64,000 nucleotides of DNA from Dyella acidiphila. GTDB taxonomy: Bacteria > Pseudomonadota > Gammaproteobacteria > Xanthomonadales > Rhodanobacteraceae. Below the pieces are notes generated by a model, which saw only the letters and a program-made list of their open reading frames with translations, was not told where the DNA came from and did no database searches. Shown in pieces: positions 1 to 64,000 of the stretch (position 1 is its first letter; every line of letters begins with the position of its first letter). The stretch is from positions 62,001-126,000 of the forward strand of contig NZ_JACZZA010000004.1 in NCBI RefSeq assembly GCF_014863405.1, read 5' to 3'. Made by a program: the position numbers and the translations under genes.

Positions 1-372
1 ATCGTCCTGTTCCTGATCGGCATCCGCATGGTGTTCCCGCCGGCCGATGGCGGCGGCATCTTCGGCCGTTCCGGCGAGGGCGAGCCTTTTATCGTGCCGA
101 TGGCGATTCCGGGCGTGGCCGGTCCTTCGGCCATGGCCGCCTTGCTGCTGCTCACCAATACGCAGCCGGGGCGCACCGCCGACTGGGCCATCGCCTTGCT
201 CTGCGCATGGCTGGCCACCGCGGTAATTCTGCTCAGTTCCACCTATCTGTTCCGCTGGCTCGGCGAAAGTGTGCTCACTGCGCTGGAGCGGGTGATGGGC
301 ATGTTGCTGATCGCCCTTTCCGTACAGATGTTTCTCAGCGGTATCGCGGCGTACCTGCATTTGGCCGTTTGA
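1..372 (+). CDS. MarC/YhgN family inner-membrane protein, C-terminal part
   Basis: The reading frame is open from base 1, so the N-terminus lies outside the window. About 123 residues are visible and are strongly hydrophobic: a segment around IVPMAIPGVAGPSAMAALLL, a second around WAIALLCAWLATAVILLSS, and a last one around VMGMLLIALSVQMFLSGIAA. The loop sequence P-x-A-x-PG-x-AGPSA followed by a G-x-x-x-L-x-x-x-ERVMG-x-L segment is typical of MarC (UPF0056/NAAT) proteins, small six-helix membrane proteins of uncertain transport substrate. Family assignment is good. The old link to antibiotic resistance for this family is weak, so no substrate is claimed. Confidence 0.8.
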   Translation: MVLFLIGIRMVFPPADGGGIFGRSGEGEPFIVPMAIPGVAGPSAMAALLLLTNTQPGRTADWAIALLCAWLATAVILLSSTYLFRWLGESVLTALERVMGMLLIALSVQMFLSGIAAYLHLAV

Positions 373-456
373 AGCATGCGCGGGACCCGGCTCTAAACGA
401 GCTCTTAAGGAATCGCCCGCAGCTGATCGTGTATTCTTGCGAATGCGGCAAGTTTG

Positions 457-476
457 ACTGCGCAATTTCGCGCAGT
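457..476. promoter_or_regulatory. 7-bp inverted repeat upstream of the OlsF-type gene
   Basis: ACTGCGC (457-463) and GCGCAGT (470-476) are perfect inverted arms separated by six bases, 47 bp before the chosen start codon. The position fits an operator or a 5' UTR hairpin for the downstream acyltransferase. No regulator family is recognised from the sequence. Confidence 0.3.
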
Positions 477-523
477 TGTCACACTCGATCGGCAACATGC
501 GACAAAACCAAGGGGAGGCGGTC

Positions 524-2236
524 ATGCTTCACGTCGAACAGGCCCTTACCGAACGTCTGCCATGGCTGGCACAGCACCCGATGATTCGCCGGCCGGTGGC
601 CGGCATGCTTGGTCGTCTTGCCGACGAAGCCGGGTTCAATCGCGTGCTGGAGCGGCTTGCTGACACGACCGGCTTCGACTTCGTCGACAAAGTGCTCGAC
701 TTGCTGGGCTGCAGCTACCACGTGGTGCAGCGCGAACGGGAAAATATTCCCGTCGAGGGCGGCGTACTGATCGTCGCCAATCATCCGCTCGGCATGCTCG
801 ATGCCATGGCCTTGTTGCAACTGGTCGGCTCGGTGCGCCAGGACGTACGTATTCTCGGCAATGACTGGCTGGCGGCGGTGCCGCAACTCGGTCACTTGCT
901 GCTGCCGGTCGATGTGTTCGGTGGTGGCGCGGCTTCGCGCTTGCGCAATGTGTTTCGCGCACTGGAGCGTGGTGAAGCATTGGTCGTATTTCCCGCGGGC
1001 GAAGTCTCGCGCATGGGCCCTGCCGGTGTGCGCGATGCGCGCTGGTCGGATGGCTTTGCGCGCCTGGCCATGCGCGGCAAGGTGCCGGTGCTGCCGATCC
1101 ATGTGGCCGCACGCAATTCGGCGATGTTCTACGGTCTTTCCATGCTGGCAAAGCCGCTGAGCACCGCGATGCTGCCGCGCGAAGCGGTTGCCACCAACGT
1201 CAGCCGGATCGGTTTCAGCGTCGGTGCGCTGGTTGGCGCCGAGGAGCTGGAAAAGCGTAGCGAAGGCTCGGCCGAACGCGCCGCCAAGCTGATGCGCCGC
1301 CATGTCTATCGACTGGGGCGCCAGCGCGGCCTGATCTTCGGTGGCCAAGTGCCGCTGGCGCATCCGGAGCCGGTGGAACGCGTGGCGATGGAGCTGTCGC
1401 AATCCGAAAAGCTGGCCGACTTATCGGACGGCAAGCAATTGCTGGTCCTGCGCGGATCGACTGATGGAGCGGCCCTGCGCGAGATCGGCCGTCTGCGTGA
1501 ACTCACTTTTCGCAAGGTGGGCGAGGGCACCAATACCCGCCGTGATCTCGATGCCTACGATGCCCATTACGAACACCTGGTGCTGTGGGATCCGAAAGCC
1601 CTGCGCATCGTCGGCTCCTATCGACTGGGGGACGGCAAGCGCCTGATTACCGAGCGCGGCATGGATGGCCTGTATACCGCCAGCCTGTTCCAGTATTCGC
1701 CGGCGCTGGAGTCGCGGCTGGCGCAAGGGCTGGAGCTTGGCCGCAGCTTTATCGCCCCGGCCTACTGGCGTTCGCGTGCGCTGGATCAGCTGTGGCAGGG
1801 CATCGGGCTGTATCTGCAGCGCCATCCAGATCTGCGCTATATGTTTGGGCCGGTCAGCATGTCGGTCAATCTGCCGCGCCAGGCGCGCGAGTGGATCGCT
1901 GCCGCCCACCAGCACTACTTCGGCGCCCCCGGCCTCGCCGCGGCGCGTCAGCCGTTCAAGGTATCGCCGGACGTGCTCGAAGGCGTGCGCCGCGAGCTGG
2001 AAGGGCTGGACCCGGCCAGTGGCCTGGGTCGGCTGCGGCACCATCTGGATGCCCTGGGCGTAAGCCTGCCGGTGCTGTATCGCCAGTATGTCGACCTGGT
2101 CGAGCCGGATGGTGTGCAATTCCTTGATTTTGGTGAGGATCCGGGCTTTTCCGGCTGCGTCGACGGCCTCGTCATGCTCGATTTGGCCCGGCTCAAGCCG
2201 GCCAAACGCAGCCGGTATCTCGGCAAGGGCGCCTGA
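524..2236 (+). CDS. olsF: Bifunctional ornithine-lipid acyltransferase (OlsF-like, PlsC domain plus OlsB-type GNAT domain)
   Basis: 570 residues, cytoplasmic or membrane-associated. Residues about 60-230 form a PlsC-type lysophospholipid acyltransferase domain with the active-site block NHPLGMLD (86-93), FPAGEVSR (156-163) and VLPIHVAARNS. From about residue 310 comes an OlsB-type N-acyltransferase domain: LTFRKVGEGTNTRRDLDAYD, then GSYRLGDG and LELGRSFIAPAY. This two-domain order is that of OlsF, which N-acylates ornithine and then O-acylates lyso-ornithine lipid, giving phosphorus-free membrane lipid. The start at 524 is chosen because AGGGGAGG lies at 511-518; an in-frame ATG at 476 has no ribosome site. 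A terminator follows directly, so the gene looks monocistronic. An alternative is a general fused hemolysin-type acyltransferase with another amino acceptor. Confidence 0.78.
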   Translation: MLHVEQALTERLPWLAQHPMIRRPVAGMLGRLADEAGFNRVLERLADTTGFDFVDKVLDLLGCSYHVVQRERENIPVEGGVLIVANHPLGMLDAMALLQLVGSVRQDVRILGNDWLAAVPQLGHLLLPVDVFGGGAASRLRNVFRALERGEALVVFPAGEVSRMGPAGVRDARWSDGFARLAMRGKVPVLPIHVAARNSAMFYGLSMLAKPLSTAMLPREAVATNVSRIGFSVGALVGAEELEKRSEGSAERAAKLMRRHVYRLGRQRGLIFGGQVPLAHPEPVERVAMELSQSEKLADLSDGKQLLVLRGSTDGAALREIGRLRELTFRKVGEGTNTRRDLDAYDAHYEHLVLWDPKALRIVGSYRLGDGKRLITERGMDGLYTASLFQYSPALESRLAQGLELGRSFIAPAYWRSRALDQLWQGIGLYLQRHPDLRYMFGPVSMSVNLPRQAREWIAAAHQHYFGAPGLAAARQPFKVSPDVLEGVRRELEGLDPASGLGRLRHHLDALGVSLPVLYRQYVDLVEPDGVQFLDFGEDPGFSGCVDGLVMLDLARLKPAKRSRYLGKGA

Positions 2237-2260
2237 GCTCCCTTCTGGCCAGGAAAACAA

Positions 2261-2289
2261 AAAAGGCCGCCCCTGGGGCGGCCTTTTTG
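2261..2289 (+). terminator. Rho-independent terminator after the OlsF-type gene
   Basis: AAAAGGCCGCCCC is followed immediately by TGGGGCGGCCTTTTT, a GC stem of about nine pairs ending in a T run, 25 bp after the stop codon. The A run on the other side could let it work in both directions. Confidence 0.9.
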
Positions 2290-2346
2290 CGTTTGAGCGC
2301 CGAGGGAGTGGACAGGCTCGGAGCCTATCCACTGACTGAGATCACT

Positions 2347-2364
2347 CTGTAAAATTAATGTAAA
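2347..2364 (+). promoter_or_regulatory. Putative Pho-box-like direct repeat upstream of the TonB receptor
   Basis: CTGTAAA (2347-2353) and ATGTAAA (2358-2364) are 7-bp direct repeats separated by ATTA, giving the 11-bp phasing of PhoB boxes (two CTGTCAT-type repeats with a 4-bp AT-rich spacer). Both lack the usual C at position 5, so the match is partial. It lies in a locally AT-rich stretch about 375 bp before the receptor start. An incidental match in AT-rich promoter DNA is possible. Confidence 0.35.
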
Positions 2365-2380
2365 GCTTATGCGTAATCAT

Positions 2381-2402
2381 GCTAAGGTATCGCTAAGGAT
2401 AC
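2381..2402 (+). repeat. Tandem 11-bp direct repeat in the receptor promoter region
   Basis: GCTAAGGTATC (2381-2391) is followed at once by GCTAAGGATAC (2392-2402). Eight of eleven positions are identical and the phasing is one helical turn, 17 bp downstream of the Pho-box-like repeat. Such phasing suits a protein bound on one face of the helix; no regulator is recognised. Confidence 0.4.
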
Positions 2403-2569
2403 GTGACTGTTTTCTCCTCCTCCCGGTGTAGGGAATCGCCGGGTAAAGCGTACGAATCAGCCAGCCAACACGTGTTTCTCATCCAGGGTTCTGTAGTCGG
2501 AATGGGGTCCTTCCACCCCGCTCCAAACTGAAAATCGCAAAACCGAGGGTTCCAGAAGAGGTTCCGCGA

Positions 2570-2601
2570 GGCTCATGAGTAATGAGCCCGAGGCCTTTTT
2601 T
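2570..2601 (+). other. Hairpin plus T tract in the 5' leader of the TonB receptor
   Basis: GGCTCAT (2570-2576) pairs with ATGAGCC (2582-2588) around GAGTA, followed by CGAGGCC and six T. The whole 2290-2738 leader is otherwise without a gene. The hairpin could be an attenuator or the end of a short leader RNA; the T run starts seven bases after the stem, so it is not a classical terminator. No known riboswitch class is recognised. Confidence 0.35.
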
Positions 2602-2738
2602 GCGTCGATGAGTCAGTGCGTACGGCGGCTCGCAAGAGCCGGGCAGATGTCGTGTGTCGCAAGTGCAGTGCATGCAGTCATGAAAAGCGGTGCCAAAAGA
2701 AGTATCGAAACTACAAATCCGGACTTACGGGGCTATCA

Positions 2739-5228
2739 ATGAAACGAACGCATCTTTCCGCAGCAATTGCTATGGCTTGTTACATGTCCATGGGCGTTGC
2801 CATGGCGCAGACCGCCAGCAACGACCAGACCCAGGGCAACCAGAGCACGGCTAACAGCCAGCAGCGCGTCAACGCCTCCAGCACCTCCAACACCACCACC
2901 TCCAACGCGACGCAACGCGACGCGAAGCAGCTGTCGGAAGTGACGGTGCAGGGCCAGTCGCTGTCGCTCGGCGGCGGATTGATGTCGGTGCAGACCGCAC
3001 CGAAGGCTGTGTCGACCATCACTCGTGATGCGATCGAAAAGGCCAGCCCGGGCAGCAACTTCACCCAGATGATCGGTTCGATCCCGGGCGTGAACGCAGC
3101 GACCGACGACATCACCGGCCTGGCCAACGGCCACTACAGCATGCGCGGCTACGACTCCTCGGACATCGGCATGACCGTCAACGGTGCGCCGATTACCGAC
3201 ACCGGCAGCTACTCGGTGTACGCCACCGAATACGGTGATTCCGAGAATATGGGCGACATCACGGTGCTGCAGGGCATTCCGGATATCGACATGCCCGACT
3301 CCGGCGCCAGCGGCGGCCACATCGGCTGGGCCACCATCGACCCCTCGCACCAGGGCGGCGTGGACTTCACCCAGACCTTCGGCAACAACGACTACCGCCG
3401 CACCTTCGTGCGCCTGAACACCGGCGACCTCGGTCCGATCCGTTCGTGGGTGTCGCTGTCCGACAACACCGCCGACATGTGGCGCGGCCAGGGCGACCTG
3501 CACGTGACCAAGGTGGACGGCAAGTCGGTGCTGACCATCGACGACAACAACTCCATCAGCGCCTCGCTGCAGTACAGCCGCCAGAGCAACTACGCCTATG
3601 ACGGCCTGTCCAAGGCGCTGGTCGCGCAGGATGGTTATTTCTACAACTACAACAACACCTGGATCCCGCTGAGCAACCTCAAGGGCAAGGCGTTGAACAC
3701 GGCCGCCACCGCGGACGAAAACTTCTACGGACTGCACACCAACCCGTACTCCAGCTACATGTTCAGCATGGACGGCGAGTTCAAGGTCTCCGATAGCATC
3801 CATCTGTCGGTGATCCCGTACTACTGGTACGGCGATGGCGGCGGCGGCGCTGCTTCGCTGGCGCAGGAAAGCACTTCGCCGGTGAACAAGTACCTGTACG
3901 CCAATATCGACCTCAATGGCGACGGCGTGATCGGCAACAGCTCGACCAAGAACAACGATGCGGCCTGGGCCGGCGCGCCGGTATACGGTTATTCGGCGGC
4001 CACCACCTGGCGTCCGGGCGTGCTCGTCCGTGCCAACCAGGACTTCGGCATGAACAACAGCCTGGAATACGGCTTCTGGTACGAGCGTTCGCGCAAGAGC
4101 CAGGTTGAAGATTTCGGTCTGGTCAATCCGAACACCGGTACGCCGGATGACTTCTGGGGCAACTCCTCTTACCTGGTCTACCCGACCGGCGGCGCGGTGC
4201 AGAAGTTCTACGAGGAATACACCACGACCGAGCTGAAGAAGGGCTTCGTCACCGACAACTGGACGCCGAACGACTTCTGGACCTTCGTCGCCGGCGTGAG
4301 CTACCTGTACGCCAGTCGCCAGGGCTTCACCTTCGACTACCCGGGCTCGGCCACGCAGACCTTCAGCAACTTCAACAACAACTGGCACAAGTTCCTGCCG
4401 ACCGCCGGCATCAAGTTCCAGTTGGATGAGAAGAACCAGTTCTACCTCGGCACCGGCAAGACCTTCCGCGTGCCGTCCAACACGGCTGCGATTTTCGACG
4501 CCCTGGCCGGTGTGAACAACGCTGCGCCGGAAATGTCGTGGAACACGGACCTGGGCTGGCGCTACTACGGCGATGCCATCTCGGCCAGCGCCGACGTGTA
4601 CAACAGCAACTACTTCAACAAGCAGGAAGTGGGCTACAACCCGGCCAACAACGCCGAGATCTACACCACGATTCCGCACATGCACATGCGCGGCTTCAAC
4701 GGCGAAGTGAGCTGGAAGTTCGCTCCGAGCTGGACGGTGTACAGCTCCTACACCTATACCCAGGCCAATATCCGCGGCGACCTGGACGGCGGTCCCTACG
4801 ACAGCGTCAACGGCAAGGGTCCCGGCATCTACCCGACCGAAGGCAAGACCATGCCTGACACGCCGCGCAACATCGGCAACGTCAGCCTGAGCTATGACGA
4901 CACCCATGTCTGGGCAACCTTGAACGCCCGCGCCACCAGCTCGCTGTGGGGCGATTACATGAACACCGAGTCGGTCGCGGGCTTCACCACGCTGAATTTC
5001 AGCGCAGGTTATCGCTTCGCCGACTTCAGCAGCTGGTTCACCAAGCCCTACATCAAGCTCAATGTGGACAATCTCACCGATCGTCGTGCCTTGAGCTACG
5101 TGAGCTCGGCGCCGGTGCTGTCGTCCGCTGCGGTGGGCAAGGAACTGAACCTGTACAACAGCACCGCCTACTACGGCCTGCTGCAGCCGCGCGCGTACGT
5201 AGTCACCTTCGGCGTGTCGTTCCGCTAA
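2739..5228 (+). CDS. TonB-dependent outer-membrane receptor, substrate unknown
   Basis: 829 residues. The start at 2739 gives a clean signal peptide (MKRTHLSAAIAMACYMSMGV ending AMAQ), so upstream in-frame codons are rejected. A Gln/Asn/Ser/Thr-rich linker leads to a TonB-box-like KQLSEVTVQG, then the plug (KAVSTITRDAIEKASPG, IPGVNA, SMRGYDSSDIGMTVNGAPI) and a long 22-strand-type barrel rich in alternating aromatic residues. The C-terminus is FGVSFR, slightly off the usual terminal Phe. It imports a ligand across the outer membrane using TonB energy. The promoter region carries 11-bp repeats and a leader of more than 300 bases, and a terminator follows. The ligand cannot be read from the sequence; a phosphate-linked nutrient is only a guess from the Pho-like box. 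Confidence 0.88.
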   Translation: MKRTHLSAAIAMACYMSMGVAMAQTASNDQTQGNQSTANSQQRVNASSTSNTTTSNATQRDAKQLSEVTVQGQSLSLGGGLMSVQTAPKAVSTITRDAIEKASPGSNFTQMIGSIPGVNAATDDITGLANGHYSMRGYDSSDIGMTVNGAPITDTGSYSVYATEYGDSENMGDITVLQGIPDIDMPDSGASGGHIGWATIDPSHQGGVDFTQTFGNNDYRRTFVRLNTGDLGPIRSWVSLSDNTADMWRGQGDLHVTKVDGKSVLTIDDNNSISASLQYSRQSNYAYDGLSKALVAQDGYFYNYNNTWIPLSNLKGKALNTAATADENFYGLHTNPYSSYMFSMDGEFKVSDSIHLSVIPYYWYGDGGGGAASLAQESTSPVNKYLYANIDLNGDGVIGNSSTKNNDAAWAGAPVYGYSAATTWRPGVLVRANQDFGMNNSLEYGFWYERSRKSQVEDFGLVNPNTGTPDDFWGNSSYLVYPTGGAVQKFYEEYTTTELKKGFVTDNWTPNDFWTFVAGVSYLYASRQGFTFDYPGSATQTFSNFNNNWHKFLPTAGIKFQLDEKNQFYLGTGKTFRVPSNTAAIFDALAGVNNAAPEMSWNTDLGWRYYGDAISASADVYNSNYFNKQEVGYNPANNAEIYTTIPHMHMRGFNGEVSWKFAPSWTVYSSYTYTQANIRGDLDGGPYDSVNGKGPGIYPTEGKTMPDTPRNIGNVSLSYDDTHVWATLNARATSSLWGDYMNTESVAGFTTLNFSAGYRFADFSSWFTKPYIKLNVDNLTDRRALSYVSSAPVLSSAAVGKELNLYNSTAYYGLLQPRAYVVTFGVSFR

Positions 5229-5261
5229 GCGGATCGCCAGCTGATCGAAGCAGTAGAACAG

Positions 5262-5294
5262 CTCCCCGCGGGTCTCCGCGGGGAGTTTTTTTAT
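5262..5294 (+). terminator. Rho-independent terminator after the TonB receptor
   Basis: GCTCCCCGCGG and CCGCGGGGAG form a strong stem around GTCT, followed by seven T. It lies 34 bp past the stop codon. Confidence 0.92.
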
Positions 5295-5411
5295 GGGGGC
5301 GCCGGATCCGACCCCGCGTTGACCGCATGCACGCGAAGCGGGATGCTAGGCGGCCGCACGCACGGCGCAGGCCCATCTGCGCCCTGTTGAAGTGGCAGGA
5401 GAACGATAGGA

Positions 5412-6812
5412 ATGAATGACACGCAGATCGACAAGTCCGGCAAAGCCGCCACGGTAAGCGCGCGCATTTCGCCCGCGGGCGGCCTGGACATCCTTTCCCG
5501 CAACGAGGTGGCGCGCCTGCGCGACGCCAGCGGGTCGGGCCTGCACAGCCTGCTGCGGCGCTGTGCGCTGGCCACGCTCACCTCCGGCGAGATCAGCGAC
5601 GATCCGCGCGGCATGTTCGAGCAATATCCGAATTTCGACATCCAGGTGCTGCAGCAGGATCGCGGCATCAAGATCGAGCTGATGCATGCGCCGGCCAAGG
5701 CCTTCGTCGACGGCCAGATCATCCGCGGCATCAACGAGCTGCTGGTGGCGGTGGTGCGCGACATCGTCTACGTATCGACCCAGCTGGAGCAGGGCAGTTT
5801 CGACCTGGAAGACTCCTCCGGCATCACCCATTCGGTGTTCGAGATCCTGCGCAACGCGCGCATCCTCAAGCCGCAGATCGATCCCAACCTGGCGGTGTGC
5901 TGGGGCGGCCACTCGATTTCGCGCGACGAATACGAATACACCAAGTCGGTCGGCTACCAGCTCGGTCTGCGCGGCCTGGATATCTGCACGGGTTGCGGCC
6001 CGGGCGCGATGAAGGGGCCGATGAAGGGCGCCACCATCGCTCACGCCAAGCAGCGTCGCCGCAACAATCGCTATATCGGCATCACCGAGCCGGGCATCAT
6101 CGCGGCCGAGTCGCCGAATCCGATCGTGAACCAGCTGGTGATCATGCCGGACATCGAAAAACGCCTGGAAGCTTTTGTGCGCATGGGTCACGGCATCATC
6201 GTGTTCCCCGGCGGCGTGGGCACGGCGGAAGAGATTCTGTATCTGCTTGGCATCCTGCTGCACCCGGACAACGCGGGCATCCCGTTCCCGCTGATCTTCA
6301 CCGGTCCGAAGCAGTCGGCGGCGTACTTCGAGCAGATCGATAAATTTCTGCGCCTGGCGCTGGGCGACGAAGTGGCGCAGCACTACAAGATCATTGTCGA
6401 CGACCCGATCGCGGTGGCGCACACGATGGTGCGTGGCGTCGACAAGGTGCGCAATCACCGCCTGGACAACAAGGATGCGTTCTTCTTCAACTGGTCGCTG
6501 AGCATCCCGCTGGCCTTCCAGCAGCCCTTTGCGCCGACGCATGAGGCGATGCGCGGCCTGGCAATCCATCGCGATCGCCCGCGGCACGAGCTGGCGGCCG
6601 ACTTGCGCCGCGCCTTCTCCGGCATCGTGGCCGGCAATGTGAAGGACGAGGGCGTGCGTGCGATCGAGCAGTACGGCCCGTTCGAGATCAATGGCGAAGC
6701 CGAGATCATGCACGCGCTGGACCATTTGCTGCAGGCTTTCGTGCAGCAGCACCGCATGAAGCTGCCCGGCGGCAGCGCGTACGTGCCGTGCTACCGCGTG
6801 CTGACCGGTTAA
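5412..6812 (+). CDS. ppnN: Pyrimidine/purine nucleotide 5'-monophosphate nucleosidase (PpnN, LOG family)
   Basis: 466 residues, close to the about 454 of E. coli PpnN (YgdH). An N-terminal regulatory domain (about 1-150, including FDIQVLQQDRGIKIELMHAP) precedes the Rossmann-like LOG core with GCGPGAMKGPMKGA and the catalytic PGGVGTAEE motif near residues 266-274, then a C-terminal extension (ALDHLLQAFVQQHRMKLPGG). The enzyme cleaves nucleoside monophosphates to base and ribose 5-phosphate and in E. coli is activated by (p)ppGpp, linking nucleotide pools to stringent response. AGGAG at 5397-5401 supports this ATG. The lysine decarboxylase label often attached to this family is wrong. Confidence 0.92.
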   Translation: MNDTQIDKSGKAATVSARISPAGGLDILSRNEVARLRDASGSGLHSLLRRCALATLTSGEISDDPRGMFEQYPNFDIQVLQQDRGIKIELMHAPAKAFVDGQIIRGINELLVAVVRDIVYVSTQLEQGSFDLEDSSGITHSVFEILRNARILKPQIDPNLAVCWGGHSISRDEYEYTKSVGYQLGLRGLDICTGCGPGAMKGPMKGATIAHAKQRRRNNRYIGITEPGIIAAESPNPIVNQLVIMPDIEKRLEAFVRMGHGIIVFPGGVGTAEEILYLLGILLHPDNAGIPFPLIFTGPKQSAAYFEQIDKFLRLALGDEVAQHYKIIVDDPIAVAHTMVRGVDKVRNHRLDNKDAFFFNWSLSIPLAFQQPFAPTHEAMRGLAIHRDRPRHELAADLRRAFSGIVAGNVKDEGVRAIEQYGPFEINGEAEIMHALDHLLQAFVQQHRMKLPGGSAYVPCYRVLTG

Positions 6813-6882
6813 GCTTTGTATGCAGAATCGGGAGCGCGGCTTGACAGCCGTAGCCCCCATTCTTCAAACTATGCAGCTCCCC

Positions 6883-6959
6883 GCCCGAATAGCTCAGCCG
6901 GTTAGAGCACTTGACTGTTAATCAGGGGGTCGTTGGTTCGAGTCCAACTTCGGGCGCCA
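6883..6959 (+). tRNA. tRNA-Asn (anticodon GTT)
   Basis: 77 nt with encoded CCA. The acceptor stem GCCCGAA pairs with TTCGGGC, the D arm is GCTCAGCCGGTTAGAGC, the anticodon loop CTGTTAA carries GTT at 6917-6919, and the T arm is GTTGGTTCGAGTCCAAC; the discriminator is G. A TTGACA at 6841-6846 may be the -35 element, but no convincing -10 is seen. The next gene downstream is atypical in composition, though no direct repeat of the tRNA 3' end was found. Confidence 0.97.
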
Positions 6960-6965
6960 GATAAA

Positions 6966-7000
6966 ACAAGGGCTTACCTTCGGGTGAGCCCTTTGTTTTT
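6966..7000 (+). terminator. Rho-independent terminator after tRNA-Asn
   Basis: CAAGGGCTTACC and GGTGAGCCCTTTG form a long stem capped by the stable TTCG tetraloop and followed by five T. It begins only seven bases after the tRNA. Confidence 0.95.
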
Positions 7001-7130
7001 GGGCGATTGGAATGCGCGCCGCGCGCTGCAACGGCGCAGGGTCCAACGCTGTTGCGCCGCGTGCTGGCGCCCTCGATTTATGCGCTGCCGACACGCGGCT
7101 TGCGCTCAGTTGTTCATGCCCGGAATGCGC

Positions 7131-8804
7131 TTAGCGCGGATCCACGGCAACCACGTGCGCCGAGCCCGGATTCTTGTCGACGAACCACGCAACGGCTTCC
7201 TGCACCAGTGAAATCACCAGGCGCATGGACTGCGATTCGTTGGGGACGCTGATCTGCATGGGCACGACCACGGCATTGCCGGGCGGCACATCCGAAGGCA
7301 GCTGCGTGCGCACACCATCTGCAACGATGACTTTGCCGCTCTTCGTCAGCCAGCGATAGGTAAGTGCCACGGACTGTTTGCCGGAGGCGCCCCAGGGTTC
7401 CTTGCCGGTGTTTTCCACGCGCACGGGCACGCAGATATCCATGCCGGGGAATACATTTTCAATGCGGGCGGTGGGCTTGATAGTGGCTTTGAATTGCGTG
7501 AGTTGCTTGTTCGAGTAGCCCAGGGCGCGTACGTGATTGCTGCCCGCCACATGCTGCTTGTCTTCGCAGGTGGGTTCGTCCGTGGCGGATTTCATGGAGA
7601 CATCGGCGTCCATGAAAATATGGCCTTCGAAATGCGTGACGATGGTGTCATGCACTTTGAAGGTCGCGACATTTTCGTGCCAGTGATAACAGCCGACCAG
7701 CGGGCTCTCGCTTTCCATCAGGGCGGCGTCAATGTGGTAATTGCCGCGCGGCAACCGGTTGAGCATGTTGAAACGCACGATGTATTCGCCCTGCTTGAGC
7801 GAATAGGCATGTCCCAGCTGCATGGCCGTGGTGCTGAACATCAGCATGCCGCGCTCGTCCTTGATCGCAATGCTGGCGTTGAGCGTGTCGATCGGGACGC
7901 TGGATTTGAGGCGGATCAGGATGTCGAAACGTTCGCCGACCATGGCCAGGTCGCCGCCGGAAATTTCCCCGACGACCGAAACTTCTTCGATGGTGCAGCG
8001 CTTGTCGCCGAACTCCACCGGTGAGTCGCTGCAGGAGGCTGCGGCATCGTTATCGGGCTGGGAGGCCGCTGGCGTGGCCTCGGCATCGAAACCCACTGTC
8101 ACCGAGCGTTTCAGGAGTTCCCTGCGCGTCGCCTTGAAGCGGCTTTTCGCATAGTGATAAAGCTCAAGTTCGAGCGGAAAGAGTTCGCTCAGCTTCTTCG
8201 TCTGCTGTGGCGTCAATTCCGTCAGCTTGATGCGCTGCGAGGTGGTGTTCTTCAGCTTGAGCGGTACATGCGACCAGCCGAACTTGGCGTCCAGCATGCA
8301 GGCAAAGTCTTCCAGTTCATCCTGCAGGCCGACGAACTCGATGGATTCGACCGCCTTGAGGGCCGCGGCAGATTTTTCTTCCAGCGAAAGAACGGTGCGC
8401 GAAGAAGTGCCCAGCTGATAAATCATGGCGATCTGCGCCGACATTGCTTCTTGTTCGGTCAGCGACAGTTGCTGCAGATAGGTATCGAGGCCCAGGCCTT
8501 GCAGTCTTGTATCGAGCAGGCGGTTGGCGCAGTCGATCTTTTGATAAAAAAATTCGGACAGGAAGCGGTCGAAAGGATGACGCAGAACCGTGATGGAACA
8601 TCGGTCGCGCGGAAGCTGATCGCCTTGCTGCAGCAGGAAGTGCCCGCTGATCACATCGAGATGGTCAAATTGAACCAGTGCATCTTTCAGGCGGTAGCCA
8701 ATGATGGTGTCGGAGACGCGCTTTTCGCCGAGATGCGTCGCCAGGTGATGCCGAATGGCAACACCGCCTGTCTTGGGAATATGCAGATGTAGGATTTTTG
8801 CCAT
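7131..8804 (-). CDS. Sulfotransferase fused to a Wzt-C-like domain and an Ig-like domain
   Basis: 557 residues, no signal peptide. Residues 1-230 are a sulfotransferase with the 5'-phosphosulfate loop PKTGG (10-14) and the 3'-phosphate motif RHPFDRFLS (75-83), so PAPS is the expected donor. After a low-complexity linker (about 240-262), residues about 265-390 resemble the C-terminal carbohydrate-binding domain of Wzt O-antigen exporters (EEVSVVGEISGGDLAMVGE, LPRGNYHIDAAL). Residues about 440-557 look like a further Ig-like beta sandwich (VPVRVENTGKEPWG ending AWFVDKNPG). The likely job is sulfation of a surface polysaccharide recognised by the Wzt-like part; this is inference. It stands alone downstream of tRNA-Asn with visibly lower GC than its neighbours (32 of 60 in 8161-8220), suggesting transfer. 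Confidence 0.72.
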   Translation of the reverse strand: MAKILHLHIPKTGGVAIRHHLATHLGEKRVSDTIIGYRLKDALVQFDHLDVISGHFLLQQGDQLPRDRCSITVLRHPFDRFLSEFFYQKIDCANRLLDTRLQGLGLDTYLQQLSLTEQEAMSAQIAMIYQLGTSSRTVLSLEEKSAAALKAVESIEFVGLQDELEDFACMLDAKFGWSHVPLKLKNTTSQRIKLTELTPQQTKKLSELFPLELELYHYAKSRFKATRRELLKRSVTVGFDAEATPAASQPDNDAAASCSDSPVEFGDKRCTIEEVSVVGEISGGDLAMVGERFDILIRLKSSVPIDTLNASIAIKDERGMLMFSTTAMQLGHAYSLKQGEYIVRFNMLNRLPRGNYHIDAALMESESPLVGCYHWHENVATFKVHDTIVTHFEGHIFMDADVSMKSATDEPTCEDKQHVAGSNHVRALGYSNKQLTQFKATIKPTARIENVFPGMDICVPVRVENTGKEPWGASGKQSVALTYRWLTKSGKVIVADGVRTQLPSDVPPGNAVVVPMQISVPNESQSMRLVISLVQEAVAWFVDKNPGSAHVVAVDPR

Positions 8805-9149
8805 GAGCTCGTGTGTTTTTGGGACGCTGCTGTAGTCAAAACGCCATATTGTTGTAAGGATAGCGTAAGAGATTGGCCCATCTGCGCGCTCTGCTACACG
8901 AGCCCTAATCGGTCCGTAATTTCTTTCGTGGTCCGGGGTTACGCGGCGTGGCGTGCCAATCCCTAGCTGGCTCTCCGGATTGAACGCGCCATGCCGGTTT
9001 TGGTGGCCCGGGGTTCTCTCCCGGGTTCAGCTTCGGCGCGTCCCTATTCAGTCTTTGGGCGACCTGGGGTGGTCCACGGGCGCACAGATCCCGGGTCCGG
9101 CACGGGCCTGTCGCAGCGCTGCCTGCGCCTAATCGGGTAAAGTTCGTGG
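8805..9149. other. Non-coding spacer between sulfotransferase and dTMP kinase
   Basis: 345 bases with no supported gene. It must hold promoters for the two divergent genes. A small hairpin (CCCGGG, loop GTTCTCT, CCCGGG, about 9007-9025) is visible; nothing else is recognised. Its left half (8805-8880) is AT-richer and resembles the sulfotransferase gene in composition. Confidence 0.5.
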
Positions 9150-9809
9150 ATGACGATTGGCCATATTCCAGGTGGCCTGCTGATCGCGGTGGAAGGCATC
9201 GACGGCGCAGGCAAGACGACGGTTGCGCACGCGCTGGCAGAACGCCTGCGCGTGCACGGGGCGACAGTAACGGTGGGCAAGGAGCCGACGGCCGGGCCGT
9301 GGGGCGCACAGCTGCGCGCCACCGCCGCACAGGGGCGTCTTTCCGTCGAGGAGGAGATGCGCCTGCTGCTGCTCGACCGGCGGCAGCATGTGGATGAGGT
9401 GATCAAGCCGGCGCTGGAGCGCGGCGAAGTGGTCATGCTGGATCGCTACTACCCGTCGTCGGCGGCCTACCAGGGCGCGCGCGGCATTCCGGTGGAGGAG
9501 ATCCTGCAGCACAACGCCTTTGCGCCGGCTCCGGACGTCACCCTGCTGCTGGACCTGGCGCCGGCCACCGGACTGGCGCGCATCCGCGCCCGCGGCGACA
9601 AGCCCAATCACTTCGAGACCGAAGACAACCTGGCGCTCTGCCGCGAGGTGTTCCTCACCATGGCCTTGCCCAGCCGAGTCATCGTCGACGCCACGCGCGG
9701 CGCGGACGAGGTGCTGGAAAGTGCCTGGCAGGCGATCGGCAACACGCTGTCCGTCAAGCTCGACCGGGCCGGCGGAACCCAGGCACAAAGCGCCGAAACC
9801 CTGCGCTGA
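9150..9809 (+). CDS. tmk: Thymidylate (dTMP) kinase
   Basis: 219 residues, cytoplasmic; phosphorylates dTMP to dTDP. The P-loop GIDGAGKTT follows the first strand ([20 protein letters not shown]). The [15 protein letters not shown] stretch gives the DR[YH] and acceptor-site residues, and [13 protein letters not shown] occupies the LID position, with an Arg pattern that differs from the E. coli LID. The gene is not beside holB as in many proteobacteria, so a second, more specialised nucleoside-monophosphate kinase cannot be excluded. No strong ribosome site precedes the ATG. Confidence 0.85.
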
Positions 9810-9935
9810 TCGGCCCCGCCGCGAATGGTCCGCCCACCGGCAACGGTGCGGGAAGCAACAGGCACATACGGAATGTTTGGATATCCGGCCCGATTTGTGC
9901 TTGTCTAGCCAGCCGGCCGCTGGGGTGCCGAAAGG

Positions 9936-11216
9936 ATGACGCTCGTGCTGTTGCTACAAGCACCGTTTGATCTCAATGACGAAAAGCCGCCGCTGCGCAC
10001 GCGTCGGGGTTCCGACGCGGGAGCCGCCCGCTTGCCGCACAGTGGCGGTTCTTCTGGCGCCGCCGGCCAGGCCAGGCCGCGGCCGCAGCCGCAGCCGGTT
10101 CAGCAGCGTATTTTGTTGTGCGCGCCGGCCACCTTCCGCGGGCAGCGCTCGGGTGCCATCCCGGTGCCGCATACCCCGAAGATCCTGTTTGTGGATCCGC
10201 AGGGCTGGTCCGCCCGCCGGCATGTGCGCGCAGACCTGGACCGGCTGACCCGCAGCCCCTGCTCGGCGCGGCCCTACCGCATGTACCGCGTTTCCTACGG
10301 CGCCTCCTTGCCCCCGGCTGCCGCCGACATGTCGACGGTGCTGCTGGCGGCGCGCCGGCACGTCAAGGCCTACCGGCAACCCACCGCGAACACCCTGGCC
10401 ATGGCCGCGGGAACGGCGGTGGTGGCGATCGTCACGCATTACTGGCATTCGCAGGCGCTGCCGCAGGTGCAGTTGTCCATGAGCCTGGAACGTCCCCACC
10501 TGGCCATGGCTTTTCCGCCGCCACCGCTGGGCGCGGCGCCGCATCTGTTCGCCACGCTGTCGCGTCCGGCGCTGCCGACCGGTCGCGAAACACCGTTGAT
10601 GTCTTCCACCGATATCCAGCGGCTGGTGACCAATTTGCCGGCGCAGGCGGTGCATGGCGACGGCTTCGATCTGGACATCACCTCGCCGAACAGCCTGTGG
10701 GCCACGGCGGGTGCGCGCTTTCGCATCGATCCGCTGCTGATCTACGCGGTGGCGCTGGTGGAGAGCAAGAGCGCGCAGGCCGATGGTTCGATTACGCCCA
10801 GCCCATGGGTGGTACGCGTCAACGGGCGCATGCACAAGGGTTCGCGCGAAGATGCCGAACGCGCCATCCAGCTGGCGCATCGCATGGCGTTGCCGGTGCA
10901 GGACGTCGGCATCATGCAGGTTTACTACCCGGTGCATCGCGATATCGAGCCCGATCCGCTCGCGCTGCTCAACCCGGTGCGCAATATCGAAGTGGGCACC
11001 AGCCTGCTGCGCAAGGCGATGCAGGAAAGCCGCGATCCGGTGCTGCGCATCGGCTACTACCACAGCCATGATGTTGCGCTGGCGCGCAGTTACGGCCAGG
11101 CCGTGCTGAGCGTGTATCGCGGACTGAAGCTCGCCATGGCCAAGTCTTCCGCGACCGGCGCGGTGGCCATGGCCCGCGCCCCGACGGACAGCTTCGCCGC
11201 ACGCAGCGGCGGCTGA
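9936..11216 (+). CDS. Membrane-anchored lytic transglycosylase with a long N-terminal extension
   Basis: 426 residues from the first ATG. The C-terminal third is an SLT-type domain: VALVESKS carries the likely catalytic Glu, and DVGIMQVYYPVH and the later RIGYYHSHD match the GLMQ and YxS-type motifs of peptidoglycan lytic transglycosylases. A single hydrophobic segment (TLAMAAGTAVVAIVTHYW) lies near residue 155. Before it are about 150 Pro/Arg-rich residues that would be cytoplasmic. The true start is uncertain: ATG 10329 would remove most of the extension, but codons before it keep the G/C-rich third positions of the gene. Cleaves glycan strands in the periplasm. A shared terminator closes it. 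Confidence 0.72.
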   Translation: MTLVLLLQAPFDLNDEKPPLRTRRGSDAGAARLPHSGGSSGAAGQARPRPQPQPVQQRILLCAPATFRGQRSGAIPVPHTPKILFVDPQGWSARRHVRADLDRLTRSPCSARPYRMYRVSYGASLPPAAADMSTVLLAARRHVKAYRQPTANTLAMAAGTAVVAIVTHYWHSQALPQVQLSMSLERPHLAMAFPPPPLGAAPHLFATLSRPALPTGRETPLMSSTDIQRLVTNLPAQAVHGDGFDLDITSPNSLWATAGARFRIDPLLIYAVALVESKSAQADGSITPSPWVVRVNGRMHKGSREDAERAIQLAHRMALPVQDVGIMQVYYPVHRDIEPDPLALLNPVRNIEVGTSLLRKAMQESRDPVLRIGYYHSHDVALARSYGQAVLSVYRGLKLAMAKSSATGAVAMARAPTDSFAARSGG

Positions 11217-11224
11217 AGCGCAAC

Positions 11225-11252
11225 AAAAAGCCCGCTTCGCAGCGGGCTTTTT
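11225..11252. terminator. Bidirectional terminator between convergent genes
   Basis: AAAAAGCCCGCT, loop TCGC, AGCGGGCTTTTT: a perfect 12-bp stem with an A run and a T run, so it can serve the transglycosylase gene on the + strand and the S9 peptidase gene on the - strand. Confidence 0.93.
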
Positions 11253-11277
11253 GCATGAGCCTAAGACACTCGCGACA

Positions 11278-13230
11278 TCAATTCGTGCTAGCTCCCGGGC
11301 CGATGTACTTGGCCAGGAAGGCTTGCAAATGGTTATACATGTCCACGTTGTTCTGTTCGTTGTAGAAGCCGTGCCCTTCATCGGGCTTGGTCAGCCATTC
11401 GTATGGCTTGTGGGCTGCATCCAGGGCTGCACGCATCGCCTTGGCCTGCTCGAACGGAGCGCGTTGATCGGCTTCGCCATGAATCAGCAACACCGGTACG
11501 TCGATCTTGTCGGCCAGCTTGTCCGGCGAGTTGTCGGCGAGTTTGCTGGTGTCGGTGCCGATCGCTTCCTTCAGATAGTTGACGCCGATGGTGTTGTCCT
11601 TGATGTCGCCCTTGTCGTACATCATCGCCAGATCATAGATGCCGGCGTAGCCGACGGCGCATTTGAACAGGCCCGGTGCGCGGATCACCGTCATCATGGC
11701 CGAATAGCCGCCGAAGCTCGCGCCGTATACGCACACGCGCTTGGGATCGGCAAAGTGCTGCGCCTCGGCCCATTTCACGCCGTCGATCAGGTCCTGCTGG
11801 ATGCGCGTGCCCCATTTGCCATAGCCGATATCGACGAAATGCGGGCCGCGGCCGCCTGAGCCGCGATAGTTCACCTGCAATACCAGATAGCCGCGGCTGG
11901 CCAGGAATTGCGCGTCGCGGTCATAAAACCATTCGTCGGCAATGTTGAACGGGCCGCCATGCGGCAGCAGCACCATCGGCAGGTCGTTCATCGAGGCACC
12001 CGCCGGCACGGTCAGAATGGCCTCCAGCGGCGTGCCGTCGCTCGCCGTAAAGCGCATGGGCGTACGCGTGCCGAGTTTGCTGCGATCGATGTTGCCGTTG
12101 ATCGAGAACAGCTTCTGGATCGCATTGCGTTGTGTGTCGAACAGATAGTAGTCGCCCGGATTGCGGTCGCTTCGAACCAGGAATACGAAGCGGGTGCCAT
12201 CCTCGCTGAAGCTGCTGAAATGGATGAAGTCGTCGGGAAATTTCTTGCTCAGCGCCGCATAGAGCATGGTGAGGTGTTCGTTGCGGTCGATGATGATGGG
12301 CGAGGGAATGCCGGTATCTGCCGCAGCAGCGAAGGGCTGGTTGCCCGGGGTCCACTCGACGCGGTCGATGGTGCCGAAGTCGTCCTTGGCCAGGATCTGC
12401 TGGTTGGTGCCATCGGGATTCAATTGGGTCAATGCGCCCGGACCGCCATCCGGATTGACGTAGGCATAGAGGTGTTGCCCGTCCGCCGAAAACGCGATCG
12501 GCTGAAAGCGGTTGCCATCCGTTTTGGGGCGTTCCGCCCACCCATTGCTGAGCTGCTGATAGACGGTGAACTTGTGTTGCTTGTCGTAGCCGTAGGCATA
12601 ACGCGGCTTGCCATCGGGGTCGATCACAAAGCGCAAATCCTTCACGCCGATCTGGCTGATCAGGTGGCGCGTGCCGCTCATCGCATCCACGTCATACAGC
12701 CAGGTGTTGTCCTGGTCGCGCCAATCGTAGGCCTGCATGTAGAAATGATTGTTGGCCTTGGCCGGCCGGCCGGCGACGGTGGCGTAGCCTTTATCGGCCT
12801 GGCGTACGCTGCCGTGCGATTCCAGGTCCCAGTCGCGACTGAACATCGCGTCGATATGCGAACCATCGACGTTGGTGGCGATAATTTCGCCGGTATAGGC
12901 AGGCCGGTCGAGCGAGCCGTACATCCTGGCCTTCTCAATGATCAGCCGGGTCGAACCGACCCACATGATATTGGCGGCCAGCTGGAACTTGGGCATCTTC
13001 AGATAGCTGCGCGGATGGCTCATGTCGCTGAGCTGGTAAATCGCAACCGCGTGGTCTTCGCCGTTCTCGACATTCACCGCCAGGTATTGGCCATCCGGCG
13101 ACAGGCGCGGTTCGGTGTAGCTGGCGTGGCGGGCGAAGTCTTCAACGGGTATCGCGTCGGCCGCGATCGCGGCAGCAGGCGCCAACAGGTAACACGCGGC
13201 CGCAAGGGCGCGCAATCGTGCAATCCACAT
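11278..13230 (-). CDS. S9 family (prolyl oligopeptidase type) exported peptidase
   Basis: 650 residues. The start at 13230 is chosen because it gives a signal peptide (MWIARLRALAAACYLLAPAA, ending IAAD); an in-frame ATG 90 bp upstream adds only a polar leader. The first 370 residues have the WD/propeller-like repeats of this family (EPRLSPDGQYLAVNVE, FSADGQHLYAYVN). The alpha/beta-hydrolase domain carries the nucleophile in GASFGGYSAMM, Asp in HGEADQRAPF and His in DEGHGF. Predicted periplasmic dipeptidyl- or oligopeptidase that processes small peptides. It is divergent from lgt with a 170-bp promoter region. Confidence 0.88.
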   Translation of the reverse strand: MWIARLRALAAACYLLAPAAAIAADAIPVEDFARHASYTEPRLSPDGQYLAVNVENGEDHAVAIYQLSDMSHPRSYLKMPKFQLAANIMWVGSTRLIIEKARMYGSLDRPAYTGEIIATNVDGSHIDAMFSRDWDLESHGSVRQADKGYATVAGRPAKANNHFYMQAYDWRDQDNTWLYDVDAMSGTRHLISQIGVKDLRFVIDPDGKPRYAYGYDKQHKFTVYQQLSNGWAERPKTDGNRFQPIAFSADGQHLYAYVNPDGGPGALTQLNPDGTNQQILAKDDFGTIDRVEWTPGNQPFAAAADTGIPSPIIIDRNEHLTMLYAALSKKFPDDFIHFSSFSEDGTRFVFLVRSDRNPGDYYLFDTQRNAIQKLFSINGNIDRSKLGTRTPMRFTASDGTPLEAILTVPAGASMNDLPMVLLPHGGPFNIADEWFYDRDAQFLASRGYLVLQVNYRGSGGRGPHFVDIGYGKWGTRIQQDLIDGVKWAEAQHFADPKRVCVYGASFGGYSAMMTVIRAPGLFKCAVGYAGIYDLAMMYDKGDIKDNTIGVNYLKEAIGTDTSKLADNSPDKLADKIDVPVLLIHGEADQRAPFEQAKAMRAALDAAHKPYEWLTKPDEGHGFYNEQNNVDMYNHLQAFLAKYIGPGASTN

Positions 13231-13400
13231 TCCTTGTTCCCCCAGTTTGAGTGCTTTTAGTCGCAGCTCCCCGGCTTGCAAAGCTCCCCCGCCGGGCTGC
13301 GCCGCCCAGAGTGTATCCAAGCCGTATGAGTCGTGGCAGTGACCCTGACGTGCCGCCGGCGGCCAGCTAAACTGGCCGCTTTGGTCCAGCCGGTTACGCC

Positions 13401-14294
13401 ATGTCGCAGCCTTTTGTCGTGCAGTTCAACCCGGTCGCCCTGCATCTGGGGCCGGTCCAGATCCATTGGTACGGCCTGATGTACCTGCTGGGCTTCCTGG
13501 GGGCGTGGGGGCTGGGCGAATACCGTCGCCAACGCGGCCGCCTGCCGGTCAGTCGGGACGCGTTCGGCGACCTGGCCTTCTACGCGATGATGGGCGTGAT
13601 CCTGGGCGGCCGCATCTGGTACATGCTGTTCTATTACGCGGGCGGTCCTCGCTGGATCTGGACCGAACCGCTGGCGCTGTTCCGCGTCTGGGACGGCGGC
13701 ATGAGTTTCCACGGCGGCCTGCTCGGCGTGCTGGCGGCCGGCGTGTGGTGGTCGCGCCGGCACAAGCTGCATTTTTTCGATGCGGTGGATTTTTTGGCGC
13801 CGGTGGTGCCGATCGGGCTGGGACTGGGCCGGCTGGGCAATTTCATCAACGGCGAACTGTGGGGCAAGCCCGGGCTGGTGCCGTGGGCGATGATCTTTCC
13901 CAATGCGCACGATGAAGACGTGGCCCTGGCCGCCGGTCATCCGCAGCTGGCCGAGCTGATGCAGCAATATGGCGGGGTACCGCGGCATCCGTCGCAGCTT
14001 TACGAGATGGCGTTGGAAGGCGTGGTGATGTTTACCGTGCTGTGGCTGGTCTCGCTCAAGCCGCGCCCGCGCTACCTGATTTCCGGCTTGTTTGCGCTGA
14101 TGTACGGTTGCTTCCGTTTCGCGGTGGAATTCGTGCGCGTTCCGGATGCGCAGCTCGGCTACCTGGCCTGGGGCTGGGTCACCATGGGGCAGCTGCAATC
14201 GCTGCCGCTGATCGCGGTGGGCGTGCTGCTGATCTGGCTGTCGCGCCGTGCGCCCACGCTGCCGCTCGCCACGGCCGAGACCCGGACCGCGTAG
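13401..14294 (+). CDS. lgt: Prolipoprotein diacylglyceryl transferase
   Basis: 297 residues, about seven membrane helices. Transfers diacylglyceryl from phosphatidylglycerol to the lipobox Cys of prolipoproteins, the first step of lipoprotein maturation. Signature pieces are visible: [33 protein letters not shown], and the invariant [17 protein letters not shown] with PRHPSQLYE further on. thyA begins nine bases after its stop, so the two are probably cotranscribed, an arrangement common in proteobacteria. Confidence 0.97.
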
Positions 14295-14303
14295 ACTCCC
14301 GCC

Positions 14304-15098
14304 ATGCACGCCTATCTCGATCTGCTGCGCCACGTGCTGGACCACGGCACCGAAAAAACCGATCGCACCGGCACCGGCACGCGCAGCGTGTTCGGCTGGC
14401 AGCTGCGCTTCGACCTCAATCAAGGCTTCCCGCTGGTTACCACCAAGAAGCTGCACTTGAAGTCCATCGTGCATGAGCTGATCTGGTTTCTGCGTGGCGA
14501 TACCAATGTCGCCTACCTGAAGGAACACGGCGTCTCCATCTGGGACGAGTGGGCGGACGAGCAGGGCAATCTTGGTCCGGTGTACGGCAAGCAATGGCGT
14601 GCATGGCCCACCACTGATGGCCGCGTGGTCGACCAGATCCGCTGGGTGGTCGAGGAGATCAAGCGCAATCCCGATTCGCGCCGCCTGATCGTCAGTGCCT
14701 GGAACGTAGGCGAACTGTCGAAGATGGCGCTGATGCCGTGCCATGCCTTGTTCCAGTTCTACGTCGCCGACGGGAAACTGAGTTGCCAGCTGTACCAGCG
14801 CTCTGGCGATATCTTCCTCGGCGTACCGTTCAACATCGCCAGCTACGCGCTGCTGACGCACATGATTGCGCAGGTATGCGGATTGGGCGTGGGCGATTTC
14901 GTGCACACGCTGGGCGATGCGCACCTGTACAGCAATCATCTGGAGCAGGCGCGCCTGCAGCTCACGCGCGAGCCGCGTGCGCTGCCGCGGCTGAAGCTCA
15001 ATCCGCACGTGGCATCGATTTTCGATTTTCGCTACGAGGACGTGGTGATCGAGGATTACCACCCGCACGCGGCGATCAAGGCGCCGGTGGCGGTGTAG
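14304..15098 (+). CDS. thyA: Thymidylate synthase
   Basis: 264 residues, the standard length. Converts dUMP to dTMP with methylene-tetrahydrofolate. The N-terminus [15 protein letters not shown], the active-site motif [10 protein letters not shown] with the nucleophile at Cys146 (same number as E. coli), and [20 protein letters not shown] are all intact. It follows lgt closely. Its last 23 bases overlap the end of a convergent gene on the other strand. Dihydrofolate reductase, which recycles its product, lies 1.1 kb downstream. Confidence 0.98.
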
Positions 15099-16074
15099 CC
15101 AGTTTGCAGCCGCTGGCGCAGCGGAAATAAGCGGTGGCGCGCGGATAGTCGAGCGTCATCACGAAGTGGCTGAAGACATTGGCGCCCACGGCGCCTTCGA
15201 CGCGCTTGTCCATCATGCTCGACATCATGTCGTGAAAGGCGGCATCCGGGCGCTCGGTAAACCACACCGGACCGACCGACCAGCCGGCGATGTCCAGCTG
15301 CGGTACTTCAATCAAGCGTGCTTCGTAGTGGCCGAGCCGATCGCCTTGTTGCACCAGCCGCCATTGCGGATGCGCGCGATGCCAGGCCTCCAGCGTGCTG
15401 CGGGTGATGTAGCTGGCGACACCTTCGCCGTGAACGGTAGCGACACCGCTGATGCGTGCGCCGGCGGGCGTGGGGTAGGCGGAAGCGCCGGTATCGAGCA
15501 GCATGTCCAGCGGTTGTCCGTCCACGCGAATGGTGATGCGCGGAAAGCTGGCGACGACCTGGCCGGCGTCATTCTTCTGAAAGCCCATCGGCGTGGTATG
15601 CGCATCGGCATGCGGCTTCCAGGAGCTGTCCTGCATGATCAGCTGCTGGCCGGGATAGTCGAAGGTCCAGATACGGCCTTTGAAATAGGCGGCGCCAAGT
15701 TGGCCATCGTCGAAGGACGTCTGGTTCTGGATCAGCACCACCTGCGCGCAGAACACCGACAGCGGGGGCGGCAGCCCTTGTCCGGGGCGGTAGCTGGGCA
15801 ACGCGGCGACCTCGACGTTGCCGTCCGGCAGCACGCAGGTATGCGTGGCAAGTTGCAGACGCTGTGCCGCCTTGGCGCTGAGCCAGTACAGGCCCAGATT
15901 GCCGCCGCCGCCGGTATCGGCCAGCAGGCGCAGCGTTTGTCCGTCACGGGTGGTGGGCGTGGCGAAGAAGTGCCCGGCTTCGTAGCGGGTGGGCAGCACC
16001 TGCGCCGCCGTATTGCCCGCAACGGGCGCCAAGGCCAGTGCCATGGCCAGCGCCAAATATCCTGCTCCCATCAT
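15076..16074 (-). CDS. Exported aspartyl-protease-like protein with two DTG motifs
   Basis: 332 residues. A signal peptide ([15 protein letters not shown], cleavage near NTAAQ) precedes two retropepsin-like lobes: [12 protein letters not shown] near residue 50 and [14 protein letters not shown] near residue 195. Two DTG motifs in one chain recall pepsin-type enzymes, whereas bacterial relatives are usually single-domain; only the second has the hydrophobic-hydrophobic-DTGA-S form of an active site. The C-terminus carries CASGC. The 3' end overlaps thyA by 23 bp, tail to tail, inside the thyA-folA interval. Substrate unknown; a non-catalytic role is possible. Confidence 0.7.
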
Positions 16075-16174
16075 GCGGCCTCCCTGCTTAAACGCTACAA
16101 TGGCCGGTCAGCGTGACCGGGCAGTGGTCCGGTCGCAAGTGTCACTCGATCCTGTCATATACGCCGGAGCCTCC

Positions 16175-16663
16175 ATGGCCATTTCGTTGATTGCCGCCCT
16201 CGATGAGAACTTCGCCATCGGTCGCAAGGGCCAGCTCCCCTGGCACCTGCCGGACGACTTGCGCTGGTTCAAGCAGCTGACGGTCGGCAAGTATGTGCTG
16301 ATGGGCTACAACACCGCGGTATCGATCGGCCGTACCCTGCCGGATCGCGAGAACTTGGTGCTGTCCAGCCGGCACGAGGCGCCGTTCCCGGGCCAGGTCA
16401 CGGTGCGCTCCATCGAAGAGGCGCAGGCACGCTCCAACGGCACCGGCCTGATGGTGGTCGGCGGCGGCAAGGTATTCCACGATGCGCTGCCGATGGCGCA
16501 GCGCTTGTACCTCACCTGGGTTGCCGCTGCGGTAGAGGGCGCCGACACCTTCTTCCCCGGCATCCATTTCGCCGACTGGACCGAAGTCAAGCGCACGCAC
16601 CATAAGAAAGACAGCGAGCACAGCTACGACTTCGACATGGTCGAGTACATCCGCAATCACTGA
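16175..16663 (+). CDS. folA: Dihydrofolate reductase
   Basis: 162 residues. Reduces dihydrofolate to tetrahydrofolate, serving the thyA reaction. The start MAISLIAALDENFAIGRKGQ fits the family's first strand; LPWHLPDDLRWFK carries the substrate-binding Trp and Asp, then GRTLPDRENLVLS and MVVGGGKVFHDALP for NADPH binding. GGAG at 16164-16167 supports this ATG. Its stop codon abuts the next reading frame, so the Nudix gene is likely cotranslated. Confidence 0.97.
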   Translation: MAISLIAALDENFAIGRKGQLPWHLPDDLRWFKQLTVGKYVLMGYNTAVSIGRTLPDRENLVLSSRHEAPFPGQVTVRSIEEAQARSNGTGLMVVGGGKVFHDALPMAQRLYLTWVAAAVEGADTFFPGIHFADWTEVKRTHHKKDSEHSYDFDMVEYIRNH

Positions 16664-17650
16664 TTGTCTTCCGTGAGCGATCGCGCCGAGCCTCCCATGC
16701 ACGTGATGGCCGGCGTGTTGCGCGATGCGCAGGGCCGCGTGCTGCTGGCGCAGCGCCCGCCAGGCAAGCATCTGGCCGGCATGTGGGAATTTCCCGGCGG
16801 CAAGCTGGAGCCCGGTGAGCTGCCGCAGCATGCGCTGATGCGCGAATTGCACGAAGAACTCGGCATCCAGGTCGATCCGGCCGACGGCGCACCGCTGATT
16901 CGTGTGCCGTGGCGCTATGGCGAACGCGGCCTGCTGCTGGATGCCTGGCAATTCACGCACTGGCAGGGCGTACCGGTTTCGCTGGAAGGGCAGGCCCTGC
17001 AATGGATGCTGCCGACGGCGGTCGATCCGGCCGAACTCGCGCCGGCTGATCGCCCGATTCTGCAGGCGCTGTGCCTGCCTTCGATCTACGCCATTACGCC
17101 CGCCGATGTTGCGCCGGATCAACGGGAAAGCTGGCGCGCGCGGATTGAGCTGGCTCTTGCACAAGGCGTGCGCCTGATCCAGCTGCGGTTGCCGCATTGG
17201 CCGCTGCCGCAGGTGCGCGCGCTGGCCATGTCGCTGCAGGCAAGTGTCGTGCGCCATGGCGCGCATCTATTGCTCAATGGCGATATCGACGGTGCGCGTG
17301 AACTGGGTGCGGGCATGGGCGTGCATCTGCGTTCCGCGCAGCTCGAGGCCTTGCAGGCGCGTCCGCTGCCATGGGGGCAACGCGTGAGCTGCAGCTGTCA
17401 TACCGCCGCGGAGCTGGCCCGTGCGCTGGCGATCGGCGCCGATTTCGCCACGCTGTCGCCGGTGGCCGCTACAGCCAGCCATCCGGACGGTACGCCCTTG
17501 GGCTGGGCGGCTTTTCAGCAGCTGGCGGACGCGGCGAGCCTGCCGGTGTATGCCCTGGGCGGCGTGGCGCCGGCCCAGCTGGCGCTGGCCCGCGCGCATG
17601 CGGCGCAAGGGGTGGCGGGTATCCGCGCCTTTTGGCCGGACCTGGGCTGA
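16664..17650 (+). CDS. mutT: Nudix hydrolase (MutT) fused to a ThiE-like domain
   Basis: Up to 328 residues. Residues about 12-140 form a MutT domain with a complete Nudix box (GGKLEPGELPQHALMRELHE plus ELG), expected to hydrolyse 8-oxo-dGTP. Residues about 145-325 are thiamine-phosphate-synthase-like (YAITPADVAPD, GVRLIQLRLPHWPL, VYALGGVAPAQLALA). The fusion is known in gammaproteobacteria; the ThiE part is often thought inactive and here lacks an evident phosphate-binding Gly-Gly-Ser. The start is unclear: TTG 16664, GTG 16673 or ATG 16697 are all in frame and none has a strong ribosome site; 16697 matches other MutT N-termini best. Confidence 0.88.
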   Translation: MSSVSDRAEPPMHVMAGVLRDAQGRVLLAQRPPGKHLAGMWEFPGGKLEPGELPQHALMRELHEELGIQVDPADGAPLIRVPWRYGERGLLLDAWQFTHWQGVPVSLEGQALQWMLPTAVDPAELAPADRPILQALCLPSIYAITPADVAPDQRESWRARIELALAQGVRLIQLRLPHWPLPQVRALAMSLQASVVRHGAHLLLNGDIDGARELGAGMGVHLRSAQLEALQARPLPWGQRVSCSCHTAAELARALAIGADFATLSPVAATASHPDGTPLGWAAFQQLADAASLPVYALGGVAPAQLALARAHAAQGVAGIRAFWPDLG

Positions 17651-17688
17651 TGCTTGCCGATCCGCGGCTGCGGCAGTAGCGTGCGGCC

Positions 17689-17961
17689 ATGCGCATCATT
17701 TATCGAGCCCAGAACCTGATCGACGCCCATCTGGTGAAGGACGCGCTTGAAGCCGAGGAAGTGCCGGCATTTATTTCCGGCGAATACCTGACCGGCGGGG
17801 TGGGGCAGCTGCCGGCGCTGGATTACGTGGCGGTGCTGGTGCCCGAATCGAGCGTAGATATCGCCGAGCCGATCGTGCGCGAGATCGATCGCGCCCTTGC
17901 TGAAGCCCGGCAGGCGCTGCAGGAATACGACGGCGACAGCGGCGACCTGCTGCCGGCCTAG
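17689..17961 (+). CDS. DUF2007 small signal-transducing-like protein
   Basis: 90 residues, soluble. The pattern MRIIYRAQNLIDAHLVKDAL followed by an I-S-GEYL and a C-terminal helix matches DUF2007, a PII-like small domain of unknown function. It sits in the same direction as mutT and the DMT transporter with gaps of 38 and 105 bp. No catalytic residues are evident. Confidence 0.8.
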   Translation: MRIIYRAQNLIDAHLVKDALEAEEVPAFISGEYLTGGVGQLPALDYVAVLVPESSVDIAEPIVREIDRALAEARQALQEYDGDSGDLLPA

Positions 17962-18066
17962 CCATCGCGGAGTCTGCCGTGCGGCTTTGAGTACACTGCC
18001 GGTACCGCGCTCCCTGCGGTCGTCGCATGCCGATCATGGCGACGATCGCTCGCAAGGAAGTCCCCC

Positions 18067-19011
18067 ATGTCCGATCCCGTTACCGCGACGCCCGACGGCG
18101 CTCGCAGCGAAGCCTCACTGCGCCTTGCGCTGGTGCAGATGGTTGCCGGCGCCATGTTGCTGTCGAGCACCAGCCTGCTGGTGGTGTATGCGCATACGCC
18201 GCCGACCGTCTCGGCGTTCTACCGCATGCTGTTCGGCGGCGGCATGTTGCTGGTGTGGGTAGCGCTGCGCGGACGCTGGCAGCCTTTCACCTTGCGCGAC
18301 GTGGGTTGGGCCTTGCTGCCGGCGGCGGGCCTGGCGCTCGATCTGATCCAGTGGCATCGCAGCATCCTGTGGATCGGCCCAGGCATGGCCACCTTGCTGA
18401 CCAATTTCCAGGTGTTCCTGATGGTGCTGGCCGGCTTCGTGTTTTATCGCGAGCGGTTCGGGCGCTGGTTTGTGCCCGGCATGCTGCTGGCGATGGTCGG
18501 CCTATGGCTGCTGGTCGGTGCGCACTGGTCGGTATTCGATGCGCGGCATCGCCAGGGCGTGTGGCTGGGCCTGGGCAGCGGCGTGGCGTACACGGTGTAT
18601 CTGCTGAGCTTCCGGCAGGCGCTGAAAACCCATACACGTTTGTTGCCCGCGCAATTCCTTGGCCTGATGAGCCTGCTGTGCGCGTCGATGCTGTGGCTAT
18701 GGGGCATGGGCGAGGGCGACAGCTTCGCCTTGCGCGATGCGGAAAGCTGGAGCGCGCTGCTGGCGCTGGGATTCTTCGGGCAAGTGCTGGCCTGGCTGCT
18801 GGTGGTGCAGGCGATGCCGCGGCTGCCTGCGTCGCTGGTGGGGCTGTTGCTGCTGTTGCAGCCGGCTCTCGCCTTTGTGCTGGATGTGATCTTGCTCGGA
18901 CGCCCGACCACGCCCAGCGACTGGATCGGCCTGGCGCTGGCGCTGGCAGGTATCCTGTGCGGCGCGCTGCGGCCGGCCCGACGCGCTACCAAGACTGGAG
19001 TACATGCATGA
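18067..19011 (+). CDS. DMT superfamily (EamA) transporter
   Basis: 314 residues in two EamA repeats of about five helices each (LALVQMVAGAMLLSSTSLLV starts the first; GVWLGLGSGVAYTVYLLSF the second). The segment LTNFQVFLMVLAGFVFYRER is the typical end of EamA repeat one. Predicted inner-membrane drug/metabolite exporter, substrate unknown. Its stop overlaps the apt start as ATGA, so the two genes are translationally coupled, which hints at a nucleobase or related metabolite but does not show it. Confidence 0.87.
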   Translation: MSDPVTATPDGARSEASLRLALVQMVAGAMLLSSTSLLVVYAHTPPTVSAFYRMLFGGGMLLVWVALRGRWQPFTLRDVGWALLPAAGLALDLIQWHRSILWIGPGMATLLTNFQVFLMVLAGFVFYRERFGRWFVPGMLLAMVGLWLLVGAHWSVFDARHRQGVWLGLGSGVAYTVYLLSFRQALKTHTRLLPAQFLGLMSLLCASMLWLWGMGEGDSFALRDAESWSALLALGFFGQVLAWLLVVQAMPRLPASLVGLLLLLQPALAFVLDVILLGRPTTPSDWIGLALALAGILCGALRPARRATKTGVHA

Positions 19012-19526
19012 CATCGCTTGAAAACCTGATCCGCGCGGTACCGGATTTTCCGAAGCCGGGCGTGACCTTTCGTGACATCACGCCGCTGCTGGCCGACGGC
19101 GCCGCCTTCGCGCGCTGCATCGACGCCCTGGTCGAACCCTGGCAGGGCAGCGCCGTGCAGGCGGTATGCGGGGTCGAATCGCGCGGTTTTATCTTTGCGG
19201 CCGCCATGGCGCAGAAGCTGGGCGCCGGCTTTATTCCGCTGCGCAAGCCCGGCAAGCTGCCGCCGCCGGTCATGCATGCGGATTACCAGCTCGAATACGG
19301 CACCGACCGGCTGGAAGCGCGCGTGGATACGCTGCGCGCAGGCGAGCGCGTGGTGCTGGTCGACGATGTATTGGCCACCGGCGGCACCCTGGGTGCGGCG
19401 CGCAACCTGCTCGGGCAACTGGGGGCGGAACTGGTAGGCGCGTCGGTGGTGATCGAGCTGTTGGCGCTGCAGGGCAGGAAGCTGTGGCCGAAAAACGTTC
19501 CGCTGCATGCGTTGCTGCATTACTGA
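19008..19526 (+). CDS. apt: Adenine phosphoribosyltransferase
   Basis: 172 residues. Salvages adenine to AMP with PRPP. The start at 19008 (MTSLENLIRAVPDFPKPGV) matches the family and overlaps the preceding stop by four bases; longer in-frame starts run through the transporter gene in another frame. The PRPP loop VVLVDDVLATGGTLGA, the GVESRGFIF strand and RKPGKLP are all present. Confidence 0.96.
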   Translation: MTSLENLIRAVPDFPKPGVTFRDITPLLADGAAFARCIDALVEPWQGSAVQAVCGVESRGFIFAAAMAQKLGAGFIPLRKPGKLPPPVMHADYQLEYGTDRLEARVDTLRAGERVVLVDDVLATGGTLGAARNLLGQLGAELVGASVVIELLALQGRKLWPKNVPLHALLHY

Positions 19527-19624
19527 TGGCGTGGCCGGATTATCGTTTGGCCGTCCATACGTTCGAGGCGATGCGAGTGCCTCGAAATGCTTGCTCGATG
19601 TTCTGAATGATTGAAATTGCTCCA

Positions 19625-19654
19625 CCGTCATTCCGGCCTTCGCCGGAATGACGG
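19625..19654. repeat. GTCATTCC-type palindromic repeat between convergent genes
   Basis: CCGTCATTCCGGC, loop CTTC, GCCGGAATGACGG: a perfect 13-bp stem between apt and oxyR, which converge here. Related hairpins occur at 32927-32946 and 54781-54822. It may double as a terminator, although no T run follows. Confidence 0.75.
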
Positions 19655-19691
19655 CTAGGCGAATTGTTCGCTTTCGCCTGGCGTGCGGCGC

Positions 19692-20639
19692 TCAACTGAC
19701 ACGCCGGCGCTTGGTAGTAGCAACATGCGTCGCGCTGTGCGGATCGAGCAGATCGCGCGGCAGGCTCTTGAACACATCAGCCAGCTGCTTGAGAAAGCCG
19801 CCCATCGCCGAACTCTTGCGCCACACCATGGCGATCCGACGGCTCGGCGGATGGCCGCTGAATTCCACCAACTGCAGGTTCGGCGCCTGTGCAATCGGCG
19901 GTTTTACCGCCAGCGTGGGCAGCAAGGTGATGCCCACATTGGCGGCTACCATCTGGCGCAGTGTTTCCAGGCTGGTGGCGCGAAAGCCGCTCTTTTCGCC
20001 GGCGCCCGCCATATGGCACACCTCCAGCGCCTGATCGCGCAGGCAGTGGCCGTCTTCCAGCAGCAACAGGCTCTGGTCGGACAGATCGTTGAGCTTCAGC
20101 TGCGGACGCTTGGCCAGCGGATGCGATTGCGGTACTGCCAGCACGAAGGGTTCTTCGAACAGAAACTCGGTGTGCAGGCTGTCGTCGTGCAGCGGCAGCG
20201 CCACGATGCAGGCATCGAGCTTGCCTTCACGCAGGCGGTGCAGCACGGTTTCGGTTTTTTCTTCCACCAGCAGCAGTTCCAGCCGCGGGAAGCGCTCGCG
20301 TACCAGCGGCACCACATGCGGCAGCAGATACGGGCCGAGGGTGGGGAAGATGCCCAGTCGCACCGTGCCCGATTCCGGATCCACCGTGCGCCGCGCAATG
20401 CCCTTGATCTGCTCGATCTCGTTCAGCACTTCGCGGGCGCGATGCGCGATCTCGCGCCCCACCTCGGTCAGCAGCACTTTGCGCGGTGTGCGCTCCACCA
20501 GCGCCACCCCCAGTTCGTCCTCCAGTTTCTTGATCTGGGTGGACAGCGTGGGCTGGCTGACGAAGCAGGCCTCGGCAGCGCGTCCGAAGTGCCGATGCTC
20601 GGCCAGGGACACCAGGTAGTGCAGGTCGCGCAGGTTCAT
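19692..20639 (-). CDS. oxyR: Peroxide-sensing LysR-type regulator OxyR
   Basis: 315 residues. An N-terminal winged helix (RDLHYLVSLAEHRHFGRAAE) is followed by the LysR effector domain. Cys199 and Cys208 (GHCLRDQALEVC) sit at the same residue numbers as the E. coli disulfide pair, so this is a peroxide sensor that activates catalase and alkyl hydroperoxide reductase genes. Unlike in Xanthomonas, no ahpCF is adjacent in this window. A box matching the OxyR core lies just upstream, pointing to autoregulation. Confidence 0.95.
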   Translation of the reverse strand: MNLRDLHYLVSLAEHRHFGRAAEACFVSQPTLSTQIKKLEDELGVALVERTPRKVLLTEVGREIAHRAREVLNEIEQIKGIARRTVDPESGTVRLGIFPTLGPYLLPHVVPLVRERFPRLELLLVEEKTETVLHRLREGKLDACIVALPLHDDSLHTEFLFEEPFVLAVPQSHPLAKRPQLKLNDLSDQSLLLLEDGHCLRDQALEVCHMAGAGEKSGFRATSLETLRQMVAANVGITLLPTLAVKPPIAQAPNLQLVEFSGHPPSRRIAMVWRKSSAMGGFLKQLADVFKSLPRDLLDPHSATHVATTKRRRVS

Positions 20640-20661
20640 GGCTCTCCCGCAAAAGGGGTTG

Positions 20662-20676
20662 ATAGAAATTCTCTAT
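20662..20676 (-). promoter_or_regulatory. OxyR-type operator (ATAG-N7-CTAT)
   Basis: ATAG (20662-20665) and CTAT (20673-20676) are separated by seven bases, the core half of the OxyR site; the flanking A and T extend the inverted arms to five. It lies 22 bp before the oxyR start and just downstream of the proposed -10, the geometry of autorepression. The second ATAG-N7-CTAT half expected next to it is poorly conserved. Confidence 0.55.
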
Positions 20677-20679
20677 GGA

Positions 20680-20707
20680 TATCTATGGTAAGGATCGATT
20701 TTGACAA
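20680..20707 (-). promoter_or_regulatory. Probable sigma70 promoter of oxyR
   Basis: Read on the minus strand: TTGTCA (20707 to 20702) as -35 and TAGATA (20685 to 20680) as -10 with a 16-bp spacer. Transcription would begin near 20673, inside the OxyR-type box. Confidence 0.45.
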
Positions 20708-20721
20708 TGCAAGCCTTGCAT
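20707..20721. promoter_or_regulatory. Perfect 15-nt palindrome between oxyR and the aminopeptidase gene
   Basis: ATGCAAG, C, CTTGCAT: seven-base perfect arms around one base, touching the oxyR -35. It could be an operator for either divergent gene. No known regulator motif is recognised. Confidence 0.3.
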
Positions 20722-20835
20722 CGCCCATGCGCACCTGTGTAGGGCGCTGCCTTCGGACTATTCCTTCTGGCACTGGGGGGTAAGTTCTGCGTCAGCTAGC
20801 GTCGGTCGTTTTGAACACCACCTGCGAGGCTCGCT

Positions 20836-23514
20836 ATGCACCGTCTTGTATCCACCATCGCCTTGACCGCATTGGCGGCCTGCTGCACGGCGGCCTTCGC
20901 CGCCACCCCGAACGACCAGGCGCCGCACGGCCGCCTGCCGGCCTGGGCAGTGCCGCAGTCCTACCAGCTGAGCTTCCGGGTCGATCCGTCGCAGGCGCAG
21001 TTCACCGGCACCACCACCATCAAGGTCGCGCTGAAAGCCGCCGCCGACCATGTATGGCTGGACGGCAACGGCCTGGTGGTCAGCAAGGTGGCCGTGACCG
21101 GTGCCGACGGCAAGACGCTCGACGGCAAGTACGTGGCCGTCTCGCCGAAGGAAGGCGTCTCGCGCATCGATTTCGGCAGCGTGCTGAAGCCGCAGCTGCT
21201 GACCCTCACCATCGACTACAGCGCGCCCTTCAACGAGCAGCTGCAGGGCCTGTACAAGGTCAGCCGCGCCGGCGTGCCGTATGCGATGACGCAGATGGAG
21301 CCGATCAGCGCGCGCTTTGCCTTCCCCGGCTTCGACGAGCCGGGCTTCAAGACGCCTTACGACATCACGCTGACCATCCCCAACAGCCAGGTCGGCGTGG
21401 CCAATACGCGGCAGATCAGCGAGACCGCGGCGGGCGACGGCTTCAAGACGCTGAAGTTTGAACAGACGCGTCCGCTGCCGACCTATCTGGTGGCGTTTGC
21501 AGTGGGCCCGTGGGATATCGCCAAGGGACCGGACATTTCGCCCGACGACTTCCGCAAAGATGCGATCACCCTGCGCGGCGTCGCCGCCACCGGCGAAGCG
21601 CATCGCATGCAGCACGTGCTGAGCGAAACGCCGAGCATCATCCATACGCTGGAAAACTACTACGGCTTCGGCTATCCGTTCGGCAAGCTTGACCTGCTTG
21701 CCGCGCCGGACTTCTCCGCCGGCGCGATGGAAAACCCCGGCCTGGTCACCTTCCGCGACTGGCTGCTGCTGCTCGATCCGGATTCGCCGGAACAGTACGT
21801 GCGCGGCTCGTTCAACGTGACTGCGCATGAGCTGGCGCACCAGTGGACCGGCGACACGGTGACGCTGGCATGGTGGGACGACATCTGGCTCAACGAAGCC
21901 TTCGCCACCTGGATGCAGCAGAAGGTCACCATGAAGGTGCATCCGGAATACCGCGCCGACCTCGACCGCATCAGCGGCGCCGAAGGCGCGATGCGCAATG
22001 ACAGCCTCAACAGCGCGCGCAAGATCCGTCAGCCGATCACCGGCAACGGCGATATCGAAACCGCCTTCGACGGCATCACCTACCAGAAGGGTGCGGCGGT
22101 GATCGGCATGTTCGAAGGCTATGTCGGCGAAGACACCTTCCAGCAGGGCATGCGCAGCTATATCCAGGCGCACAAGTTCGGCAATGCCACGGCCAAGGAC
22201 CTGGTCGGCTCGATCGCCACGGCGGCGCATCAGGGCGATGCGTTCAAGCATGCGTTCAACAGCTTCCTCGATCAGTCCGGCGTGCCCTACGTGCAGGCCA
22301 AGGTCGAACAGAAGAACGGCAAGACCGAGGTGCAGCTCAGCCAGAGCCGCTATCTGCCGCTGGGCAGCACCGGCGACATGGGTCGCGTGTGGGGCATCCC
22401 GGTGTGCGTGCGCTACGCCAGCACGGCCGGCGCCAAGAGCAGCTGCATGATGCTCGACAAGGCCACCGGCAGCATGACCCTGGCCGATGCTGCGCCTTCC
22501 GCCTGGGTGATGCCGAACGCCGATGCGCGCGGCTATTACCGCTTCAGCCTGGACAAGGCCGGCTGGACCAACCTGGCGCAGCACGTGGACAGCTTGAGCA
22601 ACGGCGAGCAGCTCGCCTATGCCGACAGCGTCGACGCCGGTTTCCGCAAGGGCGAGTGGACCGCTGCCGAAGCGATGGCCGCCTTGCAGCCGCTGACCAA
22701 GGTCAACGTCGGCGAAGTGGCCGTGGCGCCGCTGTCCACGCTGGAATGGATCTATCGCTACGAAGCCACCAACGATGCGCAGCGCGCCAAGGTGGTCGAG
22801 TGGGTGAAGGCTGCTTATCTGCCGCGCATGCAGCAGCTGGGTTATCAGCGCAAGGCCGGCGAGCTCAGCGCCGATACGCTGCTGCGTACCCAGCTGGCTG
22901 CCGCGCTGGCGTTGAACTTCAAGGTGCCGGAAGTGCGCGCGGCCCTGCTGACGCAGGGTGATGCGGCGCTGGCGAAGAAGGCCGATGGTCATTTGAACCT
23001 GCAGGCGGCCGATCCCGACCTGCTCGGCGTCGCCCTGGGCGTGGCCGTGCAGGAACGTGGCAAGCCGGCGGTGGATGCGCTGATCGCCGAACTGCCGCAG
23101 ACCACCAGCCCGGATCTGCGCAATGCCATGCTCGAAGGCTTGAGCAATGTCGAGCAGCCGGCGCAGGCCGATCAGGTACGCGACTTCGCCCTTACCAAGG
23201 ACGTGAAGGTGGGCGAGATGGCGATGATCCTGCGCGGTGGCCAGGAAACCACCGAGTCGCGCAATAGCTTGTGGCAGTGGTTCACCGCGCACGATGCGCA
23301 GGTGCTGGGCCGCACCGGCAGCTTCGCCAGCGGCATGCTGCCGCGGCTGGTGGGTGGCGGCAGCTGCTCCACCGCCGAGGCCGACCGCCTGCAGGCGTAT
23401 TTCACCCCGCGCCTGAAGGACATCGCCGGATCCGATCGCGGCCTGGCGCAGACGCGCGAGCAGACCGTGCTGTGCGCGGCGCTCAAGGCCAAGCAGGATC
23501 CTTCGAAGATCTAA
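20836..23514 (+). CDS. Exported M1 family zinc aminopeptidase
   Basis: 892 residues. Signal peptide MHRLVSTIALTALAACCTAA ends near AFAAT. The N-terminal beta domain is followed by the exopeptidase motif GAMENPGL and the zinc site HELAHQWTGDTVTL (HExxH at 331-335) with the second-shell WLNEAFATW; the remainder is an ERAP1-like helical C-terminal domain. It removes N-terminal amino acids from peptides in the periplasm. Single gene, divergent from oxyR, ended by a strong terminator. Confidence 0.94.
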   Translation: MHRLVSTIALTALAACCTAAFAATPNDQAPHGRLPAWAVPQSYQLSFRVDPSQAQFTGTTTIKVALKAAADHVWLDGNGLVVSKVAVTGADGKTLDGKYVAVSPKEGVSRIDFGSVLKPQLLTLTIDYSAPFNEQLQGLYKVSRAGVPYAMTQMEPISARFAFPGFDEPGFKTPYDITLTIPNSQVGVANTRQISETAAGDGFKTLKFEQTRPLPTYLVAFAVGPWDIAKGPDISPDDFRKDAITLRGVAATGEAHRMQHVLSETPSIIHTLENYYGFGYPFGKLDLLAAPDFSAGAMENPGLVTFRDWLLLLDPDSPEQYVRGSFNVTAHELAHQWTGDTVTLAWWDDIWLNEAFATWMQQKVTMKVHPEYRADLDRISGAEGAMRNDSLNSARKIRQPITGNGDIETAFDGITYQKGAAVIGMFEGYVGEDTFQQGMRSYIQAHKFGNATAKDLVGSIATAAHQGDAFKHAFNSFLDQSGVPYVQAKVEQKNGKTEVQLSQSRYLPLGSTGDMGRVWGIPVCVRYASTAGAKSSCMMLDKATGSMTLADAAPSAWVMPNADARGYYRFSLDKAGWTNLAQHVDSLSNGEQLAYADSVDAGFRKGEWTAAEAMAALQPLTKVNVGEVAVAPLSTLEWIYRYEATNDAQRAKVVEWVKAAYLPRMQQLGYQRKAGELSADTLLRTQLAAALALNFKVPEVRAALLTQGDAALAKKADGHLNLQAADPDLLGVALGVAVQERGKPAVDALIAELPQTTSPDLRNAMLEGLSNVEQPAQADQVRDFALTKDVKVGEMAMILRGGQETTESRNSLWQWFTAHDAQVLGRTGSFASGMLPRLVGGGSCSTAEADRLQAYFTPRLKDIAGSDRGLAQTREQTVLCAALKAKQDPSKI

Positions 23515-23530
23515 GCGCGGCAGCTCCACC

Positions 23531-23566
23531 AGCGCCGGACGGCTACCGCCGTCCGGCGCTTTTTTA
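23531..23566 (+). terminator. Rho-independent terminator after the M1 aminopeptidase gene
   Basis: AGCGCCGGACGG and CCGTCCGGCGCT form a 12-bp stem around a short loop (CTACCG region), followed by six T. Confidence 0.94.
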
Positions 23567-23640
23567 TGCGCCTGGGCAAGTCTTTCCAGCGCGGCGATTC
23601 CATCTAAACTGCCCCCAACGCCGACTTGGGGGAAAGCCGC

Positions 23641-26600
23641 ATGCGTCGATGGATAGGGATGTTCGCTTTGCTGTGGCTGGCGCTGCCGGTAATGGCGCAG
23701 GAGGTACCGGCAGCCCTGCACGACTGGCAGGACTGGGTGCTGCACGATGTGCCCGAGCACGCCTGTCCGTTCCTGGCCAACCGCAATCCCGGTGTCGGCA
23801 ATAACCAGTGCATCTGGGCCAGTCGGCTGGCGCTGCAGGCCGACAAGGACGGCGGCCACTTCAGCCTCGGCGTGCATGTAGATGCCGCCGGCTGGGTCGG
23901 CATACCAGGCGACGAACATGCCTGGCCGCAGCAAGTGCAGGTGAACGACAAGGCCATGCCGGTGCTGGCGCACGAAAGCCAGCCTGCGCTGTGGCTGGAG
24001 CCGGGCGACTACACCGTGCGCGGCAACCTGCCGTGGGATACGCGGCCGGCGCGCCTGCGTGTGCCGATGAGCATCGGCCTGGTCGCACTCAGCCTGGACG
24101 GCCAAGCGGTGGATCACGTCGAGCGCAGCGGCGATCAGCTCACGCTGGGCGAGGCCGCCGCCGCGCAACGCCAGGCCGATGCGCTGTCGATACGCGTGTA
24201 CCGGCATCTGGCCGATGGCATGCCGGCGATGCTCGACACGCAGCTGCAGTTGAACGTCACCGGCAGTTCGCGCGAGCAGGTGCTGGGCCCGGCTTTGCCC
24301 AAGGGCTTTGTCGCCACCGCCTTGAACAGCGATCTGCCGGCGCAGCTCGATGCAGACGGAAAATTGCGCGTGCAGCTGCGCCCCGGGCAATGGAACGTGC
24401 AGTTGTCGGCGCGCAGCGTGGATACCTTGCAGCAGGTATCGCTCAATCTGCCGCCGCAACCGTGGCCGCAGCAGGAAATCTGGAGCTATTCGGACGACCA
24501 GGAACTGCGCAGCACGCATGTCGACGGTCGCGCCACCGACGCCGCGCAAGCCGGCGTGCCGTCGGACTGGAGCAGTCTGCCGGCCTACGTGCTCGATGCC
24601 GGCAATGGCCTCAACGTGGAGCAGGGCGTACGCGGCAATGAAGGCAGTGCCGCCGACCAACTGCAATTGCAGCGGCAGATCTGGCTGGATTTCGACGGCC
24701 AGGGCTTGAGCATCAGCGATCACCTCACCGGCACGCTGCAACATCGCCTGCGCCTGGATGTGGCCAGTCCGTGGCAGTTGCAGCGTGCGTCGCAGGGCGA
24801 GCAGCCCTTGCTGGTCACCCAGCCGGATCCGCAGCATAGCGGCGTGGAATTGCGCGGCAAGGAGCTGGACCTGCAGGCCGGCCTGCGCATTGCCGACCGC
24901 AGCGGCAGTCTGCCCAGCACCGGCTGGCTAACACCGCTGGAACACATCGATGCCACCTTGCATCTGCCGTATGGCTATCGGTTGATCGGTGCGAGCGGCG
25001 TGGATCGTTCGCCCGATTCGTGGATCGCGCAGTGGAGCTTGCTGGATCTATTCGTGGTGGCCTTGATCGCGCTGTTGGCCGGGCGTCTGCTTGGCTGGCG
25101 CTGGGCACTGGTGGCCGTGGTGTTTCTGGTGCTGTCGCAACACGAAGGTGGCGCGCCGCGCTGGACGCTGGGCTTGGCGCTGGCTTTAGGGCTGCTGAAA
25201 AAAGCCTTGCCGCAAGGACGACTGGAGCGCGCGGCACAGCTGGTTGCGGCGGCGATGCTGGCGCTGGCCGTGCTGTGGACACTGCCCTTCGCATTGACGC
25301 AATTGCAAAGCGCCCTGCATCCGCAACTGGAAACATCCGGCGGTACGTCGATGGTTGATTTCATCGAGCCGATGATGGACGCAAAGCAGGAAGTGAAACC
25401 GCAGCCGCAGGTGATGCAGCAAGCTGCACCGGCTCCGCCTGCGCCGCCCGCCGCGCCGGCACCGGTCATGCAGGAGGCATCGTCCGCCGCGGCGCCGGCA
25501 AACCGTCAAGCACCGGCAGACATGGTGCTCAGTGCCAGCATCATCGGCGGGCGCCCGCCGGCGAACGACAACGACACGCGCAGCGTGATCCAGGCTGGTG
25601 CAGGCGAACCGTCATGGGATGTCGGCAACAACTATGCGTTGAGCTGGTCCGGTCCGATCACGGCCGAACAAAGCATGCGCCTGGTGATCGCGCCCGCATG
25701 GCTGGTGCGCTGGCTGCGCGTGATCATGCTGGCGCTGCTGGTTGTGCTGCTGGGACGCATGGTGCAGAACCTGCTCAGGCCGCTGCAGCCGTCGTGGCGC
25801 GGCTGGTGGCCGGGACGCGGTACGGCGGCCTTGCTGGCGATCGCCTGCCTGCCGCATCTGGCGCACGCACAGGCGACCCCGAACCCGACCCTGCTGAGCC
25901 AGTTGCAGGCGCGCCTTACCGAGGCACCGAAATGCACGCCCGACTGCGCCGTGGTGGCCAACGCCACCGTGCAGGCCAAGGACGACCAGATCAGCCTGGA
26001 TCTGGAAGTGCATGTCGGCGCCACGGTGGCGCTGCCCATGCCTTCCACCGACGGCGGTATGCAGATGGCCGGCATCAGCGTGGACAACAACGCCAATGCT
26101 TCGATCGGCCGCTTCGAAGGCCAGCTGGTGACGCGGCTGGCGCCGGGCGTGCATCACCTCAGTTTCAGCTATCGCGTAAAACCGGTCGACAGCACCACGC
26201 TGAACTTCACCTTGCGTCCGCAGCGGATTGCCTTCAGCGGTCAGGGCTGGTCGATGGACGGCAGCGATGCCGGACGCATGCTCGGCGACAGCATCACCTT
26301 CAATCGCGTGAAAACCGCCAGCGACGGCCAGCAGGCACCGTTGCCGCAGCAGGCTTTTCCACCTTATGTGCGGTTGACCCGCATGCTGCAGTTGGGCGTG
26401 GACTGGAGCGTGATCAACACGGTCGAACGGATTGCGCCCAGCACCGGCGGCTTCACGCTGGAGCTGCCCTTGCTAGCCGGCGAACATCCGCTGGGCGACA
26501 ACGTGCGCGTGCAGAACGGACGCATCAGCGTGACCTTCAATGCCGGGCAGAACACCGCATCGTGGACCAGCCGGCTGGAGCATGCCGACAATCTGTCGCT

Positions 26601-27744
26601 GACAGCACCGCCGCTCGACCAGCGCGCGGAGATCTGGCAGCTGCATCCGGCGGCGATCTGGCACGTGCAGGCCAAGGGTGTGCCGGCCGGCAACAGCAGC
26701 GACGGGCTGCGTTTCGAGCCGCTGCCGGGCGAAACATTGGCGATCGCGATCAGTCGTCCGCAGTCCGTGCAGGGCGACAGTCTTGCGTTCGACAGTGTCA
26801 CGGCAAGCAGCAGCGTCGGCGATCGCTCCACCGAGACCACGCTGGACCTGCTCGTGCGCAGTACGCGCGGCGGCGAACATGCGATCGTCTTGCCGGCGGG
26901 TACCGAATTGCTCGATGCGGCGCGCGATGACGATTCACTCAATCTGGCGGTGAAGGACGGCAAGCTCAGCCTGCCGCTGCTGCCCGGCAAGCATCACTAC
27001 GTGCTGCATGTACGCGAGCCGCGCGGCGTGGGCTTGCGTTCGGTAACGCCGGATTACGCGCTGGCTGCGCCCTCGGCGAATCTGTCGCTGCAGCTCAAGT
27101 TGCCGCAGGATCGCTGGGTGCTGTGGACATGGGGTCCGCGCATGGGGCCGGCCGTGCTGTATTGGGCGCAGCTGATTGTGCTGCTGCTGGCCGCGTGGCT
27201 GCTGGCGCGCTATGCGCCAACGCCGCTGCGCTTCCATCACTGGCTGCTGCTTGGGCTGGGTTTTTCGGCGTTCGCATGGAGCGCGTATGCGCTGGTAGTG
27301 GTGTGGCTGATTCTGCTTGGTCTGCGCGCACGGCATGAGTCCGCGTTGCAGCGCCTGGGCAGTCGTCGTTTCAACCTGCTGCAGACGGTATTGGGCGCGG
27401 TGACCATCCTGGCGCTGTGCATGCTGGTATCGGCGGTGCCTACGGGTCTGCTTGGCGTGCCGGATATGCATGTCAGCGGCAACGATTCCAGTGCCTGGGA
27501 ACTGAACTGGTTTGCCGATCAGGCTGCTGATGCCTTGCCGCAGGCGGGTGTATTCAGCGTGTCGCTGTGGTTTTACAAGATCGCCATGCTGGCCTGGGCA
27601 TTGTGGCTGGCCAACGCGTTGATCGGCTGGTTGCGCTGGGGCTTCGATGCATGGACGCGCGGTGGTTATTGGCGCAAGCGCGAACCCAAGCCGGCACCGC
27701 TGCCGGTTGCCGCACCCACCGAGAGCAAGCTGGGCGATGCATAA
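23641..27744 (+). CDS. Very large envelope protein of unknown function
   Basis: 1367 residues, not recognised. The start at 23641 follows GGGGGAAA and opens a signal peptide ([20 protein letters not shown]). Three parts are visible: a first periplasmic beta-rich region (about 20-460); a membrane cluster ([20 protein letters not shown], then [10 protein letters not shown] and [19 protein letters not shown], about 465-560) with a Pro/Ala-rich loop at about 590-630 and another helix near 690-710; a second beta-rich region starting at about 745 (cysteines in KCTPDCAVV); and a C-terminal membrane cluster (about 1170-1340). The two beta regions share wording such as dilution into [13 protein letters not shown] loops, suggesting duplication. 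prmC overlaps its end by eight bases. Confidence 0.75.
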
Positions 27745-28585
27745 AGTACGTGACGTATTGCAGGCGGCGACGCAGCAGCTGGGCGACCGCGTCGATGCGG
27801 AAGTGTTGCTGGCCTATGCCTTGAGCAAGCCGCGCAGCTGGCTGATCGCGCATGCGGACGATGGCTTGGCGGCCGAGCATGCCTCGGCCTACCACGTGCT
27901 GATCGAGCAGCGTAAGGCCGGCGAACCGGTGGCTTATATCACCGGACGGCGCGGCTTCTGGTCGCTCGATCTGGAGGTGACGCCGGCCACGCTGATTCCG
28001 CGGCCGGAAACCGAACTGCTGGTGGAGCTGGCGCTGGAGCGCCTGCCAATCGACGCGAACGTGCGCGTGCTGGACCTGGGCACCGGCAGCGGTGCGATCG
28101 CCTTGGCGATTGCGCGCGAACGTCCGCGCGCGCAGGTCACCGCCACCGACGCCAGCGTCGAGGCGCTGGCGGTGGCGCAGCGCAATGCGCAGCGGCATGG
28201 CATCGGCAATGTCAGCTTCGCGCATGGCAACTGGTTTGCGCCGCTGGGCGCGCAGCAGTTCGAGTTGATCGTGTCCAATCCGCCGTATATCGAAAGTCAC
28301 GATCCGCACCTGGAACAAGGCGATCTGCGCTTCGAGCCGGTCAGCGCACTCGCTTCGGGTATCGATGGACTGGACGATATCCGCCGCATCATCCGCGATG
28401 CAGGCAAGCATCTCTGCAGTGCCGGCTGGTTGCTGTTCGAACATGGATGGCATCAGGGCGATGCAGTTCGCTCACTGCTTCGTCATGCATCTTTCGCCAA
28501 GGTTTCAACCATGCGCGATCTGGAGCAGCGCGATCGCGTCACTGGCGGGTGCTGGTCAGTCAGCGAGGATTGTGACTCGCCATAG
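27737..28585 (+). CDS. prmC: Release factor glutamine N5-methyltransferase
   Basis: 282 residues. Methylates the GGQ glutamine of RF1 and RF2. A helical N-terminal domain ([20 protein letters not shown]) precedes the SAM-binding fold: [27 protein letters not shown] and the catalytic SNPPYIES. The start at 27737 overlaps the end of the large envelope gene by eight bases, so the two are probably coupled; the usual partner prfA is not in view. The C-terminus is ordinary for the family. Confidence 0.95.
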
Positions 28586-28679
28586 CCATCGGCGTAGACT
28601 GCAGGCACAACGAGGGAGCCCGGGTTACATCGGCGCGTCCGGGCACTACAAAACAAAAGTCTGCCCCGGATCTACTGCC

Positions 28680-31019
28680 ATGAATCCTTGTCGTCGTGCT
28701 GTTGCCCGTCGTAGACCCGTGCAACGCCGCTTGCCACGGCTGATTCGCCTGCTGCTGGTGCCGCTGGTGTTTCCTGCCGCGATACCGGCGGTGATGGCGC
28801 AGACGACACCTGCGCCGGCGTCTTCCAGTAATCCGCCGCCATCGCCGGCGCAAGTTTCAACGGCGAACAAATCCGCCGTTACCTTGAGTGAAGTGATGGT
28901 GACGGCCAATCGCCGCCGTGAGCCGGAGCGCGAAGTGCCCATGCATGTCGCCACAGTATCGGCGACCTCGCTGCAGCAGCTCGGCGCCAAGAACCTCAAC
29001 GACTACGTGTCGTACCAGCCCGGCGTGTTCTTCGCCAGCTCCGGCGGCACGGGGCAGGGCGAATTGATCATGCGCGGCGTGTCGACCGGCAACCAGACCA
29101 GCCCGACCGTGTCGGTGTATATCGACGACGTGCCGGTGGGCGGCAGCACGGTGTATGCGGCCGCCGCCACCTTCGTGTTCGATCCGGCGCTGCTGGATCT
29201 GGATCACATCGAATTTCTGTATGGCCCGCAGGGCACGCTGTACGGTGCCGGCTCGATGGGCGGCCTGGTGAAATACGTGACGGTGAAGCCGGATACCAGC
29301 GGTTTTTCCGGCAATGTCGGCGGCGATATTTCCAATACCAATCGTGGCGGCATGAGCTACACCGAACATGCCTCGCTGAATATCCCGCTGGTGAAGGACA
29401 AGGCCGCCCTGCGTGTGGCGGTAGTGGATCAGCACATCACCGGCGTCTACCGCGCCGTGGGCGAAACCCCGGCCGGTGGCGACGATCGCACGCATACCAA
29501 GGGTGCACGCGTGCAGCTGGAAGTGGATCCCACCGACAAGCTCAGCTTCAATGTCACCGCGATGGCGCAGCAGATTGCCGCCGATGGCTTGTCGATGGCC
29601 GATTACAACCTGCAAGGCCAGCCGATCTCCGGCGGCATCTATACGCGCCGGCTCAATCACCGCGAACCGTTTACGCAGACGCTGGAACTGTATTCCTTTC
29701 ACGCCGGCTACGATTTCGATGCCGGTACGCTGGACTGGATCAGCTCTTACCAGAACTTCGTCAATCACAGCGTGCAGGATTATCCGGATTCCTTCCTGAC
29801 CTTGTTGAACGCGCTTGGCCCGGCGCTTGGCGTGGATCAGCCGCTGAGTTCGCTGTATGTCGACTCGCAATACACCGTGCACAAGGCTTCGCAGGAAATG
29901 CGCCTGACCTCGCGCAAAAATCCCAACTTCGATTGGCTGGGCGGCTTCTGGTTCAACCGCGAGAATGTGTGGGAGCAATATGTGCTGGAGGGCGACAACA
30001 AATCGCAGCCCGGCCAGACCAGCCTGATCCAGCAGAACGTCAACGCCGGTTTCTCCGAGTATGCCGGCTACGGCGATCTCACCTGGCATGTGAATCCGAC
30101 GTTGGATCTGACCGTTGGTGCGCGCGCCAGCGGCAACTCGCAGCACTTGTCCAATTTCGAGCAAGGCCCGGTGGCGGGCAGTCCCGGTGGATTCCGCGAG
30201 CACCTGCTCAGCGACGACATCACCAAGATGATCACGCTGAGCTGGCGCCCCAACGACAAAGGCAGCTACTACATGCGCGCCTCCACCGGCTATCGCCCGG
30301 GCGGCCTGCAGGCGCCGATCGAAAGCACCTTGCTTGGTCCCAATCCGAATGCCAAGGACAGCTTCGGTTCCGACGACCTGCAAAGTTACGAGCTCGGCTA
30401 CAAGAGTCGCCAGTTGGACGGCCATTTGAATGTAGGCATCGACGGCTACGATATCGAATGGCACCACATGCAGCTGTACACCTACACCCTGGGCAACACC
30501 ATCATCCAGAACGCCGGCGATGCACGCGTGGAAGGCGTGGAGATGCAGGCCAATTATTCGAACGGTCCGTGGCAGCTGGGGGCTTCGTCGGCCTATACCG
30601 ATGCCTATGCCAAGAGCGGCAGCCCGCAGCTGGGCATCCAGCCCGGCGCGCCGTTGCCGTATTCGGCCAGGTGGGCCGGCACGCTGAGCGGCAAGTACAA
30701 GTTCATCCTGGCCGGGATGGACGCTTATGTCGGTGTCAATGCACGCGCATCGAGCCATCGCAATGCGGGCTTTAGCGGTGACGACAGCGATCCGAACTTC
30801 TATCTGCCGGGCTTCATGTTCCTCGACCTCAATACCGGCGTGAACCTGCGCAACGGTGCGAACATCGATTTCTATGTGCGCAACGTGCTGAACCGGCAGG
30901 TTCCGATCGGCACCTTGAACGATGAGGCGGTGAACTTTCTGGCTACGGTCGGCGGCCCGATGCTGGTGCAGATGTCGACGCCGCGTACGGTGGGGGTGTC
31001 GTTCAATGTGCCGTTCTAG
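28680..31019 (+). CDS. TonB-dependent outer-membrane receptor next to a glycosidase
   Basis: 779 residues. The ATG at 28680 opens an Arg-rich N region and a hydrophobic core (LIRLLLVPLVFPAAIPAVMA, then QTTPAP). A Pro/Ser-rich linker is followed by the TonB box VTLSEVMVTANRR, the plug (YQPGVFFASSGGTGQGELI, MRGVSTGNQTSPTVSVYIDD, FLYGPQGTLYGAGSMGG) and a barrel ending in aromatic SFNVPF. It belongs to the large iron-complex/outer-membrane receptor family. The following gene is a Tat-exported GH43-like glycosidase on the same strand, so an oligosaccharide is a candidate ligand, by context only. Confidence 0.87.
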   Translation: MNPCRRAVARRRPVQRRLPRLIRLLLVPLVFPAAIPAVMAQTTPAPASSSNPPPSPAQVSTANKSAVTLSEVMVTANRRREPEREVPMHVATVSATSLQQLGAKNLNDYVSYQPGVFFASSGGTGQGELIMRGVSTGNQTSPTVSVYIDDVPVGGSTVYAAAATFVFDPALLDLDHIEFLYGPQGTLYGAGSMGGLVKYVTVKPDTSGFSGNVGGDISNTNRGGMSYTEHASLNIPLVKDKAALRVAVVDQHITGVYRAVGETPAGGDDRTHTKGARVQLEVDPTDKLSFNVTAMAQQIAADGLSMADYNLQGQPISGGIYTRRLNHREPFTQTLELYSFHAGYDFDAGTLDWISSYQNFVNHSVQDYPDSFLTLLNALGPALGVDQPLSSLYVDSQYTVHKASQEMRLTSRKNPNFDWLGGFWFNRENVWEQYVLEGDNKSQPGQTSLIQQNVNAGFSEYAGYGDLTWHVNPTLDLTVGARASGNSQHLSNFEQGPVAGSPGGFREHLLSDDITKMITLSWRPNDKGSYYMRASTGYRPGGLQAPIESTLLGPNPNAKDSFGSDDLQSYELGYKSRQLDGHLNVGIDGYDIEWHHMQLYTYTLGNTIIQNAGDARVEGVEMQANYSNGPWQLGASSAYTDAYAKSGSPQLGIQPGAPLPYSARWAGTLSGKYKFILAGMDAYVGVNARASSHRNAGFSGDDSDPNFYLPGFMFLDLNTGVNLRNGANIDFYVRNVLNRQVPIGTLNDEAVNFLATVGGPMLVQMSTPRTVGVSFNVPF

Positions 31020-31028
31020 TCGCTTTGC

Positions 31029-31121
31029 TTGGGTTGGGTTACGCCGGATTTGACCTGGGGTAACCCAACGATGTTGCTACGAAGACAGATCGTTGGGTTA
31101 CGCTGCGCTAACCCAACCTAC
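31029..31121. repeat. Nested inverted repeat, copy A (left arm degenerate)
   Basis: The right arm (31092-31121) is identical to the 30-nt arm of the other two copies and reads GTTGGGTTACGCTGCGCTAA then CCCAACCTAC. The left arm (31029-31069) keeps TTGGGTTACG and TAACCCAAC but its middle is altered and longer. It lies between the receptor and the glycosidase gene. Confidence 0.85.
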
Positions 31122-31209
31122 GCGGTTTGATTGCGCAAAAAATAGTAAGCGACTGCGGCGATTTTCGTAATGCAGGCGCGTTGCACAATGCGTGGCAGCT
31201 ATCGGGGCC

Positions 31210-32826
31210 ATGCGCATGACCAGTCAATCGCGTCGCAATGCTTTCAAGTTGATCTTGGCCGGTGCCGCTGCCGCACCCTTTTCGCTAGGCGCGACGGCCG
31301 CGGCCGAATGCACGCGCTCCGTCCGCTGGGGCCGCGGTATCGAAGGCCAGCGCAAGGCCGATCTGGGTGACGGTCGCTACGTAAATCCGATCGTGCCGGG
31401 CGATCATCCGGATCCCACCATCCTCAAGGATGGCAGCGATTACTACACGACGTTCTCGCCGTTCGATGCATTTCCTGCGTTGATCATCTGGCACTCCACC
31501 GACTTGGTGAACTGGGCGCCGCTGGCGCCGGCGTTGAACAAGCCGCTGGGCAGCGTGTGGGCAGTGGATCTGTGCAAGCACGACGGACGATATTTCATTT
31601 ATATGCCGGCCAATCCGGGCACGGGCTGGTCCATCTATGTGATCTGGGCCGATCACATCGAAGGGCCATGGAGCGATCCGATCGATTTGAAGATCGGCGA
31701 TTGCATCGATCCGGGTCATGTCGTGGGCGAAGACGGCAAGCGCTATCTGTTCGTCAACGGCATTCGCTATATCCGCCTCAGCGACGATGGGCTTTCCGCC
31801 GCCGGCACATTGCAGCTGGCGTACCAGCCGTGGCGCTATCCGCAGGATTGGGTGGTGGAAGATTTCGCACCGGAAGGCCCGAAGCTGCTGCGGCGTGGCG
31901 AATGGTTTTATCTGATTACGGCCATCGGCGGCACCGCGGGTCCGCCGACCGGCCATATGGTGATTGCAGCGCGGTCGCGCTCCATCCATGGCCCGTGGCA
32001 ACACTGTCCGCACAATCCGCTGGTGCGCACGATCAGTGCCGAGGAGCCATGGTGGTCGCGCGGGCATGCCTCGCTGGTAGAAGGACCGGCGGGCGACTGG
32101 TGGATGGTTTATCACGGCTACGAAAACGGCTTTCGCACACTCGGCCGGCAGACTTTGCTGGAGCCGATGGTGTGGACCGATGACGGCTGGTTCCGCGCGA
32201 CCGGTGGCGATCTTTCCGCGCCGTTGGCGAAACCTGCCGGTGGTCGTGCGAGCCCGTCCGGGCGGCCCTTGTCCGACGACTTCGCACACAACCGCCTGGG
32301 CGTGCAGTGGTGTGTGCAGGACACCGCGCCGGATGCCATGCAGTGCATCAGCTATGAAGCGAACAGCATGCGTATTGCTGCGACAGGGCGCTCGCCGGGC
32401 GACAGTTCGCCCGTGACCTGCCTGGTCGGCGATCGCGCCTATGTCGCGGAAGTCAGCCTGGAGTTGATCGGCCACACCGAGGGCGGGTTATTGCTTTACT
32501 ACAACCCGGTCGCCTACGTCGGCATCGGTTTTACGCCGAGCGAAATGAAAACCTTCGAATACGCGCAGGAACAGACCTGGGCGCGCAAGCCGATGGCCAG
32601 TTCCAGTGTGCGGATCCGGCTGACCAACGATCATAACGTCATCACCTGGCACTACTCGCACGACGGCGGCAAAACCTGGGTGCTCAACGACCTGCGCATG
32701 GAGGTGTCGGGCATCCACCACAACGTGTTCGGTGGTTTTGTGAGCCTGAATATCGGTATTTACAGCGCCGGCGAAGGCAGTGTCGTGGTGCGGGATTTTC
32801 GCTATCGGGCGATCGAGGCAGCATAA
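31210..32826 (+). CDS. Tat-exported GH43-like glycosidase with a C-terminal beta-sandwich domain
   Basis: 538 residues from ATG 31210 (ATG 31216 is an alternative). The twin-arginine signal SRRNAFKLILAGAAAAPF predicts folded export. The five-bladed propeller has GDHPDPTILKDG (general base Asp), GDCIDPGHV (pKa Asp) and EDFAPEGPKLL (general acid Glu), the GH43/GH32-clan triad. The last 180 residues are a DUF1349-like sandwich (LIGHTEGGLLLYYNP, ITWHYSHDGGKTW). Expected substrates are arabinose- or xylose-containing glycans, typical of plant cell walls. It pairs with the TonB receptor just upstream. Confidence 0.85.
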   Translation: MRMTSQSRRNAFKLILAGAAAAPFSLGATAAAECTRSVRWGRGIEGQRKADLGDGRYVNPIVPGDHPDPTILKDGSDYYTTFSPFDAFPALIIWHSTDLVNWAPLAPALNKPLGSVWAVDLCKHDGRYFIYMPANPGTGWSIYVIWADHIEGPWSDPIDLKIGDCIDPGHVVGEDGKRYLFVNGIRYIRLSDDGLSAAGTLQLAYQPWRYPQDWVVEDFAPEGPKLLRRGEWFYLITAIGGTAGPPTGHMVIAARSRSIHGPWQHCPHNPLVRTISAEEPWWSRGHASLVEGPAGDWWMVYHGYENGFRTLGRQTLLEPMVWTDDGWFRATGGDLSAPLAKPAGGRASPSGRPLSDDFAHNRLGVQWCVQDTAPDAMQCISYEANSMRIAATGRSPGDSSPVTCLVGDRAYVAEVSLELIGHTEGGLLLYYNPVAYVGIGFTPSEMKTFEYAQEQTWARKPMASSSVRIRLTNDHNVITWHYSHDGGKTWVLNDLRMEVSGIHHNVFGGFVSLNIGIYSAGEGSVVVRDFRYRAIEAA

Positions 32827-32926
32827 CCCTTAAGGCAAATCACCAGAGACCCCGTGCCCGAGAAAGCGAGTGCGCGGGCTTGGGGGCGAGGGATCTGTTG
32901 TTGCTCTTGCGCAGGAATCGACATGG

Positions 32927-32946
32927 ATTCCCGCTTTCGCGGGAAT
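32927..32946. repeat. GTCATTCC-type palindromic repeat, second copy
   Basis: ATTCCCGC, loop TTTC, GCGGGAAT, extended on one side by GACGACGG. It lies in the 161-bp gap between the convergent glycosidase and HpnN genes. The same gap also carries GC-rich inverted pieces near 32851-32880 that I could not classify. Confidence 0.7.
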
Positions 32947-32987
32947 GACGACGGTGAAGATCGCGGGCGCCGGGTTAACCAGCCTGC

Positions 32988-35588
32988 TCAATGACCGGTG
33001 CCGCTCACTTGCGCCGGTGGCTTGATCGCATACAGCAGCGCCGGCAGGAACACGAACGTCGCCAGCAGCACCGCCACCAGGCTCACCAGCAGCATGCGTC
33101 CCATGCTCGCCATGCCCAGGTCATGCGACAGCGCCAGCGAACCGAAGGCGGTGCCGGTGGTAAGGGCCGAGAACAACACCGCGCGCGCCGAGGCCGAGCT
33201 GATAAAGCGGCGCATGCCGGCACGCCAGTTCATCACGAAGTACACGTTGAACGACACGCCTACACCCAACAACAGCGGCAGCGAAATGATGTTGGCGTAA
33301 TTCACCGCCATGCCCAGCATGCGGGCGAGCAGGGCGGTCAGCAACGCGGACATGCCCAGCGTCAGCAGCACGATGCCGGTGTCCTTCAGGCGGCGGATCA
33401 CCAGCAGCAGCACGATCGCGATCGCGATAATCGCCAGCACGGCGGCCTGCTCGAAGGCGTGCATCATGGTGTCGGCCGAAGCGACGGTGGTTACGGCGGG
33501 GCCGCCGGCATCCGGAGCGATTCGCTGCACGGCGTCCACGAAGCGATGCAGACCCTTGGTGTCCTGGTCGTTGACGGTGGGCGAGACCTGGATGCGCACT
33601 TGCCCGGACGAGCTGACCCAGTCGCGCTTGATCGATTCGGGCAGCGTCGCCAGCGTCACGCCCTTGGCATCCAGGGCATCGCGCAGGCTTTGCAGCTGTG
33701 CGGGCAGGAAGCGGCTGACCGCGTCGTTCATGCCCATCAGGCGATCGTCGGGCACCTTGGCCAGCTTTTGCAGTGCGGCGTCGATGCCGCGCAACGGCGA
33801 ATCGGCCGGCATTTCCGCATTGGCGTCGACGATCGCCTCGTGCGCGTCCTCGATCGCCGAACGCAGCGCGGCGGGCGTGATCGGTGGCGCCGAGGGCTCT
33901 ACATCCAGCGAGGGCAGCATCAGCACCTGCGCCTGGTTGAGCTGCTCCAGCGACGCATCCTGGTCGGGCGGCACGAAGGTGGCGGCGGAAATCACGCTGG
34001 AGACTTCCGGCAGCTTGGACAGCTTGTCGCTGAGCGTGCGCGCCGTCTGCAGGTCCGGCACCATGATGTTGATGTTGAACGGGTTGGTGATCGGATTGTC
34101 GGCCAGGCTGCGCAGCGTGCGCATCGGCTCGGAAGTCTGGTCCTGGGTGTTGAGCGGATTGGCGTCGAACGGCATGCGGATTGCCGCATACAGGCCGACC
34201 AGTCCGAGCACCAGGAATACGATCAGTACACGCTTGTAGCGATGATGCAGGAACCCGTCCATCTTCGGACCGAACGGCAGCGACAGCTCCTTGGTCTGGC
34301 GCTGCGGCTTGAACAGGCTGAATAGCGCAGGCAGCAAGCTCAGCGTGCATACCAAGGCGATGCCCATGCCCACGCCGGCAATCGTGCCCAGTTCGGCCAC
34401 ACCGACGAAGCTGGTCGGCGAAAAGGCCAGAAAGCCGCAAGCAGTGGCGGCGGCGGCCACCGCGATCTGGCTGCCGGACACGCGTGCGCATTCGGCGATG
34501 GCGGTATTGATGTCGGCATGCAGCATGCGCATCTCGCGCATGCGCACGGCGAACTGGATGCCGAAATCCACCGCCAGGCCCACGAACAGCACAGCGAACG
34601 CCACCGAGATCACGTTCAAGGTGCCGATCGCCGCGGCGGCGAAGCCGATGGTCAGCGCAAAGCCGATCAGCAGGGTGATCAGAATCGGAATGATGCGGCG
34701 GAACGAATGCATCGCCAGATACAGCCACAGCGCGAGCAGCAGCAGGCTGCCGACGGTGCTCCACACGATGCCTTTGGTCAGCGCGCCGAATTGCACGTCG
34801 GCCAGCGGCACCGGCCCGGTGTAGTCGATGCGCACGCGGCCGGCTTTCACATCGGGCAGGTTGTCGCGGATCGCTTCCATCGCCTTGGTGGCGGCGCGGC
34901 CGGGCTCGAGCGAGTTTTCTTCCAGCACCGGATGGGTCAGCACCATGCGCACATTGTCCGGCTGCTGGGTGACGTCGGAGCCCAGCAGGCCCTGCCACGA
35001 CAGCGGCGTGGGATGGCCGTCGGCGGCGTCATCGAGCACCTTGCGCAACTGATCGAGCGCGGGCTTGTATGGCGACAGATCGGCGTGCTGGATGCGTACG
35101 CCAGCCGCCATCAAGGACACGCCGTTCAACAGGCCGCGCGCCGACGGATCGGTAGCCAGCGGTCCCAGCAAAGGCTGTGCGTTCATCAGCGAATTGAGCA
35201 GCTTGGTCAGATCGTCCGAACCGAGCAGCAATAACCCTTCGGTGCGGAAGAACGGATCGGCATCCGGACGGCTCACATCGATAAAGTGCTTTTTGTCCGC
35301 AGCCATCGCCTTGGCCAGCGCGGCGGCGGTTTCGTCCGATTCTTCCGGCGTGGCGCCGCGCACCACCGCGACCAGCAGATTGTTGAACTGCGGGAATTCG
35401 CGATCGAAGGCCATCGCATGCTGGCGCCAGGGCAGCGTCTTGGCGAACAGGTTGTCCGTGTTGGTGTCCACGCTCAGCCGATGCGCGGCCAGCCAGATGC
35501 TGGCGGTTGCCGCCAGCACATAGAACAGCACCACGTACACGGCAAAACGCCGGCAAAATTGAACCAGACGGACGATAAGCTCAGTCAC
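32988..35588 (-). CDS. hpnN: Hopanoid-associated RND transporter HpnN
   Basis: 866 residues from GTG 35588, preceded by AAGGAAG; an in-frame ATG 39 bp further up lacks a site. Two MMPL/RND halves, each with one helix, a large periplasmic loop and five to six helices: IVWSTVGSLLLLALWLYLAM and FAVLFVGLAVDFGIQFAVRM mark the first, ALLTALLARMLGMAVNYANI and GVGVSFNVYFVMNW the second. HpnN moves hopanoids from inner to outer membrane. The gene follows dxs, which feeds the isoprenoid pathway, and both are read leftwards. No squalene-hopene cyclase gene lies in the window. Confidence 0.87.
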   Translation of the reverse strand: MTELIVRLVQFCRRFAVYVVLFYVLAATASIWLAAHRLSVDTNTDNLFAKTLPWRQHAMAFDREFPQFNNLLVAVVRGATPEESDETAAALAKAMAADKKHFIDVSRPDADPFFRTEGLLLLGSDDLTKLLNSLMNAQPLLGPLATDPSARGLLNGVSLMAAGVRIQHADLSPYKPALDQLRKVLDDAADGHPTPLSWQGLLGSDVTQQPDNVRMVLTHPVLEENSLEPGRAATKAMEAIRDNLPDVKAGRVRIDYTGPVPLADVQFGALTKGIVWSTVGSLLLLALWLYLAMHSFRRIIPILITLLIGFALTIGFAAAAIGTLNVISVAFAVLFVGLAVDFGIQFAVRMREMRMLHADINTAIAECARVSGSQIAVAAAATACGFLAFSPTSFVGVAELGTIAGVGMGIALVCTLSLLPALFSLFKPQRQTKELSLPFGPKMDGFLHHRYKRVLIVFLVLGLVGLYAAIRMPFDANPLNTQDQTSEPMRTLRSLADNPITNPFNINIMVPDLQTARTLSDKLSKLPEVSSVISAATFVPPDQDASLEQLNQAQVLMLPSLDVEPSAPPITPAALRSAIEDAHEAIVDANAEMPADSPLRGIDAALQKLAKVPDDRLMGMNDAVSRFLPAQLQSLRDALDAKGVTLATLPESIKRDWVSSSGQVRIQVSPTVNDQDTKGLHRFVDAVQRIAPDAGGPAVTTVASADTMMHAFEQAAVLAIIAIAIVLLLVIRRLKDTGIVLLTLGMSALLTALLARMLGMAVNYANIISLPLLLGVGVSFNVYFVMNWRAGMRRFISSASARAVLFSALTTGTAFGSLALSHDLGMASMGRMLLVSLVAVLLATFVFLPALLYAIKPPAQVSGTGH

Positions 35589-35698
35589 GGGCCTAACGCT
35601 TCCTTTAATGGGTGAATGAAAAACCAAGATGCGCCGTGCGCACCGGGCAGTTCTCCGCGGAGAGCTGCGTCAATCAGCGGGCCGCTTATCGCAGCCCC

Positions 35699-37465
35699 TC
35701 AAGCACTTGCCTGGTTACACGAACCGAGCTTGGGAAAACGCGCCAGAATCGCCTTGCGGATCCCGGGCAGATCGAGCCCGGCCTCGCTCAGCACTTCCTC
35801 GCGGGTGCCGTGCTCCAGATAGGTATCGGGCAGGCCCAGATGCAGGATCGGCAAGGTTACACCATGTGCCGCCAGACATTCGGCCACGCCCGAGCCCGCA
35901 CCGCCCGCCACCGCGTTGTCCTCCAGGGTGACGAAGCCGCCATGCTCTTTCGCCAGCTCCAACAGCAAGGTTTCATCCAGCGGCTTCACAAAACGCATAT
36001 TGACCAGGGTGGCGCCAAGCTCGTCGGCGATTTCCGTGGCCGGCGCCAGCATCGCGCCAAAACTGAGAATCGCCAGCCCGTGGCCGCGGCGGCGCAGTTC
36101 GGCCTTGCCGATCGGCAAGGTATCCAGGCTGCTGCTGATCGCCACGCCCGGGCCGTTGCCGCGCGGATAGCGGATTGCCGCCGGGCCGGGGTAGCCGAAG
36201 CCGGTGCTGAGCATGGCGCGGCATTCGTTCTCGTCGGCCGGCGCCATCACCAGCAGGTTGGGCACGCAGCGCAGAAAGCTCAGATCGAAGCTGCCCGCAT
36301 GCGTGGCGCCGTCGGGGCCGACCACGCCGGCACGGTCGATGGCGAAAGTTACGTCCAGATTCTGCAGCGCCACGTCGTGGATGGTCTGGTCGTAGGCGCG
36401 CTGCAAAAAGCTGGAGTAGATCGCCACCACCGGCTTGGCGCCTTCGCACGCCATGCCGGCCGCCAGGGTCACGGCGTGCTGTTCGGCAATCGCCACGTCG
36501 AAATAGCGTTGCGGATATTCGCGTGAAAAACGCACCAGGCCCGAGCCCTCGCGCATGGCCGGCGTGATGGCGAGCAGGCGGTCGTCTGCGGCGGCCATAT
36601 CGCACAGCCAGTCGCCGAAGACATCCGAATAAGTAGGCCGCGACGGACCGGATTTTTTCACCACGCCGGCGAGCGGATCGAACGGCCCCACCGCGTGATA
36701 TTCGATCTGCGCCTGCTCTGCCGGCGCATAGCCCTTGCCCTTGGTCGTGATCACATGCAGCAGCTGCGGGCCGGGCAGGTGCTTCACCGCGCGCAGCGCA
36801 TGCAGCAGCTGCGCCACATCGTGGCCGTCCACCGGGCCGTTGTAGTGAAACCCCATTTCTTCGAACAGCGTGCCAGGCAGGTGCGATTTGGTCAGGCCAC
36901 CTACGTTCTCGCTGATCGACATGCCGTTGTCGTTGAACACCACCAGCATGTCCGCGTTGACGTCGGCCGCATGATTGAGCGCCTCGAACGCCATGCCGGC
37001 AGTCATCGCGCCATCGCCGACCACGGTGACCAGCTTGCGCGGATCGCCCTTGCGCCTGAGCGCGATGGCCATGCCCAGGGCGGCGGAAATCGAGGTGGAG
37101 GAGTGACCGACGCCGAAGGTGTCGTAGTCGCTTTCCGCGCGACGCGGGAACGGCGCCAGGCCACCCTTCCGCTTGATGGTGGTGATCAGGTCGCGGCGGC
37201 CGGTCAGGATTTTGTGCGGGTAGCACTGGTGGCCCACGTCCCAGACCAGTCGGTCGTGCGGGGTGTCGAACACGGCATGCAGCGCCACCGTCAGCTCGAC
37301 CACCCCCAGCCCCGCCCCGAAATGACCGCCGGAACTTGCGACGGCCTCGATCAGGTAGCTGCGCAATTCGCCGGCCACCGCGGCCAACTGCTCGTCGGAG
37401 AGGCGGCGAAGATCTGCCGGCGCCTGGATCGCGGACAGCTGCGGGTAGCGGGACAGGTCGATCAT
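35699..37465 (-). CDS. dxs: 1-Deoxy-D-xylulose-5-phosphate synthase
   Basis: 588 residues; first enzyme of the MEP isoprenoid pathway, condensing pyruvate and glyceraldehyde 3-phosphate with thiamine diphosphate. Visible landmarks: [18 protein letters not shown], the ThDP/Mg motif [19 protein letters not shown] with VFNDNGMSI, and the transketolase-like half with [16 protein letters not shown] and [15 protein letters not shown]. Slightly shorter than E. coli Dxs (620). hpnN lies 110 bp downstream on the same strand. Confidence 0.96.
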
Positions 37466-37500
37466 CCGCGTATTGTTAATCCTGCGTTAGGGAGGGGCAA

Positions 37501-37530
37501 GCAAAACCGGGCGCCGCCAGGGCACCCGGT
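37501..37530 (-). terminator. Rho-independent terminator after the HNH gene
   Basis: On the minus strand ACCGGGTGCC pairs with GGCGCCCGGT (one G-T pair) around CTGGC, followed by TTTTGCTT. It separates the HNH gene from dxs. Confidence 0.8.
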
Positions 37531-37558
37531 CAAATGGCACTCAGTTTGGCGGTGCGGC

Positions 37559-38158
37559 TCAGGCCAGGGCTTCGCGTCGGTGGCGGGGCAGGTGACTGAC
37601 CAGGAATTCCATCTGGTCGGCCAGGATATTGCGGTTGGACAGGATCAGGTGCTCCACCCAGCTCGGCCGGTAGGGCACCGCCAGCAGGGGCATATTGGCC
37701 TCCTGCGGGGTGCGGTTGGCCTTCTTGAGGTTGCAGGCCAGGCAGGCGCAGACCACGTTTTCCCAATCGTCGCGGCCGTGCTTGGAAATCGGCAGCACGT
37801 GGTCGCGGGTCAGCTCGCCGCGGCTGAAGCGCTCGCCGCAGTACATGCACAGATAACGATCGCGCCCGAAAAGGGCGCTGTTGGTAAGGGCTGGGGCGGG
37901 GTCGATCGCGTGGTCGCGGCAGTGTCCGGTGCTGGCCACGATGGGATGGAGCTGGATCTGGCTCTGCCTGCCCAGGCTGCGGTTATGGCCGCCGTGCACG
38001 GTCAGGCAAGGGTCGCCCAGGGTCCAGGCCACGGCCTCGCGGACGTACAGGCAAACTGCGTCCTGCCAGCTGATCCAGTCGAGAATCCGGCCGGCCGCGT
38101 CCAGCGACAGCACGCGGGTCGCGTTCAGGTCGGCCTGCTTTGGCACTTCCATCAGCAT
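37559..38158 (-). CDS. HNH endonuclease family protein
   Basis: 199 residues. The C-terminal half has a zinc-supported HNH fold: CMYCGERFSRGELTRDHVLP, then SKHGRDDWENVVCACLACNL with KKANRTPQEA, giving two CxxC pairs and the D-H and N of the active site. The N-terminal half (VLSLDAAGRILDWISWQDAV) is typical of a chromosomal HNH group widespread in proteobacteria. No methylase or toxin partner is nearby, so this is not a clear restriction system; function unknown. Confidence 0.87.
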   Translation of the reverse strand: MLMEVPKQADLNATRVLSLDAAGRILDWISWQDAVCLYVREAVAWTLGDPCLTVHGGHNRSLGRQSQIQLHPIVASTGHCRDHAIDPAPALTNSALFGRDRYLCMYCGERFSRGELTRDHVLPISKHGRDDWENVVCACLACNLKKANRTPQEANMPLLAVPYRPSWVEHLILSNRNILADQMEFLVSHLPRHRREALA

Positions 38159-38413
38159 GCGTTTCGTCCTTCACCCAGTAGCGAAAGAGCGCCCATCCAT
38201 GCAACGGTGCTCGGATTTTCCGCAGCATAGAACAAATTGATTGCAAAACGCATGCAAAGGCCCGCGGATATTGTCCCAAAAACCAGGACTTGTGATGATT
38301 CGCCCCGGGCTCCCGGCGCTGATATAGTGACTGTTCATCTGTAGACCCGACGCCGGGTTTGGGAGGGGAAGCCTGGGTGGCGGCCCCGGCACGGCGGGGC
38401 AGAGGTAAGCAAC

Positions 38414-39175
38414 GTGGCTGAAGTACTTTTCTACGAGCGGCCGGTACCGCTCAATCGCACCGCGCACAAGGATCTGCGCATCAAGGGATTGCAGAACCTG
38501 AGGTTCGCACACGGCGTGCATTCCGTGCCGCTGACCTGCGCCGAATTCCCCGTCACCGCCCGCGACATCCCGATCCTGTTCGCCGGCCCCGACATGGCCA
38601 GCGCCGGTCCGATGGCGTTGCTGGGTCTGCGCCAGAACGAAAACCTGTTCCTGGACGACAACGGCCAGTGGGCACAGAACGTCTACATCCCGGCGTTCGT
38701 GCGCCGTTATCCGTTCGTGCTGGCCGAGAAGCCGCCGGGCGCGGAAGGCGACGATTTCACCGTGTTCCTCGATGAAGCCTACGAAGGTTTCAACAACAGC
38801 GAAGGCGAGCGCCTGTTCCAGGACGACGGCAGCGAAAGCGACGTGCTGAAGAACGCCGTGAATTTCCTCGGCGAATTCCAGCAGCACGTGGCGCGCACCC
38901 GCCAGTTCATGGACGACCTGCGCAAGTACGACCTGCTCGAAGGCCGCAATATCCGCCTGGAGCGCAACGGCAACGTGCTCAACCTCAACGGTCTGTTCGT
39001 GATCAACGAGGAAAAGCTGCGCAAGATCGATGCGGAAACCGCACACCGTTTCCTGATGGACGGCACCATGGGCTGGATCTATGCCCATCTGCTGTCGCTG
39101 CAGAACGTCGATCGTGTGGGCCAGCGCCTAGCTCTGCGCGAGGAAGTGGAAGCGTCGAACCAGACCAAGAACTGA
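38414..39175 (+). CDS. SapC family protein
   Basis: 253 residues, soluble. Starts at GTG 38414, preceded by AGAGG at 38401-38405. The sequence (VPLNRTAHKDLRIKG, FAHGVHSVPLTCAEFP, NVYIPAFVRRYPFVLAE) matches the SapC family, named from S-layer genes of Campylobacter but found in many bacteria without S-layers. No signal peptide. Role unknown; gene is solitary and closed by a terminator. Confidence 0.86.
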   Translation: MAEVLFYERPVPLNRTAHKDLRIKGLQNLRFAHGVHSVPLTCAEFPVTARDIPILFAGPDMASAGPMALLGLRQNENLFLDDNGQWAQNVYIPAFVRRYPFVLAEKPPGAEGDDFTVFLDEAYEGFNNSEGERLFQDDGSESDVLKNAVNFLGEFQQHVARTRQFMDDLRKYDLLEGRNIRLERNGNVLNLNGLFVINEEKLRKIDAETAHRFLMDGTMGWIYAHLLSLQNVDRVGQRLALREEVEASNQTKN

Positions 39176-39194
39176 TTGCTCTTGCAGCGATCGC

Positions 39195-39224
39195 GAAAAA
39201 GCCGCCCACCGGGCGGCTTTTTTT
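39195..39224 (+). terminator. Rho-independent terminator after sapC
   Basis: AAAAAGCCGCCC, loop ACC, GGGCGGCTTTTTTT. The nested repeat copy B begins seven bases later. Confidence 0.92.
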
Positions 39225-39230
39225 GTGCGC

Positions 39231-39317
39231 GTAGGTTGGGTTGGCGCAGCGTAACCCAACAATGTCGTGTGGCTTCGATGGAGATTTGTTGGGTTACGCT
39301 GCGCTAACCCAACCTAC
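39231..39317. repeat. Nested inverted repeat, copy B
   Basis: A 30-nt left arm (39231-39260) and its inverted right arm (39288-39317) differ at a single base and enclose 27 bases of unrelated sequence. Each arm itself folds: TTGGGTT and TAACCCAA pair around the GCGCAGCG core. It sits between sapC and the RidA gene. Confidence 0.92.
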
Positions 39318-39332
39318 GGCGGTGGGCGGTGT

Positions 39333-39845
39333 TTAGGGGCGCACTGCGGTTACTTCGATTTCCACGCGGAAGCCTGGATTGGCCAGCGCCGCCACCTGCA
39401 CCGCCGAACGCGCCGGCAGCTTGGGCTGCTCCTTGGTGCCGAAGAACTTGGTGTAGCCGGCCATGAAGCCGGCGAAATCCATCTGGCCGCCGTGCTCCGC
39501 ATCGCCCACCAGAAACACATTCATCTTCACGATGTCGCCCATGTCCAGGTGCATGGCCTGCAACTGCTGCTGGATATGGGTAAGTGCGCCGATGGTCTGC
39601 GTCTCGGTGTTGCCATAGGCGGCCAGGCTGTCTTTCGGCGCCTTGGCATCCGCCACTGGCGGTACGTTGCCGCTGAGATAAATGGTGGCCTTGCCCGCCG
39701 GCACTTCCACTGCGGCGGAAATCGGAAAATGGCTGTTGGGTATCGGATAGCGCACCACGTCCTGGGCGCTGCTGGCAAAGGAGACCAGCAGCGTGGCGAG
39801 CGCTGCGGCGTGGATGGCCTTGTGCACGGCGGGTCTCCTGATCAT
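39333..39845 (-). CDS. Exported RidA family imine/enamine deaminase
   Basis: 170 residues. Unlike cytosolic RidA (about 130), it has a signal peptide (MIRRPAVHKAIHAAALATLL ending SFASSAQD). The family's catalytic Arg is present in LPARSAVQV (Arg146) and the Glu in RVEIEVTAV (Glu162/164), so hydrolysis of reactive imines to keto compound and ammonia is expected. The start overlaps the stop of the cytochrome gene as ATGA, making it the last gene of a three-gene operon with a flavin amine oxidase; its job is probably to clear the imine product in the periplasm. Confidence 0.87.
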   Translation of the reverse strand: MIRRPAVHKAIHAAALATLLVSFASSAQDVVRYPIPNSHFPISAAVEVPAGKATIYLSGNVPPVADAKAPKDSLAAYGNTETQTIGALTHIQQQLQAMHLDMGDIVKMNVFLVGDAEHGGQMDFAGFMAGYTKFFGTKEQPKLPARSAVQVAALANPGFRVEIEVTAVRP

Positions 39846-40300
39846 GGTTTGGATGGCTGATCTTGCGGGTGCATGGCAGCGACCTGCGCCGCCGTGATGC
39901 TGTCGGTGTAGTGATTGCCGAAATGCGAACGCACGTAGTTGATCACCTCGGCAATCTGCTCGTCGCTCAGCTTGGTGTCTTCGAAGAAACTGCCTTGCGT
40001 GGCAGGCTTCATTTCGAACGAGGGCATGTCGTGCCGCCCGAACAGAATCACCGCCGCCATATATTGCGCGGAGGCCAGCTTGGGATTGCCGGTGAGCGCG
40101 GGATACCTGCCGGCACCGGTGGCGCCTTTGGCATCGGGCATATGGCAGCCCTGGCAGATGTGCTGGAAGATGCCTTCGCCATGGGCGTTCTTGATGCTGC
40201 TGCGCGTATACAGCGCGTCGTCCATGGACTGCGCGTTCACCGTACCGCTGCACGCGAGCAACACGGTCATTGCGCACGCATAGGAGAGCGGACGGCTCAT
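39842..40300 (-). CDS. Periplasmic c-type cytochrome of the amine oxidase operon
   Basis: 152 residues. Start at 40300 gives the signal sequence MSRPLSYACAMTVLLACSGT with cleavage near VNAQS. One haem site CQGCH (Cys49, Cys52, His53) and a later FGRHDMPSFEMK that can supply the axial Met identify a class I monohaem cytochrome c. Overlaps by four bases with both neighbours (ATGA each time). Predicted to take electrons from the flavin enzyme encoded just upstream and pass them to the respiratory chain. Confidence 0.88.
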   Translation of the reverse strand: MSRPLSYACAMTVLLACSGTVNAQSMDDALYTRSSIKNAHGEGIFQHICQGCHMPDAKGATGAGRYPALTGNPKLASAQYMAAVILFGRHDMPSFEMKPATQGSFFEDTKLSDEQIAEVINYVRSHFGNHYTDSITAAQVAAMHPQDQPSKP

Positions 40301-41901
40301 GCCGCACCTCCGGCCAGGATGCGCTGATGCAGGCGCGTCACCAGGTCCAGCGCCGAGGTCACGGCGCCTTCCTGCCAGGCCGGCAAATAGGAAGCATGCT
40401 CGCCGGCCAGCGCAATGCGACCGTCGATCTGGCACAGGTTGTCGTAGTGCTTGGCGCGCAGTTCGTCCGACCACGATGCGAAGCAGCCCATGGTGAAGGG
40501 CGAGCGATGCCAGGCCACGGCCATGCCGTTCTCGAATTCCGCCCGGTATTGCGGATGGATCTGGCTACCGTATTCAACCGCTTTGCGAATCCGTTCGGCC
40601 GGCGTCATGGCGGTGAACTCGTAAGCATTGAGGCCCCACACATAGGCGCCCAGCAGCACGCCCTTGCGGCTGTGGAAATCGTTGCTGGGGTAGCTGATGG
40701 TGTTGATCGGCAGATCGGTGGCGGTGACGCCGCCATAGATGTCCTCATCTTCTTCCCAGAAGCGGCGCTTGAATTGCAGCCCCACTTTCACGGTTGCCGC
40801 ATACGGCACGGCGCCGATCGCCTCGGCCATCGGCGTGCTCACGTTGATCGGAATCTGGCTGAGGATGGACAGCGGAATCGTGCAGATGCACCAGTCGGCG
40901 CGGCTGGTCTGCGCTGCACCGGGATGCTGCGCATCCACATGCGTCACGCTGACGCCGTGCGCATCCTGCTGGATGCCGGTGACCTTGCGCTGGTAGCGAA
41001 TCAGTCCATGCAGTTCGCGGCCGAATGCTTCGCCGATCCGCCCCATGCCGCCGACCGGCTGGAACAGGGTGGTCTGGAACTCGAAGATCTCGCCCTCGGT
41101 AAGGTTGCGCCACAGCTTCGAATCGAGCACGTCGTGCAGTTGCAGCGGCTGCGAATCGGTAGGCCTGGCGGACAGGCCGCCGCCTGGCGGCTTGTCGAAG
41201 CCGCGCCGGTTGCTCACACCGGGCCCGGCAGCGTAGGCGTAGTTTTTATCGAGTGCGCCCCAGCCGCGCAGCGAATCCAGCAGCTGCGCCTGGTCATCTT
41301 TGCTGATCTGCGCATCGAGCTTGCCCTGTTGCGCCACTTTCGCCAGCAGCTCGGCGATATGGCCGCGGTAGTCGGCATTGATGCTGCGATAGCGCTGCGG
41401 CTTGCCGCCGAAGGCGTTGGCACTGTGCAGGTAGGCGTTGTGATTGACCTGCACGAAGGGCTCGAGCGGTACTTTGAGTTTCTTGCAGTAATCGAGCAGA
41501 CCGCGATGGTGATAGGGAATGCGCCACGGACCCGGATTGATATACAGGCCGCGGTCGAACTGGCAATGCTGGGTATAGCCGCCCAGTTCGGTGTAGGTGT
41601 CGCCGCCGCGCAGCGTCCAGTTGCGGCCGCCGGGACGGCCGTTGTATTCCAGCAATTGCACCTTGTAGCCGGCCTGGCGCAATTCATAGGCCGCCACCAT
41701 GCCGGCCAGTCCCGCTCCCAGTATCAACACCGAGGTGCCGCGTGGCGCCCCTTGCAACTGCGGCGTGCCGCGGTACGGCGATTCGGCGGCAAAGCCCAGG
41801 CTGCTCATCGCCTGGTACATCGCCGCACCGCCCGCACTCACGCCGATCATGCGCAGCAGATCGCGGCGCGTCATGGATGATCCCGAACTTTCCCCTTGCA
41901 T
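40297..41901 (-). CDS. Tat-exported flavin amine oxidase/dehydrogenase
   Basis: 534 residues. Signal: MTRRDLLRMIGVSAGGAAMY carries the twin arginine near the N-terminus; ATG 41901 has GAGGGG upstream, while ATG 41874 would start directly at the Tat motif. FAD binding is shown by VLILGAGLAGMVAAYEL, the amine-oxidase GG-R motif NGRPGGRNWTLRGGDTYTE and the C-terminal RIALAGEHASYLPAWQEGAV. It oxidises an unknown amine or amino acid to an imine. Cotranscribed with a cytochrome c and an exported RidA, it resembles NicA2 of Pseudomonas putida, which is a dehydrogenase using cytochrome c rather than oxygen. Confidence 0.88.
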   Translation of the reverse strand: MQGESSGSSMTRRDLLRMIGVSAGGAAMYQAMSSLGFAAESPYRGTPQLQGAPRGTSVLILGAGLAGMVAAYELRQAGYKVQLLEYNGRPGGRNWTLRGGDTYTELGGYTQHCQFDRGLYINPGPWRIPYHHRGLLDYCKKLKVPLEPFVQVNHNAYLHSANAFGGKPQRYRSINADYRGHIAELLAKVAQQGKLDAQISKDDQAQLLDSLRGWGALDKNYAYAAGPGVSNRRGFDKPPGGGLSARPTDSQPLQLHDVLDSKLWRNLTEGEIFEFQTTLFQPVGGMGRIGEAFGRELHGLIRYQRKVTGIQQDAHGVSVTHVDAQHPGAAQTSRADWCICTIPLSILSQIPINVSTPMAEAIGAVPYAATVKVGLQFKRRFWEEDEDIYGGVTATDLPINTISYPSNDFHSRKGVLLGAYVWGLNAYEFTAMTPAERIRKAVEYGSQIHPQYRAEFENGMAVAWHRSPFTMGCFASWSDELRAKHYDNLCQIDGRIALAGEHASYLPAWQEGAVTSALDLVTRLHQRILAGGAA

Positions 41902-42014
41902 CACTCAGCCCCTCACAAACCAAGCGTGCAGCACATCGCATCCGGCGACCGGGCGACAGTGACATAAGACATGCCTGAGGCTGGCGCTCCGCCGCGTGCA
42001 GACGCTGCGCGCAG

Positions 42015-42488
42015 TCAGTGGGTGGGTTTGGCTAGCCGCAGCAGGTCCACGCTGTAGCCCGCCGCTTCATACAGCGCCAGCGCACGCGCATTGCCGGGGA
42101 ATACCGCCAGTGTCACCAATTGGCACTGATGCTCGCGCGCCCAGGCTTCGGCGTGCTCCATCAGCGCCTTGCCCACGCCTTGGCCTTCGTGGCGCGGCGC
42201 CACCGCCAGATCGGAGATATGGCAGTTGGCGCGGCCGGTGAAGTAATCCTGGGTTTTCTGCAGATGGATAAAGCCCACCCGCTCGCCCTCGCCGTTTTCG
42301 GCCACGAACACGTAGCTGTTGGACGGCTGCTCATCCAGGTGGCGGCCGAGGTCCTTGCGGATGCCCTCGATGCATTCGTGCCGCTTGCGCCAGGCGGGCA
42401 GGCTGAAATCCACGAAGCGGGGAACCAGGCCGAGGATGAAATCGTCGTCATCCTCGGCAAGACGGATATGAAAAGCGTTGTCACTCAT
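42015..42488 (-). CDS. GNAT family N-acetyltransferase
   Basis: 157 residues. Start at 42488 (MSDNAFHIRLAEDDDDFILG). The acetyl-CoA pyrophosphate loop is RHEGQGVGKALMEHAEAWAR, preceded by the strand ISDLAVAP and followed by LVTLAVFPGNARALALYEAA. Such single-domain GNATs acetylate small molecules or protein N-termini; the substrate is not evident. The gene stands alone. Confidence 0.88.
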   Translation of the reverse strand: MSDNAFHIRLAEDDDDFILGLVPRFVDFSLPAWRKRHECIEGIRKDLGRHLDEQPSNSYVFVAENGEGERVGFIHLQKTQDYFTGRANCHISDLAVAPRHEGQGVGKALMEHAEAWAREHQCQLVTLAVFPGNARALALYEAAGYSVDLLRLAKPTH

Positions 42489-42576
42489 GCGTCGGCCGGT
42501 CGGCAAGAACGGAAACGGGTAAGCCCGGTTCTACACCCAAGCAGGGCGCGGTTGGAAGTCCCTTGGCCGTCATGGC

Positions 42577-42610
42577 GCATGCCCCGCCCGCCGGAACGGG
42601 CGGGGCATGC
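42577..42610. terminator. 14-bp GC hairpin after the CocE-type hydrolase gene
   Basis: GCATGCCCCGCCCG, loop CCGGAA, CGGGCGGGGCATGC: a perfect 14-bp stem starting seven bases past the stop codon of the gene on the minus strand. There is no T run, so it may act as an RNA 3'-end stabiliser or a U-less terminator. Confidence 0.55.
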
Positions 42611-42616
42611 CGGCGA

Positions 42617-44593
42617 TCAGTCGCCGATGACCGGCAGTGCGATATAGCTGGCCTCGTCCGCCGCGTGGTAAATGCGCTGCGTGGCCTTCTGATAATCGCC
42701 CGGCTTGGCCCAGAAGATATTCGGCACGAAAGTCTGCGGATTGCGGTCGTAGAGCGGGAACCAGCTGGACTGCACCTGCACCATCACGCGGTGGCCCGGC
42801 AGGAATACATGATTGGCGTTGGGCAGTTCGAAGCGGTACGCGAGCGGCTGGTTGGCGGCCAGCGGCTTGGGCGTGTCGAAGCCTTCGCGATAGCGGCCGC
42901 GGAAAATATCCATCGCCACGGCGAGCTGATAGCCACCCATTTCCGGCTGCTCGCTGACCTGGTCCGGATACACGTCGATCAGCTTCACCACCCAGTCGCT
43001 GTCGGTGCCGCTGGTGGAGGCCACCAGGTGCACCATCGGTGCGCCGGCAATGGTCAGCGGCTGGGTCAGCACGTCGGAGACATAGGTGACCACGTCGGTG
43101 CGGCCGGATGCTTCGCGCTGGTCGTCCACCAGCCACTGCGACCAGGTGAGGCCGTTGTCGTAGCCGATCGGCTGGCTCGGGCGTGCGCGGAACGATACCG
43201 GATGCGCCGGATCGGAAATGTATTCGTCGTAGCCTGCGCCCGTTGCCGGTGCGCTGAAGCCCAGCTTGTTATCAGGCTGCAGATAGAGCGCGCGGCTCTT
43301 TGTCTTGCAGCCGTCCTCGCAGGCCAGCGGCCAGTGGCTGAGCCGCTGCCATTGATTGGTGCCGGTCTGGTACGCGGTTACCGGGGCGATGTCGGCCTTG
43401 GGCGCGCCATCCTTCAGGTACTGCGCCAGATACGGCCGCAGGATGTGCTCGCGGAAATACTTGCCGGTGTCGCTGCCGAAACGGATCGCGCCGAGCGCGC
43501 TGGCATCCTCGATTTCCTGGCCGTGATGCCAGGGGCCCATCACCAGCTTCACCATGTTGCCGCCGGTGTCCTTGGGCTTGATCGCGCGATACACCGCGAG
43601 CGCGCCGTAGATGTCTTCCTGGTCCCACAGGCTGTGCACCAGCATGGTCGGCACTTTCAGCGGCTGCGCGGCGAGCACCTTGTCCACCGCCTGCTCGCTC
43701 CAGAACGAGTCGTAGGCCGGATGCGCCACCAGCTTGTTCCAGAAGCCGAGCTGTTCCATGCCGTACTGGCGACCCAGTTCGCCGGCCGAGCCGGCCTGCA
43801 TGAACAGGTCGTAGTCGTCGTGATAGCTGGTCCACCACTTGTAGAAATTGTCGCGGCTGGCGCTCTGCTCGTAGATGTAGGCCATGTTCTGCTGGCGGAA
43901 GGCGCCGTGATGGAACCAGTCGTCACCCATCCAGCCGTCCACCATCGGGTTCATCGGCACCGCCACTTTCAGCGCCGGATGCGGATTCACCAGCGACATC
44001 AGCGGCTCGAAGCCGTCATAGGAAATGCCGATGGTGCCGACCTTGCCGTTCGATTCGGGAACGTTCTTCACCAGCCAGTCGATGGTGTCGTAGGTATCGG
44101 TAGCGTCGTCCACCGGCGTGGGATTGAGCGGGCCATGCACCGGCCGGTTCATCACGTAATCGCCTTCCGAACCGTATTTGCCGCGGATGTCCTGGATGAC
44201 GCGGATGTAATGGTCTTCCACGATCACGTCGGTGGCGTTGTCGTAGCCTTCCAGCATCGGGCCGAGATGGCCGCTCAGCACGTGGTGGGTCAGTTCCTTC
44301 GCGTCGTACGGCGTGCGCGTCATCACGATGCCGGCATGCGTGGTGCCCTTGGGAATCAGGATCACCGTATTGAGCTTGACGCCGTCGCGCATCGGGATCA
44401 TCACGTCGCGCTCGACGTAGTCGTAGCTGCCGGTGACCGGCGTGAACTGGGCCGGCGTTTCGCTGGGGTAGTTGGGGTATTGCGAAGTGTCTGGCGCATC
44501 CATCGCCGTCACGGCACCGCTCAGGCTGAGCAGCAGGGCAAACATGGCAGGCGTGAGCCTGCGTAAAGCGATCGCGGCACGACTCGACTTCAT
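42617..44593 (-). CDS. CocE/NonD family exported hydrolase (alpha-amino acid ester hydrolase type)
   Basis: 658 residues. Start at 44593 is backed by GGGGAG and gives a signal peptide (LRRLTPAMFALLLSLSGAVT). The S15-type alpha/beta-hydrolase core holds RTPYDAKE, the nucleophile elbow GTIGISYDGFEPLM and a cap region (DGWMGDDWFHHGAFRQQNMA), followed by the jelly-roll C-terminal domain (LTIAGAPMVHLVASTSGTDS, FLPGHRVMVQVQSSWFPLYD). Likely cleaves amide or ester bonds of acylated amino acids, peptides or beta-lactam-like compounds in the periplasm; exact substrate unknown. Confidence 0.88.
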   Translation of the reverse strand: MKSSRAAIALRRLTPAMFALLLSLSGAVTAMDAPDTSQYPNYPSETPAQFTPVTGSYDYVERDVMIPMRDGVKLNTVILIPKGTTHAGIVMTRTPYDAKELTHHVLSGHLGPMLEGYDNATDVIVEDHYIRVIQDIRGKYGSEGDYVMNRPVHGPLNPTPVDDATDTYDTIDWLVKNVPESNGKVGTIGISYDGFEPLMSLVNPHPALKVAVPMNPMVDGWMGDDWFHHGAFRQQNMAYIYEQSASRDNFYKWWTSYHDDYDLFMQAGSAGELGRQYGMEQLGFWNKLVAHPAYDSFWSEQAVDKVLAAQPLKVPTMLVHSLWDQEDIYGALAVYRAIKPKDTGGNMVKLVMGPWHHGQEIEDASALGAIRFGSDTGKYFREHILRPYLAQYLKDGAPKADIAPVTAYQTGTNQWQRLSHWPLACEDGCKTKSRALYLQPDNKLGFSAPATGAGYDEYISDPAHPVSFRARPSQPIGYDNGLTWSQWLVDDQREASGRTDVVTYVSDVLTQPLTIAGAPMVHLVASTSGTDSDWVVKLIDVYPDQVSEQPEMGGYQLAVAMDIFRGRYREGFDTPKPLAANQPLAYRFELPNANHVFLPGHRVMVQVQSSWFPLYDRNPQTFVPNIFWAKPGDYQKATQRIYHAADEASYIALPVIGD

Positions 44594-44707
44594 GGTGACT
44601 CCCCTTTGGGTATGCCCGGCTAGCCTAGCGTTTAATTCGCGCGCGCGGGTAGGGTCGAACCATGCCTCAGCGACCTGTGTTGCGAGAGCGCTTGTGACGG
44701 CATGCAT

Positions 44708-44736
44708 AAAAAAAGCCCGGACCAGCCGGGCTTTTT
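44708..44736 (-). terminator. Rho-independent terminator after the acyl-CoA dehydrogenase gene
   Basis: AAAAAAAGCCCGG, loop ACCAG, CCGGGCTTTTT; on the minus strand a long T run follows the stem, 25 bp past the stop codon. Confidence 0.9.
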
Positions 44737-44760
44737 CTTCAGGCACAGAAAGAACGAGGA

Positions 44761-46536
44761 TCAGGCAATCGTCGGCAAGGTATCCACACCCGCCTCGATC
44801 GCTGCCTTGTGCATGTGCGTACGCGGCAGGATGCGGGCGAAATAGAATGCCGCGGTATCGCGCTTGGCCTGCTTGAAGTCGGCCTGCTGCGCGCTCTTTT
44901 CCACCGCAGCCACGGCGCGCGCCCAGAAATAGGCAAGCGTGATGTAGCCGCTGTAGTAGAGGTAGTCATTCGCGGCGGCGCCGAGTTCTTCCGGATTGCC
45001 CTGGATGCGCTGCGCCAGCTTCAAGGTCAGCTCGCCCCATTCCCTGGCCAGCGCGCCCAGCGTGGCGATATACGGACGCAGTGCCTCGTCGGCCGCATGC
45101 GCCTTGCAGAAGGCGCCCACCTCGGCCAGGAAGTGCTGCAGGCCCACACCCTTGAGCTGGAGGATCTTGCGGCCGAGCAGATCGGCGGCCTGGATGCCGG
45201 TGGTGCCTTCGTACAGCGTGATGATGCGTGCATCGCGTACGAACTGCTCCACGCCGTTTTCCACGATAAAGCCGTGGCCGCCGTAGATCTGCAGCGCTTC
45301 CTTGGTGCATTCCTGCGCCAGTTCGGTCACCACGCCCTTGGCGATCGGAATCAGGAAGGCGAGCAGTTCGCTGGCCTGCTGGCGCGAGGCTTCATCTGCG
45401 CCGCGTGCTTCGATATCGGTCTGCAGCGCCGCGTACATGATCAGCGCGCGCGAACCTTCCACGAAGGCGCGCTGGGTCAGCAGCATGCGGCGCACGTCCG
45501 GCTGCACCAGCAAGTTGTCGGCGGGCTTGTCGGGGAATTTCGGACCGGACAGTGCACGCGACTGCAAACGCTCGCGCGCATAGTTGAGACTGTTCTGCAG
45601 CGCGCGTTCGGCCAGCGCCAGACCCTGCAAACCCACCGACAGGCGCGCGGCATTCATCATGGTGAACATCGCTGCCAGGCCCTTGTGCGGCTGGCCGATC
45701 AAATAGCCTTCCGCTTCGTCGAAATTCATCACGCAGGTGGCCGAGCCGCGAATGCCCATCTTGTGCTCGATCGCACCCGGATAGGCATTGTTGCGCTCAC
45801 CCACGCTGCCGTCGGCTTTCAGCTTGAACTTGGGCACGATGAACATCGAGATGCCGCGGCTGCCGGCCGGTGCGTCGGGCAGGCGGGCCAGCACCAGATG
45901 GATGATGTTTTCGGCCAGATCATGATCGCCGGCGCTGATGAAGATCTTGGTGCCGCTGATCTTGTAGCTGCCGTTGGCGCCCGGTTCGGCGCGCGTCTTC
46001 AACAGGCCCAGGTCGGAGCCGGCCTGCGGTTCGGTCAGGCACATGGTGCCGGTCCACTGGCCGGACACGATCGGCTTCAGATAGGTGTGCTTCTGCTCGT
46101 CGGTGCCGTGCAGCTCCAGCGCATGGCAGGCGCCTTCGGAGAGCAGCGGATACAGGCTCCACGACAGGTTGCCCGACTGGAACATCTCGGAGGTGGCGAT
46201 GCCCATCACCGACGGCAGCGCCTGGCCGCCGAATTCCTCCGCCATGGTGAGACCGGCCCAGCCGCCGTCGGAGAACTGGCGGAAGGCTTCCTTGAAGCCC
46301 TTGGGCGTAGTGACGCTGCGCGTGGCCTTGTCGAAGTGGCAGCCTTCTTCGTCGCCGGGGGCATTGGTGGGCGCCAGCACCTGTTCGCTCAACTTGCCGG
46401 CTTCTTCCAGCACCGCGTCGAGGAGGTCGCGGGTATGGCCCTCGCCGCCTTGCAGCTTGGTGAGGGTGGCTTCCGCGCCGAGCACGTCAAACAGTGCGAA
46501 GCGCTGGTCGTCGAGGGGAGCCTTGTAGAGCGTCAT
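44761..46536 (-). CDS. Acyl-CoA dehydrogenase (long, C-terminally extended type)
   Basis: 591 residues, longer than the usual 380 because of a C-terminal helical extension, as in DmdC/FadE12-like enzymes. Introduces a trans-2 double bond into acyl-CoA with FAD. Visible: MCLTEPQAGSDLGLLKTRAE, FISAGDHDLAENI, and ITLYEGTTGIQAADLLGRKI with the catalytic-base Glu. It is the second gene after a small lipoprotein (35 bp gap), and a PsrA-like operator lies ahead of the pair, fitting fatty-acid control. Confidence 0.93.
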   Translation of the reverse strand: MTLYKAPLDDQRFALFDVLGAEATLTKLQGGEGHTRDLLDAVLEEAGKLSEQVLAPTNAPGDEEGCHFDKATRSVTTPKGFKEAFRQFSDGGWAGLTMAEEFGGQALPSVMGIATSEMFQSGNLSWSLYPLLSEGACHALELHGTDEQKHTYLKPIVSGQWTGTMCLTEPQAGSDLGLLKTRAEPGANGSYKISGTKIFISAGDHDLAENIIHLVLARLPDAPAGSRGISMFIVPKFKLKADGSVGERNNAYPGAIEHKMGIRGSATCVMNFDEAEGYLIGQPHKGLAAMFTMMNAARLSVGLQGLALAERALQNSLNYARERLQSRALSGPKFPDKPADNLLVQPDVRRMLLTQRAFVEGSRALIMYAALQTDIEARGADEASRQQASELLAFLIPIAKGVVTELAQECTKEALQIYGGHGFIVENGVEQFVRDARIITLYEGTTGIQAADLLGRKILQLKGVGLQHFLAEVGAFCKAHAADEALRPYIATLGALAREWGELTLKLAQRIQGNPEELGAAANDYLYYSGYITLAYFWARAVAAVEKSAQQADFKQAKRDTAAFYFARILPRTHMHKAAIEAGVDTLPTIA

Positions 46537-46571
46537 GGCATAAATCCTTCGGGTGGCGAATGCGGGAAGCG

Positions 46572-47069
46572 TCAGCGGTAGGTGTTGGCGATGCCGGGTA
46601 CCGGTGACAGGAAATCGTCGTGCTTGAACGGGAAATCACGCGGATTCTTGTTGTCCGGGTGATCGTCGAGATTGGGCTGGCAATGCACGATGCCGCGGAC
46701 GGTGTAGGCGAGCGAACCGGCGCTGCCCTTGGCGGCCACGGCCTGCAGTGCCTGGCTCATCGGCGCGGTCGGCAGCACCGTCACCTGCAGCACGTCGCCG
46801 GCGAAAGAGGGCACGTCCAGCTCGAACTTGTCATGCAGGCGCACCGGGATGCCCTGGGCAACCTGCAGGTCGCCTTCGATCGACTGGTACTGCATGCCGG
46901 TGTAGCTGTTGTTCTGCAGGCGCAGGGTGAGCTCCCAGGTGCCGTCCGGCATCACATGCATCTGCTGGATGGTGATGGTGGGCGGGAACACGCTCTGGCG
47001 CTGCGGGCCGCAGGCGGCGAGGCCGCCGATCAGCAGGACTAGGGCCAATCCGTGGAGCAGTCGTTTCAT
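46572..47069 (-). CDS. Small lipoprotein preceding acyl-CoA dehydrogenase
   Basis: 165 residues. MKRLLHGLALVLLIGGLAAC ends in a good lipobox (LAAC), so the mature protein is lipidated at Cys20. The remainder is a compact beta-rich domain (TWELTLRLQNNSYTGMQYQS, VPSFAGDVLQVTVL) of a general LEA/WHy-like look, with a single further Cys (IVHCQPN). Function unknown. It is the first gene of a likely two-gene unit. Confidence 0.8.
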   Translation of the reverse strand: MKRLLHGLALVLLIGGLAACGPQRQSVFPPTITIQQMHVMPDGTWELTLRLQNNSYTGMQYQSIEGDLQVAQGIPVRLHDKFELDVPSFAGDVLQVTVLPTAPMSQALQAVAAKGSAGSLAYTVRGIVHCQPNLDDHPDNKNPRDFPFKHDDFLSPVPGIANTYR

Positions 47070-47079
47070 GAAATCACCT

Positions 47080-47093
47080 CAAACGATTGTTTG
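47080..47093. promoter_or_regulatory. PsrA/FadR-type operator (CAAAC-N4-GTTTG)
   Basis: CAAAC GATT GTTTG matches the (C/G)AAAC-N4-GTTT(G/C) motif of the TetR-type fatty acid regulator PsrA; arms extend to TCAAAC/GTTTGA. It lies 10 bp before the lipoprotein start, where a repressor would block transcription. An imperfect relative, CAAAACGTTTGA (47139-47150), lies 46 bp further upstream. Confidence 0.5.
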
Positions 47094-47327
47094 AATATAG
47101 CAGGGAAAAGGGCGCGTGGAACGGCGCTGCGCAGCACGCAAAACGTTTGAAACTTCGACGGTTATACAAAATGGCGGGCAGCGCGGGGAGCTCCCCGTGG
47201 AGCCGCGCAGGAACGCGCGCCGGCCGCCCGGCCATCGCCATCGGACCTCCGCCCGGACGCCGCCGTTCCCAATGTCATGCAGAGCAGGCATCATTAGCGG
47301 TTGCATCCCCTTATTTACCGGTTGCCC

Positions 47328-47795
47328 ATGTCACGTCGCATTGTTGCCCGTCGCTCTCCCATCCATGGCAATGGCGTATTCGCCGTCGCTCCGCTCAAGA
47401 AAGGCGAAGAAGTCATCGAGTACAAGGGCACGCTGATGACCCACGACGAAGCCGACGACATGTACGGCGACGGCGGCGAAACCGGTCACACCTTCCTGTT
47501 CACGCTCAATGACGACTACATCATCGACGCGAACCGCAAGGGCAATATCGCGCGCTGGATCAACCACAGCTGCGACCCCAACTGCGAAGCCTTCGTCGAG
47601 GAAAACGCCGACGGCAAGCCGCACAAGGACCGCGTGATCATCCAGGCCAAGCGCAATATCAAGCCCGGCGAAGAACTCACCTACGATTACGGCATCGTGC
47701 TGGAAGTGGCGCACACCGCGCGCCTGAAGAAGCTGTGGAAGTGCCTGTGCGGCTCGCCCAAGTGCACGGGCACGCTGCTCAAGCCCAAGCGCTGA
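47328..47795 (+). CDS. Bacterial SET-domain protein with post-SET cysteines
   Basis: 155 residues from ATG 47328 (MSRRIVARRSPIHGNGVFAV). A full SET core is visible: GNGVFAVAPLKKGEEVIEYK, the catalytic ARWINHSCDPNCEAF and GEELTYDYG. The C-terminus KCLCGSPKCTGTLL is a post-SET cysteine cluster, which with Cys of NHSCDPNC can bind zinc. The likely activity is SAM-dependent lysine methylation of a protein; the bacterial target is unknown. The gene stands alone between a lipoprotein and a PfpI-type gene. Confidence 0.87.
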   Translation: MSRRIVARRSPIHGNGVFAVAPLKKGEEVIEYKGTLMTHDEADDMYGDGGETGHTFLFTLNDDYIIDANRKGNIARWINHSCDPNCEAFVEENADGKPHKDRVIIQAKRNIKPGEELTYDYGIVLEVAHTARLKKLWKCLCGSPKCTGTLLKPKR

Positions 47796-47876
47796 TCACG
47801 TTCCACTTACATCCGGCATACGCTGCCTCCATGGCGGCGTATGCAGACTGCTGACCTTGTCACCAGGAGTAAGCGC

Positions 47877-48425
47877 ATGAACAGCAAAGCCTCACTCGCC
47901 GGCAAGAAAATCGCAGCCCTCGCCACCGACGGCTTCGAGTACGCCGAGCTCACCGAGCCCAAGCGCATCCTGGAAGAAGCGGGTGCCACGGTGGAAGTCA
48001 TCGCACCGGGCGACGCCAAGCAGATCAAAGGCTGGAAAGACGGCAACTGGACTGATGCCGTGAAGGTCGATCGCGCGCTGGAAAAAGTCGATGCCGAGGA
48101 TTACCAGGCGCTGCTGTTGCCAGGCGGCGTGATGAATCCCGATTCCCTGCGCGGCAAGGCCGCGGCGATTTCGCTGGTGCGCGCATTCGGCGACGCCAAC
48201 AAGCCGATTGCCGCCATCTGCCATGGTCCCTGGACGCTGATCAATGCCGGGCAAGTAAAAGGGCGCACCATGACCTCGTGGCCGACGCTGCGCAAGGATC
48301 TGGAAAATGCCGGCGCGCATTGGGAAGACCGCGAAGTAGTGTGCGATGGCAACCTGATCACCAGCCGCAAGCCGGACGATATTCAAGCCTTCAGCAAGGC
48401 ATTTATCGAGATGCTCGCCGCCTGA
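47877..48425 (+). CDS. DJ-1/PfpI family protein (YhbO type)
   Basis: 182 residues. Start at 47877 follows AGGAG. The fold is indicated by KIAALATDGFEYAELTEPKR (with the family Glu), QALLLPGGVMNPDSLR and the nucleophile elbow AICHGPWTLINAG. Members are glyoxalase III, deglycase-type or chaperone stress proteins; the choice cannot be made from sequence. Same strand as the SET gene, 81 bp downstream. Confidence 0.9.
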   Translation: MNSKASLAGKKIAALATDGFEYAELTEPKRILEEAGATVEVIAPGDAKQIKGWKDGNWTDAVKVDRALEKVDAEDYQALLLPGGVMNPDSLRGKAAAISLVRAFGDANKPIAAICHGPWTLINAGQVKGRTMTSWPTLRKDLENAGAHWEDREVVCDGNLITSRKPDDIQAFSKAFIEMLAA

Positions 48426-48470
48426 GTTTCTCTCTCCCCGGCGCAGAGACGAACAACAGTGTCGAGTTGC

Positions 48471-48612
48471 GCTCCCTCTCCCCGCTGGGGAGAGGGTTGG
48501 GGTGAGGGGTCAACCTCGCACAGAGGTGTATTCAGTGCATCGCTTTGATCTAGCTCATCGCGAGTGTGTCCCCCTCACCTCGATCCTCTCCCCGCAGGGG
48601 AGAGGAGGAAGA
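48471..48612. repeat. Inverted pair of CTCTCCCC-type palindromes
   Basis: CCCTCTCCCC-GCT-GGGGAGAGGG (48474-48496), followed by TTGGGGTGAGGGG, faces CCCCTCACC (48570-48579) and CCTCTCCCC-GCA-GGGGAGAGG (48585-48605). The two units are opposed, like a bacterial interspersed mosaic element, and fill the gap between two convergent genes. Confidence 0.8.
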
Positions 48613-48652
48613 GCCGGCCCGGGCGCTGATTGGAAGCCTCCGTTCCAACCAA

Positions 48653-49147
48653 CTAATAATCGATACGCAACACCTCGATCGTGATGTCACCCGCCGGCCG
48701 CGCCCAGCGCACTTCATCGCCGACCCGTGCGCCGAGCAGCGCCTGCGCCAGCGGCGATACGTAGCTCACCAGGCCATGCTCGGCATCGGCTTCGTCCTCG
48801 CCGACAATCTGCCAGCGCTGCGCGCCTTCGGCACTCTCCACGGTGACAATGGCGCCGAAAGCCACCCGGTCGTGCGGCTGCTTGGCCGGATCGGTTTCGA
48901 TGGCGCCGGCCACCCGCGCATTCAGCCAGCGCAATTCACGTTCCAGTGCGCTGCGCTCGCGCTGCTCGTCGAGTGCCGGATCGTCGCTGGCTTTCAGCGC
49001 ATCCAGGCGCATCTGCGTTACGGCGACGCGCTCGCGCAACTGGTGGATGCCACGCGGCGTAACGTAGTTGGGATGTTCGCTTACGGGTAGTTCGGGCAAG
49101 GCATCCTGTGCGTTGCCGTCATCGTCTTTGACGAAGGCGCGATTCAT
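48653..49147 (-). CDS. GreA/GreB family transcription factor with atypical coiled-coil tip
   Basis: 164 residues. N-terminal MNRAFVKDDDGNAQ and a PNYVTPRGIHQLRERV helix lead into a coiled coil, and the second half is the FKBP-like Gre domain (FGAIVTVESAEGAQRWQIVG, LVSYVSPLAQALLGARVGDE). Binds RNA polymerase through the secondary channel. At the coiled-coil tip the usual GDxSENAxY is absent; ASDDPALDEQRERSALERE stands there, still acidic but different. So RNA-cleavage activity is uncertain; it may be a Gre-like antagonist. Confidence 0.85.
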   Translation of the reverse strand: MNRAFVKDDDGNAQDALPELPVSEHPNYVTPRGIHQLRERVAVTQMRLDALKASDDPALDEQRERSALERELRWLNARVAGAIETDPAKQPHDRVAFGAIVTVESAEGAQRWQIVGEDEADAEHGLVSYVSPLAQALLGARVGDEVRWARPAGDITIEVLRIDY

Positions 49148-49299
49148 GCGGCCCTCCGCGTGTAAAAGTGATGTATGGAAGCTGTGATCGAATTCTTGCT
49201 GGCTCGCGCCAGGAGGATCCAGCCGGTCTTACCTGACATGGGGCTGTGGCCGGGCGACTCAATCGACGCCCGGCCTTGCGGTTCAAAAACGTAAAGGCG

Positions 49300-51339
49300 T
49301 CAGTCTTCGTCCATCTTCGGCTTCCACGCTTCACTGAGCTGGCGCTGCACCGGCGGCGGCACCGGCTCGTAGTGGCTCAGATCCAGACTGTAGCGACCTT
49401 GCCCACCGGTCATGGCTTTGAGCTCGGTCGGATAATCGGTGAGCTCGGCCAGCGGCGCTTGCGCCTTGATCACCAGTTCGCCGCCGCGCTTGGCATCGGT
49501 GCCCATGATGCGTGCGCGCTTGCCGGCCAGACCGCCGGTGACATCGCCCACGTTGTCCTCGGGAATCGATACTTCCACATCCACGATCGGTTCCAGCACG
49601 ATCGGATGCGCCTTGGCGATCGCATCCAGAAACGCCTTCTTGCCTGCGCTGACAAAGGCCACTTCCTTGGAATCGACCGGATGGTATTTGCCGTCGAAGA
49701 CAGTCACGCGCAAATCCTGCAGCGGATAACCGGCGACCGCGCCGCTTTCCATTGCCTGGCGCACGCCTTTCTCGATCGCGGGCAGGAACTGGCCCGGAAT
49801 CACGCCGCCTTTCACGGCATCCACGAATTCAAAGCCGGCGCCGCGTTCGAGCGGATCCACGCGCAGGAACACTTCGCCGAACTGCCCGGCGCCGCCGGTC
49901 TGTTTCTTGTGGCGATGATGGCCTTCGGCCGAGCCGGCAATGGTTTCGCGATAAGCGATGCGTGGCGGATGCGTCACCACTTCCACGCCATAACGGTCCT
50001 TCATGCGTTCCAGCACAATCTTCAGGTGCAGATCGGATAAGCCGCGCACCACCGTTTCGTTGAGCTCTTTGTGATGCTCCATGCGGAAGCAGGGATCTTC
50101 TTCCGTCAGCCGCGACAGCGCCTGCGACAGCTTCTGCTCCTGCCCCTTGTGTTTAGGCTGCAGCGCCAGGCCGAACATTGGCTGCGGGAAATGCACGGGT
50201 TCCAGATGGATGCGGTCTTCGTCGTGCGAATCGTGCAGCACTGCATCGAAATGGATGTCTTCCACCTTGGCCACCGCGGCGATGTCGCCGGGCACTGCCT
50301 GGTCGATTTCCACGTGGCTTTTGCCGTTGAGGCGGAACAAGTGGCCGACCTTGAATGCCTTGCGGCTGTCGTCGATAAACAACTGGCTGTCGCGGCGGAT
50401 CGTGCCCTGCCATACGCGGAACACGCTGAGCTTGCCGACGAAGGGATCGTTGATCACCTTGAAGACGTCGGCGACCACGTGCGAGGCGGGATTGGGATCC
50501 ACCGCAATCTGCACATTGTCGCTATTGCGGAACGGCGGCGGATTGGCCTCGGCGGGATTGGGCAGCAGGCGTTCGAATACATCGAACAATTCACTCACGC
50601 CCGCGCCAGTGCGCGCGCTGACGAAGCAGATCGGCACCAGATGCCCTTCGCGCAGGCATTGCTCGAACGCGTCGTGCAATTGCTGCGGCGTGAGGGCTTC
50701 TTCGCCCTTGTCCAGGTAATCGCCCATGGTGGTTTCGTTGATTTCCACCACCTGGTCGAGAATCTGCTGATGCGCCTCGGCCAGCGACGAAAAATCGGTG
50801 GCGCCGTCGCGATGGAAGAAGCAATCGAGCACACGGCCGCCATGTTCGGCGGGCAGGTTGATCGGCAGGCATTCGGCGCCGAACTCCTCGCGCAGCGCAT
50901 CGACCAGGGCGCCCAGTTCCACGCCATCGGTGTCGATCTTGTTCACCACCAGCAGGCGCGCCAGCCCGCGTTCGCGTGCGCGCTCCATCATGCGTCGCGT
51001 GCCGTGTTCGATGCCGTTCGCCGCATTGACCACGATGGCCACCGTTTCGACTGCGGTGAAAGCGGAAAGCGTGCCGCCGCGGAAATCCGAATAGCCGGCG
51101 GTGTCGAGCAGGTTGATATGGCAATCGCCACGGTCGATGCCGGCGATGCAGCTGTCGATCGAATGACCGCGCGCTTTCTCTTGCGCGTCGCTATCGGACT
51201 GGGTGGTGCCACGCTCTATCGAGCCCAGCGTCTGGATCACGCCGCCGGCATGCAGCAAGGCCTCGAACAAGGTGGTCTTGCCGGCGCCGGCGTGGCCGGC
51301 GAGTGCGATGTTGCGGATGTTTTCCGTGTTATAGGACAC
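49300..51339 (-). CDS. EF-G-like translational GTPase paralogue
   Basis: 679 residues from GTG 51339, which has GAGGAGG eight bases upstream; the in-frame ATG at 51381 has none. G1 GHAGAGKTT, switch I EKARGHSIDSC (His where canonical EF-G has Ile), G3 LLDTAGYSDF and G4 VVNKIDTD are intact. Domains II-V are present, with HKKQTGGAGQFGEV and a domain IV (AVKGGVIPGQFLPAIEKGVR). This is the EF-G-like group found beside the normal fusA, whose cellular role is poorly defined; not tetracycline-protection by its short G-domain insertions. Solitary gene. Confidence 0.87.
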   Translation of the reverse strand: MSYNTENIRNIALAGHAGAGKTTLFEALLHAGGVIQTLGSIERGTTQSDSDAQEKARGHSIDSCIAGIDRGDCHINLLDTAGYSDFRGGTLSAFTAVETVAIVVNAANGIEHGTRRMMERARERGLARLLVVNKIDTDGVELGALVDALREEFGAECLPINLPAEHGGRVLDCFFHRDGATDFSSLAEAHQQILDQVVEINETTMGDYLDKGEEALTPQQLHDAFEQCLREGHLVPICFVSARTGAGVSELFDVFERLLPNPAEANPPPFRNSDNVQIAVDPNPASHVVADVFKVINDPFVGKLSVFRVWQGTIRRDSQLFIDDSRKAFKVGHLFRLNGKSHVEIDQAVPGDIAAVAKVEDIHFDAVLHDSHDEDRIHLEPVHFPQPMFGLALQPKHKGQEQKLSQALSRLTEEDPCFRMEHHKELNETVVRGLSDLHLKIVLERMKDRYGVEVVTHPPRIAYRETIAGSAEGHHRHKKQTGGAGQFGEVFLRVDPLERGAGFEFVDAVKGGVIPGQFLPAIEKGVRQAMESGAVAGYPLQDLRVTVFDGKYHPVDSKEVAFVSAGKKAFLDAIAKAHPIVLEPIVDVEVSIPEDNVGDVTGGLAGKRARIMGTDAKRGGELVIKAQAPLAELTDYPTELKAMTGGQGRYSLDLSHYEPVPPPVQRQLSEAWKPKMDED

Positions 51340-51781
51340 GATGCGACCCTCCTCTGAAGAGGCGCGGGATCGTGCGTCCACACCGCATGAGGCCGCGCAT
51401 TTGGCGGGCCGTCATGGTCGTCCTTCGCGTGCGGGACGCAGGGGCGGTCATGGCGGGAAGGCGGCGGGAGACATGGGTCTGCGGCCGCCGGGGTAGCGTT
51501 CTCCCATTGCCCGCGGCGGTCAAGCTGCAGTGCGAAGACGCAGCGCGCGCAAGCGTTAACGCGATGTGAGCGCAGGCATGGAACCGCAGGGCGGATGAAA
51601 GGTCTGTGTGAGATCTTGGCGCTGCCCACGGCGCCCCAGTTCCGCCGGCCCCCTGCAGCGGCTGGCGACATCCAGAGGAAGGCTTATCGAACGTCCTGAC
51701 CAGGTCGAACATCACCGTTGGTCTTCGTCGGCATCCGGCAAGGACCGCGGACTGCATCCGTTCGACGGCCCCACCCGCGCC
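51340..51781. other. Spacer between EF-G-like and TonB-like genes
   Basis: About 440 bases. It contains the promoters of the two divergent genes and no gene I can support. In-frame codons reach back to 51608 ahead of the TonB-like gene, but they are Arg-rich and lack a ribosome site, so I treat them as non-coding. Confidence 0.5.
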
Positions 51782-52651
51782 ATGCTGCATCAGATGCGCT
51801 GGCGCAAGACGCCGCGCGATCGCCGCCGCCTGTGGCTGGCGTTGAGCATCGCGGCGCTGCTGCACGTCTTTTTCCTGCTGGTGATGTGGTACGGGATGAA
51901 GCCGCGCGGACCCTTGCGGCAAGTGGTGGCGGTGCAGGCGGAAAGCGCGATCCAGGTACGTTTCATCACGCACATCGCGGCGCCTGCGCAGGTACCGCCG
52001 CCGGTGGTGCCCGCATTGCCGGCGCCGCCGAAACCGTCGCACGAGGCACCCGCCAAAAACGCGCTTACCGTGCATATAGCCGGCACCGCACCGGCGCCCG
52101 CGGCGACCACGCAGGCCCCGCCGCAACCGGCACCGGTGCTGTTCGATCGCACCGGGCGCATCATCCTGCCGGCGAATCCGGCGAGTGCGCCGCCCGCGCC
52201 TGCGGCCGCCCCCGATTACGTGCAGCGCGGCCCGCAGGGCGATACGCAGATCATGCACGACCAGAATCCGGTCAAGTACAAGCCGACCAAGCTCGATCCG
52301 TATTGGCGCAAAGGCGGCACTGCGGTGGACGACGCCTTGCAGAAGCTGGTCGAGAAAACCACGGTGCAGAAGACCATCCAGCTGCCGCGAGGCATCCGCA
52401 TTCACTGCGGCATTTCGCTGGCGGCGCTGGCCGGTGGCTGCGGCGGCGAACCGCCGCCGCCACCGCCGTCCAACGACGGCGATGAGCGCATGAACATGGC
52501 GCCGGCCGCGTCGCTCGGCGGCAACGCGCCGGCAAAGCCGGACGCGGCCACCTGCATCGCCCTGTACAAGGCCGGCCGGCCCTTGCCGCAAGGTTGTCCG
52601 GTGGATACGCCGGCACGCGCAACAAGTGCGCCGATGCCCCCGGCGCATTAG
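51782..52651 (+). CDS. TonB-like proline-rich inner-membrane protein, paralogue 1
   Basis: 289 residues from ATG 51782 (ATG 51794 also possible). Short basic cytoplasmic end, one helix (LWLALSIAALLHVFFLLVMW), then a Pro/Ala-rich periplasmic stretch as in TonB. Residues about 150-289 form a domain shared with the next gene: GDTQIM, YKPTKLDPYW, VEKTTVQKTIQLPRGIRIHC, CGGEPPPP, and a closing CIALYKAGRPLPQGCP. Four cysteines are common to both. It is not a canonical TonB C-terminal domain. No enzymatic motif; probably an envelope-spanning or partner-binding protein. The second copy begins 75 bp later. Confidence 0.7.
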   Translation: MLHQMRWRKTPRDRRRLWLALSIAALLHVFFLLVMWYGMKPRGPLRQVVAVQAESAIQVRFITHIAAPAQVPPPVVPALPAPPKPSHEAPAKNALTVHIAGTAPAPAATTQAPPQPAPVLFDRTGRIILPANPASAPPAPAAAPDYVQRGPQGDTQIMHDQNPVKYKPTKLDPYWRKGGTAVDDALQKLVEKTTVQKTIQLPRGIRIHCGISLAALAGGCGGEPPPPPPSNDGDERMNMAPAASLGGNAPAKPDAATCIALYKAGRPLPQGCPVDTPARATSAPMPPAH

Positions 52652-52726
52652 CCCATCCGCCGCGGCAGCGACGGCCGGGGCGAACGGCCGCGCAAGAAAT
52701 GCCGCCGCGGCCATTACACTGCGCGC

Positions 52727-54676
52727 ATGTCGCCGCCGCCCCCCGATCAACCCGTCCGCCCCAAGTCCACCGTGTTGATCAAGTCGCCTCGCGACGCGGC
52801 CACTTGGGCGATGGTCTATCGGCAACGCAACCGCCAGCGACCGCGCGAACGCCTGCTCAAGGTGATCGCCGTGCTCGGCGCGGTGATGGTGCACATCCTG
52901 TTTCTGCTCGGCTCGATGCTAGGTTCGCCGTATGAGTACCAGCCGCCGCCGGAGCCGAAAGGCAACACGATGCTGGTGCGCCTGATCAACAACAAGCCGC
53001 TGCCGCCGCAGCCGCCGCCCGTGCGCGGTGTTCCGCCGAAAGAGCATGGGCCGACGCACCGCGGCAACACCGCGCAAGTGGTGCACGCCACGCACGAGAT
53101 CTCCACGGCCGCACCGGTCGCCGCCGTCCAGCAACCGCCGGTGCCGGCACCCAAGCAGCAGCCGGTAGTCAGCGAAAAGAAAGTGACGGTCGCGGAAAAG
53201 CCGAAACCGGCCGCCGCGCCATTGCCGCCGATCACTTTGCCCAAGCCGTCGGCAGCGACGGTCGTGCAGGCCAAGCCCGTCGGCCTGCCGCCGCCGGCAC
53301 TGTCGCTGCAGGCAGTGCAGGCGGTCCAGCCGGTGCCGCCGCAGTTCCAGCCCGAGCCCCCGCGCAAGGCGCAGTTGGAAGGCACCCAGCCGATGCCGCC
53401 GTTGCCGTCACTGGCCTTGCCGACGCAGCCGGCGCAATCCGCGTTGACCGCCACGCCGCCGCAGATCGCGGTGGAGAAGCCTTCGCTGGCGCCGGTGCCG
53501 ATGCCGCAAGTGGCGGCCGTGGCGCCCGCGCCCGAGGCGGCCGCACCGCCAGCGCCGGCCGTGCAGCCGGTGCCGTTGCCGGCGCAGGCTGCGCCCACCG
53601 TCAATCTGCAGTCGTCGGTCGCGCCGCTGGAAACGCCGAGCTTGCCGCGCATTGCACCGCAAGTGGTGACGCCGGCCGTGCCGGTGCAGCAACAGGAAGC
53701 ACAGCTGGCGCCGGTGCCGGTTACGCCCACCGTCGCACCTACGCCCAACCTCACCGCTTCCGCGCCTACCTTGAGCGTGGAGGCCCCCAAGCTCGCCGTG
53801 CCTGCGATCTCGGTACAGCCGCAGCTGAGTACGGCAGCGGCCGCCACGCCGGCGACTTCGCAGGCCCAGCCGGCCGAAGCAAGCTCCAACGAGCAAGCCG
53901 CGCAAAGCGCGTCTTCTTCGGCGAGCAATCCGGCTACCTCCAGCGCCGCGGCGAATGAAGGCAACGCCAGCGCCAGCACGGCGCCGAATGCGACGCCGCA
54001 AGGCAGCGAAACGGGCAATCCCGGGCAGCCCAACGGCATCAGCCAACCGTCCGAGAGCAACGGCACACAAGGCACGCAACCCACGTCGACCACCGGCGCG
54101 GGCAACACCGCCAATGCGCAGGGCAGCGGCACCTATGGCACGCCGAACGGCAGCTATATCCAGCTCAAGCCGCGCGGCGACACGGAGATCATGTCGCACA
54201 ACACCAACCTGCCCAAATACCAGCCGACGCGTTTCGACCAGTACTGGACACCCAAGGGCGAAAGCTCGGTCGACACGGCGCTGCGCCATGCGGCAGAAAA
54301 GACCACAGTGAGCCACACCTTCAATCTGCCCAAGGGCATCCGCATCAAATGTGCGGTAACGCCGCTGGTGCCAGTCTCGCTGTTCGGTTGCGGCGGTGCG
54401 GATCCGCCGGCCGCGCCGTTGCCGCAGAAAATGTACGACCGCCTGAACCTGCCCACCGCCAATGCCTCGGTGCCGAAAGTGGCGCCGGCTGCGGCGGCGA
54501 CGCAGGCCGCATCGCAACCGGTGCAACTGGACAACAGCGCCGAGTGTGCGGCCGCGCGCGTCAGCGGCGGCCCGATGCCGCCGAACTGCCCGCCGACCAC
54601 GGCGCCAGTGCAGCCGTTGAAATTGCCCACGCAGGGTTCCGGCTCATGGGTGCCGGCCAGCGACCAGTTTCACTGA
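52727..54676 (+). CDS. TonB-like proline-rich inner-membrane protein, paralogue 2
   Basis: 649 residues. Cytoplasmic N-terminus, one helix (VIAVLGAVMVHILFLLGSML), about 300 residues rich in Pro, Ala, Val and Gln (long enough to cross the periplasm), about 100 rich in Ser, Asn, Thr and Gly, and from about 480 the domain shared with paralogue 1: GDTEIM, YQPTRFDQYW, AEKTTVSHTFNLPKGIRIKC, CGGADPP, MYDRLNLP and CAAARVSGGPMPPNCPP. The four cysteines align with those of paralogue 1. Likely cotranscribed with it. No exbBD genes are adjacent, so energy coupling is not shown. Confidence 0.72.
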   Translation: MSPPPPDQPVRPKSTVLIKSPRDAATWAMVYRQRNRQRPRERLLKVIAVLGAVMVHILFLLGSMLGSPYEYQPPPEPKGNTMLVRLINNKPLPPQPPPVRGVPPKEHGPTHRGNTAQVVHATHEISTAAPVAAVQQPPVPAPKQQPVVSEKKVTVAEKPKPAAAPLPPITLPKPSAATVVQAKPVGLPPPALSLQAVQAVQPVPPQFQPEPPRKAQLEGTQPMPPLPSLALPTQPAQSALTATPPQIAVEKPSLAPVPMPQVAAVAPAPEAAAPPAPAVQPVPLPAQAAPTVNLQSSVAPLETPSLPRIAPQVVTPAVPVQQQEAQLAPVPVTPTVAPTPNLTASAPTLSVEAPKLAVPAISVQPQLSTAAAATPATSQAQPAEASSNEQAAQSASSSASNPATSSAAANEGNASASTAPNATPQGSETGNPGQPNGISQPSESNGTQGTQPTSTTGAGNTANAQGSGTYGTPNGSYIQLKPRGDTEIMSHNTNLPKYQPTRFDQYWTPKGESSVDTALRHAAEKTTVSHTFNLPKGIRIKCAVTPLVPVSLFGCGGADPPAAPLPQKMYDRLNLPTANASVPKVAPAAAATQAASQPVQLDNSAECAAARVSGGPMPPNCPPTTAPVQPLKLPTQGSGSWVPASDQFH

Positions 54677-54780
54677 CGGGTCATGCCGTGGGCGAACTGC
54701 ACGCTGCCGTAGCGTTTGCAGGTGCTGCTGGAACAGTGGGATGCCATTGGCGCGCTTGCACTGATCTGGCGCTAGCCATC

Positions 54781-54822
54781 TGTCCCTCGTCATTCCCGCT
54801 GATGCGGGAATGACGAGGGACA
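54781..54822. repeat. GTCATTCC-type hairpin, third copy, 19-bp perfect stem
   Basis: TGTCCCTCGTCATTCCCGC, loop TGAT, and the exact inverse. It lies between two convergent genes and could terminate both in RNA form, though no T run follows. Confidence 0.85.
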
Positions 54823-54852
54823 GCGATAACACAATGAAATGCGGTGACCGAC

Positions 54853-57108
54853 TCACAGCATCCGCAGCAATTCCTTCATCAGCGGCAAGCGCCGCACGCG
54901 TACCGCGCTGACGCGAAACACCGCGTTGGCCAAGGCCGGCACGGCGCTGGGCATGGCGATAAAGCTTGCACCGGTAGGATCGCCTTCGCCCGGCACGGTA
55001 ATCACTTCCACCTTATTGGGCAGCTGCGCCATGCTGGCCAGCGGGTAATCCTTCCAGCTGCTTTGTTCCACCTTGCCGTCCTTGCTGGTGATGGCCAGGT
55101 TGAGCGCGGTGGACAGCGCATCCAGCGTCGCGCCGGCGACCTGGCCTTCCAATCCTTGCGGATTGATCACGCGGCCCACGTCCACCGCGCACACCACGCG
55201 ATCGATGGTGAGCTGGTTGCCTTGCAGCGATACCTCGACCGCATGCGCGACATACGCGCCATCCATATACCAGCAGGCAAGGCCCAGGCCGTTGATCGAG
55301 TGCAGCCAGTCTTTCCAGTTGATGCGGTCGGCGACCAGCTTCAGCACATTGGCCAGGCGTGCGGTGTCGATGGCGCCGCCGCCTTGCAGCGGCACCAGCC
55401 GCGGGTCGCCGATCAGGCGCAGATGGGTGTCGAGCGGATCTTCTTTAAGCGCATGCGCAATTTCGTCGATGAAGCTTTCGACGGCAAACGCATTGGTGGT
55501 TTCCGGCATGCCGCGGTGCGGGCCGCGCGGCAGCGACGAGGCCAGGCTGAACCAGTCGCTGCGGTAATTGGGCACGAAGCCGGCGGGCAACTGATTGACG
55601 CCCACTTCGGACGTCCACAGATGATCGCTGGGCGTGCCGCGGCCGCTGAGTGCCGAGGCACTCGCCAGGCGCTGGTTCCACGCAATGATGTGGCGCTTGG
55701 CATCGACGATCGCGCTGAATTTGTGCACGGTGCCGGAGCGGTAGTAATCGTGCGTCATGTCTTCGTCGCGCGGCCAGAACAGCCGCAGCGGCTTGTTTAC
55801 CGCCTGCGCCAGCAATACCGCTTCGGCGACGTAGTCGTGATCGAGGCGCCGGCCGTAGCCGCCGCCCACGCGCGATACGCGTATGTCGATCTGGTCTGCG
55901 GGCAGGCCGGTAAGACGCTGCACGATGGTCCAGGCCTGCACCGGCGATTGCGTGGGCACGAACAGAATGGCGCTGGTTTTATCCAGCCGCACCAGGCAGT
56001 TCATCGGCTCGCTCGCGGCGTGCGCCAGCCAGGGCTGGTAATACATCGCCTCGACCCGGCGCGCCGCCTTGTGGCCGGCCTTGTCCACATCGCCATCGTC
56101 GCGGACACGCGTGGTGGGCGCGCTGTCGCTGTTGAGCAGGTTGGTGGCCTGTTGTTCCAGTGCGGCGGTGCTTTCGCTGCCGCTGGCGCCGGCTTTCCAG
56201 TCCAGCTTGAGCGCACGGCGCCCCTGCAGGGCTGCCCAGGTGTTTTCGGCGATCACCGCCACGGCCGGTGCGATCACCGTCTGCCCCGGCTGCAGCTTCG
56301 GATCGGGCTTGAGTTCGATCACGTCGATCACGCCCTTGATCGCCAGTGCGGGCGCCTTGTCCAGATCATCGAGTTGGCCGTCGGGCCACGGGCTGTGCGC
56401 GAGCACGGCAACCACGGCATCGGCGAAAGACTGGTCGAGCGAGTAGGGCGTCTGGCCGGTGACGATGCCGCGTGCGTCGACGTCGCCGGCAGGCTGGCCG
56501 ATCAGGCTGAAATGATCGGGCGTCTTGAGCGGAATCGGCGTAGTCGGCGGGGTGATCTTCGCGGCGGCGGCGGCCAGCTGGCCGTAGCCGATACGATGGC
56601 CGTTCGGCGCAATCACCACGCCTTTTTCGGTGCGCAGGCGTTCGGCCGGCAGATTCAGCTGCTGCGCGGCCGCCTGCACCAGCAGCCAGCGGGCCAGCGC
56701 GCCAGCCACGCGCAGATCGCGCCATGCGCGCGGAATCGAATTGCCGGTGCCGCCCACCTGCTGGCCGTAGAGCCAGTGCAGATGGCCGTTGCTGTTGTCC
56801 ACGCCCAGGCCCAGCGGCAGTACGCGCACGCGCTGCCAGTCGGCGTCCAGTTCGTCGGCGATGATGCGCGGCAAGGCGGTGTTGACGCCGGTGCCGGTAT
56901 CCGGATCGCGCGCGCCGATCAGCACATCGCCGTTCTGGTCGATACGCACGTACAGGCCGAGGTCGCTGAGATTGTCGCCCAGCATGTCCGCCGGCACCTG
57001 CGGGGTCGTGGCGGCGTGCGCGCTGCGGATGCCTACGATCAAGGCACCTGCGGTGCCGGCCAGCACCTGCAGAAAGCGGCGGCGGGACAGCTGCGTCTGG
57101 CCGCTCAT
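54853..57108 (-). CDS. Molybdenum hydroxylase large subunit lacking the catalytic Glu
   Basis: 751 residues, xanthine dehydrogenase/isoquinoline oxidoreductase beta-type. Tat signal LSRRRFLQVLAGTAGALIVG predicts a periplasmic enzyme. The molybdopterin loop RVGGGYGRRLDHDYVAEAV (about 413-431), GPHRGMPETTNAFAVESFID and the end VPALANAVFRVSAVRVRRLP are typical. Where the family has G-x-GE-P-G before that end, this protein has TGASFIAMPSAVP (712-724), with no Glu, so the usual base is missing. It overlaps the small Fe-S subunit by four bases (ATGA). Probably an aldehyde or N-heterocycle oxidoreductase relative with altered or lost chemistry. Confidence 0.85.
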   Translation of the reverse strand: MSGQTQLSRRRFLQVLAGTAGALIVGIRSAHAATTPQVPADMLGDNLSDLGLYVRIDQNGDVLIGARDPDTGTGVNTALPRIIADELDADWQRVRVLPLGLGVDNSNGHLHWLYGQQVGGTGNSIPRAWRDLRVAGALARWLLVQAAAQQLNLPAERLRTEKGVVIAPNGHRIGYGQLAAAAAKITPPTTPIPLKTPDHFSLIGQPAGDVDARGIVTGQTPYSLDQSFADAVVAVLAHSPWPDGQLDDLDKAPALAIKGVIDVIELKPDPKLQPGQTVIAPAVAVIAENTWAALQGRRALKLDWKAGASGSESTAALEQQATNLLNSDSAPTTRVRDDGDVDKAGHKAARRVEAMYYQPWLAHAASEPMNCLVRLDKTSAILFVPTQSPVQAWTIVQRLTGLPADQIDIRVSRVGGGYGRRLDHDYVAEAVLLAQAVNKPLRLFWPRDEDMTHDYYRSGTVHKFSAIVDAKRHIIAWNQRLASASALSGRGTPSDHLWTSEVGVNQLPAGFVPNYRSDWFSLASSLPRGPHRGMPETTNAFAVESFIDEIAHALKEDPLDTHLRLIGDPRLVPLQGGGAIDTARLANVLKLVADRINWKDWLHSINGLGLACWYMDGAYVAHAVEVSLQGNQLTIDRVVCAVDVGRVINPQGLEGQVAGATLDALSTALNLAITSKDGKVEQSSWKDYPLASMAQLPNKVEVITVPGEGDPTGASFIAMPSAVPALANAVFRVSAVRVRRLPLMKELLRML

Positions 57109-57629
57109 GCCTTGGCTCCTTGCTTCATGGCGGCGGCCGCGCGCTTGATCGCCGCGCGCACGCGCGTCTGGCAGCCGCAGCGGCAGAGGTTGGGCAGGGT
57201 ATTGATATCGCCGTCGGAAGGATCCTTGTGGCGATTGAGCAGATCCATCGAGGCGATCAGCCAGCCCGGCGTGCAGTAGCCGCAGCCGATCGCATCCTCG
57301 TCGATAAAGGCCTGCTGCAGCGGATGCAGCGCGCCCTTGGCGTCGGCCAGGCCTTCCACCGTCACCACCTTCTTGCCGCTCAGCTTGCTCATCGGCACGC
57401 CGATGGCCGAGCTGGCCTTGCCGTTCACCAGCACCAGATCGGCGCCGCCCTCACCATGCTCGCCGGCGTACTTGGTGCCGTCCAGTTGCAGCACGTCGCG
57501 CAGATACCACAGCAGCGGCATCTGCGGGTCGCCGGTGTGTCGGTAGCTCTCGCCGTTGATCTGCAGGTCGATTCCGGAGCGGACCGCAACCGGGGTGATC
57601 TGCGCCGGTGCGGCGTGGTCTTGCGCCAT
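57105..57629 (-). CDS. 2Fe-2S small subunit of the molybdenum hydroxylase, N-terminal cluster cysteines absent
   Basis: 174 residues. Normally two clusters: a plant-type one (GCGxGxCGAC and a later Cys) and a C-terminal one. Here the first site reads DGTKYAGEHGEGGADLVLV (50-68) and KASSAIGVP (71-79): all four ligands are replaced. The second is intact: GCGYCTPG (Cys116, Cys119) and NLCRCGCQTR (Cys149, Cys151), with an extra Cys153. The reading frame is continuous and codons look normal, so it is not a frameshift. Without the first cluster the route from molybdenum to an external acceptor must differ. Confidence 0.87.
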   Translation of the reverse strand: MAQDHAAPAQITPVAVRSGIDLQINGESYRHTGDPQMPLLWYLRDVLQLDGTKYAGEHGEGGADLVLVNGKASSAIGVPMSKLSGKKVVTVEGLADAKGALHPLQQAFIDEDAIGCGYCTPGWLIASMDLLNRHKDPSDGDINTLPNLCRCGCQTRVRAAIKRAAAAMKQGAKA

Positions 57630-57682
57630 CGGATGGGTTCTCCTGAATAACTAGCACCACATTGTGGCATTGCCGCAGGAAA

Positions 57683-59002
57683 TTAGGGGCTCGCCGGCCT
57701 GAATAGGCGGCGCCACACCCAGTACACCGGAACGCCGGCCGCCATGATCGCCAGCCCGATCCCCGTATTGACCAGGCTTGCACGCAGGCTCTGCACCACC
57801 ACCAGCGCGATGGTGGCGATGAAGATCAGCGGCAGCAACGGATAGCCGGGCACGCGGAACGACACCTCGCCGCGCTGGCGGCTGCGGTACCAGAACAGCG
57901 TGCTCACGCCCACCGCGCAGGCCAGCCAGTCGCCGAAGGTGGCGTAATCCAGCAATTGACCGTAGCTGCCCGACAGCACCAGCACGATCGACCAGCCCAC
58001 CAATAGCAGCAGGGCGATGTTGGGGGTGTGATGACGCGGATGCAGGCGCCCCACGCTGGCGAAGAACAGGCCGTCCGACCCCATCACCTGCAGCACGCGC
58101 GCGCCGGCCACCAGGGTGATGTTGCAGAAGCCGAAGGTGGAGATGGCGATGCCCACCGCGATCAGCTTGGCGCCGGCCGAACCGAACACCTTGCCCATCA
58201 CGTCCGCCGCGGGCGTGTGGCTGAGCGCCAGGCCGTCGTGGCCGAGCACGGCGAGGTAGGCCACGTTCACCAGCGCATACGCCACGATCACGCCGAGCAT
58301 GCCCAGCAGCAGCGCGCGGGGCAGGGTGCGTTGCGGCTCGCGCACTTCACCGGCGAGATTGTTGAGATAGGTGAAACCCGAATAGGCGAACAGCACCGGC
58401 AGCGATGCACTCATAAAGCCCACGCCGCTGCGCGCCGGATCCGCCGCCAGTGCCGCGGTCTTGCCCGCGCCGGCCAGGAACAATCCGCACACCACCAGCA
58501 CCGCCACTGCGATCAATTTCAGCAGCGTGAACAGGTTCTGCATCTGCACGCCGAACTTCAGCCCGAACAGATTGATGCCGGCCACCAGTACCAGCGCGCC
58601 GGCAGCAAGCGGCGTGGCCATGCCCGGCGGCAGCCCGAACACCGAGGCGGTGTAGCTGGCGAAGATGGTGGCCACTGCCGCGCTGGAGCCGGAGTAGATC
58701 ACCAGCAGCATGGTCCAGCCGAACAGAAAGCCGGCCAGCGACCCGAACGCTTCGCGCAAGTACACATAGCTGCCGCCGGCATGCGGGCGACGTGCGCCGA
58801 GCTCCGCGTAGCACAGTGCGCCAATCAGGGTGAGCACGCCCGCGCCCACCCACATCAACAACAGGCTCAGCCCCGATTCGGTGCGCTGCGCGGCAATGCC
58901 GGGATTGAGAAAAATGCCGCCGCCGATAATGCCGCCGACCACGACCAGCGCGGCATCCCGCAGCCGCAGGCTGCGCTGGTAGCCGGGTTCCGGTGACGTC
59001 AT
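57683..59002 (-). CDS. APC family amino acid permease
   Basis: 439 residues, about 12 helices. Start at 59002 has AAGGA upstream. VVVGGIIGGGIFLNPGIAA carries the GGGIF substrate-binding unwound helix of LeuT-fold APC transporters, followed by ELGARRPHAGGSYVYLREAF. Predicted importer or antiporter of amino acids; specificity not readable. It lies downstream of the S53 protease on the same strand and could recover its products, which is inference. No promoter-proximal elements recognised. Confidence 0.92.
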   Translation of the reverse strand: MTSPEPGYQRSLRLRDAALVVVGGIIGGGIFLNPGIAAQRTESGLSLLLMWVGAGVLTLIGALCYAELGARRPHAGGSYVYLREAFGSLAGFLFGWTMLLVIYSGSSAAVATIFASYTASVFGLPPGMATPLAAGALVLVAGINLFGLKFGVQMQNLFTLLKLIAVAVLVVCGLFLAGAGKTAALAADPARSGVGFMSASLPVLFAYSGFTYLNNLAGEVREPQRTLPRALLLGMLGVIVAYALVNVAYLAVLGHDGLALSHTPAADVMGKVFGSAGAKLIAVGIAISTFGFCNITLVAGARVLQVMGSDGLFFASVGRLHPRHHTPNIALLLLVGWSIVLVLSGSYGQLLDYATFGDWLACAVGVSTLFWYRSRQRGEVSFRVPGYPLLPLIFIATIALVVVQSLRASLVNTGIGLAIMAAGVPVYWVWRRLFRPASP

Positions 59003-59072
59003 GGATATTCCTTGCTGGCGAAAGACCCGCAGCATGGCAATCGGGCGGGGCCAGGGCAAGGGTGCGAAGCAC

Positions 59073-59109
59073 AAAAAAACGGCCCGCGTGCTTGCACGCG
59101 GGCCGTTTT
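59073..59109 (-). terminator. Terminator after the S53 peptidase gene
   Basis: ACGGCCCGCGTG, loop CTTG, CACGCGGGCCGT with seven A on the left (T on the minus strand), 17 bp past the stop codon. It separates the protease from the permease gene. Confidence 0.93.
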
Positions 59110-59125
59110 CACAACAATCGCTGGC

Positions 59126-61057
59126 TTAGAACCCGCTGCGCAGGAACACATCCAGATTCGCCACATCCAGCGTACCGATGCCGGCACCCGGGTTGTAGCG
59201 CGGCTGGCCGTCGTAGAACCAGTTGTCGCCGGCGCGCACGCTGTTGAACGGGGTGTAGCGTCCGTAGCCGAAGATGTTCTGGATCGCGTACACCTGCGGA
59301 TTCCACAAGCCGATGCGATGGCCGGTGCTCTGGCGCAGCAGGGCGGTGATGCCGTTGAGCTGCGGTGCTACGAAGCTAGTGCCGCCTTCGCCGCTATTGA
59401 GGCCGCCATCCGCGGTGGAGATGTAGATGTAGCCCGTCTCCGGATCGGCATTCAGCGAAATATCCGGCACGTTGCGGCCGGCAAAATGGCCGGGCAGTTT
59501 CAGCAGCGTGGTCGGGCCGGCGCTGGGATCGTTATAGACCAGCGACTGCTTCGTTTCGCTGCGGCGCACGCCGTCGGTGAACGCCTGGTAGAACGGCGTA
59601 TGCCAGTACACGCTCACGCCGCCGCCACCGCCGGAGGAGAACAGGTTAACCACGCCCTGGCCGATATAGGTATCGAAATAGTTCTGGATGTAATCCCAGC
59701 CCCAGACGCTTTCCTGCTTGATCGCTTCGGTCGGACCGGTGCCGAAGGCGTATTTGTACGGCGTGGTGGTGCCGCCCGCCGCCGTGATGTACGGATCGGA
59801 TGCGGGTGAATCCACCGACAGCGGCGCGGTGTAATCGCCCACCGCCGTGCCGGCGCCGAGGTCGCGCACCGTGTCATACGCACCGGAGTCGCCCGCCGCT
59901 GCGAACAGCGACTGTCCCTGCACCGCCGCTTCCAGGAAGATCGAATGGAACGCGCGCAGATCGCCGGCATCGCTGGTGTCGGTATTGCTGGCGCCGTCCA
60001 CATTCAGTGCGGCGAAGCTGAAGATTTCCGGCAGGCCCCAGCTGGTGGAAATGCTGTCGGCGATGTTGTCCGACACGGCCTGGGCGAACGCATCGACATA
60101 ACCGTTGCCGGCATTCGGTGCGTCGTAGACCAGGATGTCGGCATACGGCGCAACGCCGCCGGACTGCTCCACGTCGATCGAGGTTTCGCCGCTGCCGCCA
60201 TCGATCGCGCCGCCGCCGTCCACATGCACCTGGGTGATGCGGTTCGGCTTGGTCGTCAGGTGGATATGCGACCAGTAGGCGGTCGCATCGGCCGGATAGA
60301 AGTTGGACAGGGTCACGATGGCTACGGTCGAGCCGCGACCCACCACGCCACGCTGGTACAGCGGATTGATGTCGTAGAAGTTGGCCACATCGCCCACGGT
60401 GTACTGGCCCGGCAGGCCCGACGCGGTCGAATTGCCGCCGGAACCGCCCGAACCGGAGCTGTTCAGTGCGCTGATCTGCGGATGCTGCGCATTGAGCGCG
60501 GCAAACTGCGGCGAAGCCACATGATGCGGGCGATAGTGCAGCTCGTTGCTCAGGCCGCTGGCCACATCCACCACATCGGCAATCGCCGACGGAATCTGCA
60601 CCGCGCCGGCCGGCTTGTGGAAATGACGTCCGTCCTGGCGCGAGACATAGTTGTGGATCGAGGTGCTGAACAGCGCATTGATCTGCGCCGTGGTACCGCT
60701 GGCACGCACCACCAGGTGGCTGGGCAGCACGTCGCTGCTCAGGCCCTGCTTCTGCAGGTAGGCCTGCACGCGCGCAAGGTCACTGCTGCTGGGTCCGAAC
60801 TGCTGCGCAAACTGGCTGGTGGTGAGGAACTGCTGATAGTGCGCGCTGCCCGGCGTCACCGTCTGGCGGATGTAATCCTCCAGTGCGGTTTGATTGCGCA
60901 GCTTCAGCACCAGCGTGACTTGCACGTTCTGGGCGGCCGGCGCGGCGCCGGCATCGATGGCGGGGGAGGCATTGGCGGCGATGGCTCCGGTACTCAGACC
61001 GGCCAGCAGCAGGCCCAGGGACAGCGGCAGCGACTTGCGTTGCAACTTCGCGAACAT
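59126..61057 (-). CDS. Secreted S53 family (sedolisin/kumamolisin-type) acid protease
   Basis: 643 residues as precursor. Start at 61057 follows CAGGAG and opens the signal peptide MFAKLQRKSLPLSLGLLLAG. A pro-kumamolisin propeptide (about 35-190, HYQQFLTTSQFAQQFGPSSS, DLARVQAYLQKQGL) precedes the catalytic domain: GETSIDVEQSGGVAPYADI supplies Glu and Asp, GDSG the oxyanion Asp, and GGTSFVAPQLNG the nucleophilic Ser. Active at acid pH, resistant to pepstatin in characterised relatives (xanthomonapepsin). Self-processing and secretion are expected. The gene is divergent from fumarase. Confidence 0.94.
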   Translation of the reverse strand: MFAKLQRKSLPLSLGLLLAGLSTGAIAANASPAIDAGAAPAAQNVQVTLVLKLRNQTALEDYIRQTVTPGSAHYQQFLTTSQFAQQFGPSSSDLARVQAYLQKQGLSSDVLPSHLVVRASGTTAQINALFSTSIHNYVSRQDGRHFHKPAGAVQIPSAIADVVDVASGLSNELHYRPHHVASPQFAALNAQHPQISALNSSGSGGSGGNSTASGLPGQYTVGDVANFYDINPLYQRGVVGRGSTVAIVTLSNFYPADATAYWSHIHLTTKPNRITQVHVDGGGAIDGGSGETSIDVEQSGGVAPYADILVYDAPNAGNGYVDAFAQAVSDNIADSISTSWGLPEIFSFAALNVDGASNTDTSDAGDLRAFHSIFLEAAVQGQSLFAAAGDSGAYDTVRDLGAGTAVGDYTAPLSVDSPASDPYITAAGGTTTPYKYAFGTGPTEAIKQESVWGWDYIQNYFDTYIGQGVVNLFSSGGGGGVSVYWHTPFYQAFTDGVRRSETKQSLVYNDPSAGPTTLLKLPGHFAGRNVPDISLNADPETGYIYISTADGGLNSGEGGTSFVAPQLNGITALLRQSTGHRIGLWNPQVYAIQNIFGYGRYTPFNSVRAGDNWFYDGQPRYNPGAGIGTLDVANLDVFLRSGF

Positions 61058-61431
61058 GGTGTTTCTCCTGTTGGGCGCAACGATCCATACGCCTGCACGG
61101 CCCGGGTAAAAAGACGCACAACCCCGGCCCAGCCGGCGCAACCGTTGGGCATTCGTTGGTTCTGTTCATTCCCCGCGACGCCGCCGCCTCCCCTGACGAC
61201 TGAGCGCGCCGCCCGTTGAGCCTATGCGGTTCCGCGCCGGGGTGGAAGTGTCCGGAATGCACGCAGGCATGAGCGAATCTGCATATCGCGATGACCTCCG
61301 GTTCTTTGCCGGATATCGCCGGGGCAGAGCCCGAGATGGGTCTGGGCGCCCGATTGGGGCACAATACGGCGGTTGTGCCCCGCGAGTGCAAGGCCCGCCG
61401 GGGTGTTTTCCCTCACGTCGAAGCCGCCGCC
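61058..61431. other. 374-bp divergent spacer with a 9-bp inverted repeat before fumarase
   Basis: No gene is supported. GGGGCACAA (61356-61364) and TTGTGCCCC (61373-61381) are perfect arms around TACGGCGG, 51 bp before the fumarase start. It may be an operator or a leader hairpin. The rest holds the two divergent promoters; I see no clear -35/-10 pairs. Confidence 0.45.
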
Positions 61432-62946
61432 ATGACCACCATCAAGCAAGACGATCTGATCCAGTCCGTTGCCGATGCGCTCCAGTACATCAGCTACTAC
61501 CACCCGGTCGACTACATCACCAATCTGGCCAAGGCCTACGAGCGCGAGGAATCGCCCGCGGCCAAGGATGCGATGGCGCAGATCCTGATCAACTCGCGCA
61601 TGGCCGCCGAAGGCCACCGCCCGCTGTGCCAGGACACCGGCATCGTCACCGTGTTTCTGAAGGTGGGCATGAACGTGCGCTGGGACGCCAGCCTGTCGCT
61701 GGAAGACATGGTCAACGAGGGCGTGCGCCGCGCCTACAACGATCCGGACAACAAGCTGCGCGCCAGCGTGCTGGCCGATCCGGCCGGCAAGCGCAGCAAC
61801 ACCAAGGACAACACCCCGGCGGTGATCAATGTGTCGATCGTGCCGGGCGATACCGTCGATGTGATCGTGGCCGCCAAGGGCGGCGGCTCCGAAGCCAAGT
61901 CCAAGTTCGTGATGCTCAATCCGTCCGATTCCATCGTCGACTGGGTGCTCAAGACCGTGCCGACCATGGGCGCCGGCTGGTGCCCGCCGGGCATGCTCGG
62001 CATCGGCATCGGCGGTACCGCCGAAAAAGCCATGCTGCTGGCCAAAGAAGCGCTGATGGAACCGATCGACATCCAGGACCTGATCGCCCGCGGCCCCAGC
62101 AACCGCGCCGAAGAGCTGCGCCTGGAACTGTACGAAAAGGTCAACGCACTGGGCATCGGCGCGCAGGGCCTGGGCGGTCTCACCACCGTGCTCGACATCA
62201 AGGTCAAGGATTACCCCACCCACGCCGCCAACCTGCCGGTGGCGATGATTCCCAACTGCGCCGCCACCCGCCACGCGCATTTCACCCTGGACGGCTCCGG
62301 CCCGGTCGCGCTCGATCCGCCCTCGCTGGAAGACTGGCCCAAGCTCACCTACGACGCCTCCAAGGGTCGCCGCGTGAACCTGGATACGGTCACGCGCGAA
62401 GAAGTGGCCAGCTGGAAACCCGGCGAAGTGCTGCTGCTCAACGGCAAGCTGCTCACCGGTCGCGATGCTGCGCACAAGCGCATGGTCGACATGCTCAACA
62501 AGGGCGAAAAGCTGCCGGTGGATTTCCACGGCCGCTTCATCTACTACGTCGGCCCGGTCGATCCGGTACGCGACGAAGTGGTCGGCCCCGCCGGTCCCAC
62601 CACCGCCACGCGCATGGATAAATTCACCGAACAGGTGCTGGCGCAAACCGGCCTGCTCGGCATGGTCGGCAAGGCCGAGCGCGGCCCGGCGGCGATCGAG
62701 GCGATCAAGCAGCACCAGTCGGTGTACCTGATGGCGGTGGGCGGTGCGGCCTACCTGGTCTCCAAGGCGATCAAGGCTTCGCGTGTGGTCGGCTTTGCCG
62801 ACCTGGGCATGGAAGCCATCTACGAATTCGAAGTGCAGGACATGCCGGTGACCGTGGCCGTGGATTCGGCCGGCACCTCGGTCCACAAGACCGGCCCGCG
62901 CGAGTGGCAGGCGAAGATCGGCAAAATCCCAGTCTTGGTGGAATGA
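61432..62946 (+). CDS. fumA: Class I (iron-sulfur) fumarate hydratase
   Basis: 504 residues. Interconverts fumarate and malate in the TCA cycle using a 4Fe-4S cluster. Start at 61432 (MTTIKQDDLIQSVADALQYI). The N-terminal domain carries RPLCQDTGIVTVFLKVG with a cluster Cys, and GAGWCPPGMLGIGIGGTAEK and NCAATRHAHFTLDGSG supply the others; the C-terminal beta domain includes LNGKLLTGRDAAHKRM and VGPAGPTTATRMD. Class I enzymes are oxygen-sensitive; no class II gene is in view. Copy C of the nested repeat follows the stop by five bases. Confidence 0.95.
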   Translation: MTTIKQDDLIQSVADALQYISYYHPVDYITNLAKAYEREESPAAKDAMAQILINSRMAAEGHRPLCQDTGIVTVFLKVGMNVRWDASLSLEDMVNEGVRRAYNDPDNKLRASVLADPAGKRSNTKDNTPAVINVSIVPGDTVDVIVAAKGGGSEAKSKFVMLNPSDSIVDWVLKTVPTMGAGWCPPGMLGIGIGGTAEKAMLLAKEALMEPIDIQDLIARGPSNRAEELRLELYEKVNALGIGAQGLGGLTTVLDIKVKDYPTHAANLPVAMIPNCAATRHAHFTLDGSGPVALDPPSLEDWPKLTYDASKGRRVNLDTVTREEVASWKPGEVLLLNGKLLTGRDAAHKRMVDMLNKGEKLPVDFHGRFIYYVGPVDPVRDEVVGPAGPTTATRMDKFTEQVLAQTGLLGMVGKAERGPAAIEAIKQHQSVYLMAVGGAAYLVSKAIKASRVVGFADLGMEAIYEFEVQDMPVTVAVDSAGTSVHKTGPREWQAKIGKIPVLVE

Positions 62947-62951
62947 GGGAC

Positions 62952-63035
62952 GTAGGTTGGGTTAGCGCAGCGTAACCCAACGGATTTCCATCGGAGTTGA
63001 GCATCGTTGGGTTACGCTGCGCTAACCCAACCTAC
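62952..63035. repeat. Nested inverted repeat, copy C (perfect arms)
   Basis: Left arm 62952-62981 and right arm 63006-63035 are 30-nt perfect inverses enclosing 24 bases. The arm is the one seen in copies A and B. It directly follows the fumarase gene and could act as its transcript end. Confidence 0.93.
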
Positions 63036-63145
63036 CGAGGCTTGGCCGCATTTAGCCATCCATATGCCTCATCGCCGGTTGCATTCCGGCTGATGCAGCG
63101 CAACACTGGCAGGATTGTTTTCCCCGCAACCCTGACAGAGAAACC

Positions 63146-64000
63146 GTGACCTCCCATGCCTCCGCGCCGCTCAACACCGGCGCACCCTGGATCGTGATGA
63201 AGTTCGGCGGCACCAGTGTCGCCACCCTGCCGCGCTGGCAGAACATCCGTGAGCTCGTTGCCAGCCGCCGCGCCGAAGGCGCCCGCGTGCTGGTGGTCGT
63301 GTCCGCGCTCACCGGCATCACCGACGCACTCAAACAAATGTGCGCGCAGGACGACCAGGGCAAACGCATCGAGGCTGCCAAGGCGATCGCGCAACGTCAC
63401 TACGACCTGCTCGATCACATGCAGCTGGCGGTTCCGGACGCACTCGGCGCACGCCTGAGCGAACTGGCCAAACTGGCCGAGCAAGGGCCGGCGGTGCTGG
63501 GCGAGCTGGCGTGGTCGGCCCTGGTGCAGGCGCATGGCGAGCTGATGTCCAGCGCGCTCGGCGCGGCGTTCCTGAGCCACAGCGGCCTGCCCACGCAATG
63601 GCTGGACGCGCGCGACTGCCTGGCCGCCATCGCACTGCCCAACCAGAACGAGCGCACCAAGCTGCTGTCGGCCATGGTCGAGGCCAAGCCCGATCCGGCC
63701 TTGAACACGCGCCTGGCGCAGCTGGGCGAGGTGTTCATCACGCAGGGCTTTATCGCGCGCGAAGCGCAGGGCCGCACGGTGCTGCTCGGCCGCGGCGGTT
63801 CGGATACCTCGGCCTCGTATTTCGGTGCGCTGCTGAAAGCGCAGCGGGTGGAAATCTGGACCGACGTGGCCGGCATGTTCACCGCCAATCCGCGCCAGGT
63901 CTCCGGTGCGCGCCTGCTGCAGAAACTGGATTACGAAGAAGCGCAGGAAATCGCCTCCACCGGTGCCAAGGTGCTGCATCCGCGCTGTCTCTCGCCACTG
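63146..64000 (+). CDS. Aspartokinase, N-terminal part (runs past the window end)
   Basis: The frame is open from GTG 63146 (AGAG seven bases upstream) to base 64000, 285 residues. Phosphorylates aspartate, first step to lysine, threonine and methionine. IVMKFGGTSVATLPRWQNI is the ATP/aspartate-binding start; ALTGITDAL, LGRGGSDTSASYFGALLKA and EIWTDVAGMFTANPRQVSGA are canonical. In Xanthomonadales this N-terminus commonly belongs to a bifunctional aspartokinase/diaminopimelate decarboxylase; the C-terminal half that would decide lies outside the window. Confidence 0.93.
   Translation, partial: MTSHASAPLNTGAPWIVMKFGGTSVATLPRWQNIRELVASRRAEGARVLVVVSALTGITDALKQMCAQDDQGKRIEAAKAIAQRHYDLLDHMQLAVPDALGARLSELAKLAEQGPAVLGELAWSALVQAHGELMSSALGAAFLSHSGLPTQWLDARDCLAAIALPNQNERTKLLSAMVEAKPDPALNTRLAQLGEVFITQGFIAREAQGRTVLLGRGGSDTSASYFGALLKAQRVEIWTDVAGMFTANPRQVSGARLLQKLDYEEAQEIASTGAKVLHPRCLSPL

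Follow-up and report, generated by a model that had tools for sequence, protein, structure and literature searches.

Three overlapping genes of Dyella acidiphila probably specify a cytochrome-linked L-amino acid dehydrogenase together with a periplasmic imine deaminase, a reading in which all catalytic steps are inferred. The genes encode a flavoenzyme, a cytochrome c and a Rid protein (Table 1). They were identified in a stretch of 64,000 nucleotides, hereafter the window, which corresponds to contig 23 of the 5.07 Mb host assembly.

Organization of the operon

The three genes span 39333..41901 on the minus strand and overlap by ATGA at both junctions, as reported in the initial annotation of the window. 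The flavoenzyme/cytochrome junction reads GGCATGAGC, the cytochrome/Rid junction ACCATGATC. The operon is more than a chance arrangement, since many genomes share its gene order with high identity. Scans for promoter-like sites (0 versus 1.0 by chance) and for terminator-like sites (3 versus 2.9 by chance) were both uninformative.

Table 1. Features of the flavoenzyme-cytochrome-Rid operon (window coordinates)
Feature	Position	Strand	Support
Flavoenzyme, 534 aa	40297..41901	-	Pfam Amino_oxidase E 1.4e-50
Tat-type signal region of flavoenzyme, residues 1-38, RR at 12-13	41788..41901	-	motif only
Cytochrome c with one haem and a hydrophobic leader, 152 aa, putative electron acceptor	39842..40300	-	Pfam Cytochrom_C E 5.6e-10
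Haem-binding motif CQGCH, residues 49-53, sole CxxCH of cytochrome	40142..40156	-	
Rid3-like exported protein of 170 aa, putative imine deaminase	39333..39845	-	Pfam Ribonuc_L-PSP E 1.4e-18
Signal-peptide-like leader of Rid, about residues 1-27	39765..39845	-	hydrophobic window 2.19

The N terminus of the flavoenzyme, SMTRRDLLRMIGVSAGGAAMYQAM, is of the Tat type by motif, in agreement with the initial annotation, and R12 and R13 do not vary in 18 relatives or in a further, more divergent set of 30. Throughout, custom scripts based on motif and hydrophobicity, not SignalP, served to call leaders and Tat signals. Among the matches listed, the nearest solved relative in both sequence and fold is the L-amino acid oxidase of Rhodococcus opacus (2jae, 2jb1), which matches over the whole length at 35% identity. 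Because of this relationship the substrates are best read as L-amino acids, in place of the generic amines initially suggested. NicA2, initially taken as the model, is not named among the flavoenzyme matches listed (best 60 of 104; 50 entries; 50 rows). The proposed comparison with the active site of L-amino acid oxidases gave a positive result: in the alignment with the 2jae chain, R127 and Y420 fall on positions 83 and 370, the Arg and Tyr responsible for binding the carboxylate of the substrate. We take these positions to be the residues named R84 and Y371.

The CxxCH motif noticed earlier in the second protein is accompanied by a methionine, Met92, found in an MPSF motif and conserved as MPxF. 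Cys49, Cys52, His53 and Met92 are invariant in 16 relatives, and Met92 is presumably the axial haem ligand. Among solved structures, the protein scores best with a domain of 7w2j, the cytochrome subunit of fructose dehydrogenase (E 3e-13), and cytochrome domains or subunits of fructose and alcohol dehydrogenases head the list of solved matches. Such subunits are supplied with electrons by a partner dehydrogenase.

The Rid protein has a signal-peptide-like leader and the catalytic Arg and Glu, in line with what was first attributed to it. The hydrophobic leader terminates in SSAQ, and R146 (PARSA) and E162 (VEIEV) sit where deaminating Rid proteins have them. With I42 at the Tyr position (placed by eye), R146 and E162 match the signature described for Rid3 proteins, in which Arg and Glu are retained and Ile replaces Tyr (PMC4433059). 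The nearest solved relatives are PSPTO3006 (9bka, E 2.9e-40) and PFL1385 (9bkc, E 2.5e-31). A second Rid gene of the host genome (L002, G000:C11:354499-354849) encodes a protein with a leader-like N terminus and PAAS in place of PARS, without the catalytic Arg.

Two further elements map close to the operon. A palindrome with 33-base arms, 97% complementary, is located directly downstream of the Rid gene (39230-39318). Its 30-base core is found in 217 copies in the genome (up to 3 mismatches) and in none in the reversed control, and the palindrome belongs to a REP-like repeat family. A Peptidase_S15 protein with a leader-like stretch near the N terminus, encoded on the operon strand two genes upstream (42617-44746), might act outside the cytoplasm to free peptides or amino acids.

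Distribution and conservation

The three-gene linkage, which the initial annotation had proposed to look for in other genomes, is conserved, as the order recurs. The idea of a self-contained three-step package gives too much weight to Rid, often absent beside the flavoenzyme. Of 197 relatives from the same family, 42 carry a flavoenzyme match of E 1e-60 or better, at 48 places in all. In the 30 loci fetched, cytochrome c adjoins the flavoenzyme in all, Rid is found downstream in 17 and is absent beside it in 13. Named genomes, a set formed by the best 80 of 562 relatives, which is weighted towards close relatives and partly coincides with the family set, feature cytochrome c directly downstream of the flavoenzyme in 79/80 loci; at the single exception (L136) a contig edge is found. 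A same-strand Rid gene is present within 1.5 kb in 54 of these best 80 of 562 and absent in 26, two of which (L091 and L102) carry Rid on the opposite strand. The latter locus, from Pseudoxanthomonas composti, hosts two flavoenzyme-cytochrome pairs in tandem. Seven Xanthomonas loci (L095, L103, L109, L111, L113, L117, L144) carry the three-gene cluster.

In an even sample of 398 genomes of the phylum, a match is present in 27, at 31 places, of which 30 were fetched. A one-haem cytochrome adjoins the flavoenzyme in 20/30 loci, a two-haem cytochrome in 3/30 and none in 7/30; five of these seven have Rid beside the flavoenzyme. The two-haem proteins (L176, L177, L181), c4-like by layout, are encoded between the flavoenzyme and an exported Rid, in the slot taken elsewhere by the one-haem gene. 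A draw at the class level gave a match in 6/369 genomes, and the new loci (L188-L190) have cytochrome in 0/3 and Rid in 2/3. Matches were found in 37 plasmid records, and among the 10 opened, one of which is too short to judge, cytochrome is present in seven and Rid in five. Deinococcota and Bacillota were sampled through plasmid records only. In a Deinococcus plasmid the cytochrome gene sits upstream of the flavoenzyme. In a plasmid of Metabacillus dongyingensis (L155) the flavoenzyme gene is followed by Rid, tatA and tatC, without cytochrome, and the enzyme apparently brings its own export machinery. This enzyme reaches 494 bits, which shows that a cytochrome cannot be predicted from the score alone. 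In the Dinoroseobacter shibae plasmid (L153), genes for cytochrome oxidase subunit I and its assembly are found directly upstream of the flavoenzyme-cytochrome pair.

A tree was built from 82 representatives and the R. opacus enzyme; L061, L083 and L136 were left out, the last owing to a contig that stops about 295 bases past the gene. The state of the cytochrome (one-haem, two-haem or none) changes twice on the tree, which is the minimum, versus 15.3 times in shuffles (0/200 as low). Support is 100 for the two-haem group and 76, not strong, for the one-haem group. Rid linkage, also clustered, changes 18 times versus 26.2 in shuffles (0/200 as low). Since 2 changes compare with 18, the cytochrome is the stable partner of the flavoenzyme and Rid the labile one. 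The core of the unit is the flavoenzyme-cytochrome pair, and Rid is accessory.

When the whole genome is considered, 14 of the 17 phylum-draw genomes with a cytochrome-linked enzyme contain a Rid of the operon type; in three of the 17 none was found at E 1e-10. In the genus of the window, the 15 genomes with the enzyme have Rid linked in six, elsewhere in five and not found in four. Conversely, three genomes of the family (G017, G042, G053) have an exported Rid and no flavoenzyme match at E 1e-60. The lone exported Rid of G053 (L020) is accompanied by a SapC-like gene, a proximity also seen in the window. As Rid is gone from many loci and some genomes, the imine step does not need it. Rid may act on other substrates too.

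Location of the enzyme and of Rid

In loci featuring both a one-haem cytochrome and Rid, the N terminus of Rid is strongly hydrophobic in 86 of the 87 rows fetched, some of which are redundant. The exception, L150, carries a lipobox. Lipoboxes are found in 5/101 Rid proteins examined (L150, L162, L163, L168, L171), which by this motif are probably lipoproteins.

A different organization is found in the genus of G476, where the enzyme is present in 50/199 genomes. At 24 loci the Tat core includes 2-5 charged residues and the adjacent Rid is leaderless; at eight loci (7 genomes) the Tat core has no charges and Rid has a leader. Cytochrome is missing in both. The charge count is suggestive as an indicator of export and is not exclusive, as the exported-looking L155 and L176 score 2, and the wrong RR pair was picked in L066 and L188. 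Hydrophobicity values overlap, and Rid of L212 was scored as leader-bearing since the hydrophobicity window reached into the domain. On the whole, enzyme and Rid seem to reside in the same compartment, although the leaderless form may go back to a single event.

Proposed function and alternatives

Kinetic analyses of NicA2 relatives show that a Tat signal combined with an adjacent cytochrome c gene marks dehydrogenases (PMC12224317), and the reading of the Dyella enzyme as a dehydrogenase follows from the application of this rule to the operon. The flavoenzyme would fold with FAD in the cytoplasm, to be then exported by the Tat system. Outside, it would oxidise an L-amino acid to an imino acid by hydride transfer to the flavin, which is thereby reduced. 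Electrons would pass to the cytochrome c encoded by the overlapping gene and from it to the respiratory chain, and not mainly to O2. The exported Rid3, helpful and optional, would accelerate imino acid hydrolysis at the production site, with release of keto acid and ammonia. Amino-acid catabolism or nitrogen scavenging is the most likely physiological role.

Several data count against a dehydrogenase. The closest solved relative of the flavoenzyme among the matches listed is an oxidase, key residues of the flavoenzyme are also present in O2-using oxidases, the lysine linked to O2 reactivity is kept, and cytochrome c does not adjoin 7/30 phylum-draw loci. These would fit a periplasmic L-amino acid oxidase that uses O2 and makes H2O2, the cytochrome having another role, as in peroxide handling. 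Relatives with a Tat signal and no adjoining cytochrome exist (L155, L156, L178-L180, L182), and most of the Tat-only members assayed in the study of NicA2 relatives react fast with O2 (PMC12224317). According to the same study, however, an adjacent cytochrome gene is the stronger predictor of dehydrogenase function. Cytochrome c is also the most constant neighbour of the flavoenzyme in this lineage (79/80 of the best of 562; two changes on the tree), and its best solved matches are electron-accepting subunits of fructose and alcohol dehydrogenases, which makes the O2-using oxidase unlikely. An amine dehydrogenase acting on a non-amino-acid amine, as NicA2 does on nicotine, would share the Tat and cytochrome arrangement described for NicA2 (PMC12224317). 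A NicA2-like substrate is not favoured, as L-amino acid oxidases rank first among the matches listed and the carboxylate-binding residues are kept, and this is the least probable of the readings, a very remote one.

The dehydrogenase could also be dedicated to the conversion of tryptophan to indolepyruvate for auxin formation, as proposed in Gluconacetobacter diazotrophicus, which has the same gene order and enzyme class. There, two independent lao insertions abolish indole-3-acetate, leave tryptophan unused and lower all three transcripts (PMC5053998). Many of the loci found here come from plant-associated genera, but Deinococcus and marine bacteria are also among the relatives, and the R. 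opacus enzyme oxidised 39 of 43 L-amino acids assayed (cited in PMC5053998). In the Dyella genome the indolepyruvate decarboxylase model TIGR03393 has one match, at 96.5 bits versus a cut-off of 946; no such enzyme is thus found above cut-off, G. diazotrophicus being also without one. Auxin formation is possible and unsupported in the Dyella genome, and a dedicated auxin enzyme is improbable.

Preference is given to the L-amino acid dehydrogenase, and, with somewhat less assurance, we lean towards placing it in a further lineage, acting on L-amino acids, of the cytochrome c-using dehydrogenases of the amine oxidoreductase superfamily, outside the assayed clades. The acceptor slot in this lineage would be filled by a one- or two-haem protein, and Rid would follow the compartment of the enzyme, exported with the exported enzyme and leaderless with a cytoplasmic, cytochrome-less form. 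The result would be a recurring periplasmic unit, one that supplies the respiratory chain with electrons from amino acids, forms no peroxide and disposes of the imine where it is produced. A description of a periplasmic cytochrome-linked L-amino acid dehydrogenase was not found in the open-licence literature. If the assignment is correct, many bacterial proteins denominated flavin monoamine oxidase or L-amino acid oxidase would be respiratory dehydrogenases that form no peroxide. The set of one-haem, two-haem and cytochrome-less loci, with exported or leaderless Rid, provides a natural comparison of how flavoenzymes switch electron acceptor, which bears also on why a periplasmic imine needs an enzyme.

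Comparison with known systems

The Dyella enzyme resembles NicA2, Pnao and other cytochrome c-using dehydrogenases in the association of a Tat flavoenzyme (by motif) with an adjacent exported cytochrome c, and, judged by the matches listed, differs from the NicA2/Pnao group in belonging to the L-amino acid oxidase lineage. The terms 'amino acid oxidase', 'LAAO', 'RidA', 'imine' and 'Gluconacetobacter' are absent from the main text of PMC12224317. Fold and active-site residues are those of the R. opacus L-amino acid oxidase; this is a known O2-using oxidase, whereas the acceptor of the Dyella enzyme would be cytochrome c. Chlamydomonas, too, combines a RidA protein with an L-amino acid oxidase outside the cell: the periplasmic LAO1 is associated with LAO2/RidA and makes H2O2 (PMC10805672). 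Unlike the Dyella operon, this is an algal system, and no cytochrome is reported for it in the portion of PMC10805672 drawn on here.

The Rid protein is akin to PSPTO_3006 and PFL_1385, its closest solved relatives, with which it shares the catalytic Arg and Glu and the Ile for Tyr. Both are listed as Rid3, and their substrates include iminoarginine and the imines that an L-amino acid oxidase generates (PMC5619798). Unlike the leader-bearing Rid described here, PSPTO_3006-like Rids found beside a related enzyme in one genus start with MSDSIQRTS and are leaderless.

The closest parallel is the lao-cccA-ridA cluster of G. diazotrophicus PAL5 (GDI2456-2455-2454; PMC5053998). In the published description the three gene kinds, their order and strand are the same as in Dyella. 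Lao is 533 aa long, has a 38-residue Tat signal and is 34% identical to the R. opacus oxidase (PMC5053998), versus 534 aa and 35% for the Dyella flavoenzyme. The Dyella Rid has a leader, whereas none is given for RidA in the sections of PMC5053998 used here. The G. diazotrophicus locus is not among the named-genome loci (best 80 of 562), and the sole Acetobacteraceae match among plasmid records (H37) is a fragment, 187 residues at 60.4%. The enzyme is called an oxidase in PMC5053998, and the roles of cccA and ridA are left open there. Cytochrome c maturation mutants produce 5% of wild-type auxin (cited in PMC5053998), a dependence for which electron transfer from the flavoenzyme to the cytochrome would account. 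The arrangement is not an isolated case and is conserved in Caulobacter and Xanthomonas (PMC5053998), and clustering of RidA, sometimes Rid3, genes with FAD amine oxidase genes has also been described (PMC4433059). The three-gene cluster is thus already known; what is added here is the comparative pattern, which makes the electron-transfer role directly testable.
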